A stretch of DNA of 64,000 nucleotides from Rhodoferax sediminis (GTDB lineage Bacteria; Pseudomonadota; Gammaproteobacteria; Burkholderiales; Burkholderiaceae_C), in the NCBI RefSeq assembly GCF_006970865.1, contig NZ_CP035503.1, positions 3,857,001 through 3,921,000 of the forward strand, written 5' to 3'. The position numbers and the translations under genes are program-made. The notes beneath the pieces were generated by a model. The model searched no databases, had not been told where the DNA came from, and saw only the letters and a list, made by a program, of their open reading frames with translations. Shown here one piece after another: positions 1-64,000 of this stretch. Each line of letters starts with the position of its first letter. Within the stretch, counting starts at the first letter, position 1.

Positions 1-41
1 ACATATCGCGCTATCAATCTCGTACCAAACGCGATGTCAAA

Positions 42-1865
42 CTACTCCGAACTCTGCTGCAACGCCCACATCTGCGCATAGCGCCCATTGGCCGCCAGCA
101 GCTCGGCATGCGAGCCCCGCTCGACAATGCGCCCCGCCTCCATCACCAGGATTTCATGCGCGTCCACCACGGTCGAGAGCCGGTGCGCAATCACCAGCGT
201 GGTCTTGTTTTGCGCCACGCTCTGCAGCTCGGCCTGGATGGCGCGCTCGTTGGCGGAGTCGAGCGCCGAGGTGGCCTCGTCGAAGATCAGCACCGGCGGG
301 TTCTTCAAGAGCGTGCGCGCGATGGCCACGCGCTGCTTCTCGCCGCCCGACAGCTTGAGGCCGCGCTCGCCGACCATGGTGTCGTAACCGGCCGGCGTGG
401 CATTGATGAAGTTGTGGATGTGGGCGGCGCGGGCCGCGGCCTCGACCACCGCGCGGCTGGCGCCGGGGTTGCCGTAGGCGATGTTGTATTCGATGGTGTC
501 GTTGAACAGCACCGTGTCCTGCGGCACGATGCCGATGGCGTGGCGCACGCTGGCCTGCGTGACCTGCTTGATGTCCTGCCCGGCGATGGTGATGCGGCCC
601 TGCTGCACGTCGTAAAAGCGGTACAGCAGGCGCGACAGGGTGGACTTGCCGGCGCCCGAGGGGCCAACTACGGCCACCGTCTTGCCGGCCGGGATCACGA
701 AGCTGATGTGGTGCAGGATGGGGCGCGCGGCCTCATAGGAGAAGCTCACGTCCTCGAAGCGCACCTCGGGCGTGCCCTCGATGCGGATGGGCTGCGCGCC
801 GGGCACGTCGGCGATCTCGCGTTCCCTCTCCATCAGATGGAACATGCGCTCCAGGTCGGTCAGGCTCTGCTTGATCTCGCGGTACAGCACGCCCAGGAAA
901 CCCAGCGGAATGTAGAGCTGGATCATGAAGGCGTTGATCATGACCAGGTCGCCCAGCGTGAGGTGCCCGGCGACCACGCCCTCGGTGGCGCGCCACAGCA
1001 TGACCACCAGGCCGATGGCGATGATCGTCTGCTGGCCGGCATTGAGCAGGCTCAGGGTGCGCTGGCTCTTGAGCGCGGCCACGCGGTAGCGGCGCAGGTT
1101 TTCGTCATAGCGCCGGGCCTCGAACTCTTCGTTGTTGAAATACTTGACGGTTTCGTAATTCAGGAGCGAGTCGATGGCGCGGCTGTTCGCGCGCGAGTCG
1201 AGCTCGTTCATCTCCTTGCGGAACTGGGTGCGCCACTCGGTCACCGTGACGGTGAAACCGATATAAAACACCAGCGCAATGGCGGTGATCCAGGCAAACC
1301 AGATGTCGAACTTGACGGCCAGCAAGGTCAGCACCATGGTCACCTCGATCAGGGTCGGGATGATGCTGTACAGCGAATACGAGATGAGCGAGTGCACGCC
1401 GCGCGAGCCGCGCTCGATGTCGCGCGACATGCCGCCGGTCTGGCGCTCCAGGTGAAAGCGCAGGCTCAGGGCATGCAGATGGCGGAACACTTCGAGCGAG
1501 ATGGTGCGCGCCGCGCCCTCGGTGGCCTTGGCAAACACCAGTTCGCGCAGCTCGGTAAAGAGCGAGGTGGACAGGCGCAGGAGCCCGTACGCGATCAGCA
1601 GCGCCAGCGGCACCACCAGCACGGCCTGCACTTCGCCGGGCTTGAAGCTCATCGCATCGACCAGGCGCTTCAGCAGCAGCGGCACGCCGACATTGGCCAT
1701 CTTGGCGCCGACCATGAAGAGCAAGGCCGCGATGGCGCGCCATTTGTATTGCCACAGGTACGGGAACAGCCGGGCCAGCGTGCTCCAGTCGGAGCGCGGC
1801 GCGGCGGTGCCGGCGGGCGAGGCAGGCGCAAAAGAGGGGCGGGCGAGTTCGCCGGATCGGCGCAT
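42..1865 (-). CDS. ATM1-type ABC exporter, fused membrane and ATPase domains
   Basis: Predicted 607-residue inner-membrane half-transporter. An N-terminal six-helix ABC transmembrane domain (about residues 30-330) is followed by an ATPase domain with Walker A GPSGAGKST near residue 402, signature LSGGEKQR near 505, and Walker B ending in FDEATSALD near 525. The TGGMSRDIERG segment and the NYETVKYFNNEEFEARRY segment are characteristic of the ATM1/HMT1 group, whose members export glutathione-linked or metal-thiol compounds and whose mitochondrial relatives support Fe-S cluster maturation. I place the start at the ATG ending at 1865. A longer reading from a TTG at 1922 would run into the divergent thioesterase gene. 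No convincing ribosome binding site precedes either start. The exact substrate cannot be read from sequence. Confidence 0.88.
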   Translation of the reverse strand: MRRSGELARPSFAPASPAGTAAPRSDWSTLARLFPYLWQYKWRAIAALLFMVGAKMANVGVPLLLKRLVDAMSFKPGEVQAVLVVPLALLIAYGLLRLSTSLFTELRELVFAKATEGAARTISLEVFRHLHALSLRFHLERQTGGMSRDIERGSRGVHSLISYSLYSIIPTLIEVTMVLTLLAVKFDIWFAWITAIALVFYIGFTVTVTEWRTQFRKEMNELDSRANSRAIDSLLNYETVKYFNNEEFEARRYDENLRRYRVAALKSQRTLSLLNAGQQTIIAIGLVVMLWRATEGVVAGHLTLGDLVMINAFMIQLYIPLGFLGVLYREIKQSLTDLERMFHLMEREREIADVPGAQPIRIEGTPEVRFEDVSFSYEAARPILHHISFVIPAGKTVAVVGPSGAGKSTLSRLLYRFYDVQQGRITIAGQDIKQVTQASVRHAIGIVPQDTVLFNDTIEYNIAYGNPGASRAVVEAAARAAHIHNFINATPAGYDTMVGERGLKLSGGEKQRVAIARTLLKNPPVLIFDEATSALDSANERAIQAELQSVAQNKTTLVIAHRLSTVVDAHEILVMEAGRIVERGSHAELLAANGRYAQMWALQQSSE

Positions 1866-1906
1866 AAGAGACAATCGGGGGCTGTTAATGACAAGAGATT
1901 GTGCCC

Positions 1907-2356
1907 ATGTCTGACAATTCAAGTTCGACCGCCAGTACAGCCACCGGCGAAGCCGGCGCGCTCCATGTCGAGCTGCCCACCGACAAGGAACTGGTGCTCA
2001 AGGTCATTCCCCTGCCGGCCGACTGCAACGCCAACGGCGACATCTTTGGCGGCTGGGTCATGGCCCAGGTGGACCTGGCCGGCTCGGTGCTGCCGGCGCG
2101 CCGCGCGCAAGGCCGCATGGCCACGGTGGCGGTGAACCAGTTCGTCTTCAAGCAGCCGGTGCGCGTGGGCGACCTGTTGTCGTTCTACTCCGAGATCACG
2201 CACGTGGGCCGCACCTCGATCACCGTGAACGTCGAGGTCTATGCCGAGCGCATCCGCACCCAGGGCCGCTACCTCAAGGTCACGCAAGCATCGGTGACGT
2301 ATGTGGCGATCGACGATCAGGGGCGGCCGCGGCCACTGCCCCAGCCAGCCGCCTGA
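1907..2356 (+). CDS. YciA-like acyl-CoA thioesterase (hotdog fold)
   Basis: Predicted cytoplasmic acyl-CoA thioesterase of 149 residues. The NANGDIFGGWVMAQVD segment, the VAVNQFVFKQPVRVGDLLSFY strand region and the C-terminal YVAIDDQGRPRPLP match the YciA branch of the hotdog family, whose members hydrolyse a broad range of acyl-CoAs. The ATG at 1907 is preferred over the GTG at 1901 because an AAGAGA sequence at 1892-1897 is well placed for it. The gene diverges from the ABC exporter, with about 40 bases between the two starts, so they share a very short control region. It ends just before a dispersed AT-rich repeat. Confidence 0.88.
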   Translation: MSDNSSSTASTATGEAGALHVELPTDKELVLKVIPLPADCNANGDIFGGWVMAQVDLAGSVLPARRAQGRMATVAVNQFVFKQPVRVGDLLSFYSEITHVGRTSITVNVEVYAERIRTQGRYLKVTQASVTYVAIDDQGRPRPLPQPAA

Positions 2357-2359
2357 TTG

Positions 2360-2415
2360 CTCCGTTTTTTATAGCTAATTGCCATTGACTGGCAAGGGCT
2401 ACAAGGCCTTTTCTC
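2360..2415 (+). repeat. Comamonad dispersed AT-rich repeat, copy 1
   Basis: The stretch contains TTTTTTATAGCTAATTGCC, then GACTGGCAAGGGCTACAAGGCC and a T-rich tail. The same skeleton (ATAGCT, a short spacer, CAAGGGCTA, AAGGCC) recurs near 29632 and, inverted, near 10937 and 49655. It lies directly after the thioesterase stop. I recognise it as a short dispersed element common in Comamonadaceae. Confidence 0.6.
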
Positions 2416-2544
2416 TAGAATCTCCCGGGCTGGCCCCGGCCCGCGGCGAAGCACGCCGACCTCACGCGCGGGGCCGGCTCCCGTCCTTCAACGTGCGCTG
2501 AATGGCCCACGTTCGTGATAACTCCTGATATCTGCGCGACAGGC

Positions 2545-2580
2545 TATGCGTATCAACCCTGACGACAGTTGTCACGCATA
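2545..2580. promoter_or_regulatory. Imperfect inverted repeat upstream of livH
   Basis: TATGCGT (2545-2551) pairs with ACGCATA (2574-2580), and inside it CAAC (2554-2557) pairs with GTTG (2568-2571). The two arms are separated by a symmetric two-base mismatch and a ten-base centre. It ends 34 bases before the chosen livH start, so it could be an operator or a leader hairpin. No binding protein is encoded next to it. Confidence 0.35.
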
Positions 2581-2614
2581 CAGCTATAAACCACGCAACG
2601 ATTCGGGAGGCGCG

Positions 2615-3490
2615 GTGCAGGTACTTCAACTGGTGATCAGCGGCATCTCGCAAGGATGCATCTACGGGCTGATCGCTCTGGGCTTCGTGCTCATCTACAA
2701 GGCCACCGAGACCGTGAGCTTCGCGCAGGGCGAGCTCATGATGCTGGGCGCGTTTGCCGGCCTCGCGGGCATGACGCTGCTGGGCTTTCCGTACTGGCTG
2801 GCGGTGATCAGCGCCATCGTGGCGATGGCCGCGTTCGGCGTGGTGCTCGAGCGCGTGGTGATCCGCCCCATTCTGGGTCAGCCGCAGTTTTCCATCGTCA
2901 TGCTGACCATCGGCATCGGCTACGTGGCGCGCGGCCTGATCACCATGATTCCGAACATCGGCACCGAAACCCGCGTGCTGCCCGTGCCCTACAAGGACCA
3001 GATCTGGAACGTGGGCACGCTGGTGCTCAACGTTGAGCAGATGGTGGTGATCGGCGCCACCGGCGTGCTGTGCGTGCTGCTGTTTGCCATGTTCAGGTAT
3101 AGCAAGCTCGGCATTGCCATGCAGGCGTCCTCGCAAAACCAGCTCGCGGCGTATTACATGGGCATCCCGGTGAAACGCATCAACGGCCTGGTCTGGGGGC
3201 TGGCCGCCGCGGTCGCGGCCATCGCGGGGCTGCTGCTGGCGCCCATCACCTTCGTGCACGCCAACATGGGCTTTATCGGCCTGAAGGCTTTCCCGGCCGC
3301 AGTGGTGGGCGGCTTTGGCAGCCTGCCGGGCGCGATCGTGGGCGGCCTGATCGTAGGCATCGTGGAATCGCTGTCGGGCTTTTACCTGCCCGACGGCTTC
3401 AAGGACACGGCCGCCTACATCGTGGTGCTGGTCATGCTGGTCATCAAGCCCAACGGACTGTTCGGCGAAAAACTCCGGAAAAAGGTATGA
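2615..3490 (+). CDS. livH: Branched-chain-type ABC importer permease LivH
   Basis: Predicted inner-membrane permease of 291 residues, one of the two channel subunits of a HAAT-family importer for branched-chain amino acids or related carboxylates. About eight hydrophobic segments are visible, with the LivH hallmark ALGFVLIYKATETVSFAQGE near the N-terminus and AFPAAVVGGFGSLPGAIVGG toward the C-terminus. I chose the GTG at 2615 because GGGAGG lies immediately upstream (2605-2610) and the resulting length is normal. A longer frame from 2546 would add 23 polar residues and run through the inverted repeat. The stop overlaps the livM start by four bases. Confidence 0.9.
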   Translation: MQVLQLVISGISQGCIYGLIALGFVLIYKATETVSFAQGELMMLGAFAGLAGMTLLGFPYWLAVISAIVAMAAFGVVLERVVIRPILGQPQFSIVMLTIGIGYVARGLITMIPNIGTETRVLPVPYKDQIWNVGTLVLNVEQMVVIGATGVLCVLLFAMFRYSKLGIAMQASSQNQLAAYYMGIPVKRINGLVWGLAAAVAAIAGLLLAPITFVHANMGFIGLKAFPAAVVGGFGSLPGAIVGGLIVGIVESLSGFYLPDGFKDTAAYIVVLVMLVIKPNGLFGEKLRKKV

Positions 3491-4563
3491 GGTTCATCTT
3501 CAAGACCGATTACGCGCAGGACATCCGCCTTGCCAAGCATGGCGGACACGTGTTCTGGTACAGCGCGCTGATGCTGCTGCTGCTCGCCGCGCCCTGGCTG
3601 TTTGCCGAGTACTGGCTGGCGCAGCTGACCTTTGTGCTGATCTACGGCATCGCCGGCCTCGGCCTGATGCTGCTGGCCGGCTTCACGGGCCAGTTTTCCA
3701 TCGGCCATGCGGCGTTTCTGGGCGCGGGCGCGTACACCCAGGCCGTGCTGACCAACATGGGCTGGCCGTTCCCGATCGCACTGGTGGCGGCCGGGCTGCT
3801 GTCGGCAGCGGTCGGGGTCATCGTGGGCCTGCCGGCCCTGCGCGTGAAGGGCATCTACCTCGGCATTGCCACGCTGGCGTTCGGCTTCATCGTCGAAGAG
3901 ATTCTGGCGCGCTGGGATTCGGTCACGGGCGGCAACTCGGGCATCCAGGTCAAGCCCCCCGAAATGTTCGGCTGGACCCTGGGCTCCGGCACCTCGTTTT
4001 ATTTCCTGTGCCTGGTCGTCGCCGTCGTGGCCACGCTGGCCATCCTGAACCTGCTGCGCTCGCCGACCGGCCGTGCCTTTGTGGCGATTCGCGATTCGGA
4101 GATTTCGGCGCAGAGCATGGGCATCCAGCTGGCGCGCTACAAGACGCTGTCGTTCGCGCTGTCGGCCGCGCTGGCCGGCGTGGCCGGCGCGCTGTATGCG
4201 CACAAGCTGCGCTTCATCTCGCCCGACCAGTTCGACATCCTGCAGTCCATCGACCTGCTGCTGCTGGTGGTCATCGGCGGCCTGGGCTCGGTCCATGGTG
4301 CGTTCCTGGGTGCGATCTTCCTGATTTCCATGCCGCAGCTGATCTCGCTGTCCAAGGGCTACCTGCCAGACGTGATCGGCCAGGCCCCCGGCTTGCAGGC
4401 GGTGGTGTACGGTGCGGTCCTGATCGGCTTTGTGCTGTTCGAACCACTCGGCCTGTACGGCCGCTGGCTGAAGATCCGCACCTACCTGCAGACCTTTCCG
4501 TTCTATCGCAAGGGCACGTTCAAGCGGCAAAAATCCTTCCAGAAATCGGACCGCCTCAGATGA
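3487..4563 (+). CDS. livM: Branched-chain-type ABC importer permease LivM
   Basis: Second membrane subunit, 358 residues, about ten hydrophobic segments. Family hallmarks are [24 protein letters not shown], a permease loop near [18 protein letters not shown], and [17 protein letters not shown] before the final helices. The ATG overlaps the livH stop and the TGA overlaps the livG start, so translation of the three genes is probably coupled. A basic tail ([18 protein letters not shown]) follows the last membrane segment and is likely cytoplasmic. Confidence 0.9.
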
Positions 4564-5447
4564 GCACCGCTCTTCTCTCGGCCCGAAACCTGAGCGTGCG
4601 CTTCGGCGGCGTGCTGGCCGTCAACAACGTGAGCTTCGACGTCAGGCAGGGCGAGGTCTTCACGCTGATCGGCCCGAACGGCGCCGGCAAGACCACGGTG
4701 TTCAACCTGATCAGCCGCATCTACACCCCGACCACGGGCGAGATCGAGTACCTCGGCCGCAAACTGACGGACCAGCCGCCCTACAAGATTGCCGCGCTCG
4801 GGATCGCACGCACCTTTCAGAACATCGAGCTGTTCGAGCATGCGACCGTACTCAACAACCTCCTGATCGGGCGCCACACGCACCGCAAGACCGGCTTGTG
4901 GAGCGAGCTGTTTTTCACGGGCCGCACGCGCGAGGCCGAAATCGAGGCGCGCGGAAAGGTCGAACAGGTCATCGACTTTCTCGACCTGCAGCACCACCGC
5001 GACTCGATCGTCGCCGGCCTGCCCTACGGCGTGCGCAAGGTGGTCGAACTGGCCCGCGCGCTGTGCACGGAACCCAGGCTGCTGCTGCTGGACGAACCCT
5101 CCTCCGGGCTGAACGTGGAAGAAACCGACGACATGGCTTTCTGGATTGCCGACATCAAGAATGAACTCGGCATCACGGTGCTGATGGTGGAGCACGACAT
5201 GACGCTGGTCTCCAAGGTCTCCGACCGCGTGCTGGCGATGAACCAGGGCGAGGTGCTGGCCATGGGCACGCCGCGCGAGGTGCAGACCGACCCCGGCGTG
5301 ATCGAGGCGTACCTGGGCTCGGTGGACGATGTGAGCAGCCTCAGAAGAGAGGCCCGGAGCGGCGACGGGCCGCCCCTGGCCGCGAAAACCCCCTCGGGGG
5401 GCAGCGCAGCGGCACCAGCCGCAAACGTGGGGGCCCATTCAACATGA
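4560..5447 (+). CDS. livG: Branched-chain-type ABC importer ATPase LivG
   Basis: Cytoplasmic ATPase of 295 residues. Walker A GPNGAGKT is near residue 38, the family's [12 protein letters not shown] segment follows, the signature reads [15 protein letters not shown], Walker B is [12 protein letters not shown], and the H-loop lies in MVEHDMTLV. The ATG overlaps the livM stop by four bases. The last 34 or so residues, after the usual end at about EAYLGS, are unlike the family: they are rich in Ala, Gly, Pro and Ser and are encoded by a copy of a dispersed GC-rich repeat (5367-5435). The repeat seems to have extended the protein without breaking the overlap with livF. Confidence 0.9.
5367..5435 (+). 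repeat. GC-rich dispersed repeat, copy 1, inside the livG 3' end
   Basis: Three blocks, GGGCCGCCCC (5367-5376), CCCCCTCGGGGGGCAGCG (5389-5406) and CGTGGGGGCC (5426-5435), occur in the same order, same orientation and nearly the same spacing at 36240-36309. The span is 69 bases here and 70 there. This copy is translated as the tail of LivG. The element is a short, non-coding-type repeat familiar from Comamonadaceae. Confidence 0.75.
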
Positions 5448-6241
5448 GCGGCGTGCCACTCCCCGTGAGCGACCAGCCTGTGCTCACGCTGCTCAACGTC
5501 GAGAGCGCGTATGGCCCGATCAAGGCGATTCGCGGCGTCAGCCTGCAGGTGCGCCGCGGCGAGATCGCCACTGTGCTGGGCTCGAACGGCGCGGGCAAAA
5601 CCACGATTCTCAAGACCATCTCGGGCATCATCGATCCGCGCAAGGGCTCGATCGAATTCAAGGGCGAGAACATCACGGCGCAGGACCCGGCCTTCATCGT
5701 GCAGCGTGGCCTGTCGCATGTGCCGGAGGGGCGCGAGGTGTTCCCGCTGCTGAGCGTGCGCGACAACCTGCTGATGGGCGCGTACACCCGCCGTGACCGC
5801 GATGGCGTGGCGCGGGACATCGAAATCGTGTTCGGCTACTTCCCCATCCTGCGCGAGCGCGCCACGCAGGACGCCGGGCTGCTCTCGGGCGGGCAGCAGC
5901 AGATGCTGGCGATCTCGCGCGCCCTGATGGCCGCGCCCGACCTGATCCTGCTCGACGAGCCGAGCCTGGGCCTGTCGCCGAAGCTGACCAAGGAAATCTT
6001 CGAGATCGTGGTGCGCATCAACCGCGAGCGCGGCACCACCATCCTGCTGGTCGAGCAGAACGCCAACATGGCGCTGAACGCCTCCGACTATGGCTACGTG
6101 CTGGAGAACGGCCGCATCGTGATGGAAGACAGCTGCGCCCGGCTGCGCGAGAAGGATGACATCAAGGAGTTCTACCTCGGCATGAAGGAAGACGGCGTGC
6201 GCGGCGAGCGGCGCTGGAAGAAAAAGAAAACCTGGAGATAA
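5444..6241 (+). CDS. livF: Branched-chain-type ABC importer ATPase LivF
   Basis: Second ATPase subunit, 265 residues. Walker A GSNGAGKTT is near residue 44, the LivF segment GLSHVPEGREVFPLLSVRDNL follows, signature LSGGQQQM near 147, Walker B LILLDEPSLGLSP, and H-loop region LLVEQNANMAL. The ATG overlaps the livG stop by four bases. The C-terminus ends in a basic run (RRWKKKKTWR), longer than in typical LivF. The acyl-CoA ligase gene begins six bases after the stop, so all five genes form one operon. Confidence 0.9.
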   Translation: MSGVPLPVSDQPVLTLLNVESAYGPIKAIRGVSLQVRRGEIATVLGSNGAGKTTILKTISGIIDPRKGSIEFKGENITAQDPAFIVQRGLSHVPEGREVFPLLSVRDNLLMGAYTRRDRDGVARDIEIVFGYFPILRERATQDAGLLSGGQQQMLAISRALMAAPDLILLDEPSLGLSPKLTKEIFEIVVRINRERGTTILLVEQNANMALNASDYGYVLENGRIVMEDSCARLREKDDIKEFYLGMKEDGVRGERRWKKKKTWR

Positions 6242-6247
6242 ATAAGG

Positions 6248-8104
6248 ATGAGCAACCTCTGGGACTTGAGCCGCCTGCAGCCGAATCACGCCATCGTGAT
6301 GCCCGGCGACACCATTCCCGAGATGTTCTGGAACGCGGTGGAGCAGCGCGCCGGCCAGGTCTGGATGCGGCAGAAAAAACTCGGTATCTGGCACGCCTGG
6401 AGCTGGACCGAGACCGGGCAGGCGGTGCGCGAGATTGCTGCGGGGCTGATCAGCCTGGGCTTTGCGCGCGGCGAGTGCGCGTCCATCCTGTCCAACACCG
6501 TGATCGAATGGGTGCTGACCGACCTGGCCGTGCTCAGCTGCGCCGGCGTGGCCAACGGCATCTACCCCACCGACGCGGCCAGCCAGGTGCATTACCTGTG
6601 CGAGGACTCGCGCACCACCATCCTGTTCGTGGAAGACGACGAGCAACTCGACAAGGCGCTGCAGGTGCGCCCGCAGCTGCCCGGCCTGCGCAAGGTGGTG
6701 GTGTTCGACATGGAAGGCCTGCGCGATCTGGCCGACCCCGACGTGCTGAGCCTGGACGCTCTGCGTGCGCTGGGCCGCGAGCATCTGGCGCGCCAGCCGA
6801 AAGCCGTAGAGGAACGCGTGCAGGCCTGCCAGCCGCAGGACCTGGCGATCCTGGTCTACACCTCGGGCACCACGGGCAAACCCAAGGGCGCGATGCACAG
6901 CCACCGGGGCCTGGTGTTCAGCGCACGCGGCTACAACACGCTGGTGGCGCAGGACGAGACCGATGAGCGCATGTGCTTTCTGCCGCTGTGCCACATTGCC
7001 GAGCGCATGGGCGGCGAGTATTTTTCGCTGTACACCGGCTCCAGGCTGAACTTTGTCGAGAACCCCGAGACGATTCCCGAGAACGTGCGCGAGATTGCAC
7101 CGACCGTGTTCACGGCGGTGCCGCGCGTGTGGGAGAAGTTCTACTCCAGCGTGATGATAGCGCTCAAGGAAGCCAGCGCGCTGCAGCAGGCCGCCTACGC
7201 CTGGGGCATTGGCGTGGGCACCGCGATTGCCGACAAGGTGCTGGCCGGCGAGCCCGTGAATGACTGGCTCAAGGTGAAATTCACCGTGGCGCGCTGGATT
7301 GCCCTGAACAATGCACGCAAGCTCATCGGCATCCACCGCGCGCGCTTTTGCGTCACCGGCGCGGCGCCGATCTCGCCCGAACTGGTCAAGTGGTATCTGG
7401 CGCTGGGCGTGCCCATGCTGGAGGTCTGGGGCATGACCGAGACCTGCGGCGCCTCCACCGGCGTGCCCGCCAGCCGCATCAAGCCCGGCTCCATCGGACC
7501 GGCGGCCGACTACAACGAGGTCAGGCTCGACCCGGCCACCGGCGAAATCCTGGTACGCGGCACGAATGTGTTCATGGGTTACCTGAACCTGCCCGAGAAG
7601 ACCGCCGAGACGATCGACGCGGACGGCTGGCTGCACACCGGCGACGTCGGCACGGTGGACGCCGACGGCTACTTCCGCATCACCGACCGCATGAAGGACA
7701 TCATCATCACAGCCGGCGGCAAGAACATCACGCCCAGCGAACTCGAGAACGAACTCAAGTTCTCGCCCTACATCACCGACGCGGTGGTGATTGGCGACAA
7801 GCGTGCGTACCTGAGCGTGATCATCATGATCGACCAGGAGAACGTCGAGAAATACGCGCAGGACGCCGATGTGCCATTCAGCAACTACGCGAGCCTGACG
7901 CGCGCCGCGCAGATCCAGGACCTGATCCAGTCGGAGATCGACAAGATCAACCAGAAGTTTGCGCGGGTCGAGCAGATCAAGAAGTTCTTCCTGCTGGAGA
8001 CCCAGCTCACGGCCGAGGACGAGGAGCTGACGCCCACCATGAAGCTCAAGCGCAAACTGGTCGAGAAAAAATACGCGCCCCAGATCGAAGCCATGTACGG
8101 CTGA
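6248..8104 (+). CDS. Long-chain-type acyl-CoA ligase (AMP-forming)
   Basis: Predicted acyl-CoA synthetase of 618 residues that would adenylate a carboxylic acid and transfer it to CoA. The AMP-binding P-loop VYTSGTTGKPKGAMHSH is near residues 203-219, the aromatic-centred motif EVWGMTETCG lies near 396, and the hinge region RITDRMKDIIITAGGKNITPSE near 477. The C-terminal EDEELTPTMKLKRK contains the catalytic lysine motif of long-chain synthetases. AAGG directly before the ATG is a plausible ribosome binding site. Its place between livF and the binding-protein gene suggests that the imported substrate is an acid activated on entry, for example an aromatic or alkanoic acid, rather than an amino acid. 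The chain length accepted is not readable. Confidence 0.88.
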   Translation: MSNLWDLSRLQPNHAIVMPGDTIPEMFWNAVEQRAGQVWMRQKKLGIWHAWSWTETGQAVREIAAGLISLGFARGECASILSNTVIEWVLTDLAVLSCAGVANGIYPTDAASQVHYLCEDSRTTILFVEDDEQLDKALQVRPQLPGLRKVVVFDMEGLRDLADPDVLSLDALRALGREHLARQPKAVEERVQACQPQDLAILVYTSGTTGKPKGAMHSHRGLVFSARGYNTLVAQDETDERMCFLPLCHIAERMGGEYFSLYTGSRLNFVENPETIPENVREIAPTVFTAVPRVWEKFYSSVMIALKEASALQQAAYAWGIGVGTAIADKVLAGEPVNDWLKVKFTVARWIALNNARKLIGIHRARFCVTGAAPISPELVKWYLALGVPMLEVWGMTETCGASTGVPASRIKPGSIGPAADYNEVRLDPATGEILVRGTNVFMGYLNLPEKTAETIDADGWLHTGDVGTVDADGYFRITDRMKDIIITAGGKNITPSELENELKFSPYITDAVVIGDKRAYLSVIIMIDQENVEKYAQDADVPFSNYASLTRAAQIQDLIQSEIDKINQKFARVEQIKKFFLLETQLTAEDEELTPTMKLKRKLVEKKYAPQIEAMYG

Positions 8105-8133
8105 CGCGCCGCTGGTTAAGTAGTTTCCCTTGC

Positions 8134-8143
8134 GCGTTAACGC
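8134..8143. promoter_or_regulatory. Short perfect palindrome before the binding-protein gene
   Basis: GCGTTAACGC is a ten-base perfect palindrome in the 100-base gap between the ligase and the binding-protein gene. TTG and CAA flank it, out of register by one base. It may be an operator for separate control of the binding protein, which such systems need in excess. A chance palindrome cannot be excluded. Confidence 0.2.
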
Positions 8144-8204
8144 CAATTTGAGTTTCAAGGGGTCCGGTCAAAAATTCCCACTCACGTCCATCAAGGAGAT
8201 ACGC

Positions 8205-9368
8205 ATGAAATTGAAGTCCGCCCTGGTCCTGGCCATTCTGGCACTGGGCACCTCGCTGGCGCTGGCGCAGCAGCAAGGCGTCAGCAAGAACGAGATCCTG
8301 ATCGGCACCATCCAGGACATGTCGGGCCCGCTGGCGGGCTACGGCAAGCAGGCGCGCAACGGTATGCTGCTGCGCATCGACGAGGTCAACGAACAGGGCG
8401 GTATCCACGGCCGCAAGCTCAAGCTGGTGTCCGAAGACGATGGCTACGATCCCAAGAAGGCCGTGCTGGCCGCGCAAAAACTGGTGAACCAGGACAAGAT
8501 TTTCATCATGGCGGGTCACCTGGGCACGGCCCAGAACCTGGCCGCCATGCCGGTGCAGTTTGAAAAGAACGTGATCAACTTCTTCCCGATCACGGCGGCG
8601 CGCGAAATGTACGAGCCCTTCAACCGGCTCAAGTACTCGTTCGCCGCCACCTACTATGACCAGATTCGCCTGGCGCTGCCCAAGCTGGTGAAGGAAAAGA
8701 ATGCGAAAAAAGTCTGCACGATCTACCAGGATGACGACTTCGGCATCGAGGTCGAACGCGGCGCCGAGGCGGCCCTCAAGACCCTGAACATGCCCTTGAC
8801 CGAGAAGACCACCTACAAGCGCGGCGCAACCGACTTCTCCTCGCAGGTGGCCAAGATGAAGGCCGCGGGCTGCGACCTGGTGGTGCTGGGCACCATCATC
8901 CGCGAGACCATCGGCACCATCGGCGAGTCGCGCAAGACCGGTTTCAACCCGACGTTCCTGGGCTCCAGCGCGGTCTACACCGACCTGATCCACAAGCTCG
9001 GCGGCAAGGCCATGGACGGCCTGTACGCGACCATGACGGTGCAGCATCCCTACCTCGACGAGGCCTCGCAGCCGATCCGCTTCTGGGCCACCAAGTACAA
9101 GACCAAGTTCAACGAAGACCCGACCGTGTTCTCGGTCTATGGCTACGACATCATCGACGCGCTCGCGCGGGCCGCGGACAAGGCCGGCCAGAACCTCACG
9201 ACCGACAGCTTCATCAAGGCCATGGACACCATGAAGATCCCGCCCGACATGTTCGGCAGCGACGAGGCCACGTTCAGCCCGACCAAGCGCCTGGGCAGCG
9301 ATCTGTCGCGCCTGTCGCAGATCCAGGATGGCAAGTGGAAGGTGGTCTCGGGCTATGTGAAGCCCTGA
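8205..9368 (+). CDS. LivK-type periplasmic substrate-binding protein
   Basis: Periplasmic binding protein of 387 residues, type 1 fold. A clear signal peptide (MKLKSALVLAILALGTSLALA) has a predicted cleavage after Ala21. The mature N-terminus has the family motif GVSKNEILIGTIQDMSGPLAGYG. The ATG at 8205 follows AAGGAG at 8193-8198, and upstream in-frame codons lack the signal sequence. It ends the liv/ligase operon and is followed by a strong terminator. The binding specificity is unknown; members of this group bind amino acids, aromatic acids or amides. Confidence 0.88.
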   Translation: MKLKSALVLAILALGTSLALAQQQGVSKNEILIGTIQDMSGPLAGYGKQARNGMLLRIDEVNEQGGIHGRKLKLVSEDDGYDPKKAVLAAQKLVNQDKIFIMAGHLGTAQNLAAMPVQFEKNVINFFPITAAREMYEPFNRLKYSFAATYYDQIRLALPKLVKEKNAKKVCTIYQDDDFGIEVERGAEAALKTLNMPLTEKTTYKRGATDFSSQVAKMKAAGCDLVVLGTIIRETIGTIGESRKTGFNPTFLGSSAVYTDLIHKLGGKAMDGLYATMTVQHPYLDEASQPIRFWATKYKTKFNEDPTVFSVYGYDIIDALARAADKAGQNLTTDSFIKAMDTMKIPPDMFGSDEATFSPTKRLGSDLSRLSQIQDGKWKVVSGYVKP

Positions 9369-9385
9369 ACCTGCCCACCCCCCGT

Positions 9386-9411
9386 AAAAACCGCCTTCGG
9401 GCGGTTTTTTT
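9386..9411 (+). terminator. Rho-independent terminator of the liv operon
   Basis: AAAAACCGCC, loop TTCG, then GGCGGTTTTTTT: a GC stem capped by a UUCG-type tetraloop and followed by a run of seven T. It lies 18 bases after the stop of the binding-protein gene. Confidence 0.93.
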
Positions 9412-9519
9412 CGTCTCCGGCCTGAAGACCGGCGAATTCGACAGCCGAATCCGGCGTGCCGGATCTGCCCGCGGGGGCTAAAGTTGACTCATCAAACCAT
9501 GAGTGAACAAAGAAAGTCT

Positions 9520-10236
9520 ATGACCACGCACATGACGGGCGACAGGCTCGCGGCGATCGACTGGGGCCAGGTCGCGCTGGACCTCGATGCCCAGGGCAGC
9601 GCCGTGATCGAGCGCCTGATCGCCCCGGCCGAGTGCCAGACCCTGGCCGCGCTGTACCCTCGGGACGCCCTGTTTCGCAGCCGCGTGGTGATGGCGCGGC
9701 ACGGCTTCGGGCGCGGGGAGTACAAATATTTCAGCTATCCCCTGCCCGACTTGATTGGCGCGCTGCGCACGGCGCTCTATCCGCACCTGGCGCCGATCGC
9801 CAACCGCTGGAACACGGCCATGGGCATTGATGTGCGTTATCCGGACCGGCATGCGGCCTTCATCGAGCGCTGCCACACGGCGGGCCAGTCGCGGCCCACG
9901 CCGCTGCTGCTGCAATACGGCGCGGGCGACTACAACTGCCTGCACCAGGATCTTTACGGCGAGCATGTGTTTCCGCTGCAGGTGGTGATCCTGCTGTCCG
10001 AGCCCGGACGCGACTTCAGCGGCGGCGAGTTCGTGATGACGGAGCAGCGCCCGCGCATGCAGTCGCGCCCGATGGTGCTGCCGCTGCGCCAGGGCGATGC
10101 CGCGGTGATCGCGGTGCACCACCGCCCGGTGCAGGGCACGCGCGGCGTGTACCGGGTGAATTTGCGGCATGGCGTCAGCCGCGTGCATACCGGGCAGCGC
10201 CACACCGCCGGCATCATCTTTCACGACGCGGCCTGA
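9520..10236 (+). CDS. Fe(II)/2-oxoglutarate oxygenase, prolyl-hydroxylase-like (COG3826 type)
   Basis: Predicted dioxygenase of about 238 residues. The metal ligands are visible as HQD in NCLHQDLYGEHVFPLQVV, with a distal histidine in VHHRPVQG and a 2-oxoglutarate-binding arginine in VYRVNLRHGVS. The segment GGEFVMTEQRPRMQSR is typical of the COG3826 group of uncharacterised oxygenases. The start is uncertain: ATG codons at 9499, 9520 and 9532 are all in frame. I chose 9520 because a purine-rich AAGAAAG precedes it and homologues begin nearby. The alkB gene starts 10 bases downstream, so the two are probably co-transcribed, which hints at a role in alkylation response, but no substrate is known. 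Confidence 0.8.
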   Translation: MTTHMTGDRLAAIDWGQVALDLDAQGSAVIERLIAPAECQTLAALYPRDALFRSRVVMARHGFGRGEYKYFSYPLPDLIGALRTALYPHLAPIANRWNTAMGIDVRYPDRHAAFIERCHTAGQSRPTPLLLQYGAGDYNCLHQDLYGEHVFPLQVVILLSEPGRDFSGGEFVMTEQRPRMQSRPMVLPLRQGDAAVIAVHHRPVQGTRGVYRVNLRHGVSRVHTGQRHTAGIIFHDAA

Positions 10237-10246
10237 GACTCTGTTC

Positions 10247-10900
10247 ATGACGATGGACTTGTTCGAACCAGATAACGCAGGTGGACCGTCCTTGCAAACG
10301 CTGGGTCCCGGTGCGCTGGTGCTGCGCGGCTTCGCCACGGCGCACGAGACGGCGCTGTGGGCGAGTCTGCAGGACGTGCTGGCGCTGGCGCCATTTCGCC
10401 ACATGCGCACGCCGGGCGGCTTTCGCATGTCGGTGGCGATGACGAACTGCGGCGCGCTGGGCTGGGTCACGGACCGTACCGGCTACCGCTACGATGCCGC
10501 GGACCCGCAAAGCGGCCACCCCTGGCCGTGCATGCCGGAATCGTTCCTGCGACTGGCCACAAACGCGGCGGCGCGGGGCGGTTTCGAGGGGTTTGTACCC
10601 GACGCCTGCCTGATCAACCGGTACGCGCCGGGTGCCAAACTGTCGTTGCACCAGGACCGCAACGAGCGGGACTACGGCGAACCGATCGTCTCGGTCTCGC
10701 TCGGCCTGCCCGCCGTGTTCCTGTTCGGTGGCCTGGCCAGGGCGGATCGGACGACGCGCGTGCCTTTGAGCCATGGCGACGTCGTGGTGTGGGGCGGGCC
10801 GGCGCGCCTGCGCTACCACGGCGTGCTACCTCTTGCGGAAGGCCATCACCCCCTGACGGGGGACTACCGCATCAACCTGACATTTCGCAAGGCGGGTTGA
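10247..10900 (+). CDS. alkB: AlkB-type DNA/RNA demethylase
   Basis: Fe(II)/2-oxoglutarate dioxygenase of 217 residues that removes N1-methyladenine and N3-methylcytosine by oxidation. Motifs match AlkB closely: NRYAPGAKLSLHQDRNERD with the HxD iron ligands, PIVSVSLGLPAVFLFGG, GDVVVWGGPARLRYHG with the second histidine, and C-terminal RINLTFRKAG holding the 2-oxoglutarate arginines. Start choice lies between the ATGs at 10247 and 10253, neither with a strong ribosome binding site. It follows another 2-oxoglutarate oxygenase and converges on the thioesterase gene, with a dispersed repeat between them. No ada gene or obvious Ada box was seen. Confidence 0.93.
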   Translation: MTMDLFEPDNAGGPSLQTLGPGALVLRGFATAHETALWASLQDVLALAPFRHMRTPGGFRMSVAMTNCGALGWVTDRTGYRYDAADPQSGHPWPCMPESFLRLATNAAARGGFEGFVPDACLINRYAPGAKLSLHQDRNERDYGEPIVSVSLGLPAVFLFGGLARADRTTRVPLSHGDVVVWGGPARLRYHGVLPLAEGHHPLTGDYRINLTFRKAG

Positions 10901-10929
10901 GCCCGGCGCTCCCGCCGCAGGCGACGTTC

Positions 10930-10990
10930 CGCATCATTTAGGGCTTCAGCCCATACGGAGCAATGGCTATAAGCTATAAAAACAAGAGCA
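10930..10990 (-). repeat. Comamonad dispersed AT-rich repeat, copy 2 (inverted)
   Basis: Read on the minus strand this holds TTTTTATAGCTTATAGCC, then ATGGGCTGAAGCCCTAAA, whose GGGCT/AGCCC arms form a small hairpin. It sits between the convergent ends of alkB and the YigI-like gene and may act as a two-way transcription end, though no classical GC stem with T-run is present. Confidence 0.5.
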
Positions 10991-10992
10991 AA

Positions 10993-11475
10993 TCAGGACA
11001 CGATATAGGCCGCCGTGCCACTGGACAGCAGCTTGCCGTCGGCCGCCAGGAACTCCATGCGCGTGGACGCCACGCGCGAGCCCAGGCGCATCACCTGCGC
11101 GCGCAACTCGAAGTGCTCGCCGATGCCGGGGCGCAGGTAGTCGATGCGCAAGTCGATGGTGCCGAGCTTGCCGAAGCGCTGCAGCCGCTGCGCGGGCGAC
11201 TCGTCCATGTGGCGCGCACCGATGGCCGCCATCACGGCCAGGCCGCCCACGGAGTCGAGCCCGGCGCTGATCACGCCGCCGTGCAGGCGGTTGTGGGCGT
11301 AGTGGCCCACGAGCTCGGGCTTCATGTCGATGCGGGCGGCGATCTGTTCGGGCCGCAGCGAGGTGATCTTCAGCCCGATCACCCGGTTGAAGGGAATCTT
11401 CTCTTCAAAGATGGCTTTCAGGCCGGTGATGAATTCGGGTTCAAACTCGCCGATGGGAACTATGTTTTTCATCAT
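10993..11475 (-). CDS. YigI-like hotdog thioesterase
   Basis: Hotdog-fold protein of 160 residues. IPFNRVIGLKI, NRLHGGVISAGLDSVGG and GTIDLRIDYLRPGIGEHFE match the YigI/PaaI-like acyl-CoA thioesterase group. Two adjacent ATG codons (ending at 11475 and 11472) are likely starts; a longer reading to 11592 gives a poor, low-complexity N-terminus and would leave almost no room for a promoter. No strong ribosome binding site is seen. The gene diverges from the efflux operon that begins at 11669. It is cytoplasmic; the physiological acyl-CoA is unknown. Confidence 0.82.
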   Translation of the reverse strand: MMKNIVPIGEFEPEFITGLKAIFEEKIPFNRVIGLKITSLRPEQIAARIDMKPELVGHYAHNRLHGGVISAGLDSVGGLAVMAAIGARHMDESPAQRLQRFGKLGTIDLRIDYLRPGIGEHFELRAQVMRLGSRVASTRMEFLAADGKLLSSGTAAYIVS

Positions 11476-11668
11476 GACTGCGATTGTCTCGCACGCGGCA
11501 ACTGGCGGCGCCATGGCGCCATAAGCCACCGAAACTGACAAAACAGTCATATTCACGACAGCCTGCAGACGGCGCCTGCGTTTAGAGTACAAAAGTTGTC
11601 ATGCGGGTGACCAGCTTTTGGCGTTGCCCGCCCGCATGCCCGACCCATCGCACGAATCCCCAGAGGCC

Positions 11669-13219
11669 ATGACTCCTTCTGACAGACGATCCCCCCGACC
11701 TGCGGCACGGCTCCCCAGCCGGCTGGCGGTTGCCGCGCTGGCGGCACTGCTGGCCAGCTGCTCCGCCGTCGGCCCCGACTACGTGCGCCCCACCATCGAC
11801 ATCCCGGCCGCTTACAAAGAGAGCGGCCCCTGGAAGACGGCCGAGCCGCAAGCCATCGACAGCCGGCACCCGTGGTGGCAGGCCTATCGCGACAGCACCC
11901 TTGACCACTTGATGCAGCAGGCCAACCAGGCGAACCAGAACATCGCCCAGGCCGAGGCCCAGTACCGGCAGGCGCGTGCGCTGGCCGATGCCGCGCGCGC
12001 CGGCTTGTGGCCTGCCGTGGGCGTGAATGCGGGGGTCACCCGGGCCCTGAGCAATTCCGGCGGCATCAAGGAAGGCACCTTCCCCAGCATCGGCGTGGGC
12101 GCGAGCTGGGAACCCGATGTGTGGGGCAGCGTGCGGCGCGCCGTGGAAGCGGGCAATGCCGGGGTCCAGGCCAGCGCCGACGACCTCGCGGCGGCCCGCC
12201 TGAGCATCCAGGCCGCGCTGGCGCAGGACTACCTGCAACTGCGCGTCACCGACCTGCTGATCGATTTGTATGCCGTCACGACCGAGGCCTACACGCGCGC
12301 ACTGCAGCTGGCGCAAAGCCAGTACGCGGTGGGCGTGGCGCTGCGCTCGGACGTGGCGCTGGCCGAGAGCCAGCTCAGGACGGCGCAGGCCCAGGGCGTC
12401 GATCTGCAGGCGCAGCGCAGCCAGCTCGAGCACGCCATCGCAATCCTGACCGGCAAGCCGCCGGCCGCCTTTGCGCTGCCGGCGACGGCGGCCACCATGG
12501 ACCAGCTGGGCACGCACTTGCCGGCGATTCCAACGGGCTTGCCCTCCGAGCTGCTGGAGCGCCGCCCCGACATCGCCGGGGCCGAACGCCGGGTCGCACT
12601 GGCGAATGCCAACATCGGCGTGGCCAAGGCCGCCTACTTCCCGTCGCTGATGCTGAGCGCCAGCGGTGGCTACAGCAGCGCCAGCTTCGCCACGCTGTTC
12701 AACACACCGAGCCGGGTCTGGTCGCTCGGCGCGGCGCTCGCCCAGACGCTATTTGACGGCGGGCTGCGCAAAGCCCGGAACGCGCAGGCACTGGCGGCCT
12801 ACGACGTATCGGTGGCGCAATACAAGCAAACGGTGCTCAACAGCTTGCAGCAGGTGGAAGACAATCTGGCGCTGCTGCGCGTGCTGGATCATGAAGTGGT
12901 GTTGCAGGACCAGGCGGTGCAGGCCTCGCAGCTGGCCGAGCGACTGGCGCTGGCGCAGTACCGCGCGGGCACGGCGAGCTACCTGAGCGTGGTCACGGCG
13001 CAGACGCTGTCGCTGACAAACCAGCGCGGCGCGGTGCAATTGCGCGGGCGCCAGCTGGTCGCCAGCGTGGCGTTGATTACGGCCACGGGGGGTGGCTGGG
13101 ACGCCACGCCTGCAAACAGTGCACCCGTGGCCTCCACCGCCCGCCAAGCCCCCGGCGCAGTCCCGCAGGTTGCCAACGCCAATCTATTGAACTCCGAGCT
13201 CCGGAAACTGAAGCCATGA
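11669..13219 (+). CDS. RND efflux outer-membrane lipoprotein (NodT/OprM family)
   Basis: Outer-membrane channel of 516 residues that would complete a tripartite efflux pump. A lipoprotein signal ends in the lipobox LLASC with Cys31 as the lipidation site. The mature start VGPDYVRP is the family hallmark, followed by two repeated halves of coiled-coil helices, and ELLERRPDIAGAERR near the middle. In-frame starts at 11618 (TTG) and 11636 (ATG) are also possible; 11669 gives the tidiest signal peptide. The stop overlaps the start of the periplasmic adaptor gene by four bases. Confidence 0.9.
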   Translation: MTPSDRRSPRPAARLPSRLAVAALAALLASCSAVGPDYVRPTIDIPAAYKESGPWKTAEPQAIDSRHPWWQAYRDSTLDHLMQQANQANQNIAQAEAQYRQARALADAARAGLWPAVGVNAGVTRALSNSGGIKEGTFPSIGVGASWEPDVWGSVRRAVEAGNAGVQASADDLAAARLSIQAALAQDYLQLRVTDLLIDLYAVTTEAYTRALQLAQSQYAVGVALRSDVALAESQLRTAQAQGVDLQAQRSQLEHAIAILTGKPPAAFALPATAATMDQLGTHLPAIPTGLPSELLERRPDIAGAERRVALANANIGVAKAAYFPSLMLSASGGYSSASFATLFNTPSRVWSLGAALAQTLFDGGLRKARNAQALAAYDVSVAQYKQTVLNSLQQVEDNLALLRVLDHEVVLQDQAVQASQLAERLALAQYRAGTASYLSVVTAQTLSLTNQRGAVQLRGRQLVASVALITATGGGWDATPANSAPVASTARQAPGAVPQVANANLLNSELRKLKP

Positions 13220-14406
13220 AATCCCCTTTTTTTCAACGCCGCCCGATTCTGCTGACCGCGGCCTTCCTGCTCGTGCTCGCTGGCGTGGCCACGCTCGGCC
13301 TTGACCGCGACGCCCGTTCGGCAAAGCCGCCGGAGCCGGCCGCGCCGCCGGTGAACGTTACCCTGGCCCGGGTTCAACAACACGCTATGCCGATCTACCA
13401 GGCCGGCGTCGGCACCGTGACCCCGCTGGCCAGCGTGACCGTGAAAGCCCAGATTGACGGCCAGCTCGAGCGCGTCGGGTTCACCGAAGGCCAGGACGTC
13501 AAGGCGGGTCAGATGCTGGCACAGCTGGACCCGCGCACCCAGCAGGCCCAATTGCAGCAGGCACAGGCCCAGAAGGCCAAGGATCAGGCGCAGTTGGCCA
13601 ACGCCCGGCTCGATCTGAAGCGTTACACCACCTTGCTCGCGCAGGATGCCGCCACGCAGCAGCAGTTCGACACGCAAAAGACCCTGGTCGCACAGCTCGA
13701 TGCGGCCGTCAAGGTCGATGACGCGCTGATCAAATCCGCTCAGGTGCAACTCAGTTTCACGACAATCGTCGCCCCGATCAGTGGACGGGTCGGGGCACGG
13801 CTGGTGGACCCGGGCAACATCGTGCACACGAGCGATGTCAACGGCCTGGTCGTGATCAACCAGATTGACCCGATCGCGGTCGTCTTCACGCTGCCGGGAG
13901 AGGCCGTGCAGGGCATCCACCGCGCGCAGCAGGCGAGCCGACAACCCCTGAAAGTGCAGGTGTTCACGCGCGACGACCAGACCTTGCTCGCCACCGGCGA
14001 GCTCGTCCTGGTCAACAACCAGATCGACACCAGCAATGGCACCGTGCAAGTCAAGGGTCGCTTCGCGAACCCGACGCACAAGCTCTGGCCGGGTCAGTAT
14101 CTCAACGCACACCTCGTGCTGGGTGAGCGTGAAAACGCCATCACGGTTCCAGCCGCCGTGGTGCAGCGCAACCAGGAAGGCACGTATGCCTATGTCGTGA
14201 ATGCCGACGACACGGTTCGAATGCAATCGATCAAGGTGGCCCTGATCCAGGACGGCACGGCCATCGTCGATGCGGGTCTGACGGCGGGCGAGCGCGTTGT
14301 GCTCGACGGACAGTACAAGATCACCTCCGGCACCAGGGTCGCTGGCGCGCCAGTGTCCGCATCCACAGCGATGGGTGGGGCTAGCGCCGCGGGAGGAAGC
14401 CGGTGA
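13216..14406 (+). CDS. RND efflux periplasmic adaptor (MdtA-like)
   Basis: Membrane-fusion protein of 396 residues linking the RND pump to the outer-membrane channel. One N-terminal membrane helix (about residues 8-27) is followed by a lipoyl-type segment (TVKAQIDGQLERVGFTEGQDVKAGQMLAQLD), a helical hairpin rich in Gln and Ala, the second lipoyl half TIVAPISGRVGARLVDPGN, then beta-barrel and membrane-proximal domains. The C-terminal tail is Gly/Ala-rich. The protein resembles MdtA more than metal-pump adaptors, since no His/Met-rich metal site is seen. It overlaps the genes on both sides by four bases. Confidence 0.9.
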   Translation: MKSPFFQRRPILLTAAFLLVLAGVATLGLDRDARSAKPPEPAAPPVNVTLARVQQHAMPIYQAGVGTVTPLASVTVKAQIDGQLERVGFTEGQDVKAGQMLAQLDPRTQQAQLQQAQAQKAKDQAQLANARLDLKRYTTLLAQDAATQQQFDTQKTLVAQLDAAVKVDDALIKSAQVQLSFTTIVAPISGRVGARLVDPGNIVHTSDVNGLVVINQIDPIAVVFTLPGEAVQGIHRAQQASRQPLKVQVFTRDDQTLLATGELVLVNNQIDTSNGTVQVKGRFANPTHKLWPGQYLNAHLVLGERENAITVPAAVVQRNQEGTYAYVVNADDTVRMQSIKVALIQDGTAIVDAGLTAGERVVLDGQYKITSGTRVAGAPVSASTAMGGASAAGGSR

Positions 14407-17400
14407 GCGTTTCCGCCGTCTTCATCAAGCGCCCGATCGGCACGACGCTGCTGGCGCTGGCGATATTTCTGATCGGCGCGGCGGTGTTTCCGCTACTGCC
14501 GGTGTCGTCCCTGCCGCAGGTGGACTTCCCGACGATTCAGGTCACCGCCAATCTGCCCGGTGCAAATCCCGAGACCATGGCCTCCAGCGTCGCCCAGCCG
14601 CTGGAGCGCAAGTTCGCGCTTATCTCCAGCCTGTCGCAGATGACTTCGAGCAGCTCCCAGGGCACCACGCAGATCACGCTGCAGTTCGATTTGAGCCGCA
14701 ATATTGACGCAGCCGCGCTCGACGTGCAGACGGCCATCACGGCGGCCAGCGGCCAGTTGCCGTCGAATCTGCCAAGCCCGCCCACCTTGCGCCAGATCAA
14801 TCCGGGTAACTTTTCGATCCTGGTGCTGGCAGTGCAGTCCGACTCGTTGCCGATGACGCAGGTGAACGAGTACGCGGACACGATCCTGGCGCAGCAGATC
14901 TCGCAGATTCAGGGAGTCGGTCAGGTCAACATCGGCGGCGCGCAGAAACCGTCGGTGCGCGTCCAGGTCGATCCGGTCAAGCTGGCCGCCCTGGGCATGA
15001 GCATCGAGGACGTGCGCAGCGCCATCGCTACCGCGACCGTCAGCCAGCCCACTGGCAGCATCAACGGCCAACATCAGAGCTTCGCCGTTTACACCAACGA
15101 CCAGGTGCTTCATGCCGGTCCGTGGAACGACATTGTGCTGGCCTACCGTCATGGCGCGCCGGTGCGCGTGCGCGACATCGGCGTGGCCGTTGCGGGGCCC
15201 GAAGACGTGACTTCCGCCGCCTGGGCTTACGCGGGCGCGGCGGCGCCCGCCGCCAGCACCTTGCAAAACGGCCGCGGGCTGGTGCTGTTCATCGACAAGG
15301 AGCCGGGAGCCAACGTGATCGACACGGTGGAGCGCATCAAGGCGGCGCTGCCCCGGCTGCAGGCGGCGATTCCACCCTCTATCTCGGTCAACATCCTGGT
15401 CGACCGCACGCAGAACATTCGCGCGTCGGTAGACGAGGTCGAGAAAACGCTGCTGATCACCATTGCAGCGGTCATCGGGGTGATCTTCATGTTCCTGCTG
15501 AGCGTACCGGCCACCGTGATCCCGGGCCTGACGGTGCCGCTGGCGCTGCTGGGCACGGCCGCCGGGATGTACCTTCTGGGATACAGCCTGGACAACCTGT
15601 CGCTGATGGCGTTGACCATCTCGATCGGCTTCATCATCGACGACGCCATCGTGATGCTGGAGAACATCTACCGTCACATCGAAAAGGGGATGAAACCGAT
15701 GGCGGCGGCCCTCCAGGGTTCGGCGGAGATCGGATTCACGATCATGTCGATTTCGGTCTCGCTGGTGGCGGTGTTCATCCCGCTGCTGTTCATGGGTGGC
15801 ATCGTCGGGCGCTTGTTCCGCGAGTTCGCCGTTACGGTGACGATGACCATCGTGATCTCGGTGCTGGTGTCTCTGACGCTCACGCCGATGCTGTGCTCGC
15901 GCTTTCTCACCGACAGCCACGCCAAGCAGCATGGCCGTCTGTACCGGCTGTTCGACGGCGGCTTCAATGCCCTGCTGGCCGGGTACCGGCGCGGGCTCGA
16001 CAAGGTGCTCAGGCACGAGTTCATCACGCTGTGCGTGTTCCTCATGACGCTGGCGCTGACCGTGCTGATGTTCGTGTTCAGCCCCAAGGGCTTCTTTCCA
16101 CAGCAGGATACCGGCGCCCTCTTCGCCATTGCCGAGAGCGGCCAGGACGCCTCACCCGCCGCGATGTGGCGACGCATGACGCAGGCGGCCGATGTCGTGC
16201 GCGCGGACCCCGATGTGAGCGGCTTCGGCATGTTCACCGGTGGCAACGGCGGTACCGCCAATACGGGACGCCTGTTCATCGCCCTGCGGCCCCGCGACGA
16301 GGGCCGCACCGCCTCCGCCGACCAGATCATTGCGCGGCTGCGCCCGAAGCTGGAGAAGCTGGAGGGCATTCGGCTGTTTCTGCAGGCGCCGCAGGACATC
16401 AACGTCGGCGGCCGGCTGTCACGCACCCAATATCAATACACGCTGACGGACACCAGCCTGGACGAACTCAACAGCTGGGCGCCGCGCGTGCTCGAAGGCC
16501 TGCGCAAGCTGCCCGAACTCGTCGACGTGGCCACCGACCAGCAAAACCAGGCCGCAGCTGCGGTGTTGACCATCGACCGGGCGCGGGCCGCCAGTTTCGG
16601 CATCTCGCCGGCACTGATCGACTCGACGCTGAACGACGCGATCGGCCAGCGCCAGGTCGCGCAATATTTCACCCAGACCAACAGCTACCATGTGATCCTG
16701 GAAGTTACGCCCGCACTGCAACAGGACCCGTCGCTGTTCGACAAGCTGTACCTGACCTCGCCGCTGACCGGGCAGCAGGTGCCGTTGTCGGCCTTCATCA
16801 AGATCGACACCAGCAAGACGGCGTACCTGACGATCAACCATCAGGGCCAGTTCCCGGCGGTGACGATCTCGTTCAACCTCGCCCCCAACGTGGCGCTGGG
16901 CCAGGCGGTCACAGCGATCGCCAAAGCGCAGGTGGAGATGCGTGTGCCGGCGACACTGTCGGGCGGGTTCCAGGGAACGGCCAAGGCCTTCACCGACTCA
17001 CTCTCCACCCAACCGTACCTGATCGCGGCAGCGCTGATCGCGGTGTACATCGTGCTGGGCCTGCTCTACGAGAGCTTCATTCACCCGCTGACCATCCTGT
17101 CCACGTTGCCCCCGGCGGGGCTTGGCGCGCTGCTGATTCTGCGTCTGGGTGGCTACGACCTCAGCGTGATCGCCCTGATTGGCATCATTCTTCTGATCGG
17201 CATCGTCAAGAAGAACGGCATCATGCTGGTCGACTTCGCGCTCACGGCCGAGCGCGAGCAGGGGCTGGAGCCACGCGAGGCGATCTACCAGGCGTGCCTG
17301 CTGCGCTTTCGTCCGATCATGATGACGACGATGTGCGCGATGCTGGCCGGCCTGCCCCTGATGCTGGGCACCGGCGCCGGCTCCGAGCTGCGCCGCCCGC

Positions 17401-17585
17401 TGGGCTATGCGATGGTCGGCGGGCTGATCCTGTCGCAGGCCATGACCCTGTTCACGACGCCCGTGATCTACCTGTACCTGGACCGCGCCCACTACTGGTA
17501 TACCCGCCGCAAGGAAGCGCGCAAGGCGCGCAAGGCGGGCCTTGGGGGCGAGCCCAAGCCACCGGTGGTCGTAGGCACGCATTGA
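14403..17585 (+). CDS. RND efflux inner-membrane pump (MdtB/MdtC-like, HAE1 type)
   Basis: Proton-driven pump of 1060 residues with the usual twelve membrane segments and two large periplasmic loops. The N-terminus [19 protein letters not shown] is typical. The proton-relay pair is in [23 protein letters not shown], where two adjacent aspartates follow the glycine, as in drug-type (HAE1) pumps; a heavy-metal pump would differ there. The GTG start overlaps the adaptor stop. MdtB/MdtC pumps export bile salts, novobiocin and similar drugs, but only one pump gene is present here, unlike the MdtBC heteromer. The response-regulator gene starts two bases after its stop. Confidence 0.92.
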
Positions 17586-17587
17586 CC

Positions 17588-18271
17588 ATGAAGATCCTGA
17601 TCGTCGAAGACGAGCCCAAGACCGCCGACTATCTGCAAAAGGGCCTGGCCGAACAGGGCTGCACCGTCGATCTGGCCTACAACGGCATCGACGGCCAGCA
17701 CCTGGCGCTGGCGCACGACTACGACGTCATCGTGCTCGACGTGATGCTGCCCGGCCTCGACGGCTTCTCGGTGCTGCGCACCGTGCGCGCGCTCAAACAG
17801 ACGCCGGTCATCATGCTGACCGCGCGCGACCAGGTGGAAGACCGCATCAAGGGGCTGCACGACGGAGCCGACGACTACCTCGTCAAACCGTTCTCGTTCC
17901 TGGAACTGCTGGCCCGGCTGCAGGCCCTCACGCGGCGCGGCCGCGCGCAGGAGCCGGCGCTGCTGAAGATTGCCGACCTGCAGATCGACCTGATGGCACG
18001 CAAGGCCTGGCGCGGCCATGTGCGCATCAACCTGACCGCCAAGGAATTTGCGCTGCTCGCCGTACTGGCGAGGCGCCAGGGCGAGATCCTGTCCAAGACC
18101 GCGATTGCCGAATTGGTGTGGGACATGAATTTCGACAGCAACACGAATGTGGTCGAGGTCGCCATCAAGCGCCTGCGCGCCAAGATCGACGCGCCGTTCT
18201 CGCCCAAGCTGCTGCACACCATCCGCGGCATGGGCTACGTGCTCGAGCCGCGGGAGGAGGACGTGGTGTGA
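17588..18271 (+). CDS. OmpR-family response regulator (CusR/CopR-like)
   Basis: DNA-binding response regulator of 227 residues. The receiver domain has acidic residues in VEDEPK, the phosphorylatable aspartate in [14 protein letters not shown], and the conserved lysine in LVKPFSF. The C-terminal winged helix contains [23 protein letters not shown] and [14 protein letters not shown]. Overall it resembles the heavy-metal subgroup (CusR, CopR, IrlR), yet it sits beside a drug-type pump. The start at 17588 lies two bases after the pump stop, and the stop overlaps the kinase start (TGATG), so the pair is translationally coupled. It probably regulates the upstream pump operon. Confidence 0.92.
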
Positions 18272-19734
18272 TGCGGCGCTCCATCACCGTGCGGCTGATC
18301 GTCATGTTCGCGTTCGCGGCGCTGGTCACCTTTGCGCTGATCGGTGCGGCCCTGTATGGCGTTCTCGAGCGCGAACTGGCGCGCCATGAGCAGGACGAAC
18401 TCAAGACCAACCTGCAAAACCTGCAGTACTCCATCGAGCGCACCGGCGACATGGATCGCTGGGCGCGCGTGCGCGCCAAGATGGACACCCTGACGCCGGC
18501 CGACGGCAGTGTGCGTTTCTGGGTGTTGAGCGACGACCCGCGCTACCAGTACGGCCGCGGCCTGGCCGAGATCGAGCACATGAACCGCGAGCCCGATGGC
18601 CGCGGCAGCATCCTGATGCCGCAACAGGTGCACCCGATACACACCCTGTCGGCCAGCATCGCCGCCCTGCAGGACCGTCCGGCCGTGCGGCTGATCGTCG
18701 GCGTCGACTCGGCCTCCTACGCCCGTACGCTGGACACTTTTCTGGCCGCGCTGGCCGTACTCTCGCTGAGCGCGGTGCTGGGGGTCATGCTGATCGGCTA
18801 CTGGATCGCACGGGTCGGGCTGCGACCTCTGGTGCAGCTGTCCCGGGAGGCCCAGGCGCTGCGCCCAAAGCCGCTCTCGCAACGGCTGAATGTGTCGCAG
18901 TTGCCGGCCGAGTTGTCGCAGCTGGCCGCGGCCTTCAACGGCGCGCTGAGCCGCCAGCAGGATGCGTATCGGCAGCTCGAGTCCTTCAATGCCGACGTGG
19001 CCCACGAACTGCGCACGCCGCTGACCAACCTGATCGGTGGCACCCAGGTCGCCCTGTCGCGCCAGCGCACGGCGGGGCAGTTCCAGGAAGTGCTGCAATC
19101 GAACCTCGAGGAGCTCGAGCGGGTGCGCTCGATCATCAACGACATGCTGTTCCTGGCGCGCGCCGACCAGGGCGAAGCGGCCACCGGCCTGGTGCGCACG
19201 CCGATCGCGCAGGAAGTGCGCAAGACCACCGAGTTCTTCGAGTTCGTGCTCGACGACATGGGCGCGACCGTCAGCATCGAGGGCGATGTGGCGGCCGAGG
19301 CCATGATCGAAACCGCGCTGTTCCGCCGCGCCATGTCGAATCTGCTGCAAAACGCGATCGAACATTCCAGCGCCGGCGCGCGCCTGCTCGTAACCATCCA
19401 GCAACAACTGTCGTCGATCTGGGTCACGGTCTCGAATCCTGGCGAGCCCATTGCGCCGGCTCATTTGCTGCGCCTGTTCGACCGCTTCTACCGGGTCGAC
19501 GCGGCGCGCCAGCCCCAGGGAGAACACCACGGGCACGGCCTGGGCCTGGCCATCGTCAAGGCGGTCGCGAGCATGCACGGCGGCAGCGTGACGGCCTCGT
19601 GCGCGGAGGGCATTACCACCATCGGCTTCAGTGTCCCGGTGACGCCCCCCGAGCTGCCTGACCAGCGTCGCCCGCCGGCAAAACGGGCAACCGGCCTACA
19701 CGGGTTTGCGCGGGGATCTGCTATGGTTATGTGA
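18271..19734 (+). CDS. Two-component sensor histidine kinase
   Basis: Inner-membrane kinase of 487 residues. The first membrane helix is at about residues 9-30, a periplasmic sensor loop of about 125 residues follows, a second helix lies near 154-175, then HAMP. The phosphoacceptor H-box reads AHELRTPL near residue 245, the N-box RAMSNLLQNAIEHS near 355, and the G-box GHGLGLAIVKA near 425. The overall layout matches CusS-like heavy-metal kinases, but the loop shows no obvious metal cluster. The gene overlaps the regulator by one base and its stop overlaps the otsB start (TGATG). The 40-residue Pro/Arg-rich tail after the ATPase domain is unusual. Confidence 0.9.
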   Translation: MRRSITVRLIVMFAFAALVTFALIGAALYGVLERELARHEQDELKTNLQNLQYSIERTGDMDRWARVRAKMDTLTPADGSVRFWVLSDDPRYQYGRGLAEIEHMNREPDGRGSILMPQQVHPIHTLSASIAALQDRPAVRLIVGVDSASYARTLDTFLAALAVLSLSAVLGVMLIGYWIARVGLRPLVQLSREAQALRPKPLSQRLNVSQLPAELSQLAAAFNGALSRQQDAYRQLESFNADVAHELRTPLTNLIGGTQVALSRQRTAGQFQEVLQSNLEELERVRSIINDMLFLARADQGEAATGLVRTPIAQEVRKTTEFFEFVLDDMGATVSIEGDVAAEAMIETALFRRAMSNLLQNAIEHSSAGARLLVTIQQQLSSIWVTVSNPGEPIAPAHLLRLFDRFYRVDAARQPQGEHHGHGLGLAIVKAVASMHGGSVTASCAEGITTIGFSVPVTPPELPDQRRPPAKRATGLHGFARGSAMVM

Positions 19735-20510
19735 TGCAGTCTTCGAGTTCTCCACTGCCGGAATGCTCCTGCTTGTTGCCGCCCATCGGCGCGCAGAGCG
19801 CGCTTTTTCTCGACTTCGACGGCACGCTGGCCGAGCTCGCGCCGCAACCCGATGCCGTACAGGTCGCCGCGGATCTGGTCCCCACCTTGACGCAGCTGGC
19901 CGCCCGGTTGAATGGGGCGCTGGCCATCGTGTCAGGGCGCCCACTCACGGACCTGGATGGTTTTCTCGCACCCCTGCGGCTGCCCTCGGTGGCCGAGCAC
20001 GGCGCGCAGCGCCGCCTCATCTCCGGTGAAATCATCCGCATGGCGTCTCCCGACCTGCAAGCCGTGATTTGCCGGGTCAACACGCTGGCCCAGCGCCATC
20101 CCGGTCTGCGTGTCGAAATCAAGACCGCCGCCGTCGCCCTGCACTATCGCCATGCACCCGAGATGGAAGCGGTGTGCCGGCAGGCCATGGACGAGGTCGT
20201 CCGCAGCACCGTGGGCCTGGAATTGCTGCACGGTAAATATGTGCATGAAATCAAGCCGGCGGGCGCCAGCAAGGGCACCGCCATTGAAGACTTCATGGCG
20301 CAAGCGCCGTTCGCGGGCCGCCTGCCGCTTTTTGCCGGCGACGATATCACCGATGAAGACGGATTTTCGGCGGTGCAACGGATGGGTGGCTGCGGCATCA
20401 AGGTGGGCGAAGGCGCAACGCGAGCCCGCTACCGCTGTCTGTCGCCGGTCGCACTGCGGCAATGGCTGCAGCGCGCAGCACAAGACCTCACCGGAAGGAC
20501 CAGCCCATGA
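19734..20510 (+). CDS. otsB: Trehalose-6-phosphate phosphatase
   Basis: HAD-superfamily phosphatase of 258 residues that converts trehalose 6-phosphate to trehalose. Motif I DFDGTL is at residues 27-32, motif II is in IVSGRP, the family GKYVHEIKPAGASKGTAI segment carries the motif III lysine, and motif IV is GDDITDEDGF. The ATG overlaps the stop of the kinase gene, which ties trehalose synthesis to the efflux/two-component operon. The stop overlaps the GH15 gene by four bases. It acts in the cytoplasm with OtsA encoded two genes downstream. Confidence 0.93.
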   Translation: MQSSSSPLPECSCLLPPIGAQSALFLDFDGTLAELAPQPDAVQVAADLVPTLTQLAARLNGALAIVSGRPLTDLDGFLAPLRLPSVAEHGAQRRLISGEIIRMASPDLQAVICRVNTLAQRHPGLRVEIKTAAVALHYRHAPEMEAVCRQAMDEVVRSTVGLELLHGKYVHEIKPAGASKGTAIEDFMAQAPFAGRLPLFAGDDITDEDGFSAVQRMGGCGIKVGEGATRARYRCLSPVALRQWLQRAAQDLTGRTSP

Positions 20511-22354
20511 CAGCCCCGCCCGACGCTGCGCGCTTTGCGCCGCCCGCCGAACCCTCGCTCGCCATGGGGGTCATTGGCAACTGCGCCTTCAGCGCCCTGA
20601 TTGATGCCAGGGCCCGCATCGTCTGGTGCTGTCTGCCGCGTTTCGATGGTGACCCGGTGTTCAACGCCCTGCTGCAGCCGGACACGGGCAAAGGCGCCTC
20701 ACCCACTGGCGCCCAACCCGGCGCCTTTGCCATCGAGATCGAGGATTTTGCCGAATCAAAGCAGTTCTACGATCCCAACACCGCGGTGCTGCGTACCCAG
20801 TTGTTCGACAAGAGCGGGCATGGCATCGAGGTCACCGACTTTGCACCGCGCTTTTACAGCCGGGCGCGCTTTTTCCGGCCCATGACACTGGTGCGCCGGG
20901 TGCGGCCTCTGAACGGCGCACCGCGCATTCGCGTCGCGCTGGACGTGCGTTTCGACTGGGGCCGGCGAGAACCCCTGATCACCCAGGGCAGCAACCATCT
21001 GCGCTACGTGGGCCATGAGTTGACGCTGCGCCTGAACACCGACGCGCCGCTGTCCCACGTTCTGTCCCGGCAGCCCTTTGTGCTGACACGCGAACTCAAC
21101 TTTTTGCTAGGCGCCGATGAATCGCTGACCGATGGCATCGCCGACACCGCGCGGCTGTTCGAGCTGGAGACGCTGGCTTACTGGCGCCAGTGGAGCCAGC
21201 GCCTGAGCATTCCACTGGAGTGGCAGGAGGCGGTGATCCGCGCGGCGATCACGCTCAAGCTGTCGCTGTTCGAGGACACGGGCGCCATCGTGGCCGCCAT
21301 GACCACCAGTATTCCCGAGGCGCCCGGCAGCCAGCGCAACTGGGACTACCGCTACTGCTGGCTGCGCGATGCCTTCTTCGTGGTGCGCGCCCTGAACAGC
21401 CTGTCGGAAGTCGGCACCATGGAAGACTACCTGGGCTGGCTCGGCAACGTGGTGGTGCAGGCCCGGGGCGGCCACATCCAGCCGCTGTACGGCATTGGCC
21501 TGGAGCGCGAGTTGCCTGAAGTCGTGATGGAGCATCTGGCCGGCTACCGCGGCATGGGGCCGGTGCGCGTGGGCAACCAGGCGCAGCAACACTTTCAGCA
21601 TGACGTTTACGGCAACGTGGTGCTGGGCGCAGCACAGGCCTTTCATGACCACCGGCTGCTGCACCGCGCGGGACTGGCCCAGTTCAAGCGGCTCGAAGAA
21701 GTCGGCGAGCAGGCGATACGCACCTACGACAAACCCGACGCCGGCATGTGGGAGCTGCGCTCGCGCGCCCGCGTCCACACCTCGTCCGCGCTGATGTGCT
21801 GGGCCGCCTGCGACCGGCTCGCAAAAATCGCCGAGGTGCTGGCGCAAAAGAGGCGGGCAACCCATTGGCGGGGCCACGCACGGCGCATGCGAGAGCGAAT
21901 CTTGCGCGAGGCGTGGAGCGAAGAGCGCCAGGCCTTTGCGGAGAGTTTTGGCGGGCGCAGCCTGGACGCCAGTGTGCTGTTGATGACCGAGGTCGGCTTC
22001 ATCGATCCGAAAGACCCGCGCTTCATCGCCACCGTCGATGCGCTGGAAACCCATTTGTGCGATGGCCCCTACATGCGCCGCTACGAAGCCCCTGACGATT
22101 TCGGCAAGCCGGAGACGGCCTTCAACATCTGCACCTTCTGGCGCGTTGATGCACTTGCGCGCATTGGCCGCAAAGAGCAGGCGCGCGAAATTTTTTCAAC
22201 CATGCTGGCCGCACGCAACCATCTGGGACTGCTGTCTGAAGACACGCACCCGGTCACGGGTGAAATGTGGGGCAACTTTCCGCAGACCTACTCGATGGTC
22301 GGCATCATCAACGCGGCGGTGCGCCTGTCGGCACCGTGGGACTCCCAGATATGA
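20507..22354 (+). CDS. GH15 glucoamylase/trehalase-like enzyme
   Basis: Predicted GH15 glycoside hydrolase of 615 residues, no signal peptide. The N-terminal beta-sandwich begins MGVIGNCAFSALIDARARIVWCCLPRFD, and the catalytic (alpha/alpha)6 barrel contains the family signature QRNWDYRYCWLRDAFF around residue 280. Later segments (GHIQPLYGI, SEDTHPVTGEMWGNFPQTYS) are also typical, and the Glu in the last of these is a candidate catalytic residue. In many bacteria this family sits between otsB and otsA, and some members hydrolyse trehalose or maltooligosaccharides. Here the position suggests control of trehalose level, but substrate is not proved. The start at 20507 overlaps the otsB stop. Confidence 0.88.
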   Translation: MTAPPDAARFAPPAEPSLAMGVIGNCAFSALIDARARIVWCCLPRFDGDPVFNALLQPDTGKGASPTGAQPGAFAIEIEDFAESKQFYDPNTAVLRTQLFDKSGHGIEVTDFAPRFYSRARFFRPMTLVRRVRPLNGAPRIRVALDVRFDWGRREPLITQGSNHLRYVGHELTLRLNTDAPLSHVLSRQPFVLTRELNFLLGADESLTDGIADTARLFELETLAYWRQWSQRLSIPLEWQEAVIRAAITLKLSLFEDTGAIVAAMTTSIPEAPGSQRNWDYRYCWLRDAFFVVRALNSLSEVGTMEDYLGWLGNVVVQARGGHIQPLYGIGLERELPEVVMEHLAGYRGMGPVRVGNQAQQHFQHDVYGNVVLGAAQAFHDHRLLHRAGLAQFKRLEEVGEQAIRTYDKPDAGMWELRSRARVHTSSALMCWAACDRLAKIAEVLAQKRRATHWRGHARRMRERILREAWSEERQAFAESFGGRSLDASVLLMTEVGFIDPKDPRFIATVDALETHLCDGPYMRRYEAPDDFGKPETAFNICTFWRVDALARIGRKEQAREIFSTMLAARNHLGLLSEDTHPVTGEMWGNFPQTYSMVGIINAAVRLSAPWDSQI

Positions 22355-22364
22355 GGATCACGCC

Positions 22365-23747
22365 ATGAGCCGCCTTGTCGTTGTTTCCAACCGCGTCGCC
22401 GACCCGCGCAAGGCGGCGGCGGGCGGCCTCGCCGTCGCACTGGGCGACGCCCTGAATACCGCGGGCGGACTCTGGTTCGGCTGGAGCGGCACCGTGATCG
22501 AAGGCGGCGCGCCCGGCGAAGGCGAATTGCACCAGCAAAAGGCCGGCACCGTCACGCTGGCCACGGTGGATTTATGCGCCGAAGACCACGCCGATTACTA
22601 CCTGGGCTACAGCAACAGTGTGCTGTGGCCCGTGTTTCACTACCGGCTCGACCTGGCACGCTTTGATGCCGGCTACTTTGGCGCGTATCGGCGTGTGAAC
22701 CGGCTGTTTGCACGCCAGTTGCTGACGCTGCTGCGGCCCGACGACATCATCTGGGTGCACGACTACCACCTGATCCCCCTGGCGGACGAGTTGCGCGCCC
22801 TGGGCGCGACCCAGCGCATCGGCTTTTTCCTGCACGTGCCGCTGCCGCCGCAACAGCTGCTGGCAGCCATTCCCCAACACGAATGGCTGATGCACGCCCT
22901 GTTTGCCTACGACCTGGTCGGCTTCCAGAGCGAGGCCGACCTGGAAAACTTCTCGCGCTACGTGCGGGCCGAGGCCGGTGCCGAGGATTTGGGCGACAAC
23001 TATTACAAGGCCTTTGGCCGCACGGTGCAGGCAGGGGCCTTCCCGATCGGCATCGACGTCGATGAGTTCGCTGCACTCACGCACGGCAAGGACGCGCGCG
23101 AGATGTACGAGCGCATGAAGGACGAATACTCGCGGCGCCAGCTGCTGCTGGGTGTGGAGCGGCTCGACTACTCCAAAGGCCTGCCGCAGCGTCTGCGCGC
23201 GTTCAAGGCCCTGCTCAAGAAATATCCGGAAAACCTGCGCAGCGCCACGCTGATCCAGATCGCCTCACCGAGTCGCGAGGCCATGGACACCTACACCGAC
23301 CTGCTGCAGGAGCTGGAGAGCCTGTGCGGTGCCATCAACGGCGATTTTGGAGAACTGGACTGGATGCCGGTGCGCTACATGCACCGCAACGTGGCGCGCA
23401 AACGCCTGCCGGGACTGTACCGGGTGGCCCGCGTGGCACTCGTCACGCCGCTGCGCGACGGCATGAATCTGGTGGCCAAGGAGTTCATCGCCGCGCAGGA
23501 CCCGGCCGATCCGGGGGTGCTGATCCTGTCGCGCTTTGCAGGTGCCGCCGAACAGCTCAAGGATGCCCTGCTGGTCAATCCTTATGACACCGACGGGATG
23601 GCAGACACCATCCAGCGCGCGCTGCAGATGCCGTTGCAGGAACGGCAGGCGCGGCACCAGACGCTGCTCAAAAATATCCGCGAGCAGGATGTGCACTGGT
23701 GGCGCATGACGTTTCTGAAGGCGCTTGGCGCGGCGGCGCGCGGCTAG
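22365..23747 (+). CDS. otsA: Trehalose-6-phosphate synthase
   Basis: GT20 glycosyltransferase of 460 residues that makes trehalose 6-phosphate from UDP-glucose and glucose 6-phosphate. Visible hallmarks are VVSNRVADP at the N-terminus with the glycine-rich loop [14 protein letters not shown], the glucose-phosphate site [40 protein letters not shown], and near the end [17 protein letters not shown]. The length is normal. GAGG at 22353-22356 is a good ribosome binding site for the ATG at 22365. It is the last gene of the 12-kb run that begins with the efflux lipoprotein. Confidence 0.95.
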
Positions 23748-23771
23748 GCTGGCCTGGCAGCACGCCGAGGT

Positions 23772-23787
23772 GATTTCGAACGAAATC
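23772..23787. promoter_or_regulatory. 16-base palindrome downstream of otsA
   Basis: GATTTCGAACGAAATC is perfectly palindromic apart from the central AA step. No T-run follows, so it is unlikely to be a simple terminator. It may be an operator or a weak transcript-end hairpin in the 270-base gap between otsA and the DGPF gene. Confidence 0.25.
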
Positions 23788-23916
23788 GGCTCCTGGCCCA
23801 TACGGGTTCTTCGCAGTCAGCTCCACTTTTCATAGTAATCGAAAGAAACCGATGGTCTGCCGGAGCGCCGAAGTCCTGGTTTTCCAGTCGATGAACGATT
23901 AAAAAAACATCTGGCG

Positions 23917-23943
23917 TGTCGATTTCCGCAAACGCCATTCGTC
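23917..23943 (+). promoter_or_regulatory. Predicted ECF42 promoter for the first DGPF/PhnB pair
   Basis: TGTCGA (23917-23922), 17 bases, then CGTC (23940-23943), followed by GT. This matches the pattern I recall for ECF42-group promoters (TGTCGA at -35, CGA/TC at -10). An identical arrangement occurs before the other transcription unit of this locus (28201-28227, minus strand). The gene start lies 74 bases further on. In between, GAGCAGGG (23953-23960) and CCCTGCTC (23981-23988) can form an eight-pair leader hairpin. Confidence 0.65.
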
Positions 23944-24017
23944 GTTCAGTCAGAGCAGGGGCGAGCCATCTTTCGACAGACCCTGCTCCTCAACGGAAAA
24001 CACAAGGAGTTACAACC

Positions 24018-24443
24018 ATGCGATTCATGATCATCGTCAGGGCGACCAGGGATTCAGAGGCCGGCGTGATGCCGAGCGAGCGACTGCTCGGCGAGATGGG
24101 CAAGTTCAATGAAGAACTGGTGAAGGCCGGCGTGATGCTCGCGGGCGAGGGTCTGCACCCCAGCGCCAAGGGCGCGCGCGTCAGGTTCTCCGGCCCCAAG
24201 CGCAGCGTGATCGACGGGCCCTTCGCCGAGACCAAGGAGCTGATCGCCGGCTTCTGGCTGTGGCAGGTGAGATCACTGGACGAGGCGATTGAATGGGTCA
24301 GGCGCTGCCCGAACCCGTTCGACACAGACTCCGAGATCGAGATCCGCCAGGTGTTCGAGGCCGAGGACTTCGGCGCCGAATTCACGCCCGAGCTGCGCGG
24401 GCAGGAGGCGCGATTGCGCACGCAGCTCGCCGCCAAGCCGTAG
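24018..24443 (+). CDS. DGPF/YCII-related protein 1
   Basis: Cytoplasmic protein of 141 residues, ferredoxin-like YCII fold. The name-giving motif appears as DGPFAETKELIAGFW at about residues 72-86, and MRFMIIVRATRDSEAG is the usual N-terminus. AAGGAG at 24004-24009 supports the ATG at 24018. Function is not known for any close member, but this family is strongly associated in genomes with ECF42 sigma factors, one of which is encoded on the opposite strand at 26321-27628. It is followed after 38 bases by a PhnB-like gene and is preceded by the predicted ECF42 promoter. Confidence 0.87.
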   Translation: MRFMIIVRATRDSEAGVMPSERLLGEMGKFNEELVKAGVMLAGEGLHPSAKGARVRFSGPKRSVIDGPFAETKELIAGFWLWQVRSLDEAIEWVRRCPNPFDTDSEIEIRQVFEAEDFGAEFTPELRGQEARLRTQLAAKP

Positions 24444-24481
24444 TCTTCGAAATTCCCCCGCCCCTTGAAAAGGAGAACGTC

Positions 24482-24895
24482 ATGCAAGTCCAACCCTACC
24501 TGTTTTTCGATGGCCGCTGCGAAGAAGCGCTCGAGTTCTACCGCAAGGCGCTGGGCGCCGAGATCACGATGCTCATGCGCGTCAAGGAATGCCCGGATCC
24601 GCTGCCGCCCGACATGTACCCGCCCGGCTCCGAGAACAAGGTGATGCACGCGAGCTTTCGCATTGGCGAGGCCACCCTGATGGCGTCCGACGGCCGCTGC
24701 CTGGGTAAACCGGTGTTCCAGGGGTTTTCGCTCTCACTGAACGCGCCCACCGAAGCCGAGGCCGACCGGCTGTTCGCGGCCCTGGGCGATGGCGGGCAGG
24801 TGCAGATGCCGCTGGCCAAGACCTTTTTCTCGCCGCGTTTCGGCATGGTGGCCGACCGCTTTGGCGTGGGCTGGATGGTCATCGTGGCGGCTTGA
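24482..24895 (+). CDS. PhnB-like VOC-superfamily protein 1
   Basis: Protein of 137 residues with the vicinal-oxygen-chelate (glyoxalase/dioxygenase) fold, PhnB/3-demethylubiquinone methyltransferase-like branch. It begins MQVQPYLFFDGRCEEALEFYRKALGAEI and ends RFGMVADRFGVGWMVIV, both typical. AAGGAGAA precedes the ATG by a suitable distance. Such proteins often accompany DGPF proteins and ECF42 sigma factors. No complete metal-ligand set is evident, so an enzymatic role is uncertain. It converges on the BNR gene; CGGTGCTGCG (24904-24913) and CGCAGCACCG (24927-24936) form a hairpin between them. Confidence 0.87.
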   Translation: MQVQPYLFFDGRCEEALEFYRKALGAEITMLMRVKECPDPLPPDMYPPGSENKVMHASFRIGEATLMASDGRCLGKPVFQGFSLSLNAPTEAEADRLFAALGDGGQVQMPLAKTFFSPRFGMVADRFGVGWMVIVAA

Positions 24896-24913
24896 GACAG
24901 GGCCGGTGCTGCG

Positions 24914-26011
24914 CTATCTCACGAACCGCAGCACCGCCACCGGCGGCAGGTCGCGTGACAGGACTTGCCAGCTCTCGCCCGCGTCAAAGCTGACCCACAG
25001 CCCGCCCGTGGTGGAGGCCATCGCGAGCGTCTGGCCGTCATCCGCAACGTCCAGCGCGTGGCGGTAGACCAGGTGATAGGCATGGCTTTGCGGCAGGCCT
25101 TGCGCCAGCACCTTGAACGTGGCACCGCCGTCGTCCGTGCGCGTCACGACCATCCGGCCGTCGACCGGAATACGGCAGGCGTCGGCCTGCGCCGGCGCGA
25201 ACCAGGCGCGCTGCGGGTCGCGCGGGTCGCAGGCCACGGCGAAGCCGAAGCCCGAGGGCGCTGGCGCAGCAATGGCCTGCCAGGTCTGCGCGCCGTCGGC
25301 GGAGCGGTAGATGCCGCAGTGGTGCTGCACCCACAGCGCGTCGGGCTGGGCTGCGCACTGCACCATGCAGTGCACGTCCTGGATGTTTTCGTCGGACGCG
25401 CTTTCCTCGGGCATGTAGTCGGCCTTCATGCCGGACGCGGTCAAAGCCCAGCTGGCGCCGCCATCGCGCGTTTGCCAGACACCGCCCGAGGAGACGGCCA
25501 CGGTCAGGTGGCGGGCGTCGCGCGGATCCACCAGCACCGAGTGAATGCCCGGATGGTCGTAGCCGCCGCCAAACCAGCCCCGGCGTTTGGGCTCTTCCCA
25601 TAGCGCCGTGTTCAGCGCCCAGCTCGCGCCGCCGTCTTCGGACTTGAACAGGCCCGCCGGCATGCAGCCGGTCCATAGCGTGCCGGGCTGGTCCGCGCCG
25701 CCGGCCGCCAGCGCCCAGATCAGGTCCACGTTCCAGGGCGTAGCGTCATCTGCCCACGGTCCGTTCACGGGCTTGGGTGGAAAGGCCGGCGCGGCGATCT
25801 CTTGCCAGCTCGTCCCCTGATCCATGCTCTTGCGCAACTTGACGCCGAAGTGCCCCATGCGCAGCGCGGCATACCAGGCACCGTCGCGCGGATCGGCCAG
25901 CAGCTGCGTCACCGGGTCTCCGGCGAAGTGGTGCGAGGCGATGCGCCAGTCGGCGCCTTCGCCGTGGATCACGAACAGGCCCTTGCGGGTGCCTGTCAGC
26001 AATGTGTTCAT
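24914..26011 (-). CDS. BNR/Asp-box beta-propeller (sialidase-like fold) protein
   Basis: Protein of 365 residues with no signal peptide, so probably cytoplasmic. Several Asp-box repeats are visible (SMDQGTSWQ, SEDGGASWA, TRDGGASWA, SADGAQTWQ, TDDGGATFK, SFDAGESWQ), which mark a beta-propeller related to sialidases and Vps10-type repeats. No Arg triad or other sialidase active site stands out, so I do not call it a hydrolase. AAGGAG precedes the ATG. It is the last gene of the operon PhnB2, sigma factor, MoaD-like, BNR. It may bind a protein or a small ligand as the output of this stress regulon. Confidence 0.8.
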   Translation of the reverse strand: MNTLLTGTRKGLFVIHGEGADWRIASHHFAGDPVTQLLADPRDGAWYAALRMGHFGVKLRKSMDQGTSWQEIAAPAFPPKPVNGPWADDATPWNVDLIWALAAGGADQPGTLWTGCMPAGLFKSEDGGASWALNTALWEEPKRRGWFGGGYDHPGIHSVLVDPRDARHLTVAVSSGGVWQTRDGGASWALTASGMKADYMPEESASDENIQDVHCMVQCAAQPDALWVQHHCGIYRSADGAQTWQAIAAPAPSGFGFAVACDPRDPQRAWFAPAQADACRIPVDGRMVVTRTDDGGATFKVLAQGLPQSHAYHLVYRHALDVADDGQTLAMASTTGGLWVSFDAGESWQVLSRDLPPVAVLRFVR

Positions 26012-26042
26012 GAAGACTCCTTTCGTTGCGAGCGCGGCCCGA

Positions 26043-26324
26043 TCAGCCGCCGGTCAGGGCCTGGATCACCAGCACCCGGTCGCCCGGGCTCAAAAGTTGG
26101 TCGAGATGGATGCGCTCGCGCACCATCTGCTGGTTCACGAACACGGCCACATGTTTGCGCACAGCGCGCTGGTCGTCGAACACGTAATGCGCGAGCTCGG
26201 GCGCCGCAGCCAGCGCGGCCTCCAGCACCGCGCGCAGGCTGCCCGGCGCGACCGACTGCGGCGCGCAGTTCACATGCCGGCGCAGGCTGGCGGCGAATTC
26301 CACACAGACCGTTGCAGCTGTCAT
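26043..26324 (-). CDS. MoaD/ThiS-like beta-grasp protein with GG terminus
   Basis: Ubiquitin-like small protein of 93 residues ending in LTGG. The pattern VCVEFAASLRRHV, a central helix SLRAVLEAALAAAPELAHYV, then VAVFVNQQMVRE and LLSPGDRVLVIQALTGG fits sulfur-carrier proteins such as MoaD and ThiS, whose terminal glycine is adenylated by an E1-like enzyme. No E1-like, MoaE or ThiG gene is in the window. The ATG overlaps the stop of the sigma-factor gene by four bases and the BNR gene starts 31 bases on. A dedicated role with the BNR protein is possible; ordinary molybdopterin synthesis is less likely in this setting. Confidence 0.8.
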   Translation of the reverse strand: MTAATVCVEFAASLRRHVNCAPQSVAPGSLRAVLEAALAAAPELAHYVFDDQRAVRKHVAVFVNQQMVRERIHLDQLLSPGDRVLVIQALTGG

Positions 26325-27628
26325 GACGGTGACGGCCGGCGCCCTGTCGGGGCCAACCCCTCGGCACGCTCCAGCAGCAGTTCGCGCTCGCGCACATTGC
26401 GCGCCAGCGCCGCCGCGCACTCGAACTCGGCGCGCGCCTCGTCGGCGCGGCCCATCCTGGCGAGCAGGTCGCCGCGCACGCTGGGCAGCCACTGGTAGCC
26501 TTGCAGGGACTTTTCGCGGCGCAACGTGTCGATGATCTCAAGCCCGGCGGCCGGTCCGAAGGCCATGCTCACGGCCACCGCGCGGTTGAGTTCCACCACG
26601 GGCGAGGGCGCGACCTGCGCGAGCGCGTCGTACAGCGCGACGATGCGCACCCAATCGGTCTGCGCGGCGGTGTGGGCTCGCGCATGACAGCCCGCGATCG
26701 CCGCCTGCAGCGCATACGGGCCGAGCGGATGGCCGACCAATGCTCCCAGTGATTCGGCCCGTTCGAGCGCCACCAGGCCGCGCCGGATCAAAACCCGGTC
26801 CCAGCGGGCCCGGTTCTGCTCAGGCAGCAGCACCGGGCGACCGCTCGCATCCACGCGCGCGGCGCCGCGCGAGGCCTGCAGCTCCATCAGCGCGATCAGA
26901 CCGTGCACCTCGGACTCGCCGGGTGCGAGCTCGGCCAGCATGCGGCCCAGACGCAGCGCCTCATCGGTGAGTTCGGGGCGTATCCAGTCCTCGCCCGCGG
27001 TGGCGGTATAGCCTTCGTTGAAGATCAGGTAGACCACTTCGAGCACCGAGGCCAGCCGCTCGCCCACGGCGGCGCCGCGCGGCAGCTCGAACGGCATGCG
27101 CGCCTCGCTCAAGGTGCGCTTGGCGCGCACGATGCGCTGCGCGATGGTCGGTTCGGGCACCAGGAAGGCACGCGCAATCTCGTGCGTGGTCAGGCCGCCG
27201 AGCAGCCTGAGGGTCAGCGCCACACGCGCCTCGGCCGAAAGGACGGGGTGGCAGGCCGTGAAGATCAGCCGCAGCAGGTCATCGCCGATCTCGTCGGCAC
27301 GCGCGGCATCCAGGGCATCGACAAAGTCCGGCACGACCAGTGCCTGCTGCGCTTCAAGATCCTGGCCGATCTGTTCGAGCCTGACATCCAGCGCCTTGTT
27401 GCGGCGCAGGCGGTCGAGCGCCTTGTTTTTCGCGGTGGCCATGAGCCAGGCGCCGGGGTTGTCCGGCACGCCTGTGGCAGGCCAGTGCTCGAGCGCCGCC
27501 ACCAGCGCGTCCTGCGCCAGTTCTTCGGCCAGCCCGACGTCGCGCACCAGACGCAGGGTGCCGGCCACGATCTTCGCTGACTCGATGCGCCAGACCGCGT
27601 CGATGGCGTGATGCGTGGCCGAATGCAT
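26321..27628 (-). CDS. ECF42-group RNA polymerase sigma factor with C-terminal extension
   Basis: Sigma factor of 435 residues, more than twice the usual ECF length. Region 2 is at residues 1-90 (ELAQDALVAALEHWPATGVPDNPGAWLMATAKNKALDRLRR), region 4 at about 120-180 (LTLRLLGGLTTHEIARAFLVPEPTIAQRIVRAKRTL). The rest is a helical, TPR-like domain with YLIFNEGYTATAGEDWIRPELTDEALRL, characteristic of the ECF42 group (COG4941). That group has no classical anti-sigma factor, and the extension itself is thought to be needed for activity. AGGGAG precedes the ATG. It lies between a PhnB-like and a MoaD-like gene, downstream of a promoter that carries its likely recognition motif. Confidence 0.92.
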   Translation of the reverse strand: MHSATHHAIDAVWRIESAKIVAGTLRLVRDVGLAEELAQDALVAALEHWPATGVPDNPGAWLMATAKNKALDRLRRNKALDVRLEQIGQDLEAQQALVVPDFVDALDAARADEIGDDLLRLIFTACHPVLSAEARVALTLRLLGGLTTHEIARAFLVPEPTIAQRIVRAKRTLSEARMPFELPRGAAVGERLASVLEVVYLIFNEGYTATAGEDWIRPELTDEALRLGRMLAELAPGESEVHGLIALMELQASRGAARVDASGRPVLLPEQNRARWDRVLIRRGLVALERAESLGALVGHPLGPYALQAAIAGCHARAHTAAQTDWVRIVALYDALAQVAPSPVVELNRAVAVSMAFGPAAGLEIIDTLRREKSLQGYQWLPSVRGDLLARMGRADEARAEFECAAALARNVRERELLLERAEGLAPTGRRPSPS

Positions 27629-27646
27629 CCGGGGTCTCCCTTGCCG

Positions 27647-28120
27647 TCACCGGCCGTCATAGGCGCTCTGCAGCGCGGCAATGTCGAGCTTTTTCATGGC
27701 CATCAGCGCTGTCATGACACGCTGCGAGCGGGCCGGATCCTCACTGCCGAGCATCTGCTGCAATGCAACGGGAACGATCTGCCAGGACACGCCGTATTTG
27801 TCCATCAGCCAGCCGCATTGCTCGCGCTCCTGGTGCGCCGACAGCTTTTGCCAATAGTCATCCACCTCGGACTGGGACGCGCAATTGACCACCAGCGAGA
27901 TGGCCGGTGAAAACGGAAAATCCGGCGTTCCGTTGAGGGCCACGAACGCCTGTCCGTCGAGTTCGAAGCGCACCGTCAGCACGGTTCCTGCGGGCAAAGG
28001 CGCGCCCTCGCCGTAACGGTTCAGGCCCAGGATGCGGGAGTTCTTGAAGACGGAAACGTAGAAACTGGCGGCCTCTTCGGCCTGGCCGTCGAACCAGAGG
28101 CAAGGGGTGATTTTTTGCAT
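27647..28120 (-). CDS. PhnB-like VOC-superfamily protein 2
   Basis: Protein of 157 residues, PhnB-like branch of the vicinal-oxygen-chelate fold. It begins MQKITPCLWFDGQAEEAASFYVSVFKNSRI, with LVVNCASQSEVDDYWQKLS and CGWLMDKYGVSWQIVP, all typical of the group often annotated 3-demethylubiquinone methyltransferase-like. The ATG is preceded by AGGAGAAA. It is the first gene after the second predicted ECF42 promoter and is 18 bases from the sigma-factor start. It differs clearly from the PhnB-like protein at 24482, so the two are not recent duplicates. Confidence 0.87.
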   Translation of the reverse strand: MQKITPCLWFDGQAEEAASFYVSVFKNSRILGLNRYGEGAPLPAGTVLTVRFELDGQAFVALNGTPDFPFSPAISLVVNCASQSEVDDYWQKLSAHQEREQCGWLMDKYGVSWQIVPVALQQMLGSEDPARSQRVMTALMAMKKLDIAALQSAYDGR

Positions 28121-28173
28121 CGCTCATTTCTCCTGTGGTCGCGCCGGCCCGCGCACCATGCCGGCCTGGCCCC

Positions 28174-28191
28174 GAGGCCGCCTTCGGCCTC
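28174..28191 (-). other. Leader hairpin after the second ECF42 promoter
   Basis: GAGGCCG (28174-28180) and CGGCCTC (28185-28191) form a perfect seven-pair stem with a four-base loop in the predicted untranslated leader of the PhnB2-sigma operon. A leader hairpin also follows the other promoter of this locus. No T-run follows, so it is not an obvious terminator. Confidence 0.35.
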
Positions 28192-28200
28192 TTTATGCAC

Positions 28201-28227
28201 GACGAACGGCGCCCCGCGATCTCGACA
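28201..28227 (-). promoter_or_regulatory. Predicted ECF42 promoter for the PhnB2-sigma-MoaD-BNR operon
   Basis: On the minus strand TGTCGA (28227-28222), 17 bases, then CGTC (28204-28201) and GT. The motif and spacing equal those at 23917-23943. The start codon of PhnB2 lies 80 bases downstream, close to the 74 of the other promoter. Because the sigma gene is in this operon, the promoter would make the regulon self-activating. Confidence 0.65.
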
Positions 28228-28247
28228 ACCTCGATTGAACAATGGCC

Positions 28248-28634
28248 TTATGTGCCCACGCGGGCCACCCGTGCCGCACTGTCGTCGTAACAAGGGGCCA
28301 GGGCACGGACCTCCACCGTGGCCCACTGCGCCGCCGGGCATTCGCGCGCGATAGCGACCGCCTCGTCGAAACTGCTGCAGTCGATCAGAAAAAACCCGCC
28401 GATCATTTCCTTGGCTTCGGCAAACGGGCCGTCCAGCACCTGCAGCTTGCCGCCGCTCGTCTGCACCCGGGCGGCCGCGGCATGCGAGGCCAGCGACCCG
28501 GTGGCCTGCAGCACGCCGCGCGCCTTGAGACTTCCCGCAAAGCGAACCATGCTGTCATACGCGGCACGGCCCTCGGCTTCGGTGCGGCTTTGCCGCTGGC
28601 CGGTCGGCTCAAGAATCAGGAGCATGTAGGTCAT
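28248..28634 (-). CDS. DGPF/YCII-related protein 2
   Basis: Protein of 128 residues with the YCII fold. MTYMLLILEPTGQR is the usual start and VLDGPFAEAKEMIGGFFLIDC carries the DGPF motif at about residues 68-74. I use the ATG ending at 28634; an upstream in-frame GTG/ATG reading would add residues that do not fit the family. It ends 21 bases before the predicted ECF42 promoter of the next genes, so it may be transcribed separately; I found no TGTCGA element upstream of it. Together with the 24018 protein it gives two DGPF proteins for one sigma factor. Confidence 0.87.
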   Translation of the reverse strand: MTYMLLILEPTGQRQSRTEAEGRAAYDSMVRFAGSLKARGVLQATGSLASHAAAARVQTSGGKLQVLDGPFAEAKEMIGGFFLIDCSSFDEAVAIARECPAAQWATVEVRALAPCYDDSAARVARVGT

Positions 28635-28773
28635 GGGGGCCCGGATCGTGTTTTGCCCGGGCGTGTCCCGGTCGCGCAATCATCATAGCGAGGCCTGCCG
28701 CGCCGTTCAATGTCGTACCGGCTCAACTTGTAACACGCAACACGCGAGCGGCTGCCGGCGCCGGAGGTCCCGC

Positions 28774-29613
28774 TCAGTCCACAAAAAAATCGGGGATGAA
28801 ATTCTTCGTGCCTGGCGTTACCGAATATTTCTCGAGGTCGGTCACACCGTGCGCGGCCAGCAGCACGTCGTCGATGAAGAAGTTGCCGGTGCTGGAGCCC
28901 GGGCTGGTGAAGATCAGGTACGCCGCATCCGACAGGATATCGGGCTTGCGGCACAGCCTGGTGTCGACGCCCGGAATCATTTGCAGCGCGGCGGTGGCAA
29001 TCGCGGTGCGCGGCCACAGGCTGTTGACGGCGATGCCATACTTTTTGAACTCGCCCGCGTGGCCCAGCGTGCACATGCTCATGCCGTACTTGGCCATGGT
29101 GTAGGCGGTATGGTTCTCAAACCAGTGCGGCTTCATGCTCAATGGCGGCGACATCGTGAGCACCTGCGGGCTGCGGCCCGCGGCGGCAGATTTCTTGAGT
29201 TCGGGCAGGCAGGCCTGTGTACACAGGTAGGTGCCGCGCGCGTTGATGCCGTTCATCAGGTCGTAGCGCTTCATTGGCGTGTGCTCGGTGTCGGTCAGGC
29301 TGATGGCGCTGGCGTTGTTGACCAGAATGTCGATGCCGCCAAAGGCCCCCACCGCCTTCGCCACGGCGGCGAGCACCGCGTCTTCCTCGCGGATGTCCAC
29401 CGCCAGCGGCAGCGCCTGGCCACCGGCGGCCTTGATCTCTTCGGCCGCACTGTAGATCGTGCCCGGCAGCCTGGGGTTCGGGTCGGTGGTCTTGGCGATG
29501 ACGACGATGTTGGCGCCATCCGCCGCGGCACGTTTGGCGATCGCCAGGCCAATGCCGCGCGAGGCGCCGGTGATGAACAGGGTTTTGCCTTTGAGGCTGG
29601 CGGTTTGGTTCAT
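28774..29613 (-). CDS. HSDL2-like short-chain dehydrogenase
   Basis: SDR oxidoreductase of 279 residues. The cofactor motif TGASRGIG is at residues 15-22, NNASAI follows, and the catalytic Tyr/Lys pair is in YTMAKYG. DILSDAAYLIFTSPGSSTGNFFIDD and the terminal PDFFVD match hydroxysteroid dehydrogenase-like protein 2 and bacterial citronellal-type relatives along the whole length. CAGGAGTC precedes the ATG. It is the last gene of the TetR-led beta-oxidation operon, separated from the enoyl-CoA hydratase by a dispersed repeat. The substrate is not known; a fatty-acid-derived hydroxy or keto compound is likely. Confidence 0.87.
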   Translation of the reverse strand: MNQTASLKGKTLFITGASRGIGLAIAKRAAADGANIVVIAKTTDPNPRLPGTIYSAAEEIKAAGGQALPLAVDIREEDAVLAAVAKAVGAFGGIDILVNNASAISLTDTEHTPMKRYDLMNGINARGTYLCTQACLPELKKSAAAGRSPQVLTMSPPLSMKPHWFENHTAYTMAKYGMSMCTLGHAGEFKKYGIAVNSLWPRTAIATAALQMIPGVDTRLCRKPDILSDAAYLIFTSPGSSTGNFFIDDVLLAAHGVTDLEKYSVTPGTKNFIPDFFVD

Positions 29614-29629
29614 GGTGACTCCTGATAAC

Positions 29630-29686
29630 TATCAAATCAATAGCTGACAGTTAAGAACTGACAAGGGCTAAAGGCCTATTTGATCT
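29630..29686 (+). repeat. Comamonad dispersed AT-rich repeat, copy 3
   Basis: TCAAATCAATAGCTGACAG, then GACAAGGGCTAAAGGCC and TATTTGATC. The ends TCAAAT and ATTTGA are inverted, so the copy has short terminal arms. It occupies the gap between the enoyl-CoA hydratase stop and the next gene, and touches the hydratase stop codon. Confidence 0.6.
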
Positions 29687-30449
29687 AAACTTTGGAGAAA
29701 TCGGGCTTGCGCTTTTCCATGAAGGCGGTGAAGGCCTCGCGCGCCGCGGGCTCGCGCAGCATGCGGCCAAAACTCGCGCCCTCTTCCACCATGCGCTCCA
29801 TCAGAATGGCGGGCTGGCCCTTCTTCATGAGGCGCTTGGTTTCGATCAGGGCCGTGATCGGCTTGGCCGCGAGCTTGCGCGCCTGCGCCTGCGCCATGGC
29901 GTTGGCTTCGGTCGGCGGCACCACGCGATTCACCAGCCCGACGTCGAGTGCGGCTTCGGCATAAAAGGGCTCGCCCAGCAGCAAGGCCTCGGCGGCACGG
30001 TGGTAGCCCAGCATCTGCGGCGCCAGCAGGCTCGACGCGGCCTCGGGACACAGGCCCAGGTTCACGAACGGCATCGAGAACGCCGCGTTGTCGCCCGCAT
30101 AGACCAGGTCGCAGTGGAACAGCATCGTGGTGCCGATGCCGACGGCCGGGCCACACACCGCGGCAATCAGGGGCTTGGGGAAGGTGGCGATGCCGCGCAG
30201 AAAGCGGAACACCGGTGACTCAGGCGTGGACGGCGGCGCGTTGAGGAAGTCGCCAATGTCGTTGCCCGCGCTGAAGATGGTCTCGTGGCCCTGCAACACC
30301 ACGACGCGGATGGCGGCGTCGCCTTCGGCCTGCGCCAGCGCATCGGCCATCGCGCCGTACATGGCGGCGGTGATGGAGTTCTTTTTCTCCACCCGGTTCA
30401 GGGTGAGGGTCATCACGCCGGCGTCGATGTGGGTGAGTATGTCGCTCAT
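29685..30449 (-). CDS. Enoyl-CoA hydratase/isomerase family protein
   Basis: Crotonase-fold enzyme of 254 residues that would hydrate 2-enoyl-CoA. The oxyanion-hole segments are FSAGNDIGDF near residue 60 and AVCGPAVGIGTTMLFHCDLVYA near 98-120, and a glutamate follows in NLGLCPEAASSLL. Many enoyl-CoA isomerases share this pattern, so hydratase versus isomerase is open. The start overlaps the upstream isomerase-like gene by four bases. It is part of the beta-oxidation operon. Confidence 0.88.
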   Translation of the reverse strand: MSDILTHIDAGVMTLTLNRVEKKNSITAAMYGAMADALAQAEGDAAIRVVVLQGHETIFSAGNDIGDFLNAPPSTPESPVFRFLRGIATFPKPLIAAVCGPAVGIGTTMLFHCDLVYAGDNAAFSMPFVNLGLCPEAASSLLAPQMLGYHRAAEALLLGEPFYAEAALDVGLVNRVVPPTEANAMAQAQARKLAAKPITALIETKRLMKKGQPAILMERMVEEGASFGRMLREPAAREAFTAFMEKRKPDFSKV

Positions 30450-31039
30450 AGGAGTGCTTCCTTTACAAAATCGAGCCGGTCCTGGCCCCAGAACATCTGG
30501 CCGCCGGCAAAAAAAGTGGGCGCGCCGAACACGCCGCGGTCAATCGCCTCCTGCGTCATGGCCTTGAGCCGGTCCTTGACCTCGGGCTCCCGCGTCAACG
30601 CCAGCAGTGCGGGGGCGTCGAAGCCTGCCGCCTGCAGCGCGGCTGCGACGGTGGCCGGGTCGTTCAGGTTCTGCGCATCGACCCAGATGGCGTGAAAGAT
30701 CGCATCCACATAGGCACCAAAACGCGCGGGCTCGCGCAGCTGCAGACCCGCCGCGCCGCGCATCAACGTCAGGGTGTTGATGGGAAAGTAGGGGTTTTGC
30801 TTCAGCGGCACGCCGTAGCGCTTGGCGAAGCGGTCGAAGTCGGTAAACGTGTAGGCGCCCTTGGCCGGGATCGTCGCCGGCGAATGATTGCCCGTGGCCT
30901 GGAACACGCCGCCCAGCAGCATCGGCTTCCAGACCAGCGCGGCACCGGTCTCACGGCACAAGGCCGGCAATTGCGTGTACGCCAGGTAGGACGCCGGACT
31001 GCCGAAATCGAAATAGAATTCGACACTCTTTTCGGCCAC
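30446..31039 (-). CDS. 2-hydroxychromene-2-carboxylate isomerase-like protein (DsbA/GST-kappa fold)
   Basis: Thioredoxin-fold protein of 197 residues. VEFYFDFGSPASYLAYTQLP places the catalytic serine of the GST-kappa/HCCA isomerase group near residue 14, and VFGAPTFFAGGQMFWGQDRLDFV contains the conserved cis-proline. The family includes the naphthalene-pathway isomerase, but members in fatty-acid operons have no assigned reaction. The start is a GTG preceded by AAGGAG. A gap of 73 bases with two competing hairpins separates it from the upstream SDR gene, the longest gap in this part of the operon. Confidence 0.85.
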   Translation of the reverse strand: MAEKSVEFYFDFGSPASYLAYTQLPALCRETGAALVWKPMLLGGVFQATGNHSPATIPAKGAYTFTDFDRFAKRYGVPLKQNPYFPINTLTLMRGAAGLQLREPARFGAYVDAIFHAIWVDAQNLNDPATVAAALQAAGFDAPALLALTREPEVKDRLKAMTQEAIDRGVFGAPTFFAGGQMFWGQDRLDFVKEALL

Positions 31040-31063
31040 GATTTTCTCCTTCTAGTCAGTTGA

Positions 31064-31103
31064 GGACAGAGCAAAAATTGCTCTGCAATTTCTTGGTCTG
31101 TCC
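31064..31103 (-). promoter_or_regulatory. Two mutually exclusive hairpins between operon genes
   Basis: CAGAGCAA (31067-31074) pairs with TTGCTCTG (31078-31085) around a three-base loop. GGACAGA (31064-31070) can instead pair with TCTGTCC (31097-31103). The two stems share bases and cannot form together. On the transcribed strand the tight hairpin has a run of T in its loop, so it may act as an attenuator, an RNase processing site or a stability element. Confidence 0.35.
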
Positions 31104-31112
31104 CGCAAGGTT

Positions 31113-31856
31113 TCAGAAAGTCTCCATCCACGGCCGCAGATCGAGCTCGTGCGTCCAGGCATCGCGCGGCTGGCTGTGCAGCATCCAGTAGTTGTCCGCG
31201 ATGTGGTCCGGGTTCAGGATGCCGTCCTGCTCCTTGAGGGCATAGCGCTGCGGGAAATTCTCGCGGATGAATTCGGTGTCGATGCTGCCATCCACCACCA
31301 CATGCGCCACATGGATGCCGCGCGGCCCGAGTTCGCGCGCCATGCTTTGGGCCAGCGCACGCAGGGCATGTTTGGCGCCGGCAAAGGCGGCAAAGTTGGC
31401 GCCGCCACGCAGCGAGGCGGTGGCGCCGGTGAAGATGATGGTGCCCTTGTGTGCCAACCCCTCGCGCGCCACCATGCGCCTGGCCACTTCGCGCCCACTC
31501 AGGAAGCCGCCCAGGCAGGCCAGCTCCCAGATCTTGAAATATTTGCGCGCGGTCTCGTCGAGGATGCTGGCCGGCACGTTGGCGCCGATGTTGAACACCA
31601 ACACCTCGATCGGGCCGATGCCGGATTCGATCTGGTCGACCAGCGCCACGACTTCTTCCTCGCGCCGCGCGTCCGAGGCAAAGCCGTGGGCCGTGCCACC
31701 CTCGCCGCGGATGCGCTCGAGCAGCGGCTGCAGCTTGTCGAGGTTGCGCCGGGTCACGCAGGCGGTGTAGCCCTCGCGTGCAAAGCGCCGCGCGATGGCG
31801 CCGCCGGTGGCGTCACCCGCGCCGATGATCAAGGCGACTGGGTGCGTAGTACTCAT
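31113..31856 (-). CDS. Atypical SDR lacking the catalytic tyrosine (SDR_c10-like)
   Basis: SDR-fold protein of 247 residues. The cofactor loop reads IIGAGDATGGAIA, which departs from the usual TGxxxGxG, and the catalytic YxxxK is replaced by FAGAK (FTGATASLRGGANFAAFAGAKHALRAL). This matches a known SDR subgroup with an incomplete cofactor motif and no active-site tyrosine. It may bind nucleotide without normal dehydrogenase chemistry. AAGGAG precedes the ATG. The gene follows the thioesterase after six bases in the beta-oxidation operon. Confidence 0.83.
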   Translation of the reverse strand: MSTTHPVALIIGAGDATGGAIARRFAREGYTACVTRRNLDKLQPLLERIRGEGGTAHGFASDARREEEVVALVDQIESGIGPIEVLVFNIGANVPASILDETARKYFKIWELACLGGFLSGREVARRMVAREGLAHKGTIIFTGATASLRGGANFAAFAGAKHALRALAQSMARELGPRGIHVAHVVVDGSIDTEFIRENFPQRYALKEQDGILNPDHIADNYWMLHSQPRDAWTHELDLRPWMETF

Positions 31857-31862
31857 GGCTTG

Positions 31863-32672
31863 CTACTCCTTGTAATAGACGATCTGGTGCGTGGTGACCA
31901 GCAGCTCGCCGGCCTCGTTCCACAGTTGCGCCGTCTGGTCGAAGTAACCGCGGTGGAACGCCTGGGCTTGCGCCTGGCCGAGCAGGTAGCCGGTGCCTAC
32001 GTCCCGCAGCCGGGCCGCATCGGCATGGAAATACACCGTCATCGACACGGTGCCGATCGGCACCGGGCTGGCACGCCGACGCCAGATGCGCGGAAAAAAT
32101 ACATCGGACAGTGCGGTGAGCGACGCAAAGTCCAGCGGCCGCGGCGGGTTGTCGCGAACCCAGAGCCGGGTGCGGCTGATGCCATGGTCGCGGCCGTCCC
32201 ACGCAGCGGGAAAGTCACCCTCCATGAAGCGCATCTCATAGCGGTTGATCCACTCCACGCGGCCGGCACGCTCAAGGAGCGGCACATCCAGCGGCCGCGG
32301 CACGACCGGCATGGTGTGCTCATCGGCGCTCCAGGTATCGCGGCGCAGCGCGGTAAAGGCCGTGCCCGTGAGCACGGTCTGCCCCTGCTGCAGCACTTCG
32401 ATCACCCAGTGCTGGGTGGAGCGGTTGGTGCGCGCGGGCCGCGCCTGCACGGTGAAAGGGCCGTCGGCCAGCGCCGCTGCAAAGTTCACGGTCAGCGCCA
32501 CAGGTTCGCCCAGGCGCTGGGGATGCTGCAGCACGGCATTCATGGCCTGCGCGGCCGTGACGCCGCCAAACGGCCCGACCATGTTGGCATAGACCGGGCT
32601 GGTGTGGCCGAGCCAGCTGCCGTCGCTCTGGGCTGTCAGGGCAATGGCGTCATCGAACGCGTGGCGGCTCAT
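31863..32672 (-). CDS. TesB-like acyl-CoA thioesterase
   Basis: Protein of 269 residues with two hotdog halves. MVGPFGGVTAAQAMNAVL in the first half and GYFDQTAQLWNEAGELLVTTHQIVYYKE at the end are typical of TesB-like/PF13622 thioesterases, which release free fatty acids from CoA. The ATG ending at 32672 is preceded by CAGGAGAC and is preferred over one six codons upstream. Within a beta-oxidation operon it may remove dead-end acyl-CoAs. Confidence 0.83.
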   Translation of the reverse strand: MSRHAFDDAIALTAQSDGSWLGHTSPVYANMVGPFGGVTAAQAMNAVLQHPQRLGEPVALTVNFAAALADGPFTVQARPARTNRSTQHWVIEVLQQGQTVLTGTAFTALRRDTWSADEHTMPVVPRPLDVPLLERAGRVEWINRYEMRFMEGDFPAAWDGRDHGISRTRLWVRDNPPRPLDFASLTALSDVFFPRIWRRRASPVPIGTVSMTVYFHADAARLRDVGTGYLLGQAQAQAFHRGYFDQTAQLWNEAGELLVTTHQIVYYKE

Positions 32673-32720
32673 GCTTGTCTCCTGGATCACAAAGGCCTCG
32701 CTGTTGAGGCGTTGGAAAGT

Positions 32721-33926
32721 TCAGACGCGCTCGAAAATGCCGGCAGCGCCCTGCCCCATGCCCACGCACATGGTGACCATGCCGTATTTCTTATTGTGCC
32801 GTTTGAGCGCATGCACCACTGTCGCGGAACGGATAGCCCCGGTGGCCCCCAGGGGATGGCCGAGCGCGATGGCGCCACCCATGGGATTGACCCGGGCCGG
32901 ATCGAGGCCCAGCGTGTTGATGACCGCCAGTGACTGCGCGGCAAAGGCCTCGTTGAGCTCGATCCAGTCCATGTCATCGAGCGTGAGGCCCGCGTAGCGC
33001 AACGCCGCCGGGATCGCCTCGATCGGGCCGATGCCCATGAGGTGCGGCGGCACGCCGCGGCTGGCGTAGCTGACAAAGCGCGCCAGCGGCGTGAGGCCGA
33101 AGCGCTGGATGGCCGCTTCGCTGGCCAGGATCAGCGCACCCGCGCCATCCGAGGTTTGCGAGCTGTTGCCGGCCGTGACCGAGCCGCGCGCCGCAAACAC
33201 GGTCTTGAGCCTGGCCAGCCCTTCAACGGTGGTATCGGGACGCGCACCTTCGTCAAGGCTCACGGTGCGTTTCGTGACGCTGACTTCGGCCGAGTCCAGG
33301 TCCACGGAGCGCTCCGCCACCTCCACCGGCGTGATCTCGTCGGTGAACTCGCCGGCTTTCATCGCGGCGACGGCCTTCATGTTCGACCGATACGCGAACT
33401 CGTCCTGCGCCTCACGGCTCACCTTCCACTGCTGCGCGACCTTCTCGGCCGTCAGGCCCATGCCGTAGGCGATGCCGTAGTTCTCGACATCGTCGGTGTT
33501 GGCGAAAATGGTGGGCGAGAGCGAGGGCGAGTTGCCCATCATCGGCACCATGCTCATGCTCTCGGTGCCGGCGGCGATCATCACGTCGGCCTCGCCCACG
33601 CGGATGCGGTCGGCCGCCATCTGCACGGCCGACAGGCCCGAGGCGCAAAAGCGGTTCACGGTGATGCCGCCCACGCTCTTGGGCAGGCCCGCGAGGATGG
33701 CGCCAATGCGCGCCACATTCAGGCCCTGCTGGGCCTCGGGAATCGCGCAGCCGCAGATCACGTCTTCAATGGCCTTCGGGTCCAGCCCCGGCACCTGCGC
33801 CAACGCCGCACGCAGCACGGTGGCCAACAGGTCGTCCGGGCGGGTGTTGCGGAAGAACCCGCGGTGCGAACGGCCGATCGGCGTGCGCGTGGCGGCAACG
33901 ATGTAGGCGTCTTGAACTTGTTTCAT
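32721..33926 (-). CDS. Acetyl-CoA acyltransferase (3-ketoacyl-CoA thiolase)
   Basis: Thiolase of 401 residues catalysing the last step of beta-oxidation. The nucleophilic cysteine is Cys94 in VNRFCASGLSAVQ, the histidine lies in GGAIALGHPLGATGA near residue 355, and the second cysteine in MCVGMGQGAAGIF near 387. NEAFAAQSLAV is the usual active-site segment. AAGGAA precedes the ATG. It is encoded 24 bases downstream of the multifunctional dehydrogenase/hydratase, the normal FadA/FadB pairing. Confidence 0.93.
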   Translation of the reverse strand: MKQVQDAYIVAATRTPIGRSHRGFFRNTRPDDLLATVLRAALAQVPGLDPKAIEDVICGCAIPEAQQGLNVARIGAILAGLPKSVGGITVNRFCASGLSAVQMAADRIRVGEADVMIAAGTESMSMVPMMGNSPSLSPTIFANTDDVENYGIAYGMGLTAEKVAQQWKVSREAQDEFAYRSNMKAVAAMKAGEFTDEITPVEVAERSVDLDSAEVSVTKRTVSLDEGARPDTTVEGLARLKTVFAARGSVTAGNSSQTSDGAGALILASEAAIQRFGLTPLARFVSYASRGVPPHLMGIGPIEAIPAALRYAGLTLDDMDWIELNEAFAAQSLAVINTLGLDPARVNPMGGAIALGHPLGATGAIRSATVVHALKRHNKKYGMVTMCVGMGQGAAGIFERV

Positions 33927-33950
33927 GTTGATATTCCTTGTGGGCCGCGA

Positions 33951-36431
33951 TCAGTTACGGACCGGCTTGCCGGTGGACAGCATGCCCATGATGCGTTCCT
34001 GGGTCTTGGGGTGCGCCAGCAGCGCGCCGAAGGCCCGGCGCTCCAGCGTCATCAGATACTCTTCCGTCACCAGCGTGCCGGCATCCACGTCGCCGCCGGT
34101 GACCACGCCGGCAATCAGGCTGGCAATGTAGAAATCATGCTGGCTGATGAAACCGCCGTCGCGCATGTTCACGAGCTGCCCCTGGATCGTGGCTTTGCCG
34201 CTGCGCCCGGCCACCGGGAACTGGCGCCTGGGCGGTGCGCGGTAGCCGGCCAGCGCCATCGCCTTCGCTTCATTCAGCGCCACGAACAGCAGCTCGTCCT
34301 TGTTCGGCACGATCAGGTCGCTGTCCAGCAGGTAGCCGAGCTTGCGCGATTCGAGCGCGCTGGTGCCGACCTTGGCCATGGCGGCCGCGGTGAAGCCTTC
34401 GGTCAAAAACGGCAACAGGTCCTTGCCCGTGCTGGTGGCAGCGTTCTCGGCGGCCTGGCGTGCGATATAGGTCAGGCCGCCGGCGCCGGGCACCAGGCCC
34501 ACGCCCACTTCAACCAGGCCGATGTAGCTTTCCATGTGGGCCACACGGCGCGCCGAGTACACGGCCAGCTCGCAGCCGCCGCCCAGCGCCATGCCGCGCA
34601 GCGCGGACACCACCGGCACGTTGGCATAGCGCAGTTTCAGCATGATGCGCTGCAGTTCGTGCTCGACCTCATCGATCGCAGCCACGCCGCCGACCATGAA
34701 GCCCGGCAGCATGGCCTGCAGGTCGGCGCCGACGCTGAAGGGCTCGTCGCCCGACCAGATCACCACGCCCTGGTAATCCTTCTCGGCCAGGTCCACCGCC
34801 AGCGACAGGCCTTCGGCCACGTCCGGGCTGATGGCATGCATCTTGGTCTTGATGCTGGCGATGACGACCTCATCATCGAGCGTCCACAGGCGGATCGCGG
34901 CGTCCTCGTGCAGCGTTTTGCCGGCAGCCCTGAAGTCGGGCAGGGACTCGCCCCGTAATTTCTCGGGAAAATGCTGTCTTGCGTAGACAGGCAGCGCACG
35001 TCGCGCTATGAATTTCTGAGCAGACGCGCTCCACGAACCGGCTGCCGTGTGCACGCCGCCGGCCTCGGGCACGGGGCCGTTGAACACCCAATCGGGCAAC
35101 GGCGCCCTGGACAGCGCCTTGCCCGCATCGATGTCCTCCTGCACCATCTTCGCCACCTCGAGCCAGCCCGCCTCCTGCCAGAGCTCGAACGGCCCCTGCT
35201 GCATGCCGAAGCCCCAGCGCATGGCCTGATCCACGTCACGCGCGGTCTCGGCGATAGTGGCCAGGTGCACGGCCGCGTAGTGAAAACTGTTGCGCAGGAT
35301 CGCCCACAGAAACTTGCCTTGCGCTCCCTCACTGTTCCGCAGCAGCTTGAGGCGCTCGCCCGCGGGCTTCTTGAGCATGCGGGCGTAGACCTCGTCGGCC
35401 TTCGCGCCGGCGGGCACGTAGTCCTTGCTCGCGAGGTCGAAGCGCAGCACGTCGCGACCGACTTTCTTGTAGAAACCCGCCTTGGTCTTCTGGCCCAGGT
35501 TGCCGAGTTCCAGCAAGGCCTTGAGCACCTCGGGCGTGCCGAAGCTGGCGTAGAACGGGTCACTCTGTTCATTGAGGTTGTTCTGCAGCGTCTCGATCAC
35601 GTGGGCCATGGTGTCCAGTCCCACCACGTCGGCGGTGCGGAAGGTGCCGGAACTCGCACGGCCCAGTTTCTTGCCCGTGAGATCGTCCACCACGTCGAAC
35701 GTCAGGCCGAAGTTGTCCACCTCCTTCAGGGTGGCCAGCATGCCGGCGATGCCGACGCGGTTGGCGATGAAGTTGGGCGTGTCGTGCGCGCGCACCACGC
35801 CCTTGCCCAGGCCGCTGGTGACGAAGGTTTCCAGATCGTCGAGAATTTGCGGCTCGGTGGTCGGCGCGTTGATCAGCTCCACCAGGTACATATAGCGTGG
35901 CGGGTTGAAGAAGTGGATGCCGCAAAAGCGCGGCTTGATTTCTTCCGGCAGCGCCTCGCTGAGCTTGGTAATCGACAGGCCCGAGGTGTTGGACGCCACG
36001 ATGGCGTGCGGCGCGAGAAACGGCGCGATCTTGCGGTACAGGTCGAGCTTCCAGTCCATGCGCTCGGCGATGGCCTCGATCACCAGATCGCACTCCTTGA
36101 GCACGTCCATGTGCTCTTCGTAGTTGGCCTGCTGGATCAGCACGGCATCGTCCGCCACGCCCAACGGCGACGGTTTGAGCTTCTTCAGGCCCTCGATGGC
36201 GCGGGTGACGATGCCGTTTTTCGCGCCTGTTCCGCCGCCGGGCCGCCCCAAGGCGGAACCGGCCCCCTCGGGGGGCAGCGAACCACGCGAAGCGGGGAGC
36301 GTGGGGGCCTTGTTCTCGGGAAGATCGAACAGCACCACCGGCACCCGGACGTTGACCAGGTGTGCCGCGATCTGCGCGCCCATCACGCCGGCGCCGAGCA
36401 CGGCGACTTTGCGAACTTGAAATCGATTCAT
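33951..36431 (-). CDS. 3-hydroxyacyl-CoA dehydrogenase/enoyl-CoA hydratase, with in-frame repeat insertion
   Basis: Bifunctional beta-oxidation protein of 826 residues, dehydrogenase first and crotonase domain second, the reverse of E. coli FadB. The NAD motif VAVLGAGVMGAQIAAHL starts near residue 9, IHFFNPPRYMYLVELI contains the catalytic histidine, and the crotonase part carries FSVGADLQAMLPG and ALRGMALGGGCELAVY. Between VVLFDLPENK and AKNGIVTRAIEGLKKL lie about 28 foreign residues (roughly 42-69, rich in Gly, Pro and Ser), encoded by a dispersed GC-rich repeat at 36240-36309. The insert keeps the frame and falls in the loop after the second strand of the Rossmann fold. I start at the ATG ending at 36431; the frame is open further but unlike the family. 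Confidence 0.9.
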   Translation of the reverse strand: MNRFQVRKVAVLGAGVMGAQIAAHLVNVRVPVVLFDLPENKAPTLPASRGSLPPEGAGSALGRPGGGTGAKNGIVTRAIEGLKKLKPSPLGVADDAVLIQQANYEEHMDVLKECDLVIEAIAERMDWKLDLYRKIAPFLAPHAIVASNTSGLSITKLSEALPEEIKPRFCGIHFFNPPRYMYLVELINAPTTEPQILDDLETFVTSGLGKGVVRAHDTPNFIANRVGIAGMLATLKEVDNFGLTFDVVDDLTGKKLGRASSGTFRTADVVGLDTMAHVIETLQNNLNEQSDPFYASFGTPEVLKALLELGNLGQKTKAGFYKKVGRDVLRFDLASKDYVPAGAKADEVYARMLKKPAGERLKLLRNSEGAQGKFLWAILRNSFHYAAVHLATIAETARDVDQAMRWGFGMQQGPFELWQEAGWLEVAKMVQEDIDAGKALSRAPLPDWVFNGPVPEAGGVHTAAGSWSASAQKFIARRALPVYARQHFPEKLRGESLPDFRAAGKTLHEDAAIRLWTLDDEVVIASIKTKMHAISPDVAEGLSLAVDLAEKDYQGVVIWSGDEPFSVGADLQAMLPGFMVGGVAAIDEVEHELQRIMLKLRYANVPVVSALRGMALGGGCELAVYSARRVAHMESYIGLVEVGVGLVPGAGGLTYIARQAAENAATSTGKDLLPFLTEGFTAAAMAKVGTSALESRKLGYLLDSDLIVPNKDELLFVALNEAKAMALAGYRAPPRRQFPVAGRSGKATIQGQLVNMRDGGFISQHDFYIASLIAGVVTGGDVDAGTLVTEEYLMTLERRAFGALLAHPKTQERIMGMLSTGKPVRN
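36240..36309 (+). repeat. GC-rich dispersed repeat, copy 2, inserted in frame in the dehydrogenase gene
   Basis: Blocks GGGCCGCCCC (36240-36249), CCCCCTCGGGGGGCAGCG (36263-36280) and CGTGGGGGCC (36300-36309) match copy 1 at 5367-5435. The gene runs on the minus strand, so the element is translated in the opposite sense from copy 1. The whole foreign segment spans about 36225-36308. Confidence 0.8.
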
Positions 36432-36463
36432 GAGTTTTCCAGAAAAGAGGTTGTGGTGCGCCG

Positions 36464-36904
36464 TCACTCGACGCGCAGCCAGACCTGGGTGCGGTAGAAC
36501 GGGCCGATGTAGCCACGCACCTCGAGCTTCTTGCCGCCGTCCACGGGTTTGAGGCGGGTGCGGTAGACCTTGCCGTTGTTCGGGTCGACGATGTCGCCGC
36601 CGTCCCACACGGTCTTGTCGTCGGCGCTTTGCTTGAGATGGCGCAAGATGGTCAGGCCCAGCAGTGGCTTGTCCTTGCGGTCGTCGGTGCACTTGTCGCA
36701 CACGGCGTCGGGCTTGGCGGCGGCAGGGTCCAGCAGCTTCTCGATGCTGCCGCTGTACACGCCCGCGTTGTCCTTGATGCGCACCAGCGATTTCTCCGCC
36801 TTGGTGTCGTCGTCAATGGTTTTCCACACACCGACCGGGCTCATCTGCGCCATCGCCGAGGTGCCACACGCTACAAAACCAATAGCAATCAGTGCTTTAA
36901 ACAT
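36464..36904 (-). CDS. DUF2147 secreted protein
   Basis: Protein of 146 residues with a signal peptide (MFKALIAIGFVACGTSAMA) and a probable cleavage before Gln20. MSPVGVWKTIDDDTKAEKSLVRI and YRTRLKPVDGGKKLEVRGYIGPFYRTQVWLR are typical of DUF2147, a lipocalin-like family of unknown function found in proteobacterial periplasms. A CDKCTDD segment could form a disulfide or bind metal. The DNA for the signal peptide resembles the end of the family's AT-rich dispersed repeat. The gene sits between the acyl-CoA dehydrogenase and the bifunctional dehydrogenase genes; its link to fatty-acid metabolism is unclear. Confidence 0.85.
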   Translation of the reverse strand: MFKALIAIGFVACGTSAMAQMSPVGVWKTIDDDTKAEKSLVRIKDNAGVYSGSIEKLLDPAAAKPDAVCDKCTDDRKDKPLLGLTILRHLKQSADDKTVWDGGDIVDPNNGKVYRTRLKPVDGGKKLEVRGYIGPFYRTQVWLRVE

Positions 36905-36978
36905 AAGGGCTCCAGGCAAAAATGACTTGAAAAACGGGCGCCGGGCTGACACTGAGCGGGCAGCGATTCAGCGCCCGC

Positions 36979-38790
<1,812 letters not shown>

Positions 38791-38794
38791 GGGG

Positions 38795-39532
38795 TTACTC
38801 CTTGAGGCTCGGGGTGGTTTTCGTGGATGGGGTGGATCGGCCGACCGGCCTGGCTGCCGCGTCAATGCCGTAGCGGGTCAGGATGTGGTCGAAGCCGGTG
38901 TTGGCGCGTGCGATCGAGCCGGGGGTTTTCAGGAAACGCGCTTCGTAGTGCAGCGCCAGGATCAGGCCGTGAATCTCGAACGCCATCTGCCGCTCGTCGG
39001 CATCGGGGCGCAAATGGCCTTCTTCCTTGGCCTGCACCACCGCGCGGTACATGGCCGCCAGCCAGGTCCCGACCGAACTGGCGAGGGCGTCGCGCACCGG
39101 GCCGGGCCGGTCATCGAACTCGACCGCGCCGCTGATGTACAGGCAGCCCGAGTCGATTTCGGCCGAGGTGCGTTTCATCCAGTTGGCAAACAACGCACGC
39201 AGCCGCGGCAGCCCGCGCGGCTCGCGCAGGGCCGGGCCAAACACCTCGCCCTCGAAGCGGTCGTGGTACTCGCGGATGACCGAGATCTGCAGTTCCTCGC
39301 GCGAGCCGAAATGGGCGAACACGCCCGACTTGCTCATGTGCGTGACCTCGGCCAGCGCGCCGATGGACAGACCCTCCAGACCGATCTGGGTGGCCAGGCC
39401 CAAGGCCGCATCCACGATGGCAGCCTTGGTCTGCTGGCCCTTGTGCAAGGCGGGGCCGTTCTCGCCGGCGGGCCGGTGGTTTTTTCGCTGACCGTCGCGG
39501 ACGGTCTTGCGGGGGTGTTCGGCGACAGGCAT
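38795..39532 (-). CDS. TetR-family regulator leading the beta-oxidation operon
   Basis: DNA-binding repressor of 245 residues. After a basic, low-complexity N-terminal arm of about 35 residues, the helix-turn-helix domain reads IVDAALGLATQIGLEGLSIGALAEVTHMSKSGVFAHFGSREEL. The ligand domain is of the PF17937-like type with a likely acyl-CoA or fatty-acid ligand, by context. The ATG ending at 39532 is chosen; an upstream in-frame TTG would lie beyond the putative operator. It is the first gene of the operon that runs to 28774, and a 28-base imperfect palindrome lies just upstream of it. Confidence 0.88.
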   Translation of the reverse strand: MPVAEHPRKTVRDGQRKNHRPAGENGPALHKGQQTKAAIVDAALGLATQIGLEGLSIGALAEVTHMSKSGVFAHFGSREELQISVIREYHDRFEGEVFGPALREPRGLPRLRALFANWMKRTSAEIDSGCLYISGAVEFDDRPGPVRDALASSVGTWLAAMYRAVVQAKEEGHLRPDADERQMAFEIHGLILALHYEARFLKTPGSIARANTGFDHILTRYGIDAAARPVGRSTPSTKTTPSLKE

Positions 39533-39543
39533 GGGGTCCAGAC

Positions 39544-39571
39544 AAAATAAAACGAACGATCGTGCTATTTT
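39544..39571. promoter_or_regulatory. Putative TetR operator
   Basis: A 28-base imperfect palindrome begins AAAATA, has the core ACGAACGATCGT, and ends TATTTT; 11 of 14 base pairs are complementary. It starts 12 bases upstream of the tetR start codon. The position fits autoregulation and control of the whole downstream operon. Confidence 0.5.
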
Positions 39572-39618
39572 GCAGGATTCCAACCCGTTTTACAACTCCC
39601 CTCGGGTTTGTCTGGGTA

Positions 39619-40731
39619 TCAGACGGCTCGAATCACAATCGGATCGAATTTGCGGCGCGCTTTCAGTTGTGCCGAATTCCATTCGATGCCGATGCCCGGC
39701 GACTCCGGCGCCAGCGCATGGCCAGCCTCGATCTGCAGGCGGCGGGTGGTCAGGTCGTCGAGTTGCGGAATGTACTCGACCCAGCGCGAGTTCGGCACCG
39801 CCGCGCACAGGCTCACGTGCAGCTCCATCAGGAAATGCGGGCACATCGCGAGGTTGTGTGCCTCGGCCAGATGGGCGATCTTGAGCCAGGGCGTGATACC
39901 GCCGACGCGCGCCACATCGGCCTGTACGATGGAGCAGGCGCCCCGCTGGATATATTCAGCGAACTGCGCCAGGTGGTACATCGACTCGCCCACCGCGATC
40001 GGCACCGTCGTGCTCGCGAGCAACTGCGCGTGGGCCGCGACGTGCTCGGCGGGCATCGGCTCCTCGAACCAGGCCAGGTCGAGTTCGGCGTACCGGCCCG
40101 CGCGGCGGATGGCTTCCGACAGCGAGAAGCACTGGTTGGCATCCACCATCAGCTCGAAGCCGGGGCCCACGGCGTTGCGCACCGCAGACAGGCGGCCCAT
40201 GTCTTCCGCCAGGTGCGGCTTGCCGACCTTGATCTTGGCGCCCATGAAGCCCTGCGCCTGCGCCTCGAGCGTCTGCTCGACCAGTTGCGCGGGCGCCAGG
40301 TTGAGCCAGCCGCCCTCGGTGGTGTAGACGGGCACGTGCGGCTTGGCGCCCCCCGCCATGCGCCAAAGCGGCAGGCCGGCGACCTTGCCGTTGCGGTCCC
40401 ACAGCGCCGTGTCGATGGCCGCCAGCGCGAGACTGGTGATAGCACCGACGGCCGTCGCGTGAGTATGGAAGAACAGGTCGCGCCAGATGGCCTCGAACCG
40501 CTGCGGGTCGCGCCCGATGAGCAGCGGCGCGAGGTGATCGCGCAGCAGCGCGACGATCGACGAGCCACCCGTGCCGATGGTGTAGGTGTACCCGGTGCCC
40601 TGCGACCCGTCGCCGCAGCGCACGGTCACCATGACCGTCTCCTGCGTCACGAAGGACTGGATGGCGTCAGTGCGCAGCACCTTCGGCGGAATGTCGACCT
40701 GGCTGATCTCGACCTGATCGATGCTCGTCAT
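39619..40731 (-). CDS. Enolase-superfamily dehydratase/racemase (mandelate racemase group)
   Basis: Enzyme of 370 residues. The barrel domain has the KxK acid/base pair in AKIKVGKP, metal ligands in MVDANQ, WFEEPMP and AVGES, and the catalytic histidine in MCPHFLMELH, the pattern of the mandelate racemase subgroup. The N-terminal capping domain includes GYTYTIGTGGSSIVALL. Members dehydrate aldonic or aldaric acids or racemise 2-hydroxy acids. Its genomic partners (an FAH hydrolase and a KDF-type SDR) favour sugar-acid dehydration. It is the last gene of the minus-strand catabolic operon, nine bases after the binding-protein gene. Confidence 0.87.
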   Translation of the reverse strand: MTSIDQVEISQVDIPPKVLRTDAIQSFVTQETVMVTVRCGDGSQGTGYTYTIGTGGSSIVALLRDHLAPLLIGRDPQRFEAIWRDLFFHTHATAVGAITSLALAAIDTALWDRNGKVAGLPLWRMAGGAKPHVPVYTTEGGWLNLAPAQLVEQTLEAQAQGFMGAKIKVGKPHLAEDMGRLSAVRNAVGPGFELMVDANQCFSLSEAIRRAGRYAELDLAWFEEPMPAEHVAAHAQLLASTTVPIAVGESMYHLAQFAEYIQRGACSIVQADVARVGGITPWLKIAHLAEAHNLAMCPHFLMELHVSLCAAVPNSRWVEYIPQLDDLTTRRLQIEAGHALAPESPGIGIEWNSAQLKARRKFDPIVIRAV

Positions 40732-40740
40732 GATGGCTTC

Positions 40741-41559
40741 TCAGGCACCGTTCTTCGTAACTTCCTCGGGCAGATCCGCGCCGTGGAATTTCTTGTAGAT
40801 CGCGTTCAGCTTTCCGTTCTTGAGATTGACGCGAATCCAGCCGTTAATCTTCTCCTTCAGCTTCGGCTCACCCTTGCGCAAGCCGACGGCCAGCATGTTC
40901 ACTTTCATCGTGAACTTCACTTCCATCTGCTTGGCCGGATTTTTCTCGTTGATGACTTTCAGCAGCGACGGCGCCGTCGCGAAGATGTCGGCCTGGTTGC
41001 TCACGATCGCGGTGATGGAGGTGGCGTCGTCGTCAAAGCGCACGATGGTGGCGTCCTTCGGCAGGATCTTGGTGATCTCCTGGTCGTTGGTGGTGCCCCG
41101 CGTCGACACCACCTTCTTGCCCGACAGGTCGGCCGCGCTCTTGATGTTCATGCTCTTGGGCGCGCCCACTACCGCCGCAATGCCGGCGAAGGGAATCGAG
41201 AAGTCGATGACCTTCTCGCGCTCCGGCGTGACAGAAAGGCTGGAGATCACGATGTCGGCCTTGTCGGTCTGCAGGAAAGGGATTCGATTCGCACCGGTGG
41301 TTGGCACGATCTCGAGTTCAAGGCCGAGGTCTTTGGCGAGCAGTTGCGCAGTCTCGACATCGGAGCCGGTGGAGTTGAGCTTGTCGTCCTTCATGCCGTA
41401 AGGCGGCACGCCGAGATCGATCGCGACGCGAATCTTCTTGGCGGCGGTGATGGTATCGAGCTGGTCCGCATGGGCGGTAACCGTCAGGCTGAGCGCCGAG
41501 CCGGCCAGCAGGAAGCCCGATAGCCATAGGGAGATGCGGCGGCGTTGGAAGTGGTTCAT
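40741..41559 (-). CDS. Polar-amino-acid-type ABC transporter binding protein
   Basis: Periplasmic binding protein of 272 residues, family 3 (PAAT). The signal peptide has hydrophobic residues about 10-25 and ends near VTAHA. The mature part carries KKIRVAIDLGVPPYGMKDD, DIVISSLSVTPEREKVIDFSIPF and a C-terminal GWIRVNLKNGKLNAIYKKF, all typical. AAGGATC precedes the ATG. The ligand is not known. Although named for amino acids, several PAAT systems in sugar-acid or opine loci carry other acids, which fits the neighbours here. Confidence 0.88.
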   Translation of the reverse strand: MNHFQRRRISLWLSGFLLAGSALSLTVTAHADQLDTITAAKKIRVAIDLGVPPYGMKDDKLNSTGSDVETAQLLAKDLGLELEIVPTTGANRIPFLQTDKADIVISSLSVTPEREKVIDFSIPFAGIAAVVGAPKSMNIKSAADLSGKKVVSTRGTTNDQEITKILPKDATIVRFDDDATSITAIVSNQADIFATAPSLLKVINEKNPAKQMEVKFTMKVNMLAVGLRKGEPKLKEKINGWIRVNLKNGKLNAIYKKFHGADLPEEVTKNGA

Positions 41560-41608
41560 GTCTCGTGATCCTTGTGGTTGAAATGAAAACGTCGAAAGTG
41601 GGGCCCGG

Positions 41609-42337
41609 TCACAGACCGTTGCCCAGGAACTGGCGCAGCTCGGGCGTCTTCGGCGCGGCAAGCATCGATGCATCGCCTTCCTCCCGGATCTGCCCTTCGT
41701 GCATGAAAATGATTTTGTCAGCGACGCCGCGGGCGAAGGCCATCTCGTGCGTGACCAGCACCATCGTCATGCCCTCGGACGCCAGCGTCTCGATGACCTT
41801 GAGCACTTCACCGGTCAGTTCGGGGTCGAGTGCGGAGGTCACCTCGTCGAACAACATCACCTGCGGCTTCATCGCGAGCGAGCGGGCGATCGCTACGCGT
41901 TGCTGCTGGCCGCCCGAAAGCTGCTCGGGATAGGCGACAGCCTTCTCGGCCAGACCGACATGCGCGAGCACCTCCATGGCGACCTCGCGCGCATCGGCCG
42001 GGCTCATGCGCTTGACCGAGGTCAGTCCGAGCGTGATGTTCTGCAGCGCGGTCAGATGCGGGAACAGGTTGTAGCCCTGGAACACGATGCCCACATCGCG
42101 ACGCAGCGCGCGCACGTCCAGCGCCGCATCGTGCACCGCATGGCCGCACACATGGATGGTGCCGCTGTTGACGGTCTCGAGCCGGTCCATGCAGCGCAGC
42201 GCCGTGCTCTTGCCCGAGCCGCTCTTGCCGATGATGGCCACCACCTGGCCCTTGGTGACGGAAAACGAGACGCCGCGCAGCACATGCAGCGCACCGAATT
42301 TCTTGTGGACCTGGTCGAGTTCAACCACGGGTTGCAT
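41609..42337 (-). CDS. Polar-amino-acid-type ABC transporter ATPase (GlnQ/HisP-like)
   Basis: ATPase of 242 residues. Walker A GKSGSGKST is near residue 36, Q-loop VGIVFQGYNLFPHLTALQNI, signature LSGGQQQRVAIARSL near 140, Walker B VMLFDEVTSALDPE, and H-loop VTHEMAFA. The start ATG ending at 42337 overlaps the end of the upstream permease gene by 17 bases, so translation is probably coupled. It drives the importer formed with the two permeases at 42321 and 42979. Confidence 0.92.
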   Translation of the reverse strand: MQPVVELDQVHKKFGALHVLRGVSFSVTKGQVVAIIGKSGSGKSTALRCMDRLETVNSGTIHVCGHAVHDAALDVRALRRDVGIVFQGYNLFPHLTALQNITLGLTSVKRMSPADAREVAMEVLAHVGLAEKAVAYPEQLSGGQQQRVAIARSLAMKPQVMLFDEVTSALDPELTGEVLKVIETLASEGMTMVLVTHEMAFARGVADKIIFMHEGQIREEGDASMLAAPKTPELRQFLGNGL

Positions 42338-42968
42338 TGAGTTTCCTTTCCAGCGTGCGGCTCCAGCGCGAGAGCGGATAGCACATGGCGAAGTACAGAA
42401 GAGCGGCACAGCCGAAATAGATGAAGGGCTGGAAGGTCGAGTTGTTCAGCACCTTGGCGTTGTACGAGAGCTCGGCGAAGCCGATGACCAGCGAGGCGAT
42501 CGAGGTGTTCTTGATGATCTGCACCATGAAGCCCACCGTCGGCGGCGTCGCGATGCGCAGCGCCTGCGGCAGCACCACCTTGGCCATGCGCTGCCAGCGC
42601 GTGAGGCCGATGCACTCGGCCGCTTCCCACTGGCTCTTGTGCACCGACTGGATACAGCCCCGCCAGATTTCACCAAGGAAGGCGCTCGAATAGATCGTCA
42701 TCGCCAGCGCCGCCGCCACCAGCGCAGGCACCGAGCCGATGCCGATGATGTTCGGGCCGTAGAAGCACAAACCCATCAGCACCAGCAGCGGCGTGCCCTG
42801 GACGACCTGGATCCACGCGGCCGCGGCCACGCGCACCCCGCGCACCGGCGAGATGCGCGCCAGCGCCATGCCGAGCCCGGCCAGCCCGCCAGCGATGAAG
42901 GTCAACACCGAGAGCTCCAGCGTGCCGACGGCGCCCAGCAGCAGATAAGTGAGTTGTTCGTGCGTCAT
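42321..42968 (-). CDS. Polar-amino-acid-type ABC transporter permease 2
   Basis: Inner-membrane permease of 215 residues with about five helices. The cytoplasmic coupling segment EAAECIGLTRWQRMAKVVLPQALRIATPPTVGFM is the family EAA loop. The start ATG ends at 42968. The gene begins ten bases after the stop of permease 1 and overlaps the ATPase gene. The two permeases would form a heterodimer. Confidence 0.9.
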   Translation of the reverse strand: MTHEQLTYLLLGAVGTLELSVLTFIAGGLAGLGMALARISPVRGVRVAAAAWIQVVQGTPLLVLMGLCFYGPNIIGIGSVPALVAAALAMTIYSSAFLGEIWRGCIQSVHKSQWEAAECIGLTRWQRMAKVVLPQALRIATPPTVGFMVQIIKNTSIASLVIGFAELSYNAKVLNNSTFQPFIYFGCAALLYFAMCYPLSRWSRTLERKLNATRG

Positions 42969-42978
42969 GCCGGGCGCA

Positions 42979-43662
42979 TCACAACGGTGTACCAAGCTTG
43001 CGCCGGCGCGTGAACACGATCTGCCCCAGCAACCAGAAACCCAGCCGCATCATGTAGGACAGCGCCAGATAAATTGCCCACAGCACCAGGAAGATTTCGA
43101 AGTTGCGGAAGGTATCGGACTGGATACGGTTGGCAATGCCGAACAGCTCCTCGGCACCGATCGACGACATGATGCTCGACGCCAGCATGAGCAGTACGAA
43201 CTGGCTGGTGAGCGAGGGATAGACGCGCTCCACGGCCGGGCGCAGGATCACATGCCAGAACACCTGCAACTTCGACATGCCGAGGCAGTCCGCGGCTTCC
43301 AGCTGCCCTTTGTGGATCGACTCGATGCCGGCGCGGATGATCTCGCAGGTGTACGCGCCAATATTGATCACCAGTGCCAGCACCGCGCCGGCCAGGATCG
43401 GCATCGTCACGCCCACGCTCGACAGGCCGAAGATCAGGAAATAGGCCTGGATCAGCAGCGGCGTGTTGCGGATGCCTTCCACATACACGCCGACCAGCCG
43501 CCGCAGCCAGCCATGACGGCTGCCGCGCCCGAGCGCGCACAGCGCGCCCAGCACGAAGCCGGCCACCGTGGCCAGGAACGACAGCTGGATCGTGACCCAT
43601 GCGCCCTCCAACAGCAGTGGCCATTGCGCCAGCACGGACGAGAAATCGAACTGGTATTTCAA
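42979..43662 (-). CDS. Polar-amino-acid-type ABC transporter permease 1
   Basis: Inner-membrane permease of 227 residues with about five helices. The EAA loop reads EAADCLGMSKLQVFWHVILRPAVERVYPSL, and GIRNTPLLIQAYFLIFGL is the typical second-helix region. The C-terminus is basic (FTRRRKLGTPL). It follows the FAH hydrolase gene after 31 bases and pairs with permease 2. Confidence 0.9.
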   Translation of the reverse strand: MKYQFDFSSVLAQWPLLLEGAWVTIQLSFLATVAGFVLGALCALGRGSRHGWLRRLVGVYVEGIRNTPLLIQAYFLIFGLSSVGVTMPILAGAVLALVINIGAYTCEIIRAGIESIHKGQLEAADCLGMSKLQVFWHVILRPAVERVYPSLTSQFVLLMLASSIMSSIGAEELFGIANRIQSDTFRNFEIFLVLWAIYLALSYMMRLGFWLLGQIVFTRRRKLGTPL

Positions 43663-43693
43663 TCGCGTTCCGTGGCGTGTTCGATACCGGTTT

Positions 43694-44542
43694 TCAGAGC
43701 TTGAAGCCGATGACGTCTTGCCGCTGCTCGCCCAGGCCTTCGATGCCCAGCGTCATCACGTCGCCCTTCTTGAGGAAGATTGGCGGCTTCATGCCCATGC
43801 CGACACCGGGTGGCGTGCCTGTGGTGATCACGTCGCCGGGCATCAAGGTCATGAACTGGCTCACGTAGCTGACGATCTTGGCCACGCCAAAAATCATGGT
43901 CTTCGTGTTGCCGGTCTGCCGGCGCTCGCCGTTCAGGTCGAGCCACATCGCGAGTTTCTGCGGATTCGGCAGCTCGTCGCGCGTCACCAGCCAGGGGCCG
44001 ATGGGGCCGAAGGTGTCGCAGCCCTTGCCCTTGTCCCACTGCGATCCACGCTCGAGCTGAAACTCACGCTCGCTCACGTCGTTGACGGTGCAGTAGCCCG
44101 CCACGAAGTTGAGCGCATCCTTTTGCGAGACGTAGCGTGCCCGCGTGCCGATGACCACGCCGAGCTCGACTTCCCAGTCCGACTTGACCGAGCCCTTGGG
44201 CAGCATCACCGCGTCGTTGGGCCCCTGGATGCAGCTCGTGGCCTTCATGAACACGATCGGTTCCTTCGGGATCGGCATGTTGGACTCGGCCGCATGGTCG
44301 GAGTAGTTCAGGCCGATCGCAATGAACTTGCCGACACCCGCCACCGGGCAGCCCAGGCGTGGCGCGCCCCTGACGCGCGCCAGTTTGTCCACCTTGAGCT
44401 TGCGCAGCCGGGCCAGCGCCTTGTCACCCAGCTGGTCGGGGGTGATGTCCTTCAGCACCGTGCTCAGGTCGCGCAGCTGGCCATCGTCATCGATCAGGCC
44501 GGGTTTCTCTTTGCCGGGGTTGCCATAACGAACGAGTTTCAT
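43694..44542 (-). CDS. Fumarylacetoacetate-hydrolase-family protein (2,4-diketo-3-deoxy acid hydrolase type)
   Basis: FAH-family enzyme of 282 residues. Metal ligands lie in SDWEVELGVVIG, and IGLNYSDHAAESNMPIPKEPIVFMKATSCIQGP and VMTLGIEGLGEQRQDVIGF are characteristic of the 280-residue subgroup that contains 2,4-diketo-3-deoxy-L-fuconate and L-rhamnonate hydrolases. Those enzymes split the diketo acid into pyruvate and lactate or glycolate. The ATG ending at 44542 is preferred since MKLVRYGNPGKEKPGLID is the normal N-terminus. The two SDR genes upstream would supply its substrate. Confidence 0.87.
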   Translation of the reverse strand: MKLVRYGNPGKEKPGLIDDDGQLRDLSTVLKDITPDQLGDKALARLRKLKVDKLARVRGAPRLGCPVAGVGKFIAIGLNYSDHAAESNMPIPKEPIVFMKATSCIQGPNDAVMLPKGSVKSDWEVELGVVIGTRARYVSQKDALNFVAGYCTVNDVSEREFQLERGSQWDKGKGCDTFGPIGPWLVTRDELPNPQKLAMWLDLNGERRQTGNTKTMIFGVAKIVSYVSQFMTLMPGDVITTGTPPGVGMGMKPPIFLKKGDVMTLGIEGLGEQRQDVIGFKL

Positions 44543-44576
44543 CGGGTTCCTTTCAGTTTGAAGCGTGGACTGTACG

Positions 44577-45323
44577 TCAGTAAGTGGAGCGGCCGCCCGA
44601 CAGGTCGAACACGGCGCCGGTGGAGAACGAGCACTCTTCGGTGCACAGCCACGCCACCATGGCCGCCACCTCCTGCGGCGTGCCAAAGCGCCCCATGGGA
44701 ATCTTCGAGAGCATGAACGCGATGTGCTCGGGCGTCATCTGCTCGAAAATTGCGGTCTTCACGGCCGCGGGCGTTATGCAGTTCACGCGCACGCCGGTGT
44801 CGGCCAGCTCCTTGCCAAGCGACTTGGTCAGCGCGATCACCGCGGCCTTGCTCGCGCTGTAGGCACTGGCATTCGGGTTGCCGTCCTTGCCGGCCACCGA
44901 GGCGATGTTGACGATGCGCCCGTAGTTGTGCTCGCGCATGTGCGGCACCAGTTCGCGGCAGCAGTAGAACAGGCCGTTCAGGTTCACCTGCATGACCTGC
45001 AGCCACTGCTCGGGAGGGTAGTCCCAGACCTTCACGTTCGGACCGGTGATGCCCGCGCAGTTGACCAGCGCGTCGATCGTGGGCTGCTGCGCCACCGTCT
45101 GGCGCACGGCCTGCACCACGCTGGCGTGCTCGCCCACGTCCACCACCACGGTGTGCACACCCGCGCCGAGTGCCTGCGCGGCCTGGCCCAGCGCCGCGGC
45201 GTCGAGATCCCACAGCGTGACCTGCGCGCCCGACGCGAGCATGCGCTGCGCGATGGCCAGCCCCAGGCCGGCCGCGCCACCGGTGATGACCGCATGGCGG
45301 CCGCTCAGGTCGAGCTGGTTCAT
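44577..45323 (-). CDS. Short-chain dehydrogenase (FabG-like), sugar-acid locus
   Basis: SDR of 248 residues with the cofactor motif TGGAAGLG, NCAGITG, and the catalytic SASVAGKDGNPNASAYSASK type segment (here NIASVAGKDG...YSASK). The C-terminus WLCTEECSFSTGAVFDLSGGRSTY is typical of classical SDRs. The ATG overlaps the stop of the upstream SDR by four bases. It may oxidise the lactone or sugar at the start of the pathway, or act on a branch substrate; the sequence alone does not decide. Confidence 0.85.
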   Translation of the reverse strand: MNQLDLSGRHAVITGGAAGLGLAIAQRMLASGAQVTLWDLDAAALGQAAQALGAGVHTVVVDVGEHASVVQAVRQTVAQQPTIDALVNCAGITGPNVKVWDYPPEQWLQVMQVNLNGLFYCCRELVPHMREHNYGRIVNIASVAGKDGNPNASAYSASKAAVIALTKSLGKELADTGVRVNCITPAAVKTAIFEQMTPEHIAFMLSKIPMGRFGTPQEVAAMVAWLCTEECSFSTGAVFDLSGGRSTY

Positions 45324-46054
45324 ATCGTCATGCCGCCATCCACCGAGAACAATTGCCCCGTGGCGAACTGCGATTCGTCGCTGGCCAGATACACCACGAT
45401 GGGGGCAATCTCGTGGGCCTGCGCCAGCCGCCCCATGGGCTGGCGCGCGATGAAGTTCTTGCGCGCCTCGGCCGGATCGGCGTAGCTGCTGATGCGCTCG
45501 CCCAGCGAGGGCGTATCCACCGTGCCCGGGGCAATCGCGTTGCAGCGAATCCCCTGCCCCACAAAATCGGCAGCGACCGCTTTCGTGAGCCCCACCACGG
45601 CGGCCTTGCTGGCGCCGTACACAAAACGGCTGGGCAAGCCCTTCACGCTGCTGGCCACACTGGACATGTTGATGATGCTGCCCCCGCCATGGGCCAGCAT
45701 CTTGGGCAGCGCGGCCTGGATCATCCAGTACTGCGAGCGCACGTTCAGGTTGAAGGCGAAGTCCCACTCTTCATCCGTGGCCTGCAGGATGGTGCCGTTG
45801 TGCACAAAGCCGGCGCAGTTGAACAGGATGTCGAGCGCCGGCAAATCGGCGGCGACCTTGTGGATGGCGGCCTTGTCGAGCACGTCCAGCGCCAGCGCGG
45901 TGACGTTGGCCACGCCCGCGTAGCTCTCCAGCAGCCTCGTGTTGACGTCGGTGGCCCAGACCTGGGCGCCCTCGGCAGCCATGGCCAGCACGCTGGCCCG
46001 GCCGATCCCTTGCCCGGCCGCCGTGACCAGTGCGGTTTTGCCTTTGAGTCTCAT
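45320..46054 (-). CDS. 2-keto-3-deoxy-L-fuconate dehydrogenase-like SDR
   Basis: SDR of 244 residues. TAAGQGIGRAS is the cofactor motif and YGASKAAVVGLTKAVAADFVGQGIRCNAIAPGTVDTPSLGERI strongly resembles the KDF dehydrogenase/DHRS6 group, as does MGRLAQAHEIAPIVVYLASDESQFATGQ. Enzymes of that group oxidise C4 of 2-keto-3-deoxy sugar acids to give the substrate of the FAH hydrolase. It is the first gene of the minus-strand operon, transcribed divergently from the gntR gene across a 142-base region with two inverted repeats. Confidence 0.87.
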   Translation of the reverse strand: MRLKGKTALVTAAGQGIGRASVLAMAAEGAQVWATDVNTRLLESYAGVANVTALALDVLDKAAIHKVAADLPALDILFNCAGFVHNGTILQATDEEWDFAFNLNVRSQYWMIQAALPKMLAHGGGSIINMSSVASSVKGLPSRFVYGASKAAVVGLTKAVAADFVGQGIRCNAIAPGTVDTPSLGERISSYADPAEARKNFIARQPMGRLAQAHEIAPIVVYLASDESQFATGQLFSVDGGMTI

Positions 46055-46116
46055 GGTGTGTCCATCCTGTGGGTGAGGTTTCGTGTGTTTCAGGGTTTCG
46101 CCCGATGCTGCGGCGC

Positions 46117-46134
46117 GATAATCGTGGGATTATC
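46117..46134. promoter_or_regulatory. Inverted repeat 1 in the divergent control region
   Basis: GATAATC (46117-46123) and GATTATC (46128-46134) form a perfect seven-base inverted repeat around GTGG. It directly abuts the second inverted repeat. Position suggests an operator or a promoter element shared by both directions. Confidence 0.4.
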
Positions 46135-46159
46135 AATTGGCCTGACCACTTGGCCAATT
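46135..46159. promoter_or_regulatory. Putative GntR operator
   Basis: AATTGGCC (46135-46142) and GGCCAATT (46152-46159) form a perfect eight-base inverted repeat around nine bases. On the minus strand the centre reads TGGTCAGGCCA, close to the TGGTC-n-GACCA pattern bound by FadR-subfamily GntR proteins. It lies 38 bases before the gntR start and 80 bases before the SDR start. Confidence 0.5.
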
Positions 46160-46196
46160 ATGGCTAACCCTTAACCCACCTCTGGCGCCTTCATCC

Positions 46197-46916
46197 ATGC
46201 CCCTGCAAGCCTTAGAGCCGCAACGCCTGTACCGCCAGATCGCGGGGCAGTTGCGCGCGCTGATCCAGGCCGGCGAGTTTGCGGTGGGCGCGCGCCTGCC
46301 GGCCGAGCGCGACCTGGCCAAACAACTGGGCGTGAGCCGGCCTTCGGTGCGCGAAGCCCTGATCGCGCTGGAGGTCGAGGGCTGGGTCGAGATCCGCACC
46401 GGCTCGGGTGTGTATGTGCTGGACCGCACCAGCGCGGCAAACCCCGGCGGGCGCGTGGAAGTCTCACCCGCCGAATGGGGGCCGCTGGAGCTCATTCGTG
46501 CGCGCCGCGTGGTGGAAGGCGAGATCGCCTCGATCGCCGCCACACAGGCCCGGCGCCGCGACGTGGCGGCCATGGACGGCGCCATCGCCGCCATGAAAAG
46601 CGCCGCCGCGCAAGGCGTGCTGCCACTGGAGGGTGACCGCGCCTTTCACACCGCGGTCGCCGAAGCCTGCGGCAACGTGGTGCTGACCGAGACGGTGCAA
46701 AACTTCTGGGATTCGCGCCACGGCCCGCTGTTCGAGCGCCTGGGCGGTCATTTCGAAACCCCGCAGTCGTGGCGCTGCGCCATTGCCGAGCACGAAGCCA
46801 TCGTGGAAGCGATCCGCGCGCATGACGGCGCGGGTGCCCGCGCAGCCATGCACGCGCACATGGACAAGTCCCACGCCCGCTTCAGTGCGAGCTGGCGCCG
46901 CGCCAAAAGCGCCTGA
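46197..46916 (+). CDS. GntR-family (FadR subfamily, FCD domain) regulator
   Basis: Regulator of 239 residues. The winged-helix domain has YRQIAGQLRALIQAGEFAVGARLPAERDLAKQLGVSRPSVREALIALEVEGWVEIRTGSG. The C-terminal FCD domain is all-helical with histidines (RAFHTAVAEACGN, EHEAIVEAIRAHD) positioned as in metal-dependent acid-binding members such as UxuR and LldR. It probably represses the divergent operons and responds to a sugar acid or intermediate. No clear ribosome binding site precedes the ATG. Confidence 0.9.
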   Translation: MPLQALEPQRLYRQIAGQLRALIQAGEFAVGARLPAERDLAKQLGVSRPSVREALIALEVEGWVEIRTGSGVYVLDRTSAANPGGRVEVSPAEWGPLELIRARRVVEGEIASIAATQARRRDVAAMDGAIAAMKSAAAQGVLPLEGDRAFHTAVAEACGNVVLTETVQNFWDSRHGPLFERLGGHFETPQSWRCAIAEHEAIVEAIRAHDGAGARAAMHAHMDKSHARFSASWRRAKSA

Positions 46917-46954
46917 GGCCCATTCTCTTTTTTACGTCTGCGTACACCTACACC

Positions 46955-48481
46955 ATGAATCCCTTCATTCGTCTGCACCCCCACGACGACGTGCTGATCG
47001 CACGCTCCCAACTGCTCGGCGGCGCCACCGTGGAAGGCATTGCCGTGCACGGCCTGATCCCGCCCGGCCACAAGATCGCCACGCACGCCATTGCCGCCGG
47101 CGAACCGGTGCGCCGCTACAACCAGATCATTGGTTTTGCGAGCAAGCCGATTGCCGCGGGCGAGCACGTGCACACGCACAACCTCGACATGGGACCCAGC
47201 AAGGGCGACTTTGTGCGCGACTATGCGTTCGGCGCCGACGTCAAGCCCGAGCCTGCGCGGCGCGAGGCCAGCTTCATGGGCATCCGGCGGGCCGACGGCC
47301 GGGTCGCCACGCGCAACTACATCGGCGTGCTCACCAGCGTGAACTGCTCTGCCACCGCCGCGCGCGCGATCGCCGACCACTTCTCGCGCCAGACCAACCC
47401 CGGGGCGCTGGCTGACTTTCCCAACGTCGACGGCGTGGTGGCACTGACGCACGGCACCGGCTGCGGCATGGACACCGAGGGCATGGGCATGCAGATCCTG
47501 CAGCGCGTGCTGGCCGGCTATGCCACGCATGCCAACTTCGCCGCCGTGCTGGTCGTCGGCCTGGGCTGCGAGGCGAACCAGATCAACGCCTGGCTGGCCA
47601 GGAGCGGCCTGCGCGAGGGCGACACCTTCAAGGTGTTCAATATTCAGGACACCGGCGGCACCACCAAGACCGTGGCCAAGGGCGTGGCGCTGATCAACGC
47701 GATGCTGCCCAAAGTGAACAACGTGCGGCGCGAACCGTGCAGCGCAGAGCACATCACCATCGGCCTGCAGTGCGGCGGCTCCGACGGCTACTCGGGCATC
47801 AGCGCGAACCCGGCGCTGGGGGCCGCGGTCGATTTGCTGGTGGCCCATGGCGGCAGCGCGATCCTGAGCGAGACCCCCGAGATCTACGGCGCCGAACACC
47901 TGCTGACGCGCCGCGCCGTCAAGCGCGAAGTCGGCGAGAAACTCATAGCGCGCATCAAGTGGTGGGAGCACTACACCGCGATCAACAGCGGCGAGATGAA
48001 CAACAACCCCTCGCCCGGCAACAAGGCCGGCGGCCTCACGACCATTCTCGAAAAATCGCTCGGTGCCGTCGCCAAGGGCGGCACCAGCAACCTGCAGGCC
48101 GTGTACGAATACGCCGAGCCGGTCGATACGCATGGCTTCGTTTACATGGACACGCCCGGCTATGACCCGGTCAGCGCCACGGGCCAGGTCGCAGGCGGCG
48201 CGAACCTGATCTGCTTCACCACCGGGCGCGGTTCGGCCTACGGCTGCGCGCCCTCGCCTTCGCTCAAGCTCGCGACCAACTCGGCGCTGTGGCGCAGGCA
48301 GGAAGACGACATGGACATCAACTGCGGCGAGATCATCGACGGCACCGCCTCGGTCGCCGAGATGGGCCAGCGCATCTTCGATCTGGTGCTGGCCACGGCC
48401 TCGGGCGCACGCAGCAAAAGCGAGACGCACGGCTACGGCCAGAACGAGTTCGTGCCATGGCAGGTGGGCGCGGTGATGTAG
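46955..48481 (+). CDS. UxaA/GarD-family dehydratase (altronate or galactarate type)
   Basis: Dehydratase of 508 residues combining the N-terminal SAF domain (FIRLHPHDDVLIARSQL, to about residue 95) and the large C-terminal domain. FMGIRRADGRVATRNYIGVL marks the domain joint, and THGTGCGMDTEGMGMQILQRVLAGY, GLQCGGSDGYSGISANPALG and TTGRGSAYGCAPSPSLKLATNS are family motifs. UxaA removes water from D-altronate and GarD from D-galactarate. Length and order are normal. The gene follows gntR after 38 bases. Whether it acts in series with, or parallel to, the enolase-type enzyme is open. Confidence 0.9.
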   Translation: MNPFIRLHPHDDVLIARSQLLGGATVEGIAVHGLIPPGHKIATHAIAAGEPVRRYNQIIGFASKPIAAGEHVHTHNLDMGPSKGDFVRDYAFGADVKPEPARREASFMGIRRADGRVATRNYIGVLTSVNCSATAARAIADHFSRQTNPGALADFPNVDGVVALTHGTGCGMDTEGMGMQILQRVLAGYATHANFAAVLVVGLGCEANQINAWLARSGLREGDTFKVFNIQDTGGTTKTVAKGVALINAMLPKVNNVRREPCSAEHITIGLQCGGSDGYSGISANPALGAAVDLLVAHGGSAILSETPEIYGAEHLLTRRAVKREVGEKLIARIKWWEHYTAINSGEMNNNPSPGNKAGGLTTILEKSLGAVAKGGTSNLQAVYEYAEPVDTHGFVYMDTPGYDPVSATGQVAGGANLICFTTGRGSAYGCAPSPSLKLATNSALWRRQEDDMDINCGEIIDGTASVAEMGQRIFDLVLATASGARSKSETHGYGQNEFVPWQVGAVM

Positions 48482-48486
48482 TTATC

Positions 48487-48534
48487 CCCGTCATTCCCGC
48501 GCCCTTCCCCGTCATTCCCACGCCCTTGCCTGTC
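48487..48534 (+). repeat. Tandem half-site repeats before a dRS3-like element
   Basis: Two imperfect copies of CCCGTCATTCCC(G/A)CGCCCTT lie directly before the dRS3-like repeat, each about 20 bases. They resemble its left half, so they may be decayed copies or partial duplications. Confidence 0.5.
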
Positions 48535-48554
48535 ATTCCCGCGCAGGCGGGAAT
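48535..48554. repeat. dRS3-like repeat (ATTCCC-N8-GGGAAT)
   Basis: ATTCCC, eight bases GCGCAGGC, then GGGAAT: exactly the 20-base architecture of the neisserial dRS3 repeat, which serves as a target for filamentous phage and repeat-associated insertions. It lies in the 111-base gap between the dehydratase and the Ldh-type gene. Confidence 0.6.
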
Positions 48555-48592
48555 CCATGGCCACCCCAGCATTTCTTCACCGCCAATAATCC

Positions 48593-49648
48593 ATGTCAAA
48601 AACCCTCCAAGCCCATACCTTGCGGGCACAAGTAGCTACCGTTCTAATAGCATCCGGCAGCTCCGCCACCGAGGCCGCCAGGGTCGCCGACAACCTGGTG
48701 CTGGCCAACCTGAGCGGCCACGATTCGCACGGTGTGGGCATGCTGCCGCGCTATGTGGACGCGGTGCTGGAGGGCGGGCTCACGCCCAACGCGGCGGTAC
48801 AGACCGTGCTCGACGCCGGCAGCCTGCTCACGCTCGATGGCCAGCGCGGCTACGGCCAGGTGGTGGGCGAGCAGGCCATGCAGCTCGGCATCGCGCGCGC
48901 CAAAGCATCGGGCAGCTGCATCATGACCCTGCGCAATACGCACCACCTGGGGCGTATCGGCCACTTTGCCGAGATGGCGGTGGCGCAGGATCTGGTGTCG
49001 CTGCACTTCGTCAACGTGCTGTCGCGCCCGGTGGTCGCGCCCTGGGGCGGGGCCGACGGCCGCTACGGCACCAACCCGTGCTGCATCGGCATCCCGCTGG
49101 CCGGCCGCGAACCTTTCCTGCTCGACTTTGCCACCAGCCGCGTGGCCCAGGGCAAGATGCGCGTGGCCTACAACAAGGGCGTCCAGGTCGAACCCGGCAC
49201 GCTGATCGACGAGCACGGCCACCCCACCACCGACCCCGGCGTCGTCGTGGTGCCGCAAAGCAACGGCCTGTTCGGCGCGCTGATGGCGTTCGGCGAATAC
49301 AAGGGCTACGGCATGGCCGTGGCGTGCGAGCTGCTGGGCGGCGCCTTGAGCGGCGGCGGCACCTGGCACCGCGCCCCCGACAGCGCCCGCGCCGTCGTCA
49401 ACGGCATGCTGACCATCCTGATCGACCCCGCCAAACTCGGCACCCAGGCCGCGTTCGAACAGGAAGCCGCGGCATTTATCGACTGGTTGAAACAGGGCCC
49501 GGTGGCGCCGGGTTTTGACGCGGTGCGCATTGCCGGCGAGCCCGAGCGCGAAGCGCGGCGCGCGCGCGCGGTGGATGGCATTACGCTTGACGATCAGACC
49601 TGGGCCGAGATGGTGGCGGCTGGCGCCAAGGTGGGCGTGAATTTATAA
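48593..49648 (+). CDS. Ldh/MDH2-family NAD(P) dehydrogenase (YbiC-like)
   Basis: Oxidoreductase of 351 residues of the malate/L-lactate/ureidoglycolate dehydrogenase type-2 family, unrelated to Rossmann-fold enzymes. SGHDSHGVGMLPRYVDAVLEGGL holds the catalytic His/Arg region, THHLGRIGHFAEMA, YGTNPCCIGIPLAG, and FGEYKGYGMAVACELLGGAL follow. In this locus it could oxidise the lactate or hydroxy acid released by the FAH hydrolase, or a sugar acid directly. The ribosome binding site is weak. DNA at 48626-48652, within codons 12-20, matches the end of a comamonad repeat. Confidence 0.85.
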   Translation: MSKTLQAHTLRAQVATVLIASGSSATEAARVADNLVLANLSGHDSHGVGMLPRYVDAVLEGGLTPNAAVQTVLDAGSLLTLDGQRGYGQVVGEQAMQLGIARAKASGSCIMTLRNTHHLGRIGHFAEMAVAQDLVSLHFVNVLSRPVVAPWGGADGRYGTNPCCIGIPLAGREPFLLDFATSRVAQGKMRVAYNKGVQVEPGTLIDEHGHPTTDPGVVVVPQSNGLFGALMAFGEYKGYGMAVACELLGGALSGGGTWHRAPDSARAVVNGMLTILIDPAKLGTQAAFEQEAAAFIDWLKQGPVAPGFDAVRIAGEPEREARRARAVDGITLDDQTWAEMVAAGAKVGVNL

Positions 49649-49703
49649 GGAAAAATCGGCCCTAGCCCTTACCCTGCCTAGGCAAACAGCTTCCCTTTTT
49701 ATA
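49649..49703 (-). repeat. Comamonad dispersed AT-rich repeat, copy 4 (inverted)
   Basis: On the minus strand: TGCTATAAAAAGGGAAGCTG, then AGGGTAAGGGCTAGGGCC and TTTTTCC. It lies between the convergent ends of the Ldh-type gene and slmA, and the TAA stop of slmA falls inside the repeat. Confidence 0.55.
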
Positions 49704-50355
49704 GCATCAGCGCGAGACTGGCTTCCAGATACTCCGAGGGTGCGCGCTTGAAACCCGAGCGCGCAAAGCGCTGCAGCCGGCCCACCACGAAGGCGGTGAG
49801 TGCGGACGCCCGCACCTGCGCATCGACACTGGGCGTGGCCGAACCGTTGGCATCGGCCGCGCCGCGCAGGCTTTGTTTCAGCGTCGATTCGATCTTGTCG
49901 AAAAACTGGTTCATGCGCTGCTGCAGGCGTTCGTTCTCGAACACCAGCGCGTCGCCCACCATCACGCGCGTCATGCCGGGATTTTTCTCGGCGAACTGCA
50001 GCAGCATGTGGACGACCTTGCCGGCCTGGCGGATACCGGCATCGGCGCCGTCCGTCTCGCGCTCGGTGATCTGGTTCACCAGCGAAAACACCGTCTGCTC
50101 GATGAACTCGATCAGCCCCTCGAACATCTGCGCCTTGCTGGCAAAGTGGCGGTACAGCGCGGCCTCGCTCACCTCGAGCCGCGCCGCGAGCGCCGCCGTG
50201 GTGATGCGCTCGGCCCCCGGCTGCTCCAGCATGCTGGCCAGCGCCTGCAGAATCTGCACCCGCCGCTCGCCCGGCTTGGGCCGCTTGCGTGCGGGGACGG
50301 CGGCTTCGCCGGCGGAAGGGCTGGCGGAGGAAGTGGAGAGCTCGACGTCGGACAT
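49699..50355 (-). CDS. slmA: Nucleoid occlusion factor SlmA (TetR fold)
   Basis: TetR-type protein of 218 residues. RRVQILQALASMLEQPGAERITTAALAARLEVSEAALYRHFASKAQMFEGLIEFIEQTVFSLVNQI closely follows SlmA, and the later AEKNPGMTRVMVGDALVFENERLQQRMNQFFDKIE segment is also conserved. SlmA binds chromosomal sites and blocks FtsZ rings over the nucleoid. An N-terminal extension of about 28 Pro/Ala/Ser-rich residues is longer than in E. coli. It follows argB on the same strand after 81 bases, a common betaproteobacterial order. A hairpin (CGGTACC/GGTACCG) lies in the gap. Confidence 0.9.
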   Translation of the reverse strand: MSDVELSTSSASPSAGEAAVPARKRPKPGERRVQILQALASMLEQPGAERITTAALAARLEVSEAALYRHFASKAQMFEGLIEFIEQTVFSLVNQITERETDGADAGIRQAGKVVHMLLQFAEKNPGMTRVMVGDALVFENERLQQRMNQFFDKIESTLKQSLRGAADANGSATPSVDAQVRASALTAFVVGRLQRFARSGFKRAPSEYLEASLALML

Positions 50356-50436
50356 GTTTGCAACAAGGTGTAGTCGAATGATTCTCGCACAGCGGTACCA
50401 AGGGTTTCTCCGGTACCGGACCCCGCCCTCACACCC

Positions 50437-52505
<2,069 letters not shown>

Positions 52506-52529
52506 AAACACTCCAAATTTTGCGGGCCA

Positions 52530-54470
52530 TCATGCCACGCGATTTTCCGGCTCCGGCGCGTAGCCGCTGACCAATTGCATGAATATGTTTCTGATCGCCG
52601 CCGCATCATTGCCGTTGGCGGCACGACGCAGGGCTACCAGGGATTGCTCGAGCTCGCCCCAGGCGACAAAATCTTCGCGCGCCTTCATGATCCGCTCGTG
52701 CGCCGTGGATACCGGGTCGTCGCCGATCAACAGCTCTTCATACAGTTTTTCACCGGGGCGCAGGCCGACAATCTCGATTTCGATGTCGCCATCCGGGTGG
52801 TCCGCGTCGCGCAGCGACAAGCCCGAGAGCTGAACCATGCGCCGCGCCAAGTCCATGATCTTCACGGGCTGGCCCATGTCCAGCACAAACACGTCACCGC
52901 CTTCCGCCATGGCGCCGGCCTGCAACACCAGTTGCGCCGCCTCAGGGATCGTCATGAAATAGCGCGTCACCTCTTCGTGCGTGACGGTCACCGGACCACC
53001 CGCCCGCAACTGCTTGCGAAACAGGGGCACCACGCTGCCGCTGCTGCCCAGCACGTTGCCGAAACGCACCATCGAAAAGCGCGTCTGGTTTGGCACCTCA
53101 GGGCCGGGCTGGCCGTCGAGCGCGCAAAAGCGCACGCGCGGGCTGTCCGCCAGCGCCTGCAGCACCAGCTCGGCCATGCGCTTGGTGGCGCCCATGACGT
53201 TGGTGGGCCGCACGGCCTTGTCGGTCGAAATCAGGACAAAATTTTCTACCGCCGTCTCAATCGCAACGCGCGCAATGTTCAAGGTGCCCAGCACGTTGTT
53301 CAGCACCCCTTCGGTGGGGTTGCTCTCGACCATCGGCACATGCTTGTAGGCGGCGGCGTGGTAGACGGTGGCTGGCCGGTAGCGCTGGCAAATTTCCTTC
53401 ATGCGCTCGTAATTGCGCACGCTGCCCAGCAGGGGCGTCAACTGCACGGGCAGTGCCGCGTCGGCGCACAGGCCGAGCAGTTCGCCATGAATCGCATAAA
53501 GCCCAAATTCGTTGTGATCCACCAGCACCAGATGGCGTGGCTTCTCCAGAATGATCTGGCGGCACAGTTCCCCCCCAATGCTGCCGCCCGCCCCGGTCAC
53601 CAGCACCGTCTTGCCGGCCAGGTGGCGCGCCAGCAGGGCCGGATTCGGCGGCACCGGGGCGCGCCCCAGCAGATCTTCCACGTCCAGCTCCTGGAAGTCC
53701 TGCATGGTGACCCGCCCCGCCGCCAGGTCGCCCATGCCCGGCAAGGTGCGCACGTGCACCGGCAAGCCGCGCAGGCTGTCGATGATCTCGTTGCGCCGCG
53801 CGCGGCCCACCACGGGCATGGCCAGCAGGATATCGGTCACCCCCATGCGCTCGATGGCGCCGGGCACTTCGGCCGGCGTCATGATGTCGACCCCGTTGAT
53901 GCTTTGCCCGGCCTTGGACACATCGTCGTCAATAAACCCGAGCAGCACAAACTGCCGGGCCACGCCCAGCGCCAGCGCGGTTTGCACTCCCGCCTCGCCC
54001 GCACCGTAGATCAGCATGCGCCCCTCGGCATGCGGTTTTTTACCTCCTACCCCTGCCAGCCAGAAACGGGCCATGGCACGGCTGGTGCCCACCAGCAGCA
54101 GGAACAACAGCGGCTGGATCAGCCCGACGGTGCGCGGCACGCCCTGCCATTTGAAATACAGCAGCGCAGCAAAAAACAGGGCTGCGTAAAGGGCGATCGC
54201 CTTGGCCGTACTGGCCATGGCCGCCAGCCCTGTATAGCGAAAGATCGCGCGGTACAGCCCGAAGCGGATAAAGATTGGCACCGCAATCAACGGCGCCAGG
54301 GCATAGACATATTTTTGCTGCCCCTGCGGCCAGCCGACCTGATCCACCCGCAAGTAAAAGGCGGCCCACACCGAGAACAGGGCCAGACAAATATCCAGCA
54401 GCATGACCACCAGACGTTTGGCGGGGCGGGGCAGCGCGAGCAAAGGGGCTGCTGATCTATGGAATGGCAT
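52530..54470 (-). CDS. UDP-GlcNAc 4,6-dehydratase, membrane type (WbpM/PglF-like)
   Basis: Nucleotide-sugar dehydratase of 646 residues. Four N-terminal membrane helices (to about residue 140), a Rossmann-like middle region (RMLIYGAGEAGVQTALAL), and the C-terminal SDR domain with TGAGGSIGGELCRQI. The catalytic segment STDKAVRPTNVMGATKR has Met in place of the usual SDR tyrosine, as in WbpM and PglF. It converts UDP-GlcNAc to the 4-keto-6-deoxy sugar, the first step to bacillosamine or related sugars. Its partner aminotransferase lies 2.3 kb upstream, beyond two toxin-antitoxin modules and a broken gene. Confidence 0.92.
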   Translation of the reverse strand: MPFHRSAAPLLALPRPAKRLVVMLLDICLALFSVWAAFYLRVDQVGWPQGQQKYVYALAPLIAVPIFIRFGLYRAIFRYTGLAAMASTAKAIALYAALFFAALLYFKWQGVPRTVGLIQPLLFLLLVGTSRAMARFWLAGVGGKKPHAEGRMLIYGAGEAGVQTALALGVARQFVLLGFIDDDVSKAGQSINGVDIMTPAEVPGAIERMGVTDILLAMPVVGRARRNEIIDSLRGLPVHVRTLPGMGDLAAGRVTMQDFQELDVEDLLGRAPVPPNPALLARHLAGKTVLVTGAGGSIGGELCRQIILEKPRHLVLVDHNEFGLYAIHGELLGLCADAALPVQLTPLLGSVRNYERMKEICQRYRPATVYHAAAYKHVPMVESNPTEGVLNNVLGTLNIARVAIETAVENFVLISTDKAVRPTNVMGATKRMAELVLQALADSPRVRFCALDGQPGPEVPNQTRFSMVRFGNVLGSSGSVVPLFRKQLRAGGPVTVTHEEVTRYFMTIPEAAQLVLQAGAMAEGGDVFVLDMGQPVKIMDLARRMVQLSGLSLRDADHPDGDIEIEIVGLRPGEKLYEELLIGDDPVSTAHERIMKAREDFVAWGELEQSLVALRRAANGNDAAAIRNIFMQLVSGYAPEPENRVA

Positions 54471-54505
54471 CTGGATTTCTTTTCAACTTATTATTTCGCG
54501 TGCAT

Positions 54506-54925
54506 TTACTGTTCCACCAATGCCTGCACATCAGCGATCAGGCTGGGCACCAAAGTGCACAGTTCCTGGATGGTGGATTCCTCGACCTCCAGGTAACCCT
54601 CGTACTCGGCCAGATTTCTTTGCCGATGCGCCGCATCCAGCACGCGCCAGCGATTGGGTGGCCAACCCACGGTGTGGGCCAGGCACTGGAAAACGGTGTA
54701 TCGGTTTTCGCTGCGATAGCCGTGCCAGCGCAGAGCCGCGAGCGCTGCCGCGTGGGCGGCCGTATAGGCACTGGCAAAGCGCCCTTCACGGGAAAGGCTA
54801 CCCAACTGCGCGTCTGCCAGGCGAGTCCGGGCCAGTTCCAGCATGCGTTTGACCTCGGCCGCGTTGCGTGGCTCGGGCTTCAGTTGGCCGATACGAACCA
54901 GGTTATCCAGCGCGGGCAGGCTCAT
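54506..54925 (-). CDS. HEPN-domain protein (putative toxin of an MNT/HEPN pair)
   Basis: Protein of 139 residues, nearly all helical. NAAEVKRMLELARTRLADAQ, GRFASAYTAAHAAALAALRWHGYR and DAAHRQRNLAEYEGY fit the HEPN fold. The usual RNase motif is R-x4-6-H; here the arginine of RNLAEY is followed by Tyr rather than His at the expected distance, a variant seen in several HEPN groups. The ATG ending at 54925 is preceded by GGAG and overlaps the upstream nucleotidyltransferase gene by 23 bases. It is likely the toxin or effector of the pair, but RNase activity is uncertain. Confidence 0.75.
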   Translation of the reverse strand: MSLPALDNLVRIGQLKPEPRNAAEVKRMLELARTRLADAQLGSLSREGRFASAYTAAHAAALAALRWHGYRSENRYTVFQCLAHTVGWPPNRWRVLDAAHRQRNLAEYEGYLEVEESTIQELCTLVPSLIADVQALVEQ

Positions 54926-55493
54926 GGGCATCTCCAATCAATGCGACAGTCGGCTGCGACAAGACACGATTGACAAACGAATCGGGCTCGGCTCGGCGTC
55001 GTTCAAACTCCTGGGGTGTATAGCAGCTTGGATTGATTTTTCGACCCAATAGCGCCTCTACCGGTACAAGCCGCTCCAGAACGTCGCCCAGCAAGAGATC
55101 GGTCCCGACCAGCATCACATCAATATCGCTTTGCGCCGTATCTGTTTGCCTGGCCATCGATCCATAGAGCCACGCAGCTTGCAGATGCGGTGTCAAAGGC
55201 GTCAATGCGTCCCGCAACAGGGGCACCGCGCCAAGCGTCTTGCGCGTCAACGCGACCAATTCACCAAAAACGGGGCTTTGCGGGTTGGCGCTGAAGCGCC
55301 GCAGGTTGCCGACCCGCTCTGAATGCACCAGCCCCGCATCGGTCAAGCGATTGAGCTCCCGCTGCAAAGATGCGCTGCCCAAGCCGGTAAGACGCCGCAA
55401 TTCGCTCAGGTGGTAGCTGCGTTCAGGCTGCCCAAATAGCCACGGGTAAACCCTTGACTGGCTCTCTGAAAAGAACGCTTCAGCAATCGACAT
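54903..55493 (-). CDS. Winged-helix/MNT nucleotidyltransferase (putative antitoxin)
   Basis: Protein of 196 residues. The N-terminal winged helix (YHLSELRRLTGLGSASLQRELNRLTDAGLVHSERVGNLRRFSAN, residues about 26-70) is joined to a minimal nucleotidyltransferase domain with GSMARQTDTAQSDIDVMLVG, the GSx10(D)xD metal motif. In MntA/HepT systems the MNT protein silences the HEPN toxin by adenylylating it. The fused DNA-binding domain implies autoregulation, and a perfect 15-base palindrome lies 22 bases upstream of the start. Confidence 0.82.
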   Translation of the reverse strand: MSIAEAFFSESQSRVYPWLFGQPERSYHLSELRRLTGLGSASLQRELNRLTDAGLVHSERVGNLRRFSANPQSPVFGELVALTRKTLGAVPLLRDALTPLTPHLQAAWLYGSMARQTDTAQSDIDVMLVGTDLLLGDVLERLVPVEALLGRKINPSCYTPQEFERRRAEPDSFVNRVLSQPTVALIGDAHEPARAG

Positions 55494-55514
55494 GCTTAGA
55501 TAATAGCACGATCA

Positions 55515-55529
55515 TGCCAATTATTGGCA
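55515..55529. promoter_or_regulatory. Putative operator of the MNT/HEPN module
   Basis: TGCCAATTATTGGCA, a perfect 15-base palindrome with a central T, 22 bases upstream of the wHTH-MNT start codon. The position fits autorepression by the fused winged-helix domain. Confidence 0.55.
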
Positions 55530-55592
55530 CGTTGACTTTGCGTCTAGCTTCACTTTGCGACCTGCAACAAGGGTGCGAATAAAACAGTTGGC

Positions 55593-55604
55593 ATTAATTG
55601 GAAT
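55593..55604 (+). repeat. Direct repeat, left copy, flanking vapBC
   Basis: ATTAATTGGAAT, identical to 56310-56321 and in the same orientation. The TAA stop of vapC (read on the minus strand) lies inside this copy. Confidence 0.7.
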
Positions 55605-56013
55605 TTGGCGGCTCATCCGCCCAATTCTCAAGCCGCAACCCTGGCACCCGGGCGAATTCGCGGGTGTTGTTAGTCACCAGGACGGTATTGGACGCCAGCG
55701 CATGGGCGGCGATCATCGTGTCAAGTGCGCCGATGGGCTGGCCGCGTCGCTCCAGTCCTGCGCGCAACTCCCCATACTGCCAAATAGTGGAGGCGTCAAA
55801 AGGCAGGACGTCCAGCGGCGCCAGGAACATCTCCAGCGCCTCCCGGTTGCGAGCGGAACCGCTTTTGGCCACTCCAAAGGCCAACTCCGCGGCCGTGACG
55901 CTGGAAATGCCGATATTCCCCATGCGCTCCTGCCTGAAGCGCGCCAACACCGCAGGCGGCCGGGCATTGATCACATAAATGCAAATATTGGTGTCCAGCA
56001 TGTAGCTGATCAA
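55594..56013 (-). CDS. vapC: VapC-type PIN-domain RNase toxin
   Basis: PIN-domain protein of 139 residues. The acidic metal residues are visible as Asp7 in MLDTNICIY, Glu in TAAELAFGV, Asp in ALDTMIAAHAL, and the final group in VTNNTREFARVPGL, the full VapC set. VapC toxins cleave tRNA or rRNA. The start overlaps vapB by four bases. The last codons (EPPNSN and stop) are encoded by a flanking direct repeat, so the C-terminus may have been changed by the event that brought the module here. Confidence 0.92.
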   Translation of the reverse strand: MISYMLDTNICIYVINARPPAVLARFRQERMGNIGISSVTAAELAFGVAKSGSARNREALEMFLAPLDVLPFDASTIWQYGELRAGLERRGQPIGALDTMIAAHALASNTVLVTNNTREFARVPGLRLENWADEPPNSN

Positions 56014-56243
56014 GACGCGATCTCCTCGCGGGCCTGCGCGGCGGGCTGATCGCGGCTGATCTGAAACCCCGGCTCGAAAGCGTCCAGCGCCGCGTCAAGC
56101 ATGGCCCAAGGCTCATTCACCGGCAGCAGCAAGACTCCGTTTCCGAAATGCCGCACAGCGACCTCCACGCCCTCAAAACGGTACTCTTTGGGCAGACGAA
56201 CCGCCTGGCTGCGCCCCGACTGAAAAAGACGTGCGGTATCCAT
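56010..56243 (-). CDS. vapB: VapB-type AbrB-fold antitoxin
   Basis: Antitoxin of 77 residues. MDTARLFQSGRSQAVRLPKEYRFEG is the standard VapB/SpoVT-AbrB DNA-binding segment; the C-terminal part is acidic and would wrap VapC. GGGGAG precedes the ATG ending at 56243. An inverted repeat AATGGT/ACCATT at 56272-56287 just upstream is a likely operator for the VapBC complex. Confidence 0.9.
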   Translation of the reverse strand: MDTARLFQSGRSQAVRLPKEYRFEGVEVAVRHFGNGVLLLPVNEPWAMLDAALDAFEPGFQISRDQPAAQAREEIAS

Positions 56244-56271
56244 AAGCACTCCCCGAGAATTGATAACTACC

Positions 56272-56287
56272 AATGGTAACCACCATT
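56272..56287. promoter_or_regulatory. Putative VapBC operator
   Basis: AATGGT (56272-56277) and ACCATT (56282-56287) form an inverted repeat around AACC, with GGTAACC palindromic inside it. It lies 29 bases upstream of the vapB start. Confidence 0.5.
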
Positions 56288-56309
56288 ACGAATAAAAGCA
56301 AGCCCATAA

Positions 56310-56340
56310 ATTAATTGGAATCTGACCCCCATTAATTTCA
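56310..56340 (+). repeat. Direct repeat, right copy, with REP-like GGGGTCAGATTC motif
   Basis: ATTAATTGGAAT (56310-56321) repeats the left copy at 55593. It continues CTGACCCCCATTAAT, so the minus strand reads GGGGGTCAGATTCC flanked by ATTAAT on both sides. This resembles GGGGTCAGA-type motifs found near REP-associated transposases. No transposase is present. Confidence 0.55.
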
Positions 56341-56853
56341 ATGCGAAACTCCATCGCGGCGCAGCACCTTCACAAACGTCATCCACAGAATGCGCAGGTC
56401 AAACCCCAGCGATTGCCGCTGCAGGTATTCCACATCCAGCTTGACCTTGTCCGGGATCGGCAGTTCATCTCGCCCATTGACCTGCGCCCACCCTGTGAGC
56501 CCAGGCACCAGTTCATGCACCCCATGCTGCGTGCGCAAGGCAATCAGGTCCTGCTGATTGAACAAGGCAGGGCGTGGCCCCACAAAGCTCATGTCGCCCA
56601 CCAAAATGCTCCACAACTGCGGCAGCTCGTCCAGGCTGCTCTTGCGCAGGAAAGAGCCGATGGGCGTCAGATACGCCTTGGGGTCCGGCAGCAAATGGGT
56701 AGCAACGGCCGGCGTGCCGATGCGCATGCTGCGGAACTTGGGCATTTTGAAAATCTTGTTGTGGCGGCCCACCCGATCGGACCAAGCCAGAACGGAGCCC
56801 GCAAACTGGTTCAGCGGCCTGCCTGCCTCAAAACAGCGGCCAGCACCTTGCAA
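56338..56853 (-). pseudogene. 5'-truncated bacterial sugar transferase (WcaJ/PglC-like)
   Basis: The frame from about 56796 down to 56338 encodes a normal sugar-transferase domain: WSDRVGRHNKIFKMPKFRSMRIGTP, LRKSSLDELPQLWSILVGDMSFVGPRPALF, GLTGWAQVNGRDELP and the end VLRRDGVSH. What is missing is the first 35-40 residues, including the start and the membrane helix that anchors these enzymes. The open frame runs instead into the last codons of the aminotransferase gene. This looks like a deletion that fused the remnant to the aminotransferase 3' end. A complete, different transferase is encoded at 58646. A short protein could still be made but would lack its membrane anchor. Confidence 0.75.
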
Positions 56854-57986
56854 GTTTTCGCAATCTCATCCTCGGTCAGCGTGGGATGCACCAGAAACAT
56901 CAGGCTGGTTTCGCCCAACTCACGCGCTACGGGCAGACGCTCGGCCGGACGCCAGCCGGTATGGTCGAAGGCCTTTTCGAGATACACCTCAGAGCACGAC
57001 CCCTGGTAGCAAGGAACACCTTCGGCCTTGATGGCTTCCACAATGCGGTCGCGATCCCAGCCAGGGGCCAGGCGATCAGGCCGCACATACACATAGCATT
57101 TGTAATGCGCATGCATGCTGCCCGCAGGCACGGCTGGCACACGCACCACCGCATGCGGACGGCAGGCGGCCCAAATCGCCTCGGCATGTCGCGTACGTTT
57201 CGCCGTCCAGTCGGCCATGCGGCGCAGCTGGATGCGGCCAATGGCGGCCTGCACCTCCAGCATGCGCCAGTTGGTGCCAAAGCTTTCATGCACCCAGCGA
57301 AAGCCCGGCGGATGCTGGCGCTCGTACACCGCCTCGTAGCTCTTGCCATGGTCCTTGTACGACCACATGCTGGACCAAAGCGCGTGGTCGTTGGTGGTGA
57401 CCATGCCACCCTCGCCTGCGGTGGTCATGATTTTGTCCTGGCAAAATGACCACGCACCCACGTGACCTATAGACCCAACGCTACGATCTTTATAGCGCGC
57501 GCCATGCGCCTGGGCGCAATCCTCGATCACCTTAAAGTCATGCGCCTGCGCCAGCGCCATGATCGGATCCATGTCGCAGGGCCAGCCGGCCAGGTGCACG
57601 CAAATCACCGCTTTGGTCGCGGGCGTGAGCACCCGGGCGATCGTGGCGGCAGACAGGTTGCCGCTGTCGGGCTCCACATCGGCAAACACCGGCATGGCGC
57701 CGGCATTGACCACGCACGAGACGCTGGCCATGAAGGTGCGCGGCGTCACCACCACCTCGTCGTCCGGGCCAACGCCCAGCGCCTTGAGTGCGACATCCAG
57801 CGCCAGCGTGCCATTGGCCAGCGCCACGGCATGCCCGGTGCCCGTCCACGCGGCAAACTCTTTTTCAAACGCGCGGCATTCCTGTCCGGTCCAGTAATTG
57901 ACCTTGTTGGACAGCACAACGTCGCGCACGGCATCGGCCTCTTCTTCGGTAAAGCTCGGCCACGGGGAAAATTCGGTATTCAACAC
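56811..57986 (-). CDS. DegT/PglE-like PLP aminotransferase (bacillosamine type)
   Basis: PLP enzyme of 391 residues. EVVVTPRTFMASVSCVVNAGAMPVFADVEPDSGNL is the fold-type I start, and the lysine that binds PLP is in WSFCQDKIMTTAGEGGMVTTND. It should transfer an amino group to C4 of the keto sugar made by the WbpM/PglF-like dehydratase, giving the UDP-4-amino sugar. It starts three bases after the acetyltransferase stop. Its 3' end adjoins the truncated sugar transferase, and the native C-terminus may have been affected. Confidence 0.9.
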   Translation of the reverse strand: MLNTEFSPWPSFTEEEADAVRDVVLSNKVNYWTGQECRAFEKEFAAWTGTGHAVALANGTLALDVALKALGVGPDDEVVVTPRTFMASVSCVVNAGAMPVFADVEPDSGNLSAATIARVLTPATKAVICVHLAGWPCDMDPIMALAQAHDFKVIEDCAQAHGARYKDRSVGSIGHVGAWSFCQDKIMTTAGEGGMVTTNDHALWSSMWSYKDHGKSYEAVYERQHPPGFRWVHESFGTNWRMLEVQAAIGRIQLRRMADWTAKRTRHAEAIWAACRPHAVVRVPAVPAGSMHAHYKCYVYVRPDRLAPGWDRDRIVEAIKAEGVPCYQGSCSEVYLEKAFDHTGWRPAERLPVARELGETSLMFLVHPTLTEDEIAKTCKVLAAVLRQAGR

Positions 57987-57989
57987 AAT

Positions 57990-58649
57990 TCAACCTTTCA
58001 AAAATGGCTTCGCCGGGTTGCCCACCACGGTGACACCGGGCGGCACGTCGCGCGTGACCACCGCGCCCATGCCAACCACAGCCCCCCGGCCAATCACCAG
58101 CGGCTGCCCCGGCTTGCCCTGCTTGATGACAGCGCCCGTACCAATGTAGGCGTGGTCCTCGATGACGATGTTGCCATTGCACTGAACCCCTGGCGCGAAG
58201 GTGACGAAATCGCCGATCACGCAGTCGTGCTCCACATAACTGTACAGATTGGCATGAAAGTGTCGTCCGACACGGATATTGGACGTGAGCGTGACAAAGG
58301 GGCTCAGCACCGCGCCCTCGCCCAGCGTCACCTCGTCCATGGTGACCACGTTGGCGGCGGCCACCGTCCACGGCTGCACGCCATCGGCGGCGCAACGCGC
58401 GGCCAGCTTCTCGCGCACGACACTGTTGGCAATGGCCAGCACCGCATGACGAGCGCCGGCTTGCGCCTGCAGGAATTCCGCATAGCGCAGCACCCGTTGG
58501 CCATTGACCATGGGCGCCTTGGGCTGGTCGTCCACAAACACCAGTTGCGTGGCCGCAATGCCCTGGCGCAGCAATTGCGCACGCGCCAGTGGCATCACCC
58601 CTCGACCGCAGCCGCTGACACCGTATACGGCAAAAAGAGGCAGTGTCAT
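57990..58649 (-). CDS. PglD-like UDP-4-amino-sugar N-acetyltransferase
   Basis: Left-handed beta-helix acetyltransferase of 219 residues. An N-terminal Rossmann-like part (LFAVYGVSGCGRGVMPLA) precedes hexapeptide repeats. The catalytic histidine is in SYVEHDCVIGDFVTFAPG, equivalent to PglD His125, and VIGRGAVVGMGAVVTRDVPPGVTVVGNPAKPF is the coenzyme A end. It completes UDP-N,N'-diacetylbacillosamine. The start overlaps the PglC-like gene by four bases. Confidence 0.9.
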   Translation of the reverse strand: MTLPLFAVYGVSGCGRGVMPLARAQLLRQGIAATQLVFVDDQPKAPMVNGQRVLRYAEFLQAQAGARHAVLAIANSVVREKLAARCAADGVQPWTVAAANVVTMDEVTLGEGAVLSPFVTLTSNIRVGRHFHANLYSYVEHDCVIGDFVTFAPGVQCNGNIVIEDHAYIGTGAVIKQGKPGQPLVIGRGAVVGMGAVVTRDVPPGVTVVGNPAKPFLKG

Positions 58650-59251
58650 CGCTTGTCCCCGATTTGCGAGCCGGTGAAGCGCGGCATCGTGGCTTCACCC
58701 GCAGCGCTGATGCCGTCGCGCACCAGCACCTTGCGCACCGTTCGCCACAGAATCTTGACGTCCAGCGACAGCGTGCGGTGGTCAACGTACCAGACGTCAA
58801 GCTTGAACTTGTCGTCCCAACTCAGCGCATTGCGGCCGTTCACCTGCGCCCAGCCGGTGATGCCGGGGCGCACCTCATGGCGGCGCGCCTGCTCGGGCGA
58901 GTACAGCGGCAAATACTCCATGAGCAGCGGGCGCGGGCCGACCAGGCTCATATCGCCCCTGAGCACGTTCCATAGTTCGGGCAACTCGTCCAGGCTGGTA
59001 GCACGCAGGAAGCGGCCAAAGGCCGTGAGGCGATCGGCATCGGGCAGCAACTGGCCATCGGGTCCGCATGCATCAGTCATGGTGCGGAACTTGACCATCC
59101 GGAACGGCCGGCCATGCAGGCCTGGACGAATTTGACGAAAAAACACCGGGCTGCCCAGCTTGCGGCGCACCTGCCACATCAAAAATAATAGCGGCAGGCC
59201 TAGCAACAGCAAGGACAGGGCAGATAAAGCAGTATCGAAAATTCGCTTCAC
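58646..59251 (-). CDS. PglC-like phosphoglycosyl transferase
   Basis: Monotopic membrane enzyme of 201 residues. [28 protein letters not shown] is the re-entrant membrane helix, followed by GSPVFFRQIRPGLHGRPFRMVKFRTM, the catalytic Asp-Glu pair in TSLDELPELWNVLRGDMSLVGPRP, and ITGWAQVNGRNALSW. It should move phospho-diNAcBac onto undecaprenyl phosphate to start the oligosaccharide. Overlaps of four bases join it to the glycosyltransferase upstream and PglD-like gene downstream. Confidence 0.92.
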   Translation of the reverse strand: MKRIFDTALSALSLLLLGLPLLFLMWQVRRKLGSPVFFRQIRPGLHGRPFRMVKFRTMTDACGPDGQLLPDADRLTAFGRFLRATSLDELPELWNVLRGDMSLVGPRPLLMEYLPLYSPEQARRHEVRPGITGWAQVNGRNALSWDDKFKLDVWYVDHRTLSLDVKILWRTVRKVLVRDGISAAGEATMPRFTGSQIGDKR

Positions 59252-60366
59252 GCAATTCCCATCTCGCGCAACATCACGGCATTGACCTTGTGCACATCGT
59301 ACTTGTCCTCGGCCAGCTGGCGCGAACGCCGGCCCATGCTTTGTGCAAGCGCTGGCGCATCAATGAAACGCTGCATGGCCTGCTCCAGCGCCTCAATGGA
59401 TTTGACAGGCACCAGAAATCCGTTGTCGCCATCAACTACGGTTTCGCGACAGCCAGGAGCATCTGTCGTAATGACGGCACGCCCCATGGCCATGGCTTCC
59501 AGCACAGTACGCGGCGTTCCCTCCCGGTAAGAAGGCAACACATACACGCTGCTAGCCCGAATCGCTGGGCGCACGTCGGACAGGCGTCCCAAATACTCCA
59601 GTGCGCCCTCGGCCACCCAGGAATCCAACTCGGCCTTGGCAATAGCGTCAGGGTTGGAGTCGATCCATCCCACCAAACTGCACCTCGCTTCCGGATGTCG
59701 GTTCCTGACCCGGCGTGCCGCTTCAGCGTACTCGCGCACGCCCTTGTCACCCAGCAGACGCGCAATCAGCAAAAAGTGAACGCCATGTTCAGCCAGCGGC
59801 GCCACGGCATATTGCGCCACATCCACCCCGGAGCCATTAACTACGCACGACGGAATCCCGGGCAGCAAAATGCCTGCGCTGCGAAACAAAGATTCATCAT
59901 CGGGGTTCTGGAAGAACACCTTGTGCGTGCGTCCCAAGGCCAGCGCATACAACCGCTGCACGATCAATCGCAAGGCACTACGTCGAGCCTCCCCCTGGAA
60001 TGCAAAACCCAAGCCGGTGATGAGCGCAAAGCGCTTCGGCACGCGCGCCCACCAGGCTGCCAGCGAACCATAAATTGCGGGTTTGATGGTGTAACCCATC
60101 ACATAGTCGGGGCGAATCGACCGCATCAGGCACCACAGGGACAGCAGCGTCTTCAGGTCGGCCAGTGGGTTCATGCCGGTACGTCGCAGTGGAATGGAGT
60201 GCACAACCAAACCCTGTAACTCCAGCTTCGTCCGCACTTCATCACCACGCGGAACATCCGGAGCAGCCACATGCACCTGCAAACCTTTGGCCTGCAAGGC
60301 AGAAATCAACGCTCCCCTGAAGTGCAGCAGCGATTCGGGGAACCCCGCTATCAGCAAAAACTTCAT
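59248..60366 (-). CDS. GT4-family glycosyltransferase (PglA-like)
   Basis: Glycosyltransferase of 372 residues, GT-B fold. [28 protein letters not shown] is the acceptor-domain start; [20 protein letters not shown] and [37 protein letters not shown] carry the EX7E donor motif of GT4. In Pgl-type loci the enzyme at this position adds the second sugar, often GalNAc, to undecaprenyl-diphospho-bacillosamine. The start ATG ends at 60366 and overlaps asnB-like gene stop by four bases. Confidence 0.88.
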
Positions 60367-62300
60367 TGGGCCGCCAGCCACGACTGAAACATCAACACGC
60401 TCCACAGACGATGTGCCCAGTTGCGCCTTCCGCTCAAATGCTCGGCCCACATCTGGCGTACCGGCTCAGGATTGAAAAAACCCTCCTGACGCAGACGTGA
60501 GCCCTCGAGCAAATCCTCGGCCCAACTGCGCAGTGGCCCACGCAACCAGTCGTGCAGCGGAATGCCAAACCCCATCTTCGGCCGCTCTATCAGTTCGCGT
60601 GGCACGTGGCGATACAACACCTGGCGTAGCGGCCACTTGGTCTGGCCGTCCCTCAGCTTGTATTCAAGAGGAAGGCGCCAGGCAAATTCAAACACCCGGT
60701 GGTCCAGAAATGGCACCCGGGTTTCCAGGCTGACACCCATGGCAGCACGGTCTACCTTGCACAGAATGTCGTCGGGCAGGTAGCTGATAGCGTCCAGCGC
60801 CATCATGCGCTCGACGCCGCTCAAGCCATCCAGCGCCGGGCGCAGCCCCGTCAGGTTTGTGGGCGGCTCTTGCCCATTGATAACCCACTGCGCAGGATTG
60901 CGCAATTGCGACACAAGCCCCAGATACAACTCATCCACAGAGCTGCTAGCGAGCACACCCGCGCCCTTGTGCAGCTTGTCGCCAAAGGTGGCGTGTTTCA
61001 CTGCCCCTGGAATCCAACCCGACAGCCGATCCCACGCGGCGGGTGAGAGCGCCGTGATGGCGCGGGCTGCGGCAGAGCGCACAGGCGCCGGCACACGCGC
61101 CAACTTGCGCCACAAGCTTGAGGTGATCTGGTAGCGGTTGTAGCCCGCAAACAATTCATCCCCTGCGTCCCCCGAGAGCGATACCTTGACGTGCTGCCTC
61201 GCCAACTCGCTCACCAAATAAGTGGGGATTTGGGATGAATCTGCAAACGGCTCGTCATACAACGCTGGCAAACGCGGAATGACGGCCATGGCCTGCGCGG
61301 GGGTGACATACAGCTCGGTATGCTCCGTGCCCAGGTGCTGCGCGACGGCCTTGGCGTGCTCGCCTTCGTTGTAGCCCTGCTCTCGAAAGCCGATGGTGAA
61401 GGTCTTGACTGGCCTTGAAGACTGAGCCTGCATCAATGCCACAACCGTCGAGGAATCAACGCCGCCAGACAAAAAGGCCCCCAGCGGAACATCGGCCATC
61501 ATCTGCCGGGCCACAGCATCCTTGGCCAGCCGCTCCAGCTCAGACACGGCCTCGTCGGGTGAGCCAGGAAATGAACTCGCCTGGCCAGACTGTGCCACGC
61601 TAACGGCACTCCAATAAACCTGGATGCGCGGCTCTGGCGCCGTCACGGAGACGGTGAGCAGACATCCGGGCTCCAGTTTGGCAATCCCCTGGTAGATCGA
61701 ATATGGAGCCGGCACATAGGCATGCCGCAACAGCAGCGACAGCGCGCCCCGGTCAACCTCGGCGGCAAAGGCCGGATGGGCGCGAAGCGCTTTCAATTCC
61801 GAACCGAACAAGAACGTCCGCTGGTTGCCCGTGCCTTGCCAGCCGTAATAGAGTGGCTTTTCGCCCATGCGGTCGCGCACCAGGGTCAGGGTGCATGCGG
61901 CCTTGTCCCAGACAGCAAAGGCGAACATGCCAATGCAGCGCTCCACGGCGCCCCGTATGCCCCAGGCGTCAAATCCGGCCAGCAGGGTTTCGGTGTCCGA
62001 ATGGCCACGCCAGGCCAAGCCGTCCATCTGCTCGCGCAAGTCCAGGTGGTTGTAGATTTCGCCGTTGAAGGCAATTACATACCGACCGCTGCCCGACGTC
62101 ATGGGTTGATGCCCGGCAGGCGACAAATCCACAATGGACAAACGCCGATGGCCGAAGCCTATACGGGCCTGTGCATCGCACCACACCCCGCCATCGTCTG
62201 GTCCGCGGTGCAAGAGGCGATTGGCCATCGCGGACAGCAGCGCCTCGTCATCCTGTCCACCATTGGATGGTCCGCCGAGAAACCCCGCAAAACCGCACAT
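60363..62300 (-). CDS. Glutamine-dependent asparagine-synthase-like amidotransferase
   Basis: Protein of 645 residues with the N-terminal glutaminase domain (Cys2 nucleophile in [49 protein letters not shown]) and a C-terminal AsnB-type synthetase domain with the ATP loop [15 protein letters not shown] near residue 265. In glycan loci such proteins often amidate a sugar uronic acid rather than make asparagine. The start overlaps the methyltransferase stop (TAATG). No uronic-acid-forming dehydrogenase is in the window, so the acceptor is unknown. Confidence 0.88.
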
Positions 62301-63160
62301 TACCGAGTAACCTCGTCCGCCGAAGTGCGATAACCGACGGCACACCAGTATGGCAAATTCGGAGAGAATTCAACTCTCTCCAATCCTGCACGCTCCATCA
62401 TTTTTCTTATTTGCACGCGCGTAAAACGTTGCTCCAAGCGTGTCCCGAAGCGATCCAGTGCATCAGTTCGCATCGTATAAAAGCTACAGTCCTTGTATGA
62501 GCTCAATGGTATATTTCTTACATCTATACCAGCTTTTCCAAGCCCTAGAGTCAATTTTGCGATCGGGTAGTAAACCGCGCCGGCGATGATTTGACTTACC
62601 CAATATCTCAAAATATGAGGTAATTTCGAAACAACATTTCTTATAATATCGCTTAATTTCCATATTGCTCTAAACCATATGGGGCGATTATCGAATGCAT
62701 AATATAGGTAAGTTAAGAATGGCGCACCAGGTTTCAATTTCTGCACGCAGGAGGTGATGGCAGATTGCGTATCCGGCACATGATGTAATACACCTAAAGA
62801 GTAGCCGAAATCCATGCTTGCATCTTGCAATGGGATGGAATCCACGCTCGCCAAGTGAAATTCACAGTTATCGTTTCCAATTAAATTCCGCTTGGCCACT
62901 TTCAAGGCAACGCTTGGATCAATGCAATGCAAATGCCCGACCCTTGGCGCAACCAGCTTCGCCCAACGCCCGCTCCCACAGCCCAGATCAAATCCCACCG
63001 CATTTGACGGCAAAGAACTCCAAGGAAAAATTGCGAAATACATTTCGAATATCCGTCTCTGCTCCTCCAGAGGGAGCGCGGATTGATCGAATCTCTCCCA
63101 TTCATCACCGAAACCATTTACGGTTTTCGGGTCTAGATTATTGGTTTTGGTCGCCGTCAT
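62300..63160 (-). CDS. Class I SAM-dependent methyltransferase
   Basis: Methyltransferase of 286 residues. Motif I is [19 protein letters not shown] near residues 55-73, followed by HCIDPSVAL and the motif IV-like [20 protein letters not shown] hydrophobic stretch near residues 175-205 may touch the membrane. The gene is visibly lower in GC than the rest of the window, which suggests recent transfer as part of a glycan cassette. It may methylate a sugar or a lipid-linked glycan. Confidence 0.82.
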
Positions 63161-63206
63161 TTTTCAATAGCCCCTAATTGCAAAAACCCACAAATTCAAA
63201 CGCGCT

Positions 63207-64000
63207 TTAACTTTCTTCCACTTTTCGAATTACACTGGCGAGTATGGGTAAGTTTCGATGCAGCGAATAGTGTTGCACTATGCGCTCTCGACTGGCTCGC
63301 CCCATCCCGGTACGTTTGCTCGGCTGGTCACGCATCATCCTTAATGCCTCTACCCATTCCTGATGCGTCGCTGCCAACAAACCGCATTCATCGGTCACCA
63401 CATCAATATTTGCACCCACAGGAGATGCAATGACGGGCACGGCGCATGCCATGTACTGGATGAGCTTGAATGCACACTTTCCACGCGCCCAAACATCATC
63501 TGGCAAAGGCATTACGCCAACGTCGAAAGTGTTTATTAAATCGATCTCGGTGCGCTCTTGCCAGTCGAGTTCCGTGATTGTCACATTAGGTATGGCAGGT
63601 GCTTTGCCGCCTATCACGATCAATCGCACTGCGCCCTCCTGCCCCAAGACAGACAACGGCTCGACAAGGTCAAATAGATATGGAGCAGTGGATGGGGACC
63701 CGATCCATCCCACTGTAAAAACGCCGTTGCGACCGGCAGGCTTAGGCAGATAACGATCAGTGTCAACCACGGTGGGCAAGTAGTGAGTGTTGGCGTTGTG
63801 CTGTCTCGCGTATTGACCCAGCACATGATTACCCGCTGTCACGGCAGCAGCACCAGCCATCACAGTGTCGAACTTGCTTCCAAGAAAAGGAGATGTAACG
63901 GCAAATCGACTACTGCGGTATTTTAGATAAAACGCATCGTCAAAATCATAGATGTAAGGCCGGCGAATTAATGTGCGCTCTAGCCAACCCGGCATCAAGG
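63207..64000 (-). CDS. Glycosyltransferase family 4, partial (5' end outside the window)
   Basis: The C-terminal 263 or more residues of a GT4-type glycosyltransferase. VFTVGWIGSPSTAPYLFDLVEPL is the inter-domain start of the donor domain, and WARGKCAFKLIQYMACAVPVIASPVGAN contains the donor-binding motif with the KLIQYMA variant typical of surface-glycan enzymes. The open frame continues past 64000; the nearest ATG ends at 63995 but is probably internal, because YIYDFDDAFYLKYRSSR is part of the acceptor domain. It precedes the methyltransferase gene by 46 bases. Confidence 0.85.
   Translation of the reverse strand, partial: LMPGWLERTLIRRPYIYDFDDAFYLKYRSSRFAVTSPFLGSKFDTVMAGAAAVTAGNHVLGQYARQHNANTHYLPTVVDTDRYLPKPAGRNGVFTVGWIGSPSTAPYLFDLVEPLSVLGQEGAVRLIVIGGKAPAIPNVTITELDWQERTEIDLINTFDVGVMPLPDDVWARGKCAFKLIQYMACAVPVIASPVGANIDVVTDECGLLAATHQEWVEALRMMRDQPSKRTGMGRASRERIVQHYSLHRNLPILASVIRKVEES

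Follow-up and report, generated by a model that had tools for sequence, protein, structure and literature searches.

The motif TGTCGA-N16/17-CG(A/T)C is reportedly attributed to ECF42 sigma factors in a study of Streptomyces, and a text search of the literature available for this analysis found no paper joining TGTCGA with the promoter of an ECF sigma factor. RpoE10 of Sinorhizobium meliloti is classed as an ECF42 factor, and its promoters are listed before SMb20475, SMc01149 and SMc01151 in Table 1 of the paper concerned (PMC6180224). Counting of the spacing in these published sequences gives TGTCGG-N17-CGTC for all three (PMC6180224). The SMb20475 and SMc01149 operons rose at least 2-fold when RpoE10 was overexpressed; the SMc01151-rpoE10 operon did not rise, and its motif overlaps the start site (PMC6180224). 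Further ECF42 proteins are Sven_0747, Sven_7131 and Sven_4377 of Streptomyces venezuelae and ECF-10 of Pseudomonas putida (PMC8999054). According to the same review, a partner for most of the ECF42 C-terminal extension is still sought, and the product of the conserved neighbouring YCII gene is suspected (PMC8999054).

The locus described here lies in Rhodoferax sediminis (GCF_006970865.1; genome of 4,387,497 bases, 4.39 Mb), and the window, by which we mean the whole stretch analysed, comprises 64,000 nt of contig NZ_CP035503.1 (3,857,001-3,921,000, plus strand). Two convergent units make up the locus, DGPF1-PhnB1 on the plus strand and DGPF2/PhnB2-sigma-MoaD-BNR on the minus strand (Table 1). 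The ATG of the MoaD gene overlaps the stop codon of the sigma gene, and 20 bases separate the stop codon of DGPF2 from the −35 element of promoter 2.

Table 1. Features of the ECF42 locus, in window coordinates
Feature	Position	Strand	Basis
Putative promoter 1, TGTCGA-N17-CGTC(GT), before DGPF1-PhnB1	23917..23945	+	Sequence; rank 1 in matrix scan of window
DGPF1, YCII-domain protein; subfamily behind ECF promoter	24018..24443	+	Pfam PF03795; tree
PhnB1, VOC/glyoxalase-like protein	24482..24895	+	Pfam PF06983, PF00903
BNR/sortilin-type propeller protein	24914..26011	-	PF15902 above cut-off, PF02012 below cut-off
MoaD/ThiS-like protein	26043..26324	-	Pfam PF02597
ECF42-type sigma factor, 435 aa	26321..27628	-	Pfam Sigma70_r2, Sigma70_r4_2, DUF6596
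PhnB2, first gene behind promoter 2	27647..28120	-	Pfam PF06983
Putative promoter 2, TGTCGA-N17-CGTC(GT), before PhnB2-sigma-MoaD-BNR	28199..28227	-	Sequence; matrix rank 2; L033
DGPF2, YCII-domain protein outside ECF promoter	28248..28634	-	Pfam PF03795; tree
Sigma-70-like TTGAAC-N17-TATGAT before DGPF2	28682..28710	-	Pattern scan

The preliminary description of this DNA had read the locus as one of the ECF42 kind, and this reading is well supported by the sigma domains, the YCII and PhnB neighbours, the recurrence of the motif in homologous loci (see below) and the likeness to the S. meliloti RpoE10 promoters. The ECF core, Sigma70_r2 and Sigma70_r4_2, scores above the Pfam cut-offs; the 435-residue protein has a C-terminal extension in which DUF6596 spans residues 191-291, and Pfam reports no TPR family there. 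In ECF42 factors this extension is typically some 200 residues in length and contains TPR-like repeats. Two YCII (DGPF) genes and PhnB-like genes adjoin the sigma gene, and the group promoter TGTCG(A/G)-N17-CG(A/T)C is present. ECF42 genes typically have no anti-sigma factor gene as a neighbour, and searches with Pfam and NCBIfam returned no anti-sigma family match among the eight locus proteins. The sigma gene was the only regulator gene among the eight proteins examined.

With S. meliloti RpoE10 the locus has in common the ECF42 assignment, a YCII neighbour, TGTCG(G/A)-N17-CGTC and more than one (here predicted) target operon, and the glyoxalase-like nature of the RpoE10 targets, one of them with a hydrophobic-ligand-binding domain, is a further likeness (PMC6180224). 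The SMc01151 promoter has GCGCCATTCGTC, to which ACGCCATTCGTC corresponds in the window (PMC6180224). The −35 element differs, being TGTCGG in the S. meliloti promoters and TGTCGA in the window, as does the presence in the window operon of MoaD-BNR, which the ECF42 passages of that paper do not describe for RpoE10 (PMC6180224). The window factor resembles the S. venezuelae and P. putida ECF42 proteins in its long C-terminal extension and in having a YCII-domain neighbour (PMC8999054).

The motif pair reported in the preliminary description is confirmed. On the plus strand, TGTCGA at 23917-23922 is followed by a 17-base spacer and CGTCGT at 23940-23945; on the minus strand, the same elements lie at 28227-28222 and 28204-28199, again 17 bases apart. 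Leaders of 74 (DGPF1) and 80 (PhnB2) bases between the end of CGTC and the ATG were likewise found as described. The 10-base core TGTCGA-N17-CGTC occurs twice in the window, 0.13 occurrences being expected and none of 100 shuffles yielding two or more; the chance rate of once in ten windows given earlier was thus about right, once in eight being nearer. The identity of the two sites extends to TGTCGA-N10-CGCCRTTCGTCGT, and both carry CGCC.TTCGTCGT. Even when up to two mismatches are allowed, this longer pattern, which was written from promoters 1 and 2 themselves, has no further match in the genome of 4,387,497 bases. The hairpins said to lie in both leaders do exist and are unremarkable (z −1.0 and −1.3): 31 and 19 of 200 shuffles fold equally well, so that they were rejected as promoter evidence. 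By eye, the alignment with the related locus L033 (Polaromonas sp. C04) has one stem pair of leader 1 broken, with no compensating change.

Homologous loci were gathered by a sigma-protein scan of contigs from one genome per species, and the best 80 of a longer list were searched up to 2.2 kb upstream of the sigma gene, the full length being available in 73. TGTCGR-N17-CGWC stands on the coding strand in 54 of these 80 best loci and on the opposite strand in 3. Dinucleotide shuffling of the upstream regions (50 rounds) gave a site in 2.2 loci on average and in 5 at most, and control spacers of 11, 14, 20 and 23 bases gave 0, 0, 10 and 2. A YCII gene begins 37-85 bases 3′ of the site in 46 of the 54 loci; in the other eight, the next recognised gene is more distant, and in L033 it is the sigma gene at about 156 bases. 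The 57 sites approximate to CNTGTCGATYYNG-N7-YCGTTCGWCGY; 29 of them have CGAC and 28 have CGTC. Over whole loci, a spacer of 17 was also the commonest of those counted (10-24), with 78 occurrences, followed by 12 (54), 24 (52), 21 (51), 15 (49) and 18 (48); because codon periodicity inflates the out-of-phase spacers in this count, the strand-specific upstream count is to be preferred. The exact site is missing upstream of the sigma gene in 26 of the 80 loci, 12 of which hold a matrix score above the top reversed-sequence control (7.1), L111 and L079 narrowly or doubtfully so.

A matrix built from the sites of other genomes, L033 excluded, was run over every window position on both strands. 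Promoters 1 and 2 rank first and second, with scores of 30.3 and 28.6, the next being 8.0. The training sites were picked by the core motif, which therefore scores by construction; the independent part of the agreement is the T before CGTC and the GT after it. Between the end of PhnB2 and DGPF1, a span of 3.3 kb, L033 matches the window at 94% identity. Missing from it are 432 bases of PhnB2 (window 28090-27659) and 300 of DGPF1 (window 24355-24056), and both promoters are kept despite the loss of most of these two genes, promoter 2 with all 27 bases identical and promoter 1 with two spacer differences. The motif, its spacing, position, conservation and co-occurrence are established.

Used by itself, the short motif is uninformative in genome scans. 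TGTCGA-N16-18-CGWC matches 139 times, against 104 for the reversed pattern, and TGTCGA-N15-TTCGWC with up to one mismatch 21 times against 11. There is no genome-wide enrichment over the reversed controls for TGTCGR-N17-CGTC (12 against 18) or for TGTCGA-N16-TCGTCG with up to two mismatches (310 against 496). Besides the window pair and a third site, the 12 TGTCGR-N17-CGTC matches comprise nine that lie under open frames of at least 100 codons. Both window sites also lie under such frames, so that overlap of this kind cannot sort real sites from chance ones.

Exact TGTCGA-N16-TCGTCG occurs three times in the genome, in the window pair and at 1444584-1444611. This third site is intergenic, about 2.4 Mb from the window locus and 39 bases before an AHSA1 gene that is followed by a RibD_C gene. 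When 242 kb of loci from the same genome were scanned with the matrix, it scored 20.7, the site of a second sigma factor (see below) 18.3 and the next 14.5. The AHSA1 comparison took the closest 30 of the 119 family genomes with a match. An exact site stands within 300 bases upstream of AHSA1 in 11 of the 20 genomes that have a DUF6596 sigma factor, the other nine having none there, and in 0 of the 10 that do not (p 0.004). A matrix score of at least 14, a cut chosen once the scores were known, is reached upstream of the gene in 14 of the 20 and in 1 of the 10 (p 0.005). The exact AHSA1 sites resemble those of class I, defined below, in having CGTC in 11 of 11 and a preceding T in 9 of 11, and genomes G027 and G154 encode an AHSA1 homologue two genes downstream of the ECF42 sigma factor. 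The site at 1444584 thus likely marks AHSA1-RibD_C as a third target. The earlier prediction that the sigma factor activates its own operon and a second one agrees with the motifs before both window units; ‘a second’ is probably too few because the third site stands before the AHSA1 gene.

A second DUF6596 ECF42-type sigma factor is encoded at about 1004829-1006034; it is 39% identical to the window factor, and its YCII gene is preceded, at a distance of 49 bases, by TGTCGA-N17-CGAC. The two share DUF6596, a YCII gene and TGTCGA-N17-CGWC, and differ in the −10 region, which reads GAGCGAC at the second factor and ATTCGTC and GTTCGTC in the window. We compared 62 family sigma loci, drawn from 29 of the 35 genomes with at least two DUF6596 matches and from the single-match genomes G167 and G055; G059, G082, G088, G109, G123 and G190 were left out. 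The sigma tree has two supported clades, class I (29 rows, with the window factor) and class II (22 rows). Exact sites accompany 24 of the 29 class I rows, 16 of the 22 class II rows and none of the 11 rows in neither class. A T precedes CGWC in 19 of the 24 class I sites and in none of the 16 class II sites (p 3e-7), and CGTC is found in 23 and 7, respectively (p 0.0003), these p values being overstated since the rows are related by descent. Twelve genomes have sites of both classes: T before CGWC is present in class I only in ten and in neither in two (p 0.002), and at the third CGWC base eight pair a class I T with a class II A, three have T in both and G127 shows the reverse. As far as the compared loci tell, the class difference at −10 is held across genera. 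Residue 68 of the sigma factor was considered as the chooser between T and A and rejected; it is N in 16 T rows and 1 A row, with just three independent pairs on supported branches.

The position of the YCII genes follows a division into subfamilies. The last sense codon of a YCII gene ends 12-60 bases before the −35 element at 17 of the 24 class I sites, and no exact ECF42 site was found within 300 bases upstream of the 16 such genes examined. A tree of 69 YCII proteins was built from loci with a site, to which it applies: 21 of class I, 15 of class II and 11 wider ones, selected among the 80. Besides loci lacking a site, the selection excluded L246 (a near copy of L217), L229 and L263 (no YCII match in the interval from site to sigma gene), the YCII frames upstream in L265 and L210 (open frame too long) and upstream YCII genes that stop over 150 bases (family loci) or 400 bases (wider loci) short of the site. 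All 26 proteins encoded before a promoter, DGPF2 among them, form one clade (SH-aLRT 99). A second (91) holds 27 of the 28 class I proteins encoded behind a promoter, including DGPF1; the one outside it is a very long branch. All 15 proteins of class II form a third (95). Position tracks subfamily also in Burkholderiaceae, Alcaligenaceae and one gammaproteobacterial assembly.

Since YCII position follows subfamily, DGPF2 is probably outside ECF42 control and not driven by an ECF42 promoter. The TTGAAC-N17-TATGAT before it, present also in G001, was found once against 0.5 expected in the scanned stretch, and its score was reached by 6 of 100 shuffles in the window and 0 of 100 in G001. A sigma-70 promoter at this position was rejected as a general rule: the mean best match in 16 loci is 6.75 of 12 (5.8 when shuffled), and the match was equalled by 0 of 100 shuffles in L231 and L207, 5 in L225, 6 in the window and at least 22 in the other 12 loci. 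It is retained for the window locus and G001 alone.

The best explanation as a whole, to which we assign a probability of about 85%, is that promoters 1 and 2 are −35/−10 elements that would be read by RNA polymerase carrying the ECF42-type sigma factor whose gene lies between the two. Promoter 1 would drive DGPF1-PhnB1; promoter 2 would drive PhnB2-sigma-MoaD-BNR, giving feedback of the sigma factor on its own operon; and the third copy, at 1444584-1444610, would drive the AHSA1-RibD_C pair. DGPF2, which lies just upstream of promoter 2 and has a sigma-70-like promoter, would stand outside this loop, and read-through from it may supply basal sigma factor. The second ECF42-type factor would use a promoter with a different −10 element, which makes separate regulons probable. 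We infer from the sequences the dependence on sigma, the start sites, the feedback, the read-through and the separation of the regulons, and the unresponsive SMc01151-rpoE10 operon of S. meliloti is evidence against taking autoregulatory feedback for granted.

That the second ECF42-type sigma factor is the main, or an equal, reader of these ECF42 promoters is unlikely. The YCII gene at this factor's own locus is preceded by the same −35 element and spacer, its 39% identity as a protein to the window factor is in keeping with such a role, and the occurrence of CGTC in class II sites (7 of 16) leaves room for cross-reading; the −10 region is nevertheless class-specific, both in CGTC itself and in the preceding T, and of the 12 two-class genomes 10 differ in the expected direction at the position of that T, none in the opposite one, with two ties. 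Much more improbable is an operator role, in which a DNA-binding regulator would occupy the sites. Operator and promoter are inseparable by sequence alone, but these sites are not palindromic, they have a fixed spacing, the coding strand carries them in 54 loci and the opposite strand in 3, and they have the same sequence as the promoters listed for the ECF42 factor RpoE10 (PMC6180224). We give least credence of all to chance matches in a G+C-rich genome: TGTCGR-N17-CGTC is indeed no more frequent than its reversed pattern, but the two sites precede the two units of a sigma locus, agree beyond the core and are conserved in relatives.

The predicted sigma-read promoter pair belongs to a kind of locus already known; new are a likely third target, a −10 region specific to each class and the division of the YCII subfamilies. 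From the sequences a regulon of three units or more can be predicted, as can the assignment of each promoter to one of the two sigma factors. The two YCII subfamilies, one outside and one behind the promoter, give a pointer to the likely ECF42 partner, for which DGPF2 would be a good candidate, and their division touches the wider question of the signal that ECF42 factors sense. More speculatively, the sigma factor's own promoter might divide the YCII proteins in class I ECF42 loci of Burkholderiales, with DGPF2 just outside it as the constitutive partner that sets how active the C-terminal extension is, DGPF1, PhnB, AHSA1 and RibD_C induced and two ECF42 factors of one cell kept apart by the bases flanking the −10 element, a scheme about which we remain doubtful.

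The MoaD and BNR genes have a distribution of their own. In the closest 30 of 65 genomes with a BNR match, a MoaD-like gene adjoins BNR in all 30 loci and the ECF42 sigma gene lies beside the pair in 4 (G000, G001, G137 and G167), so that MoaD-BNR is, on this comparison, a separate module that joined the window operon. A BNR-type gene is also found downstream of the ECF42 sigma gene in G055 and L047.

The MoaD-like and BNR-type genes form a two-gene module; they adjoin one another in all 30 loci examined (the closest 30 of 65 matching genomes).

Position of the gene pair in the window
Feature	Position	Strand	Compared with
MoaD-like + BNR-type gene pair	24914-26324	-	loci of closest BNR homologues, L177-L206

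The nearest relative, Polaromonas sp. C04 (locus L033), lacks the bulk of PhnB2, opposite window 28090-27659, and of DGPF1, opposite 24355-24056; promoters 1 and 2 and both start codons are nevertheless kept. Immediately 5′ of the third promoter, and outside its unit, lies an additional AHSA1 gene (locus L117, 1012-1461), whose layout relative to that promoter resembles that of DGPF2. The locus from a Terriglobia assembly (L064) carries two sites, at 4126 and 4668, each ahead of one of the consecutive YCII genes, with CGTC as the -10 form in one and CGAC in the other.
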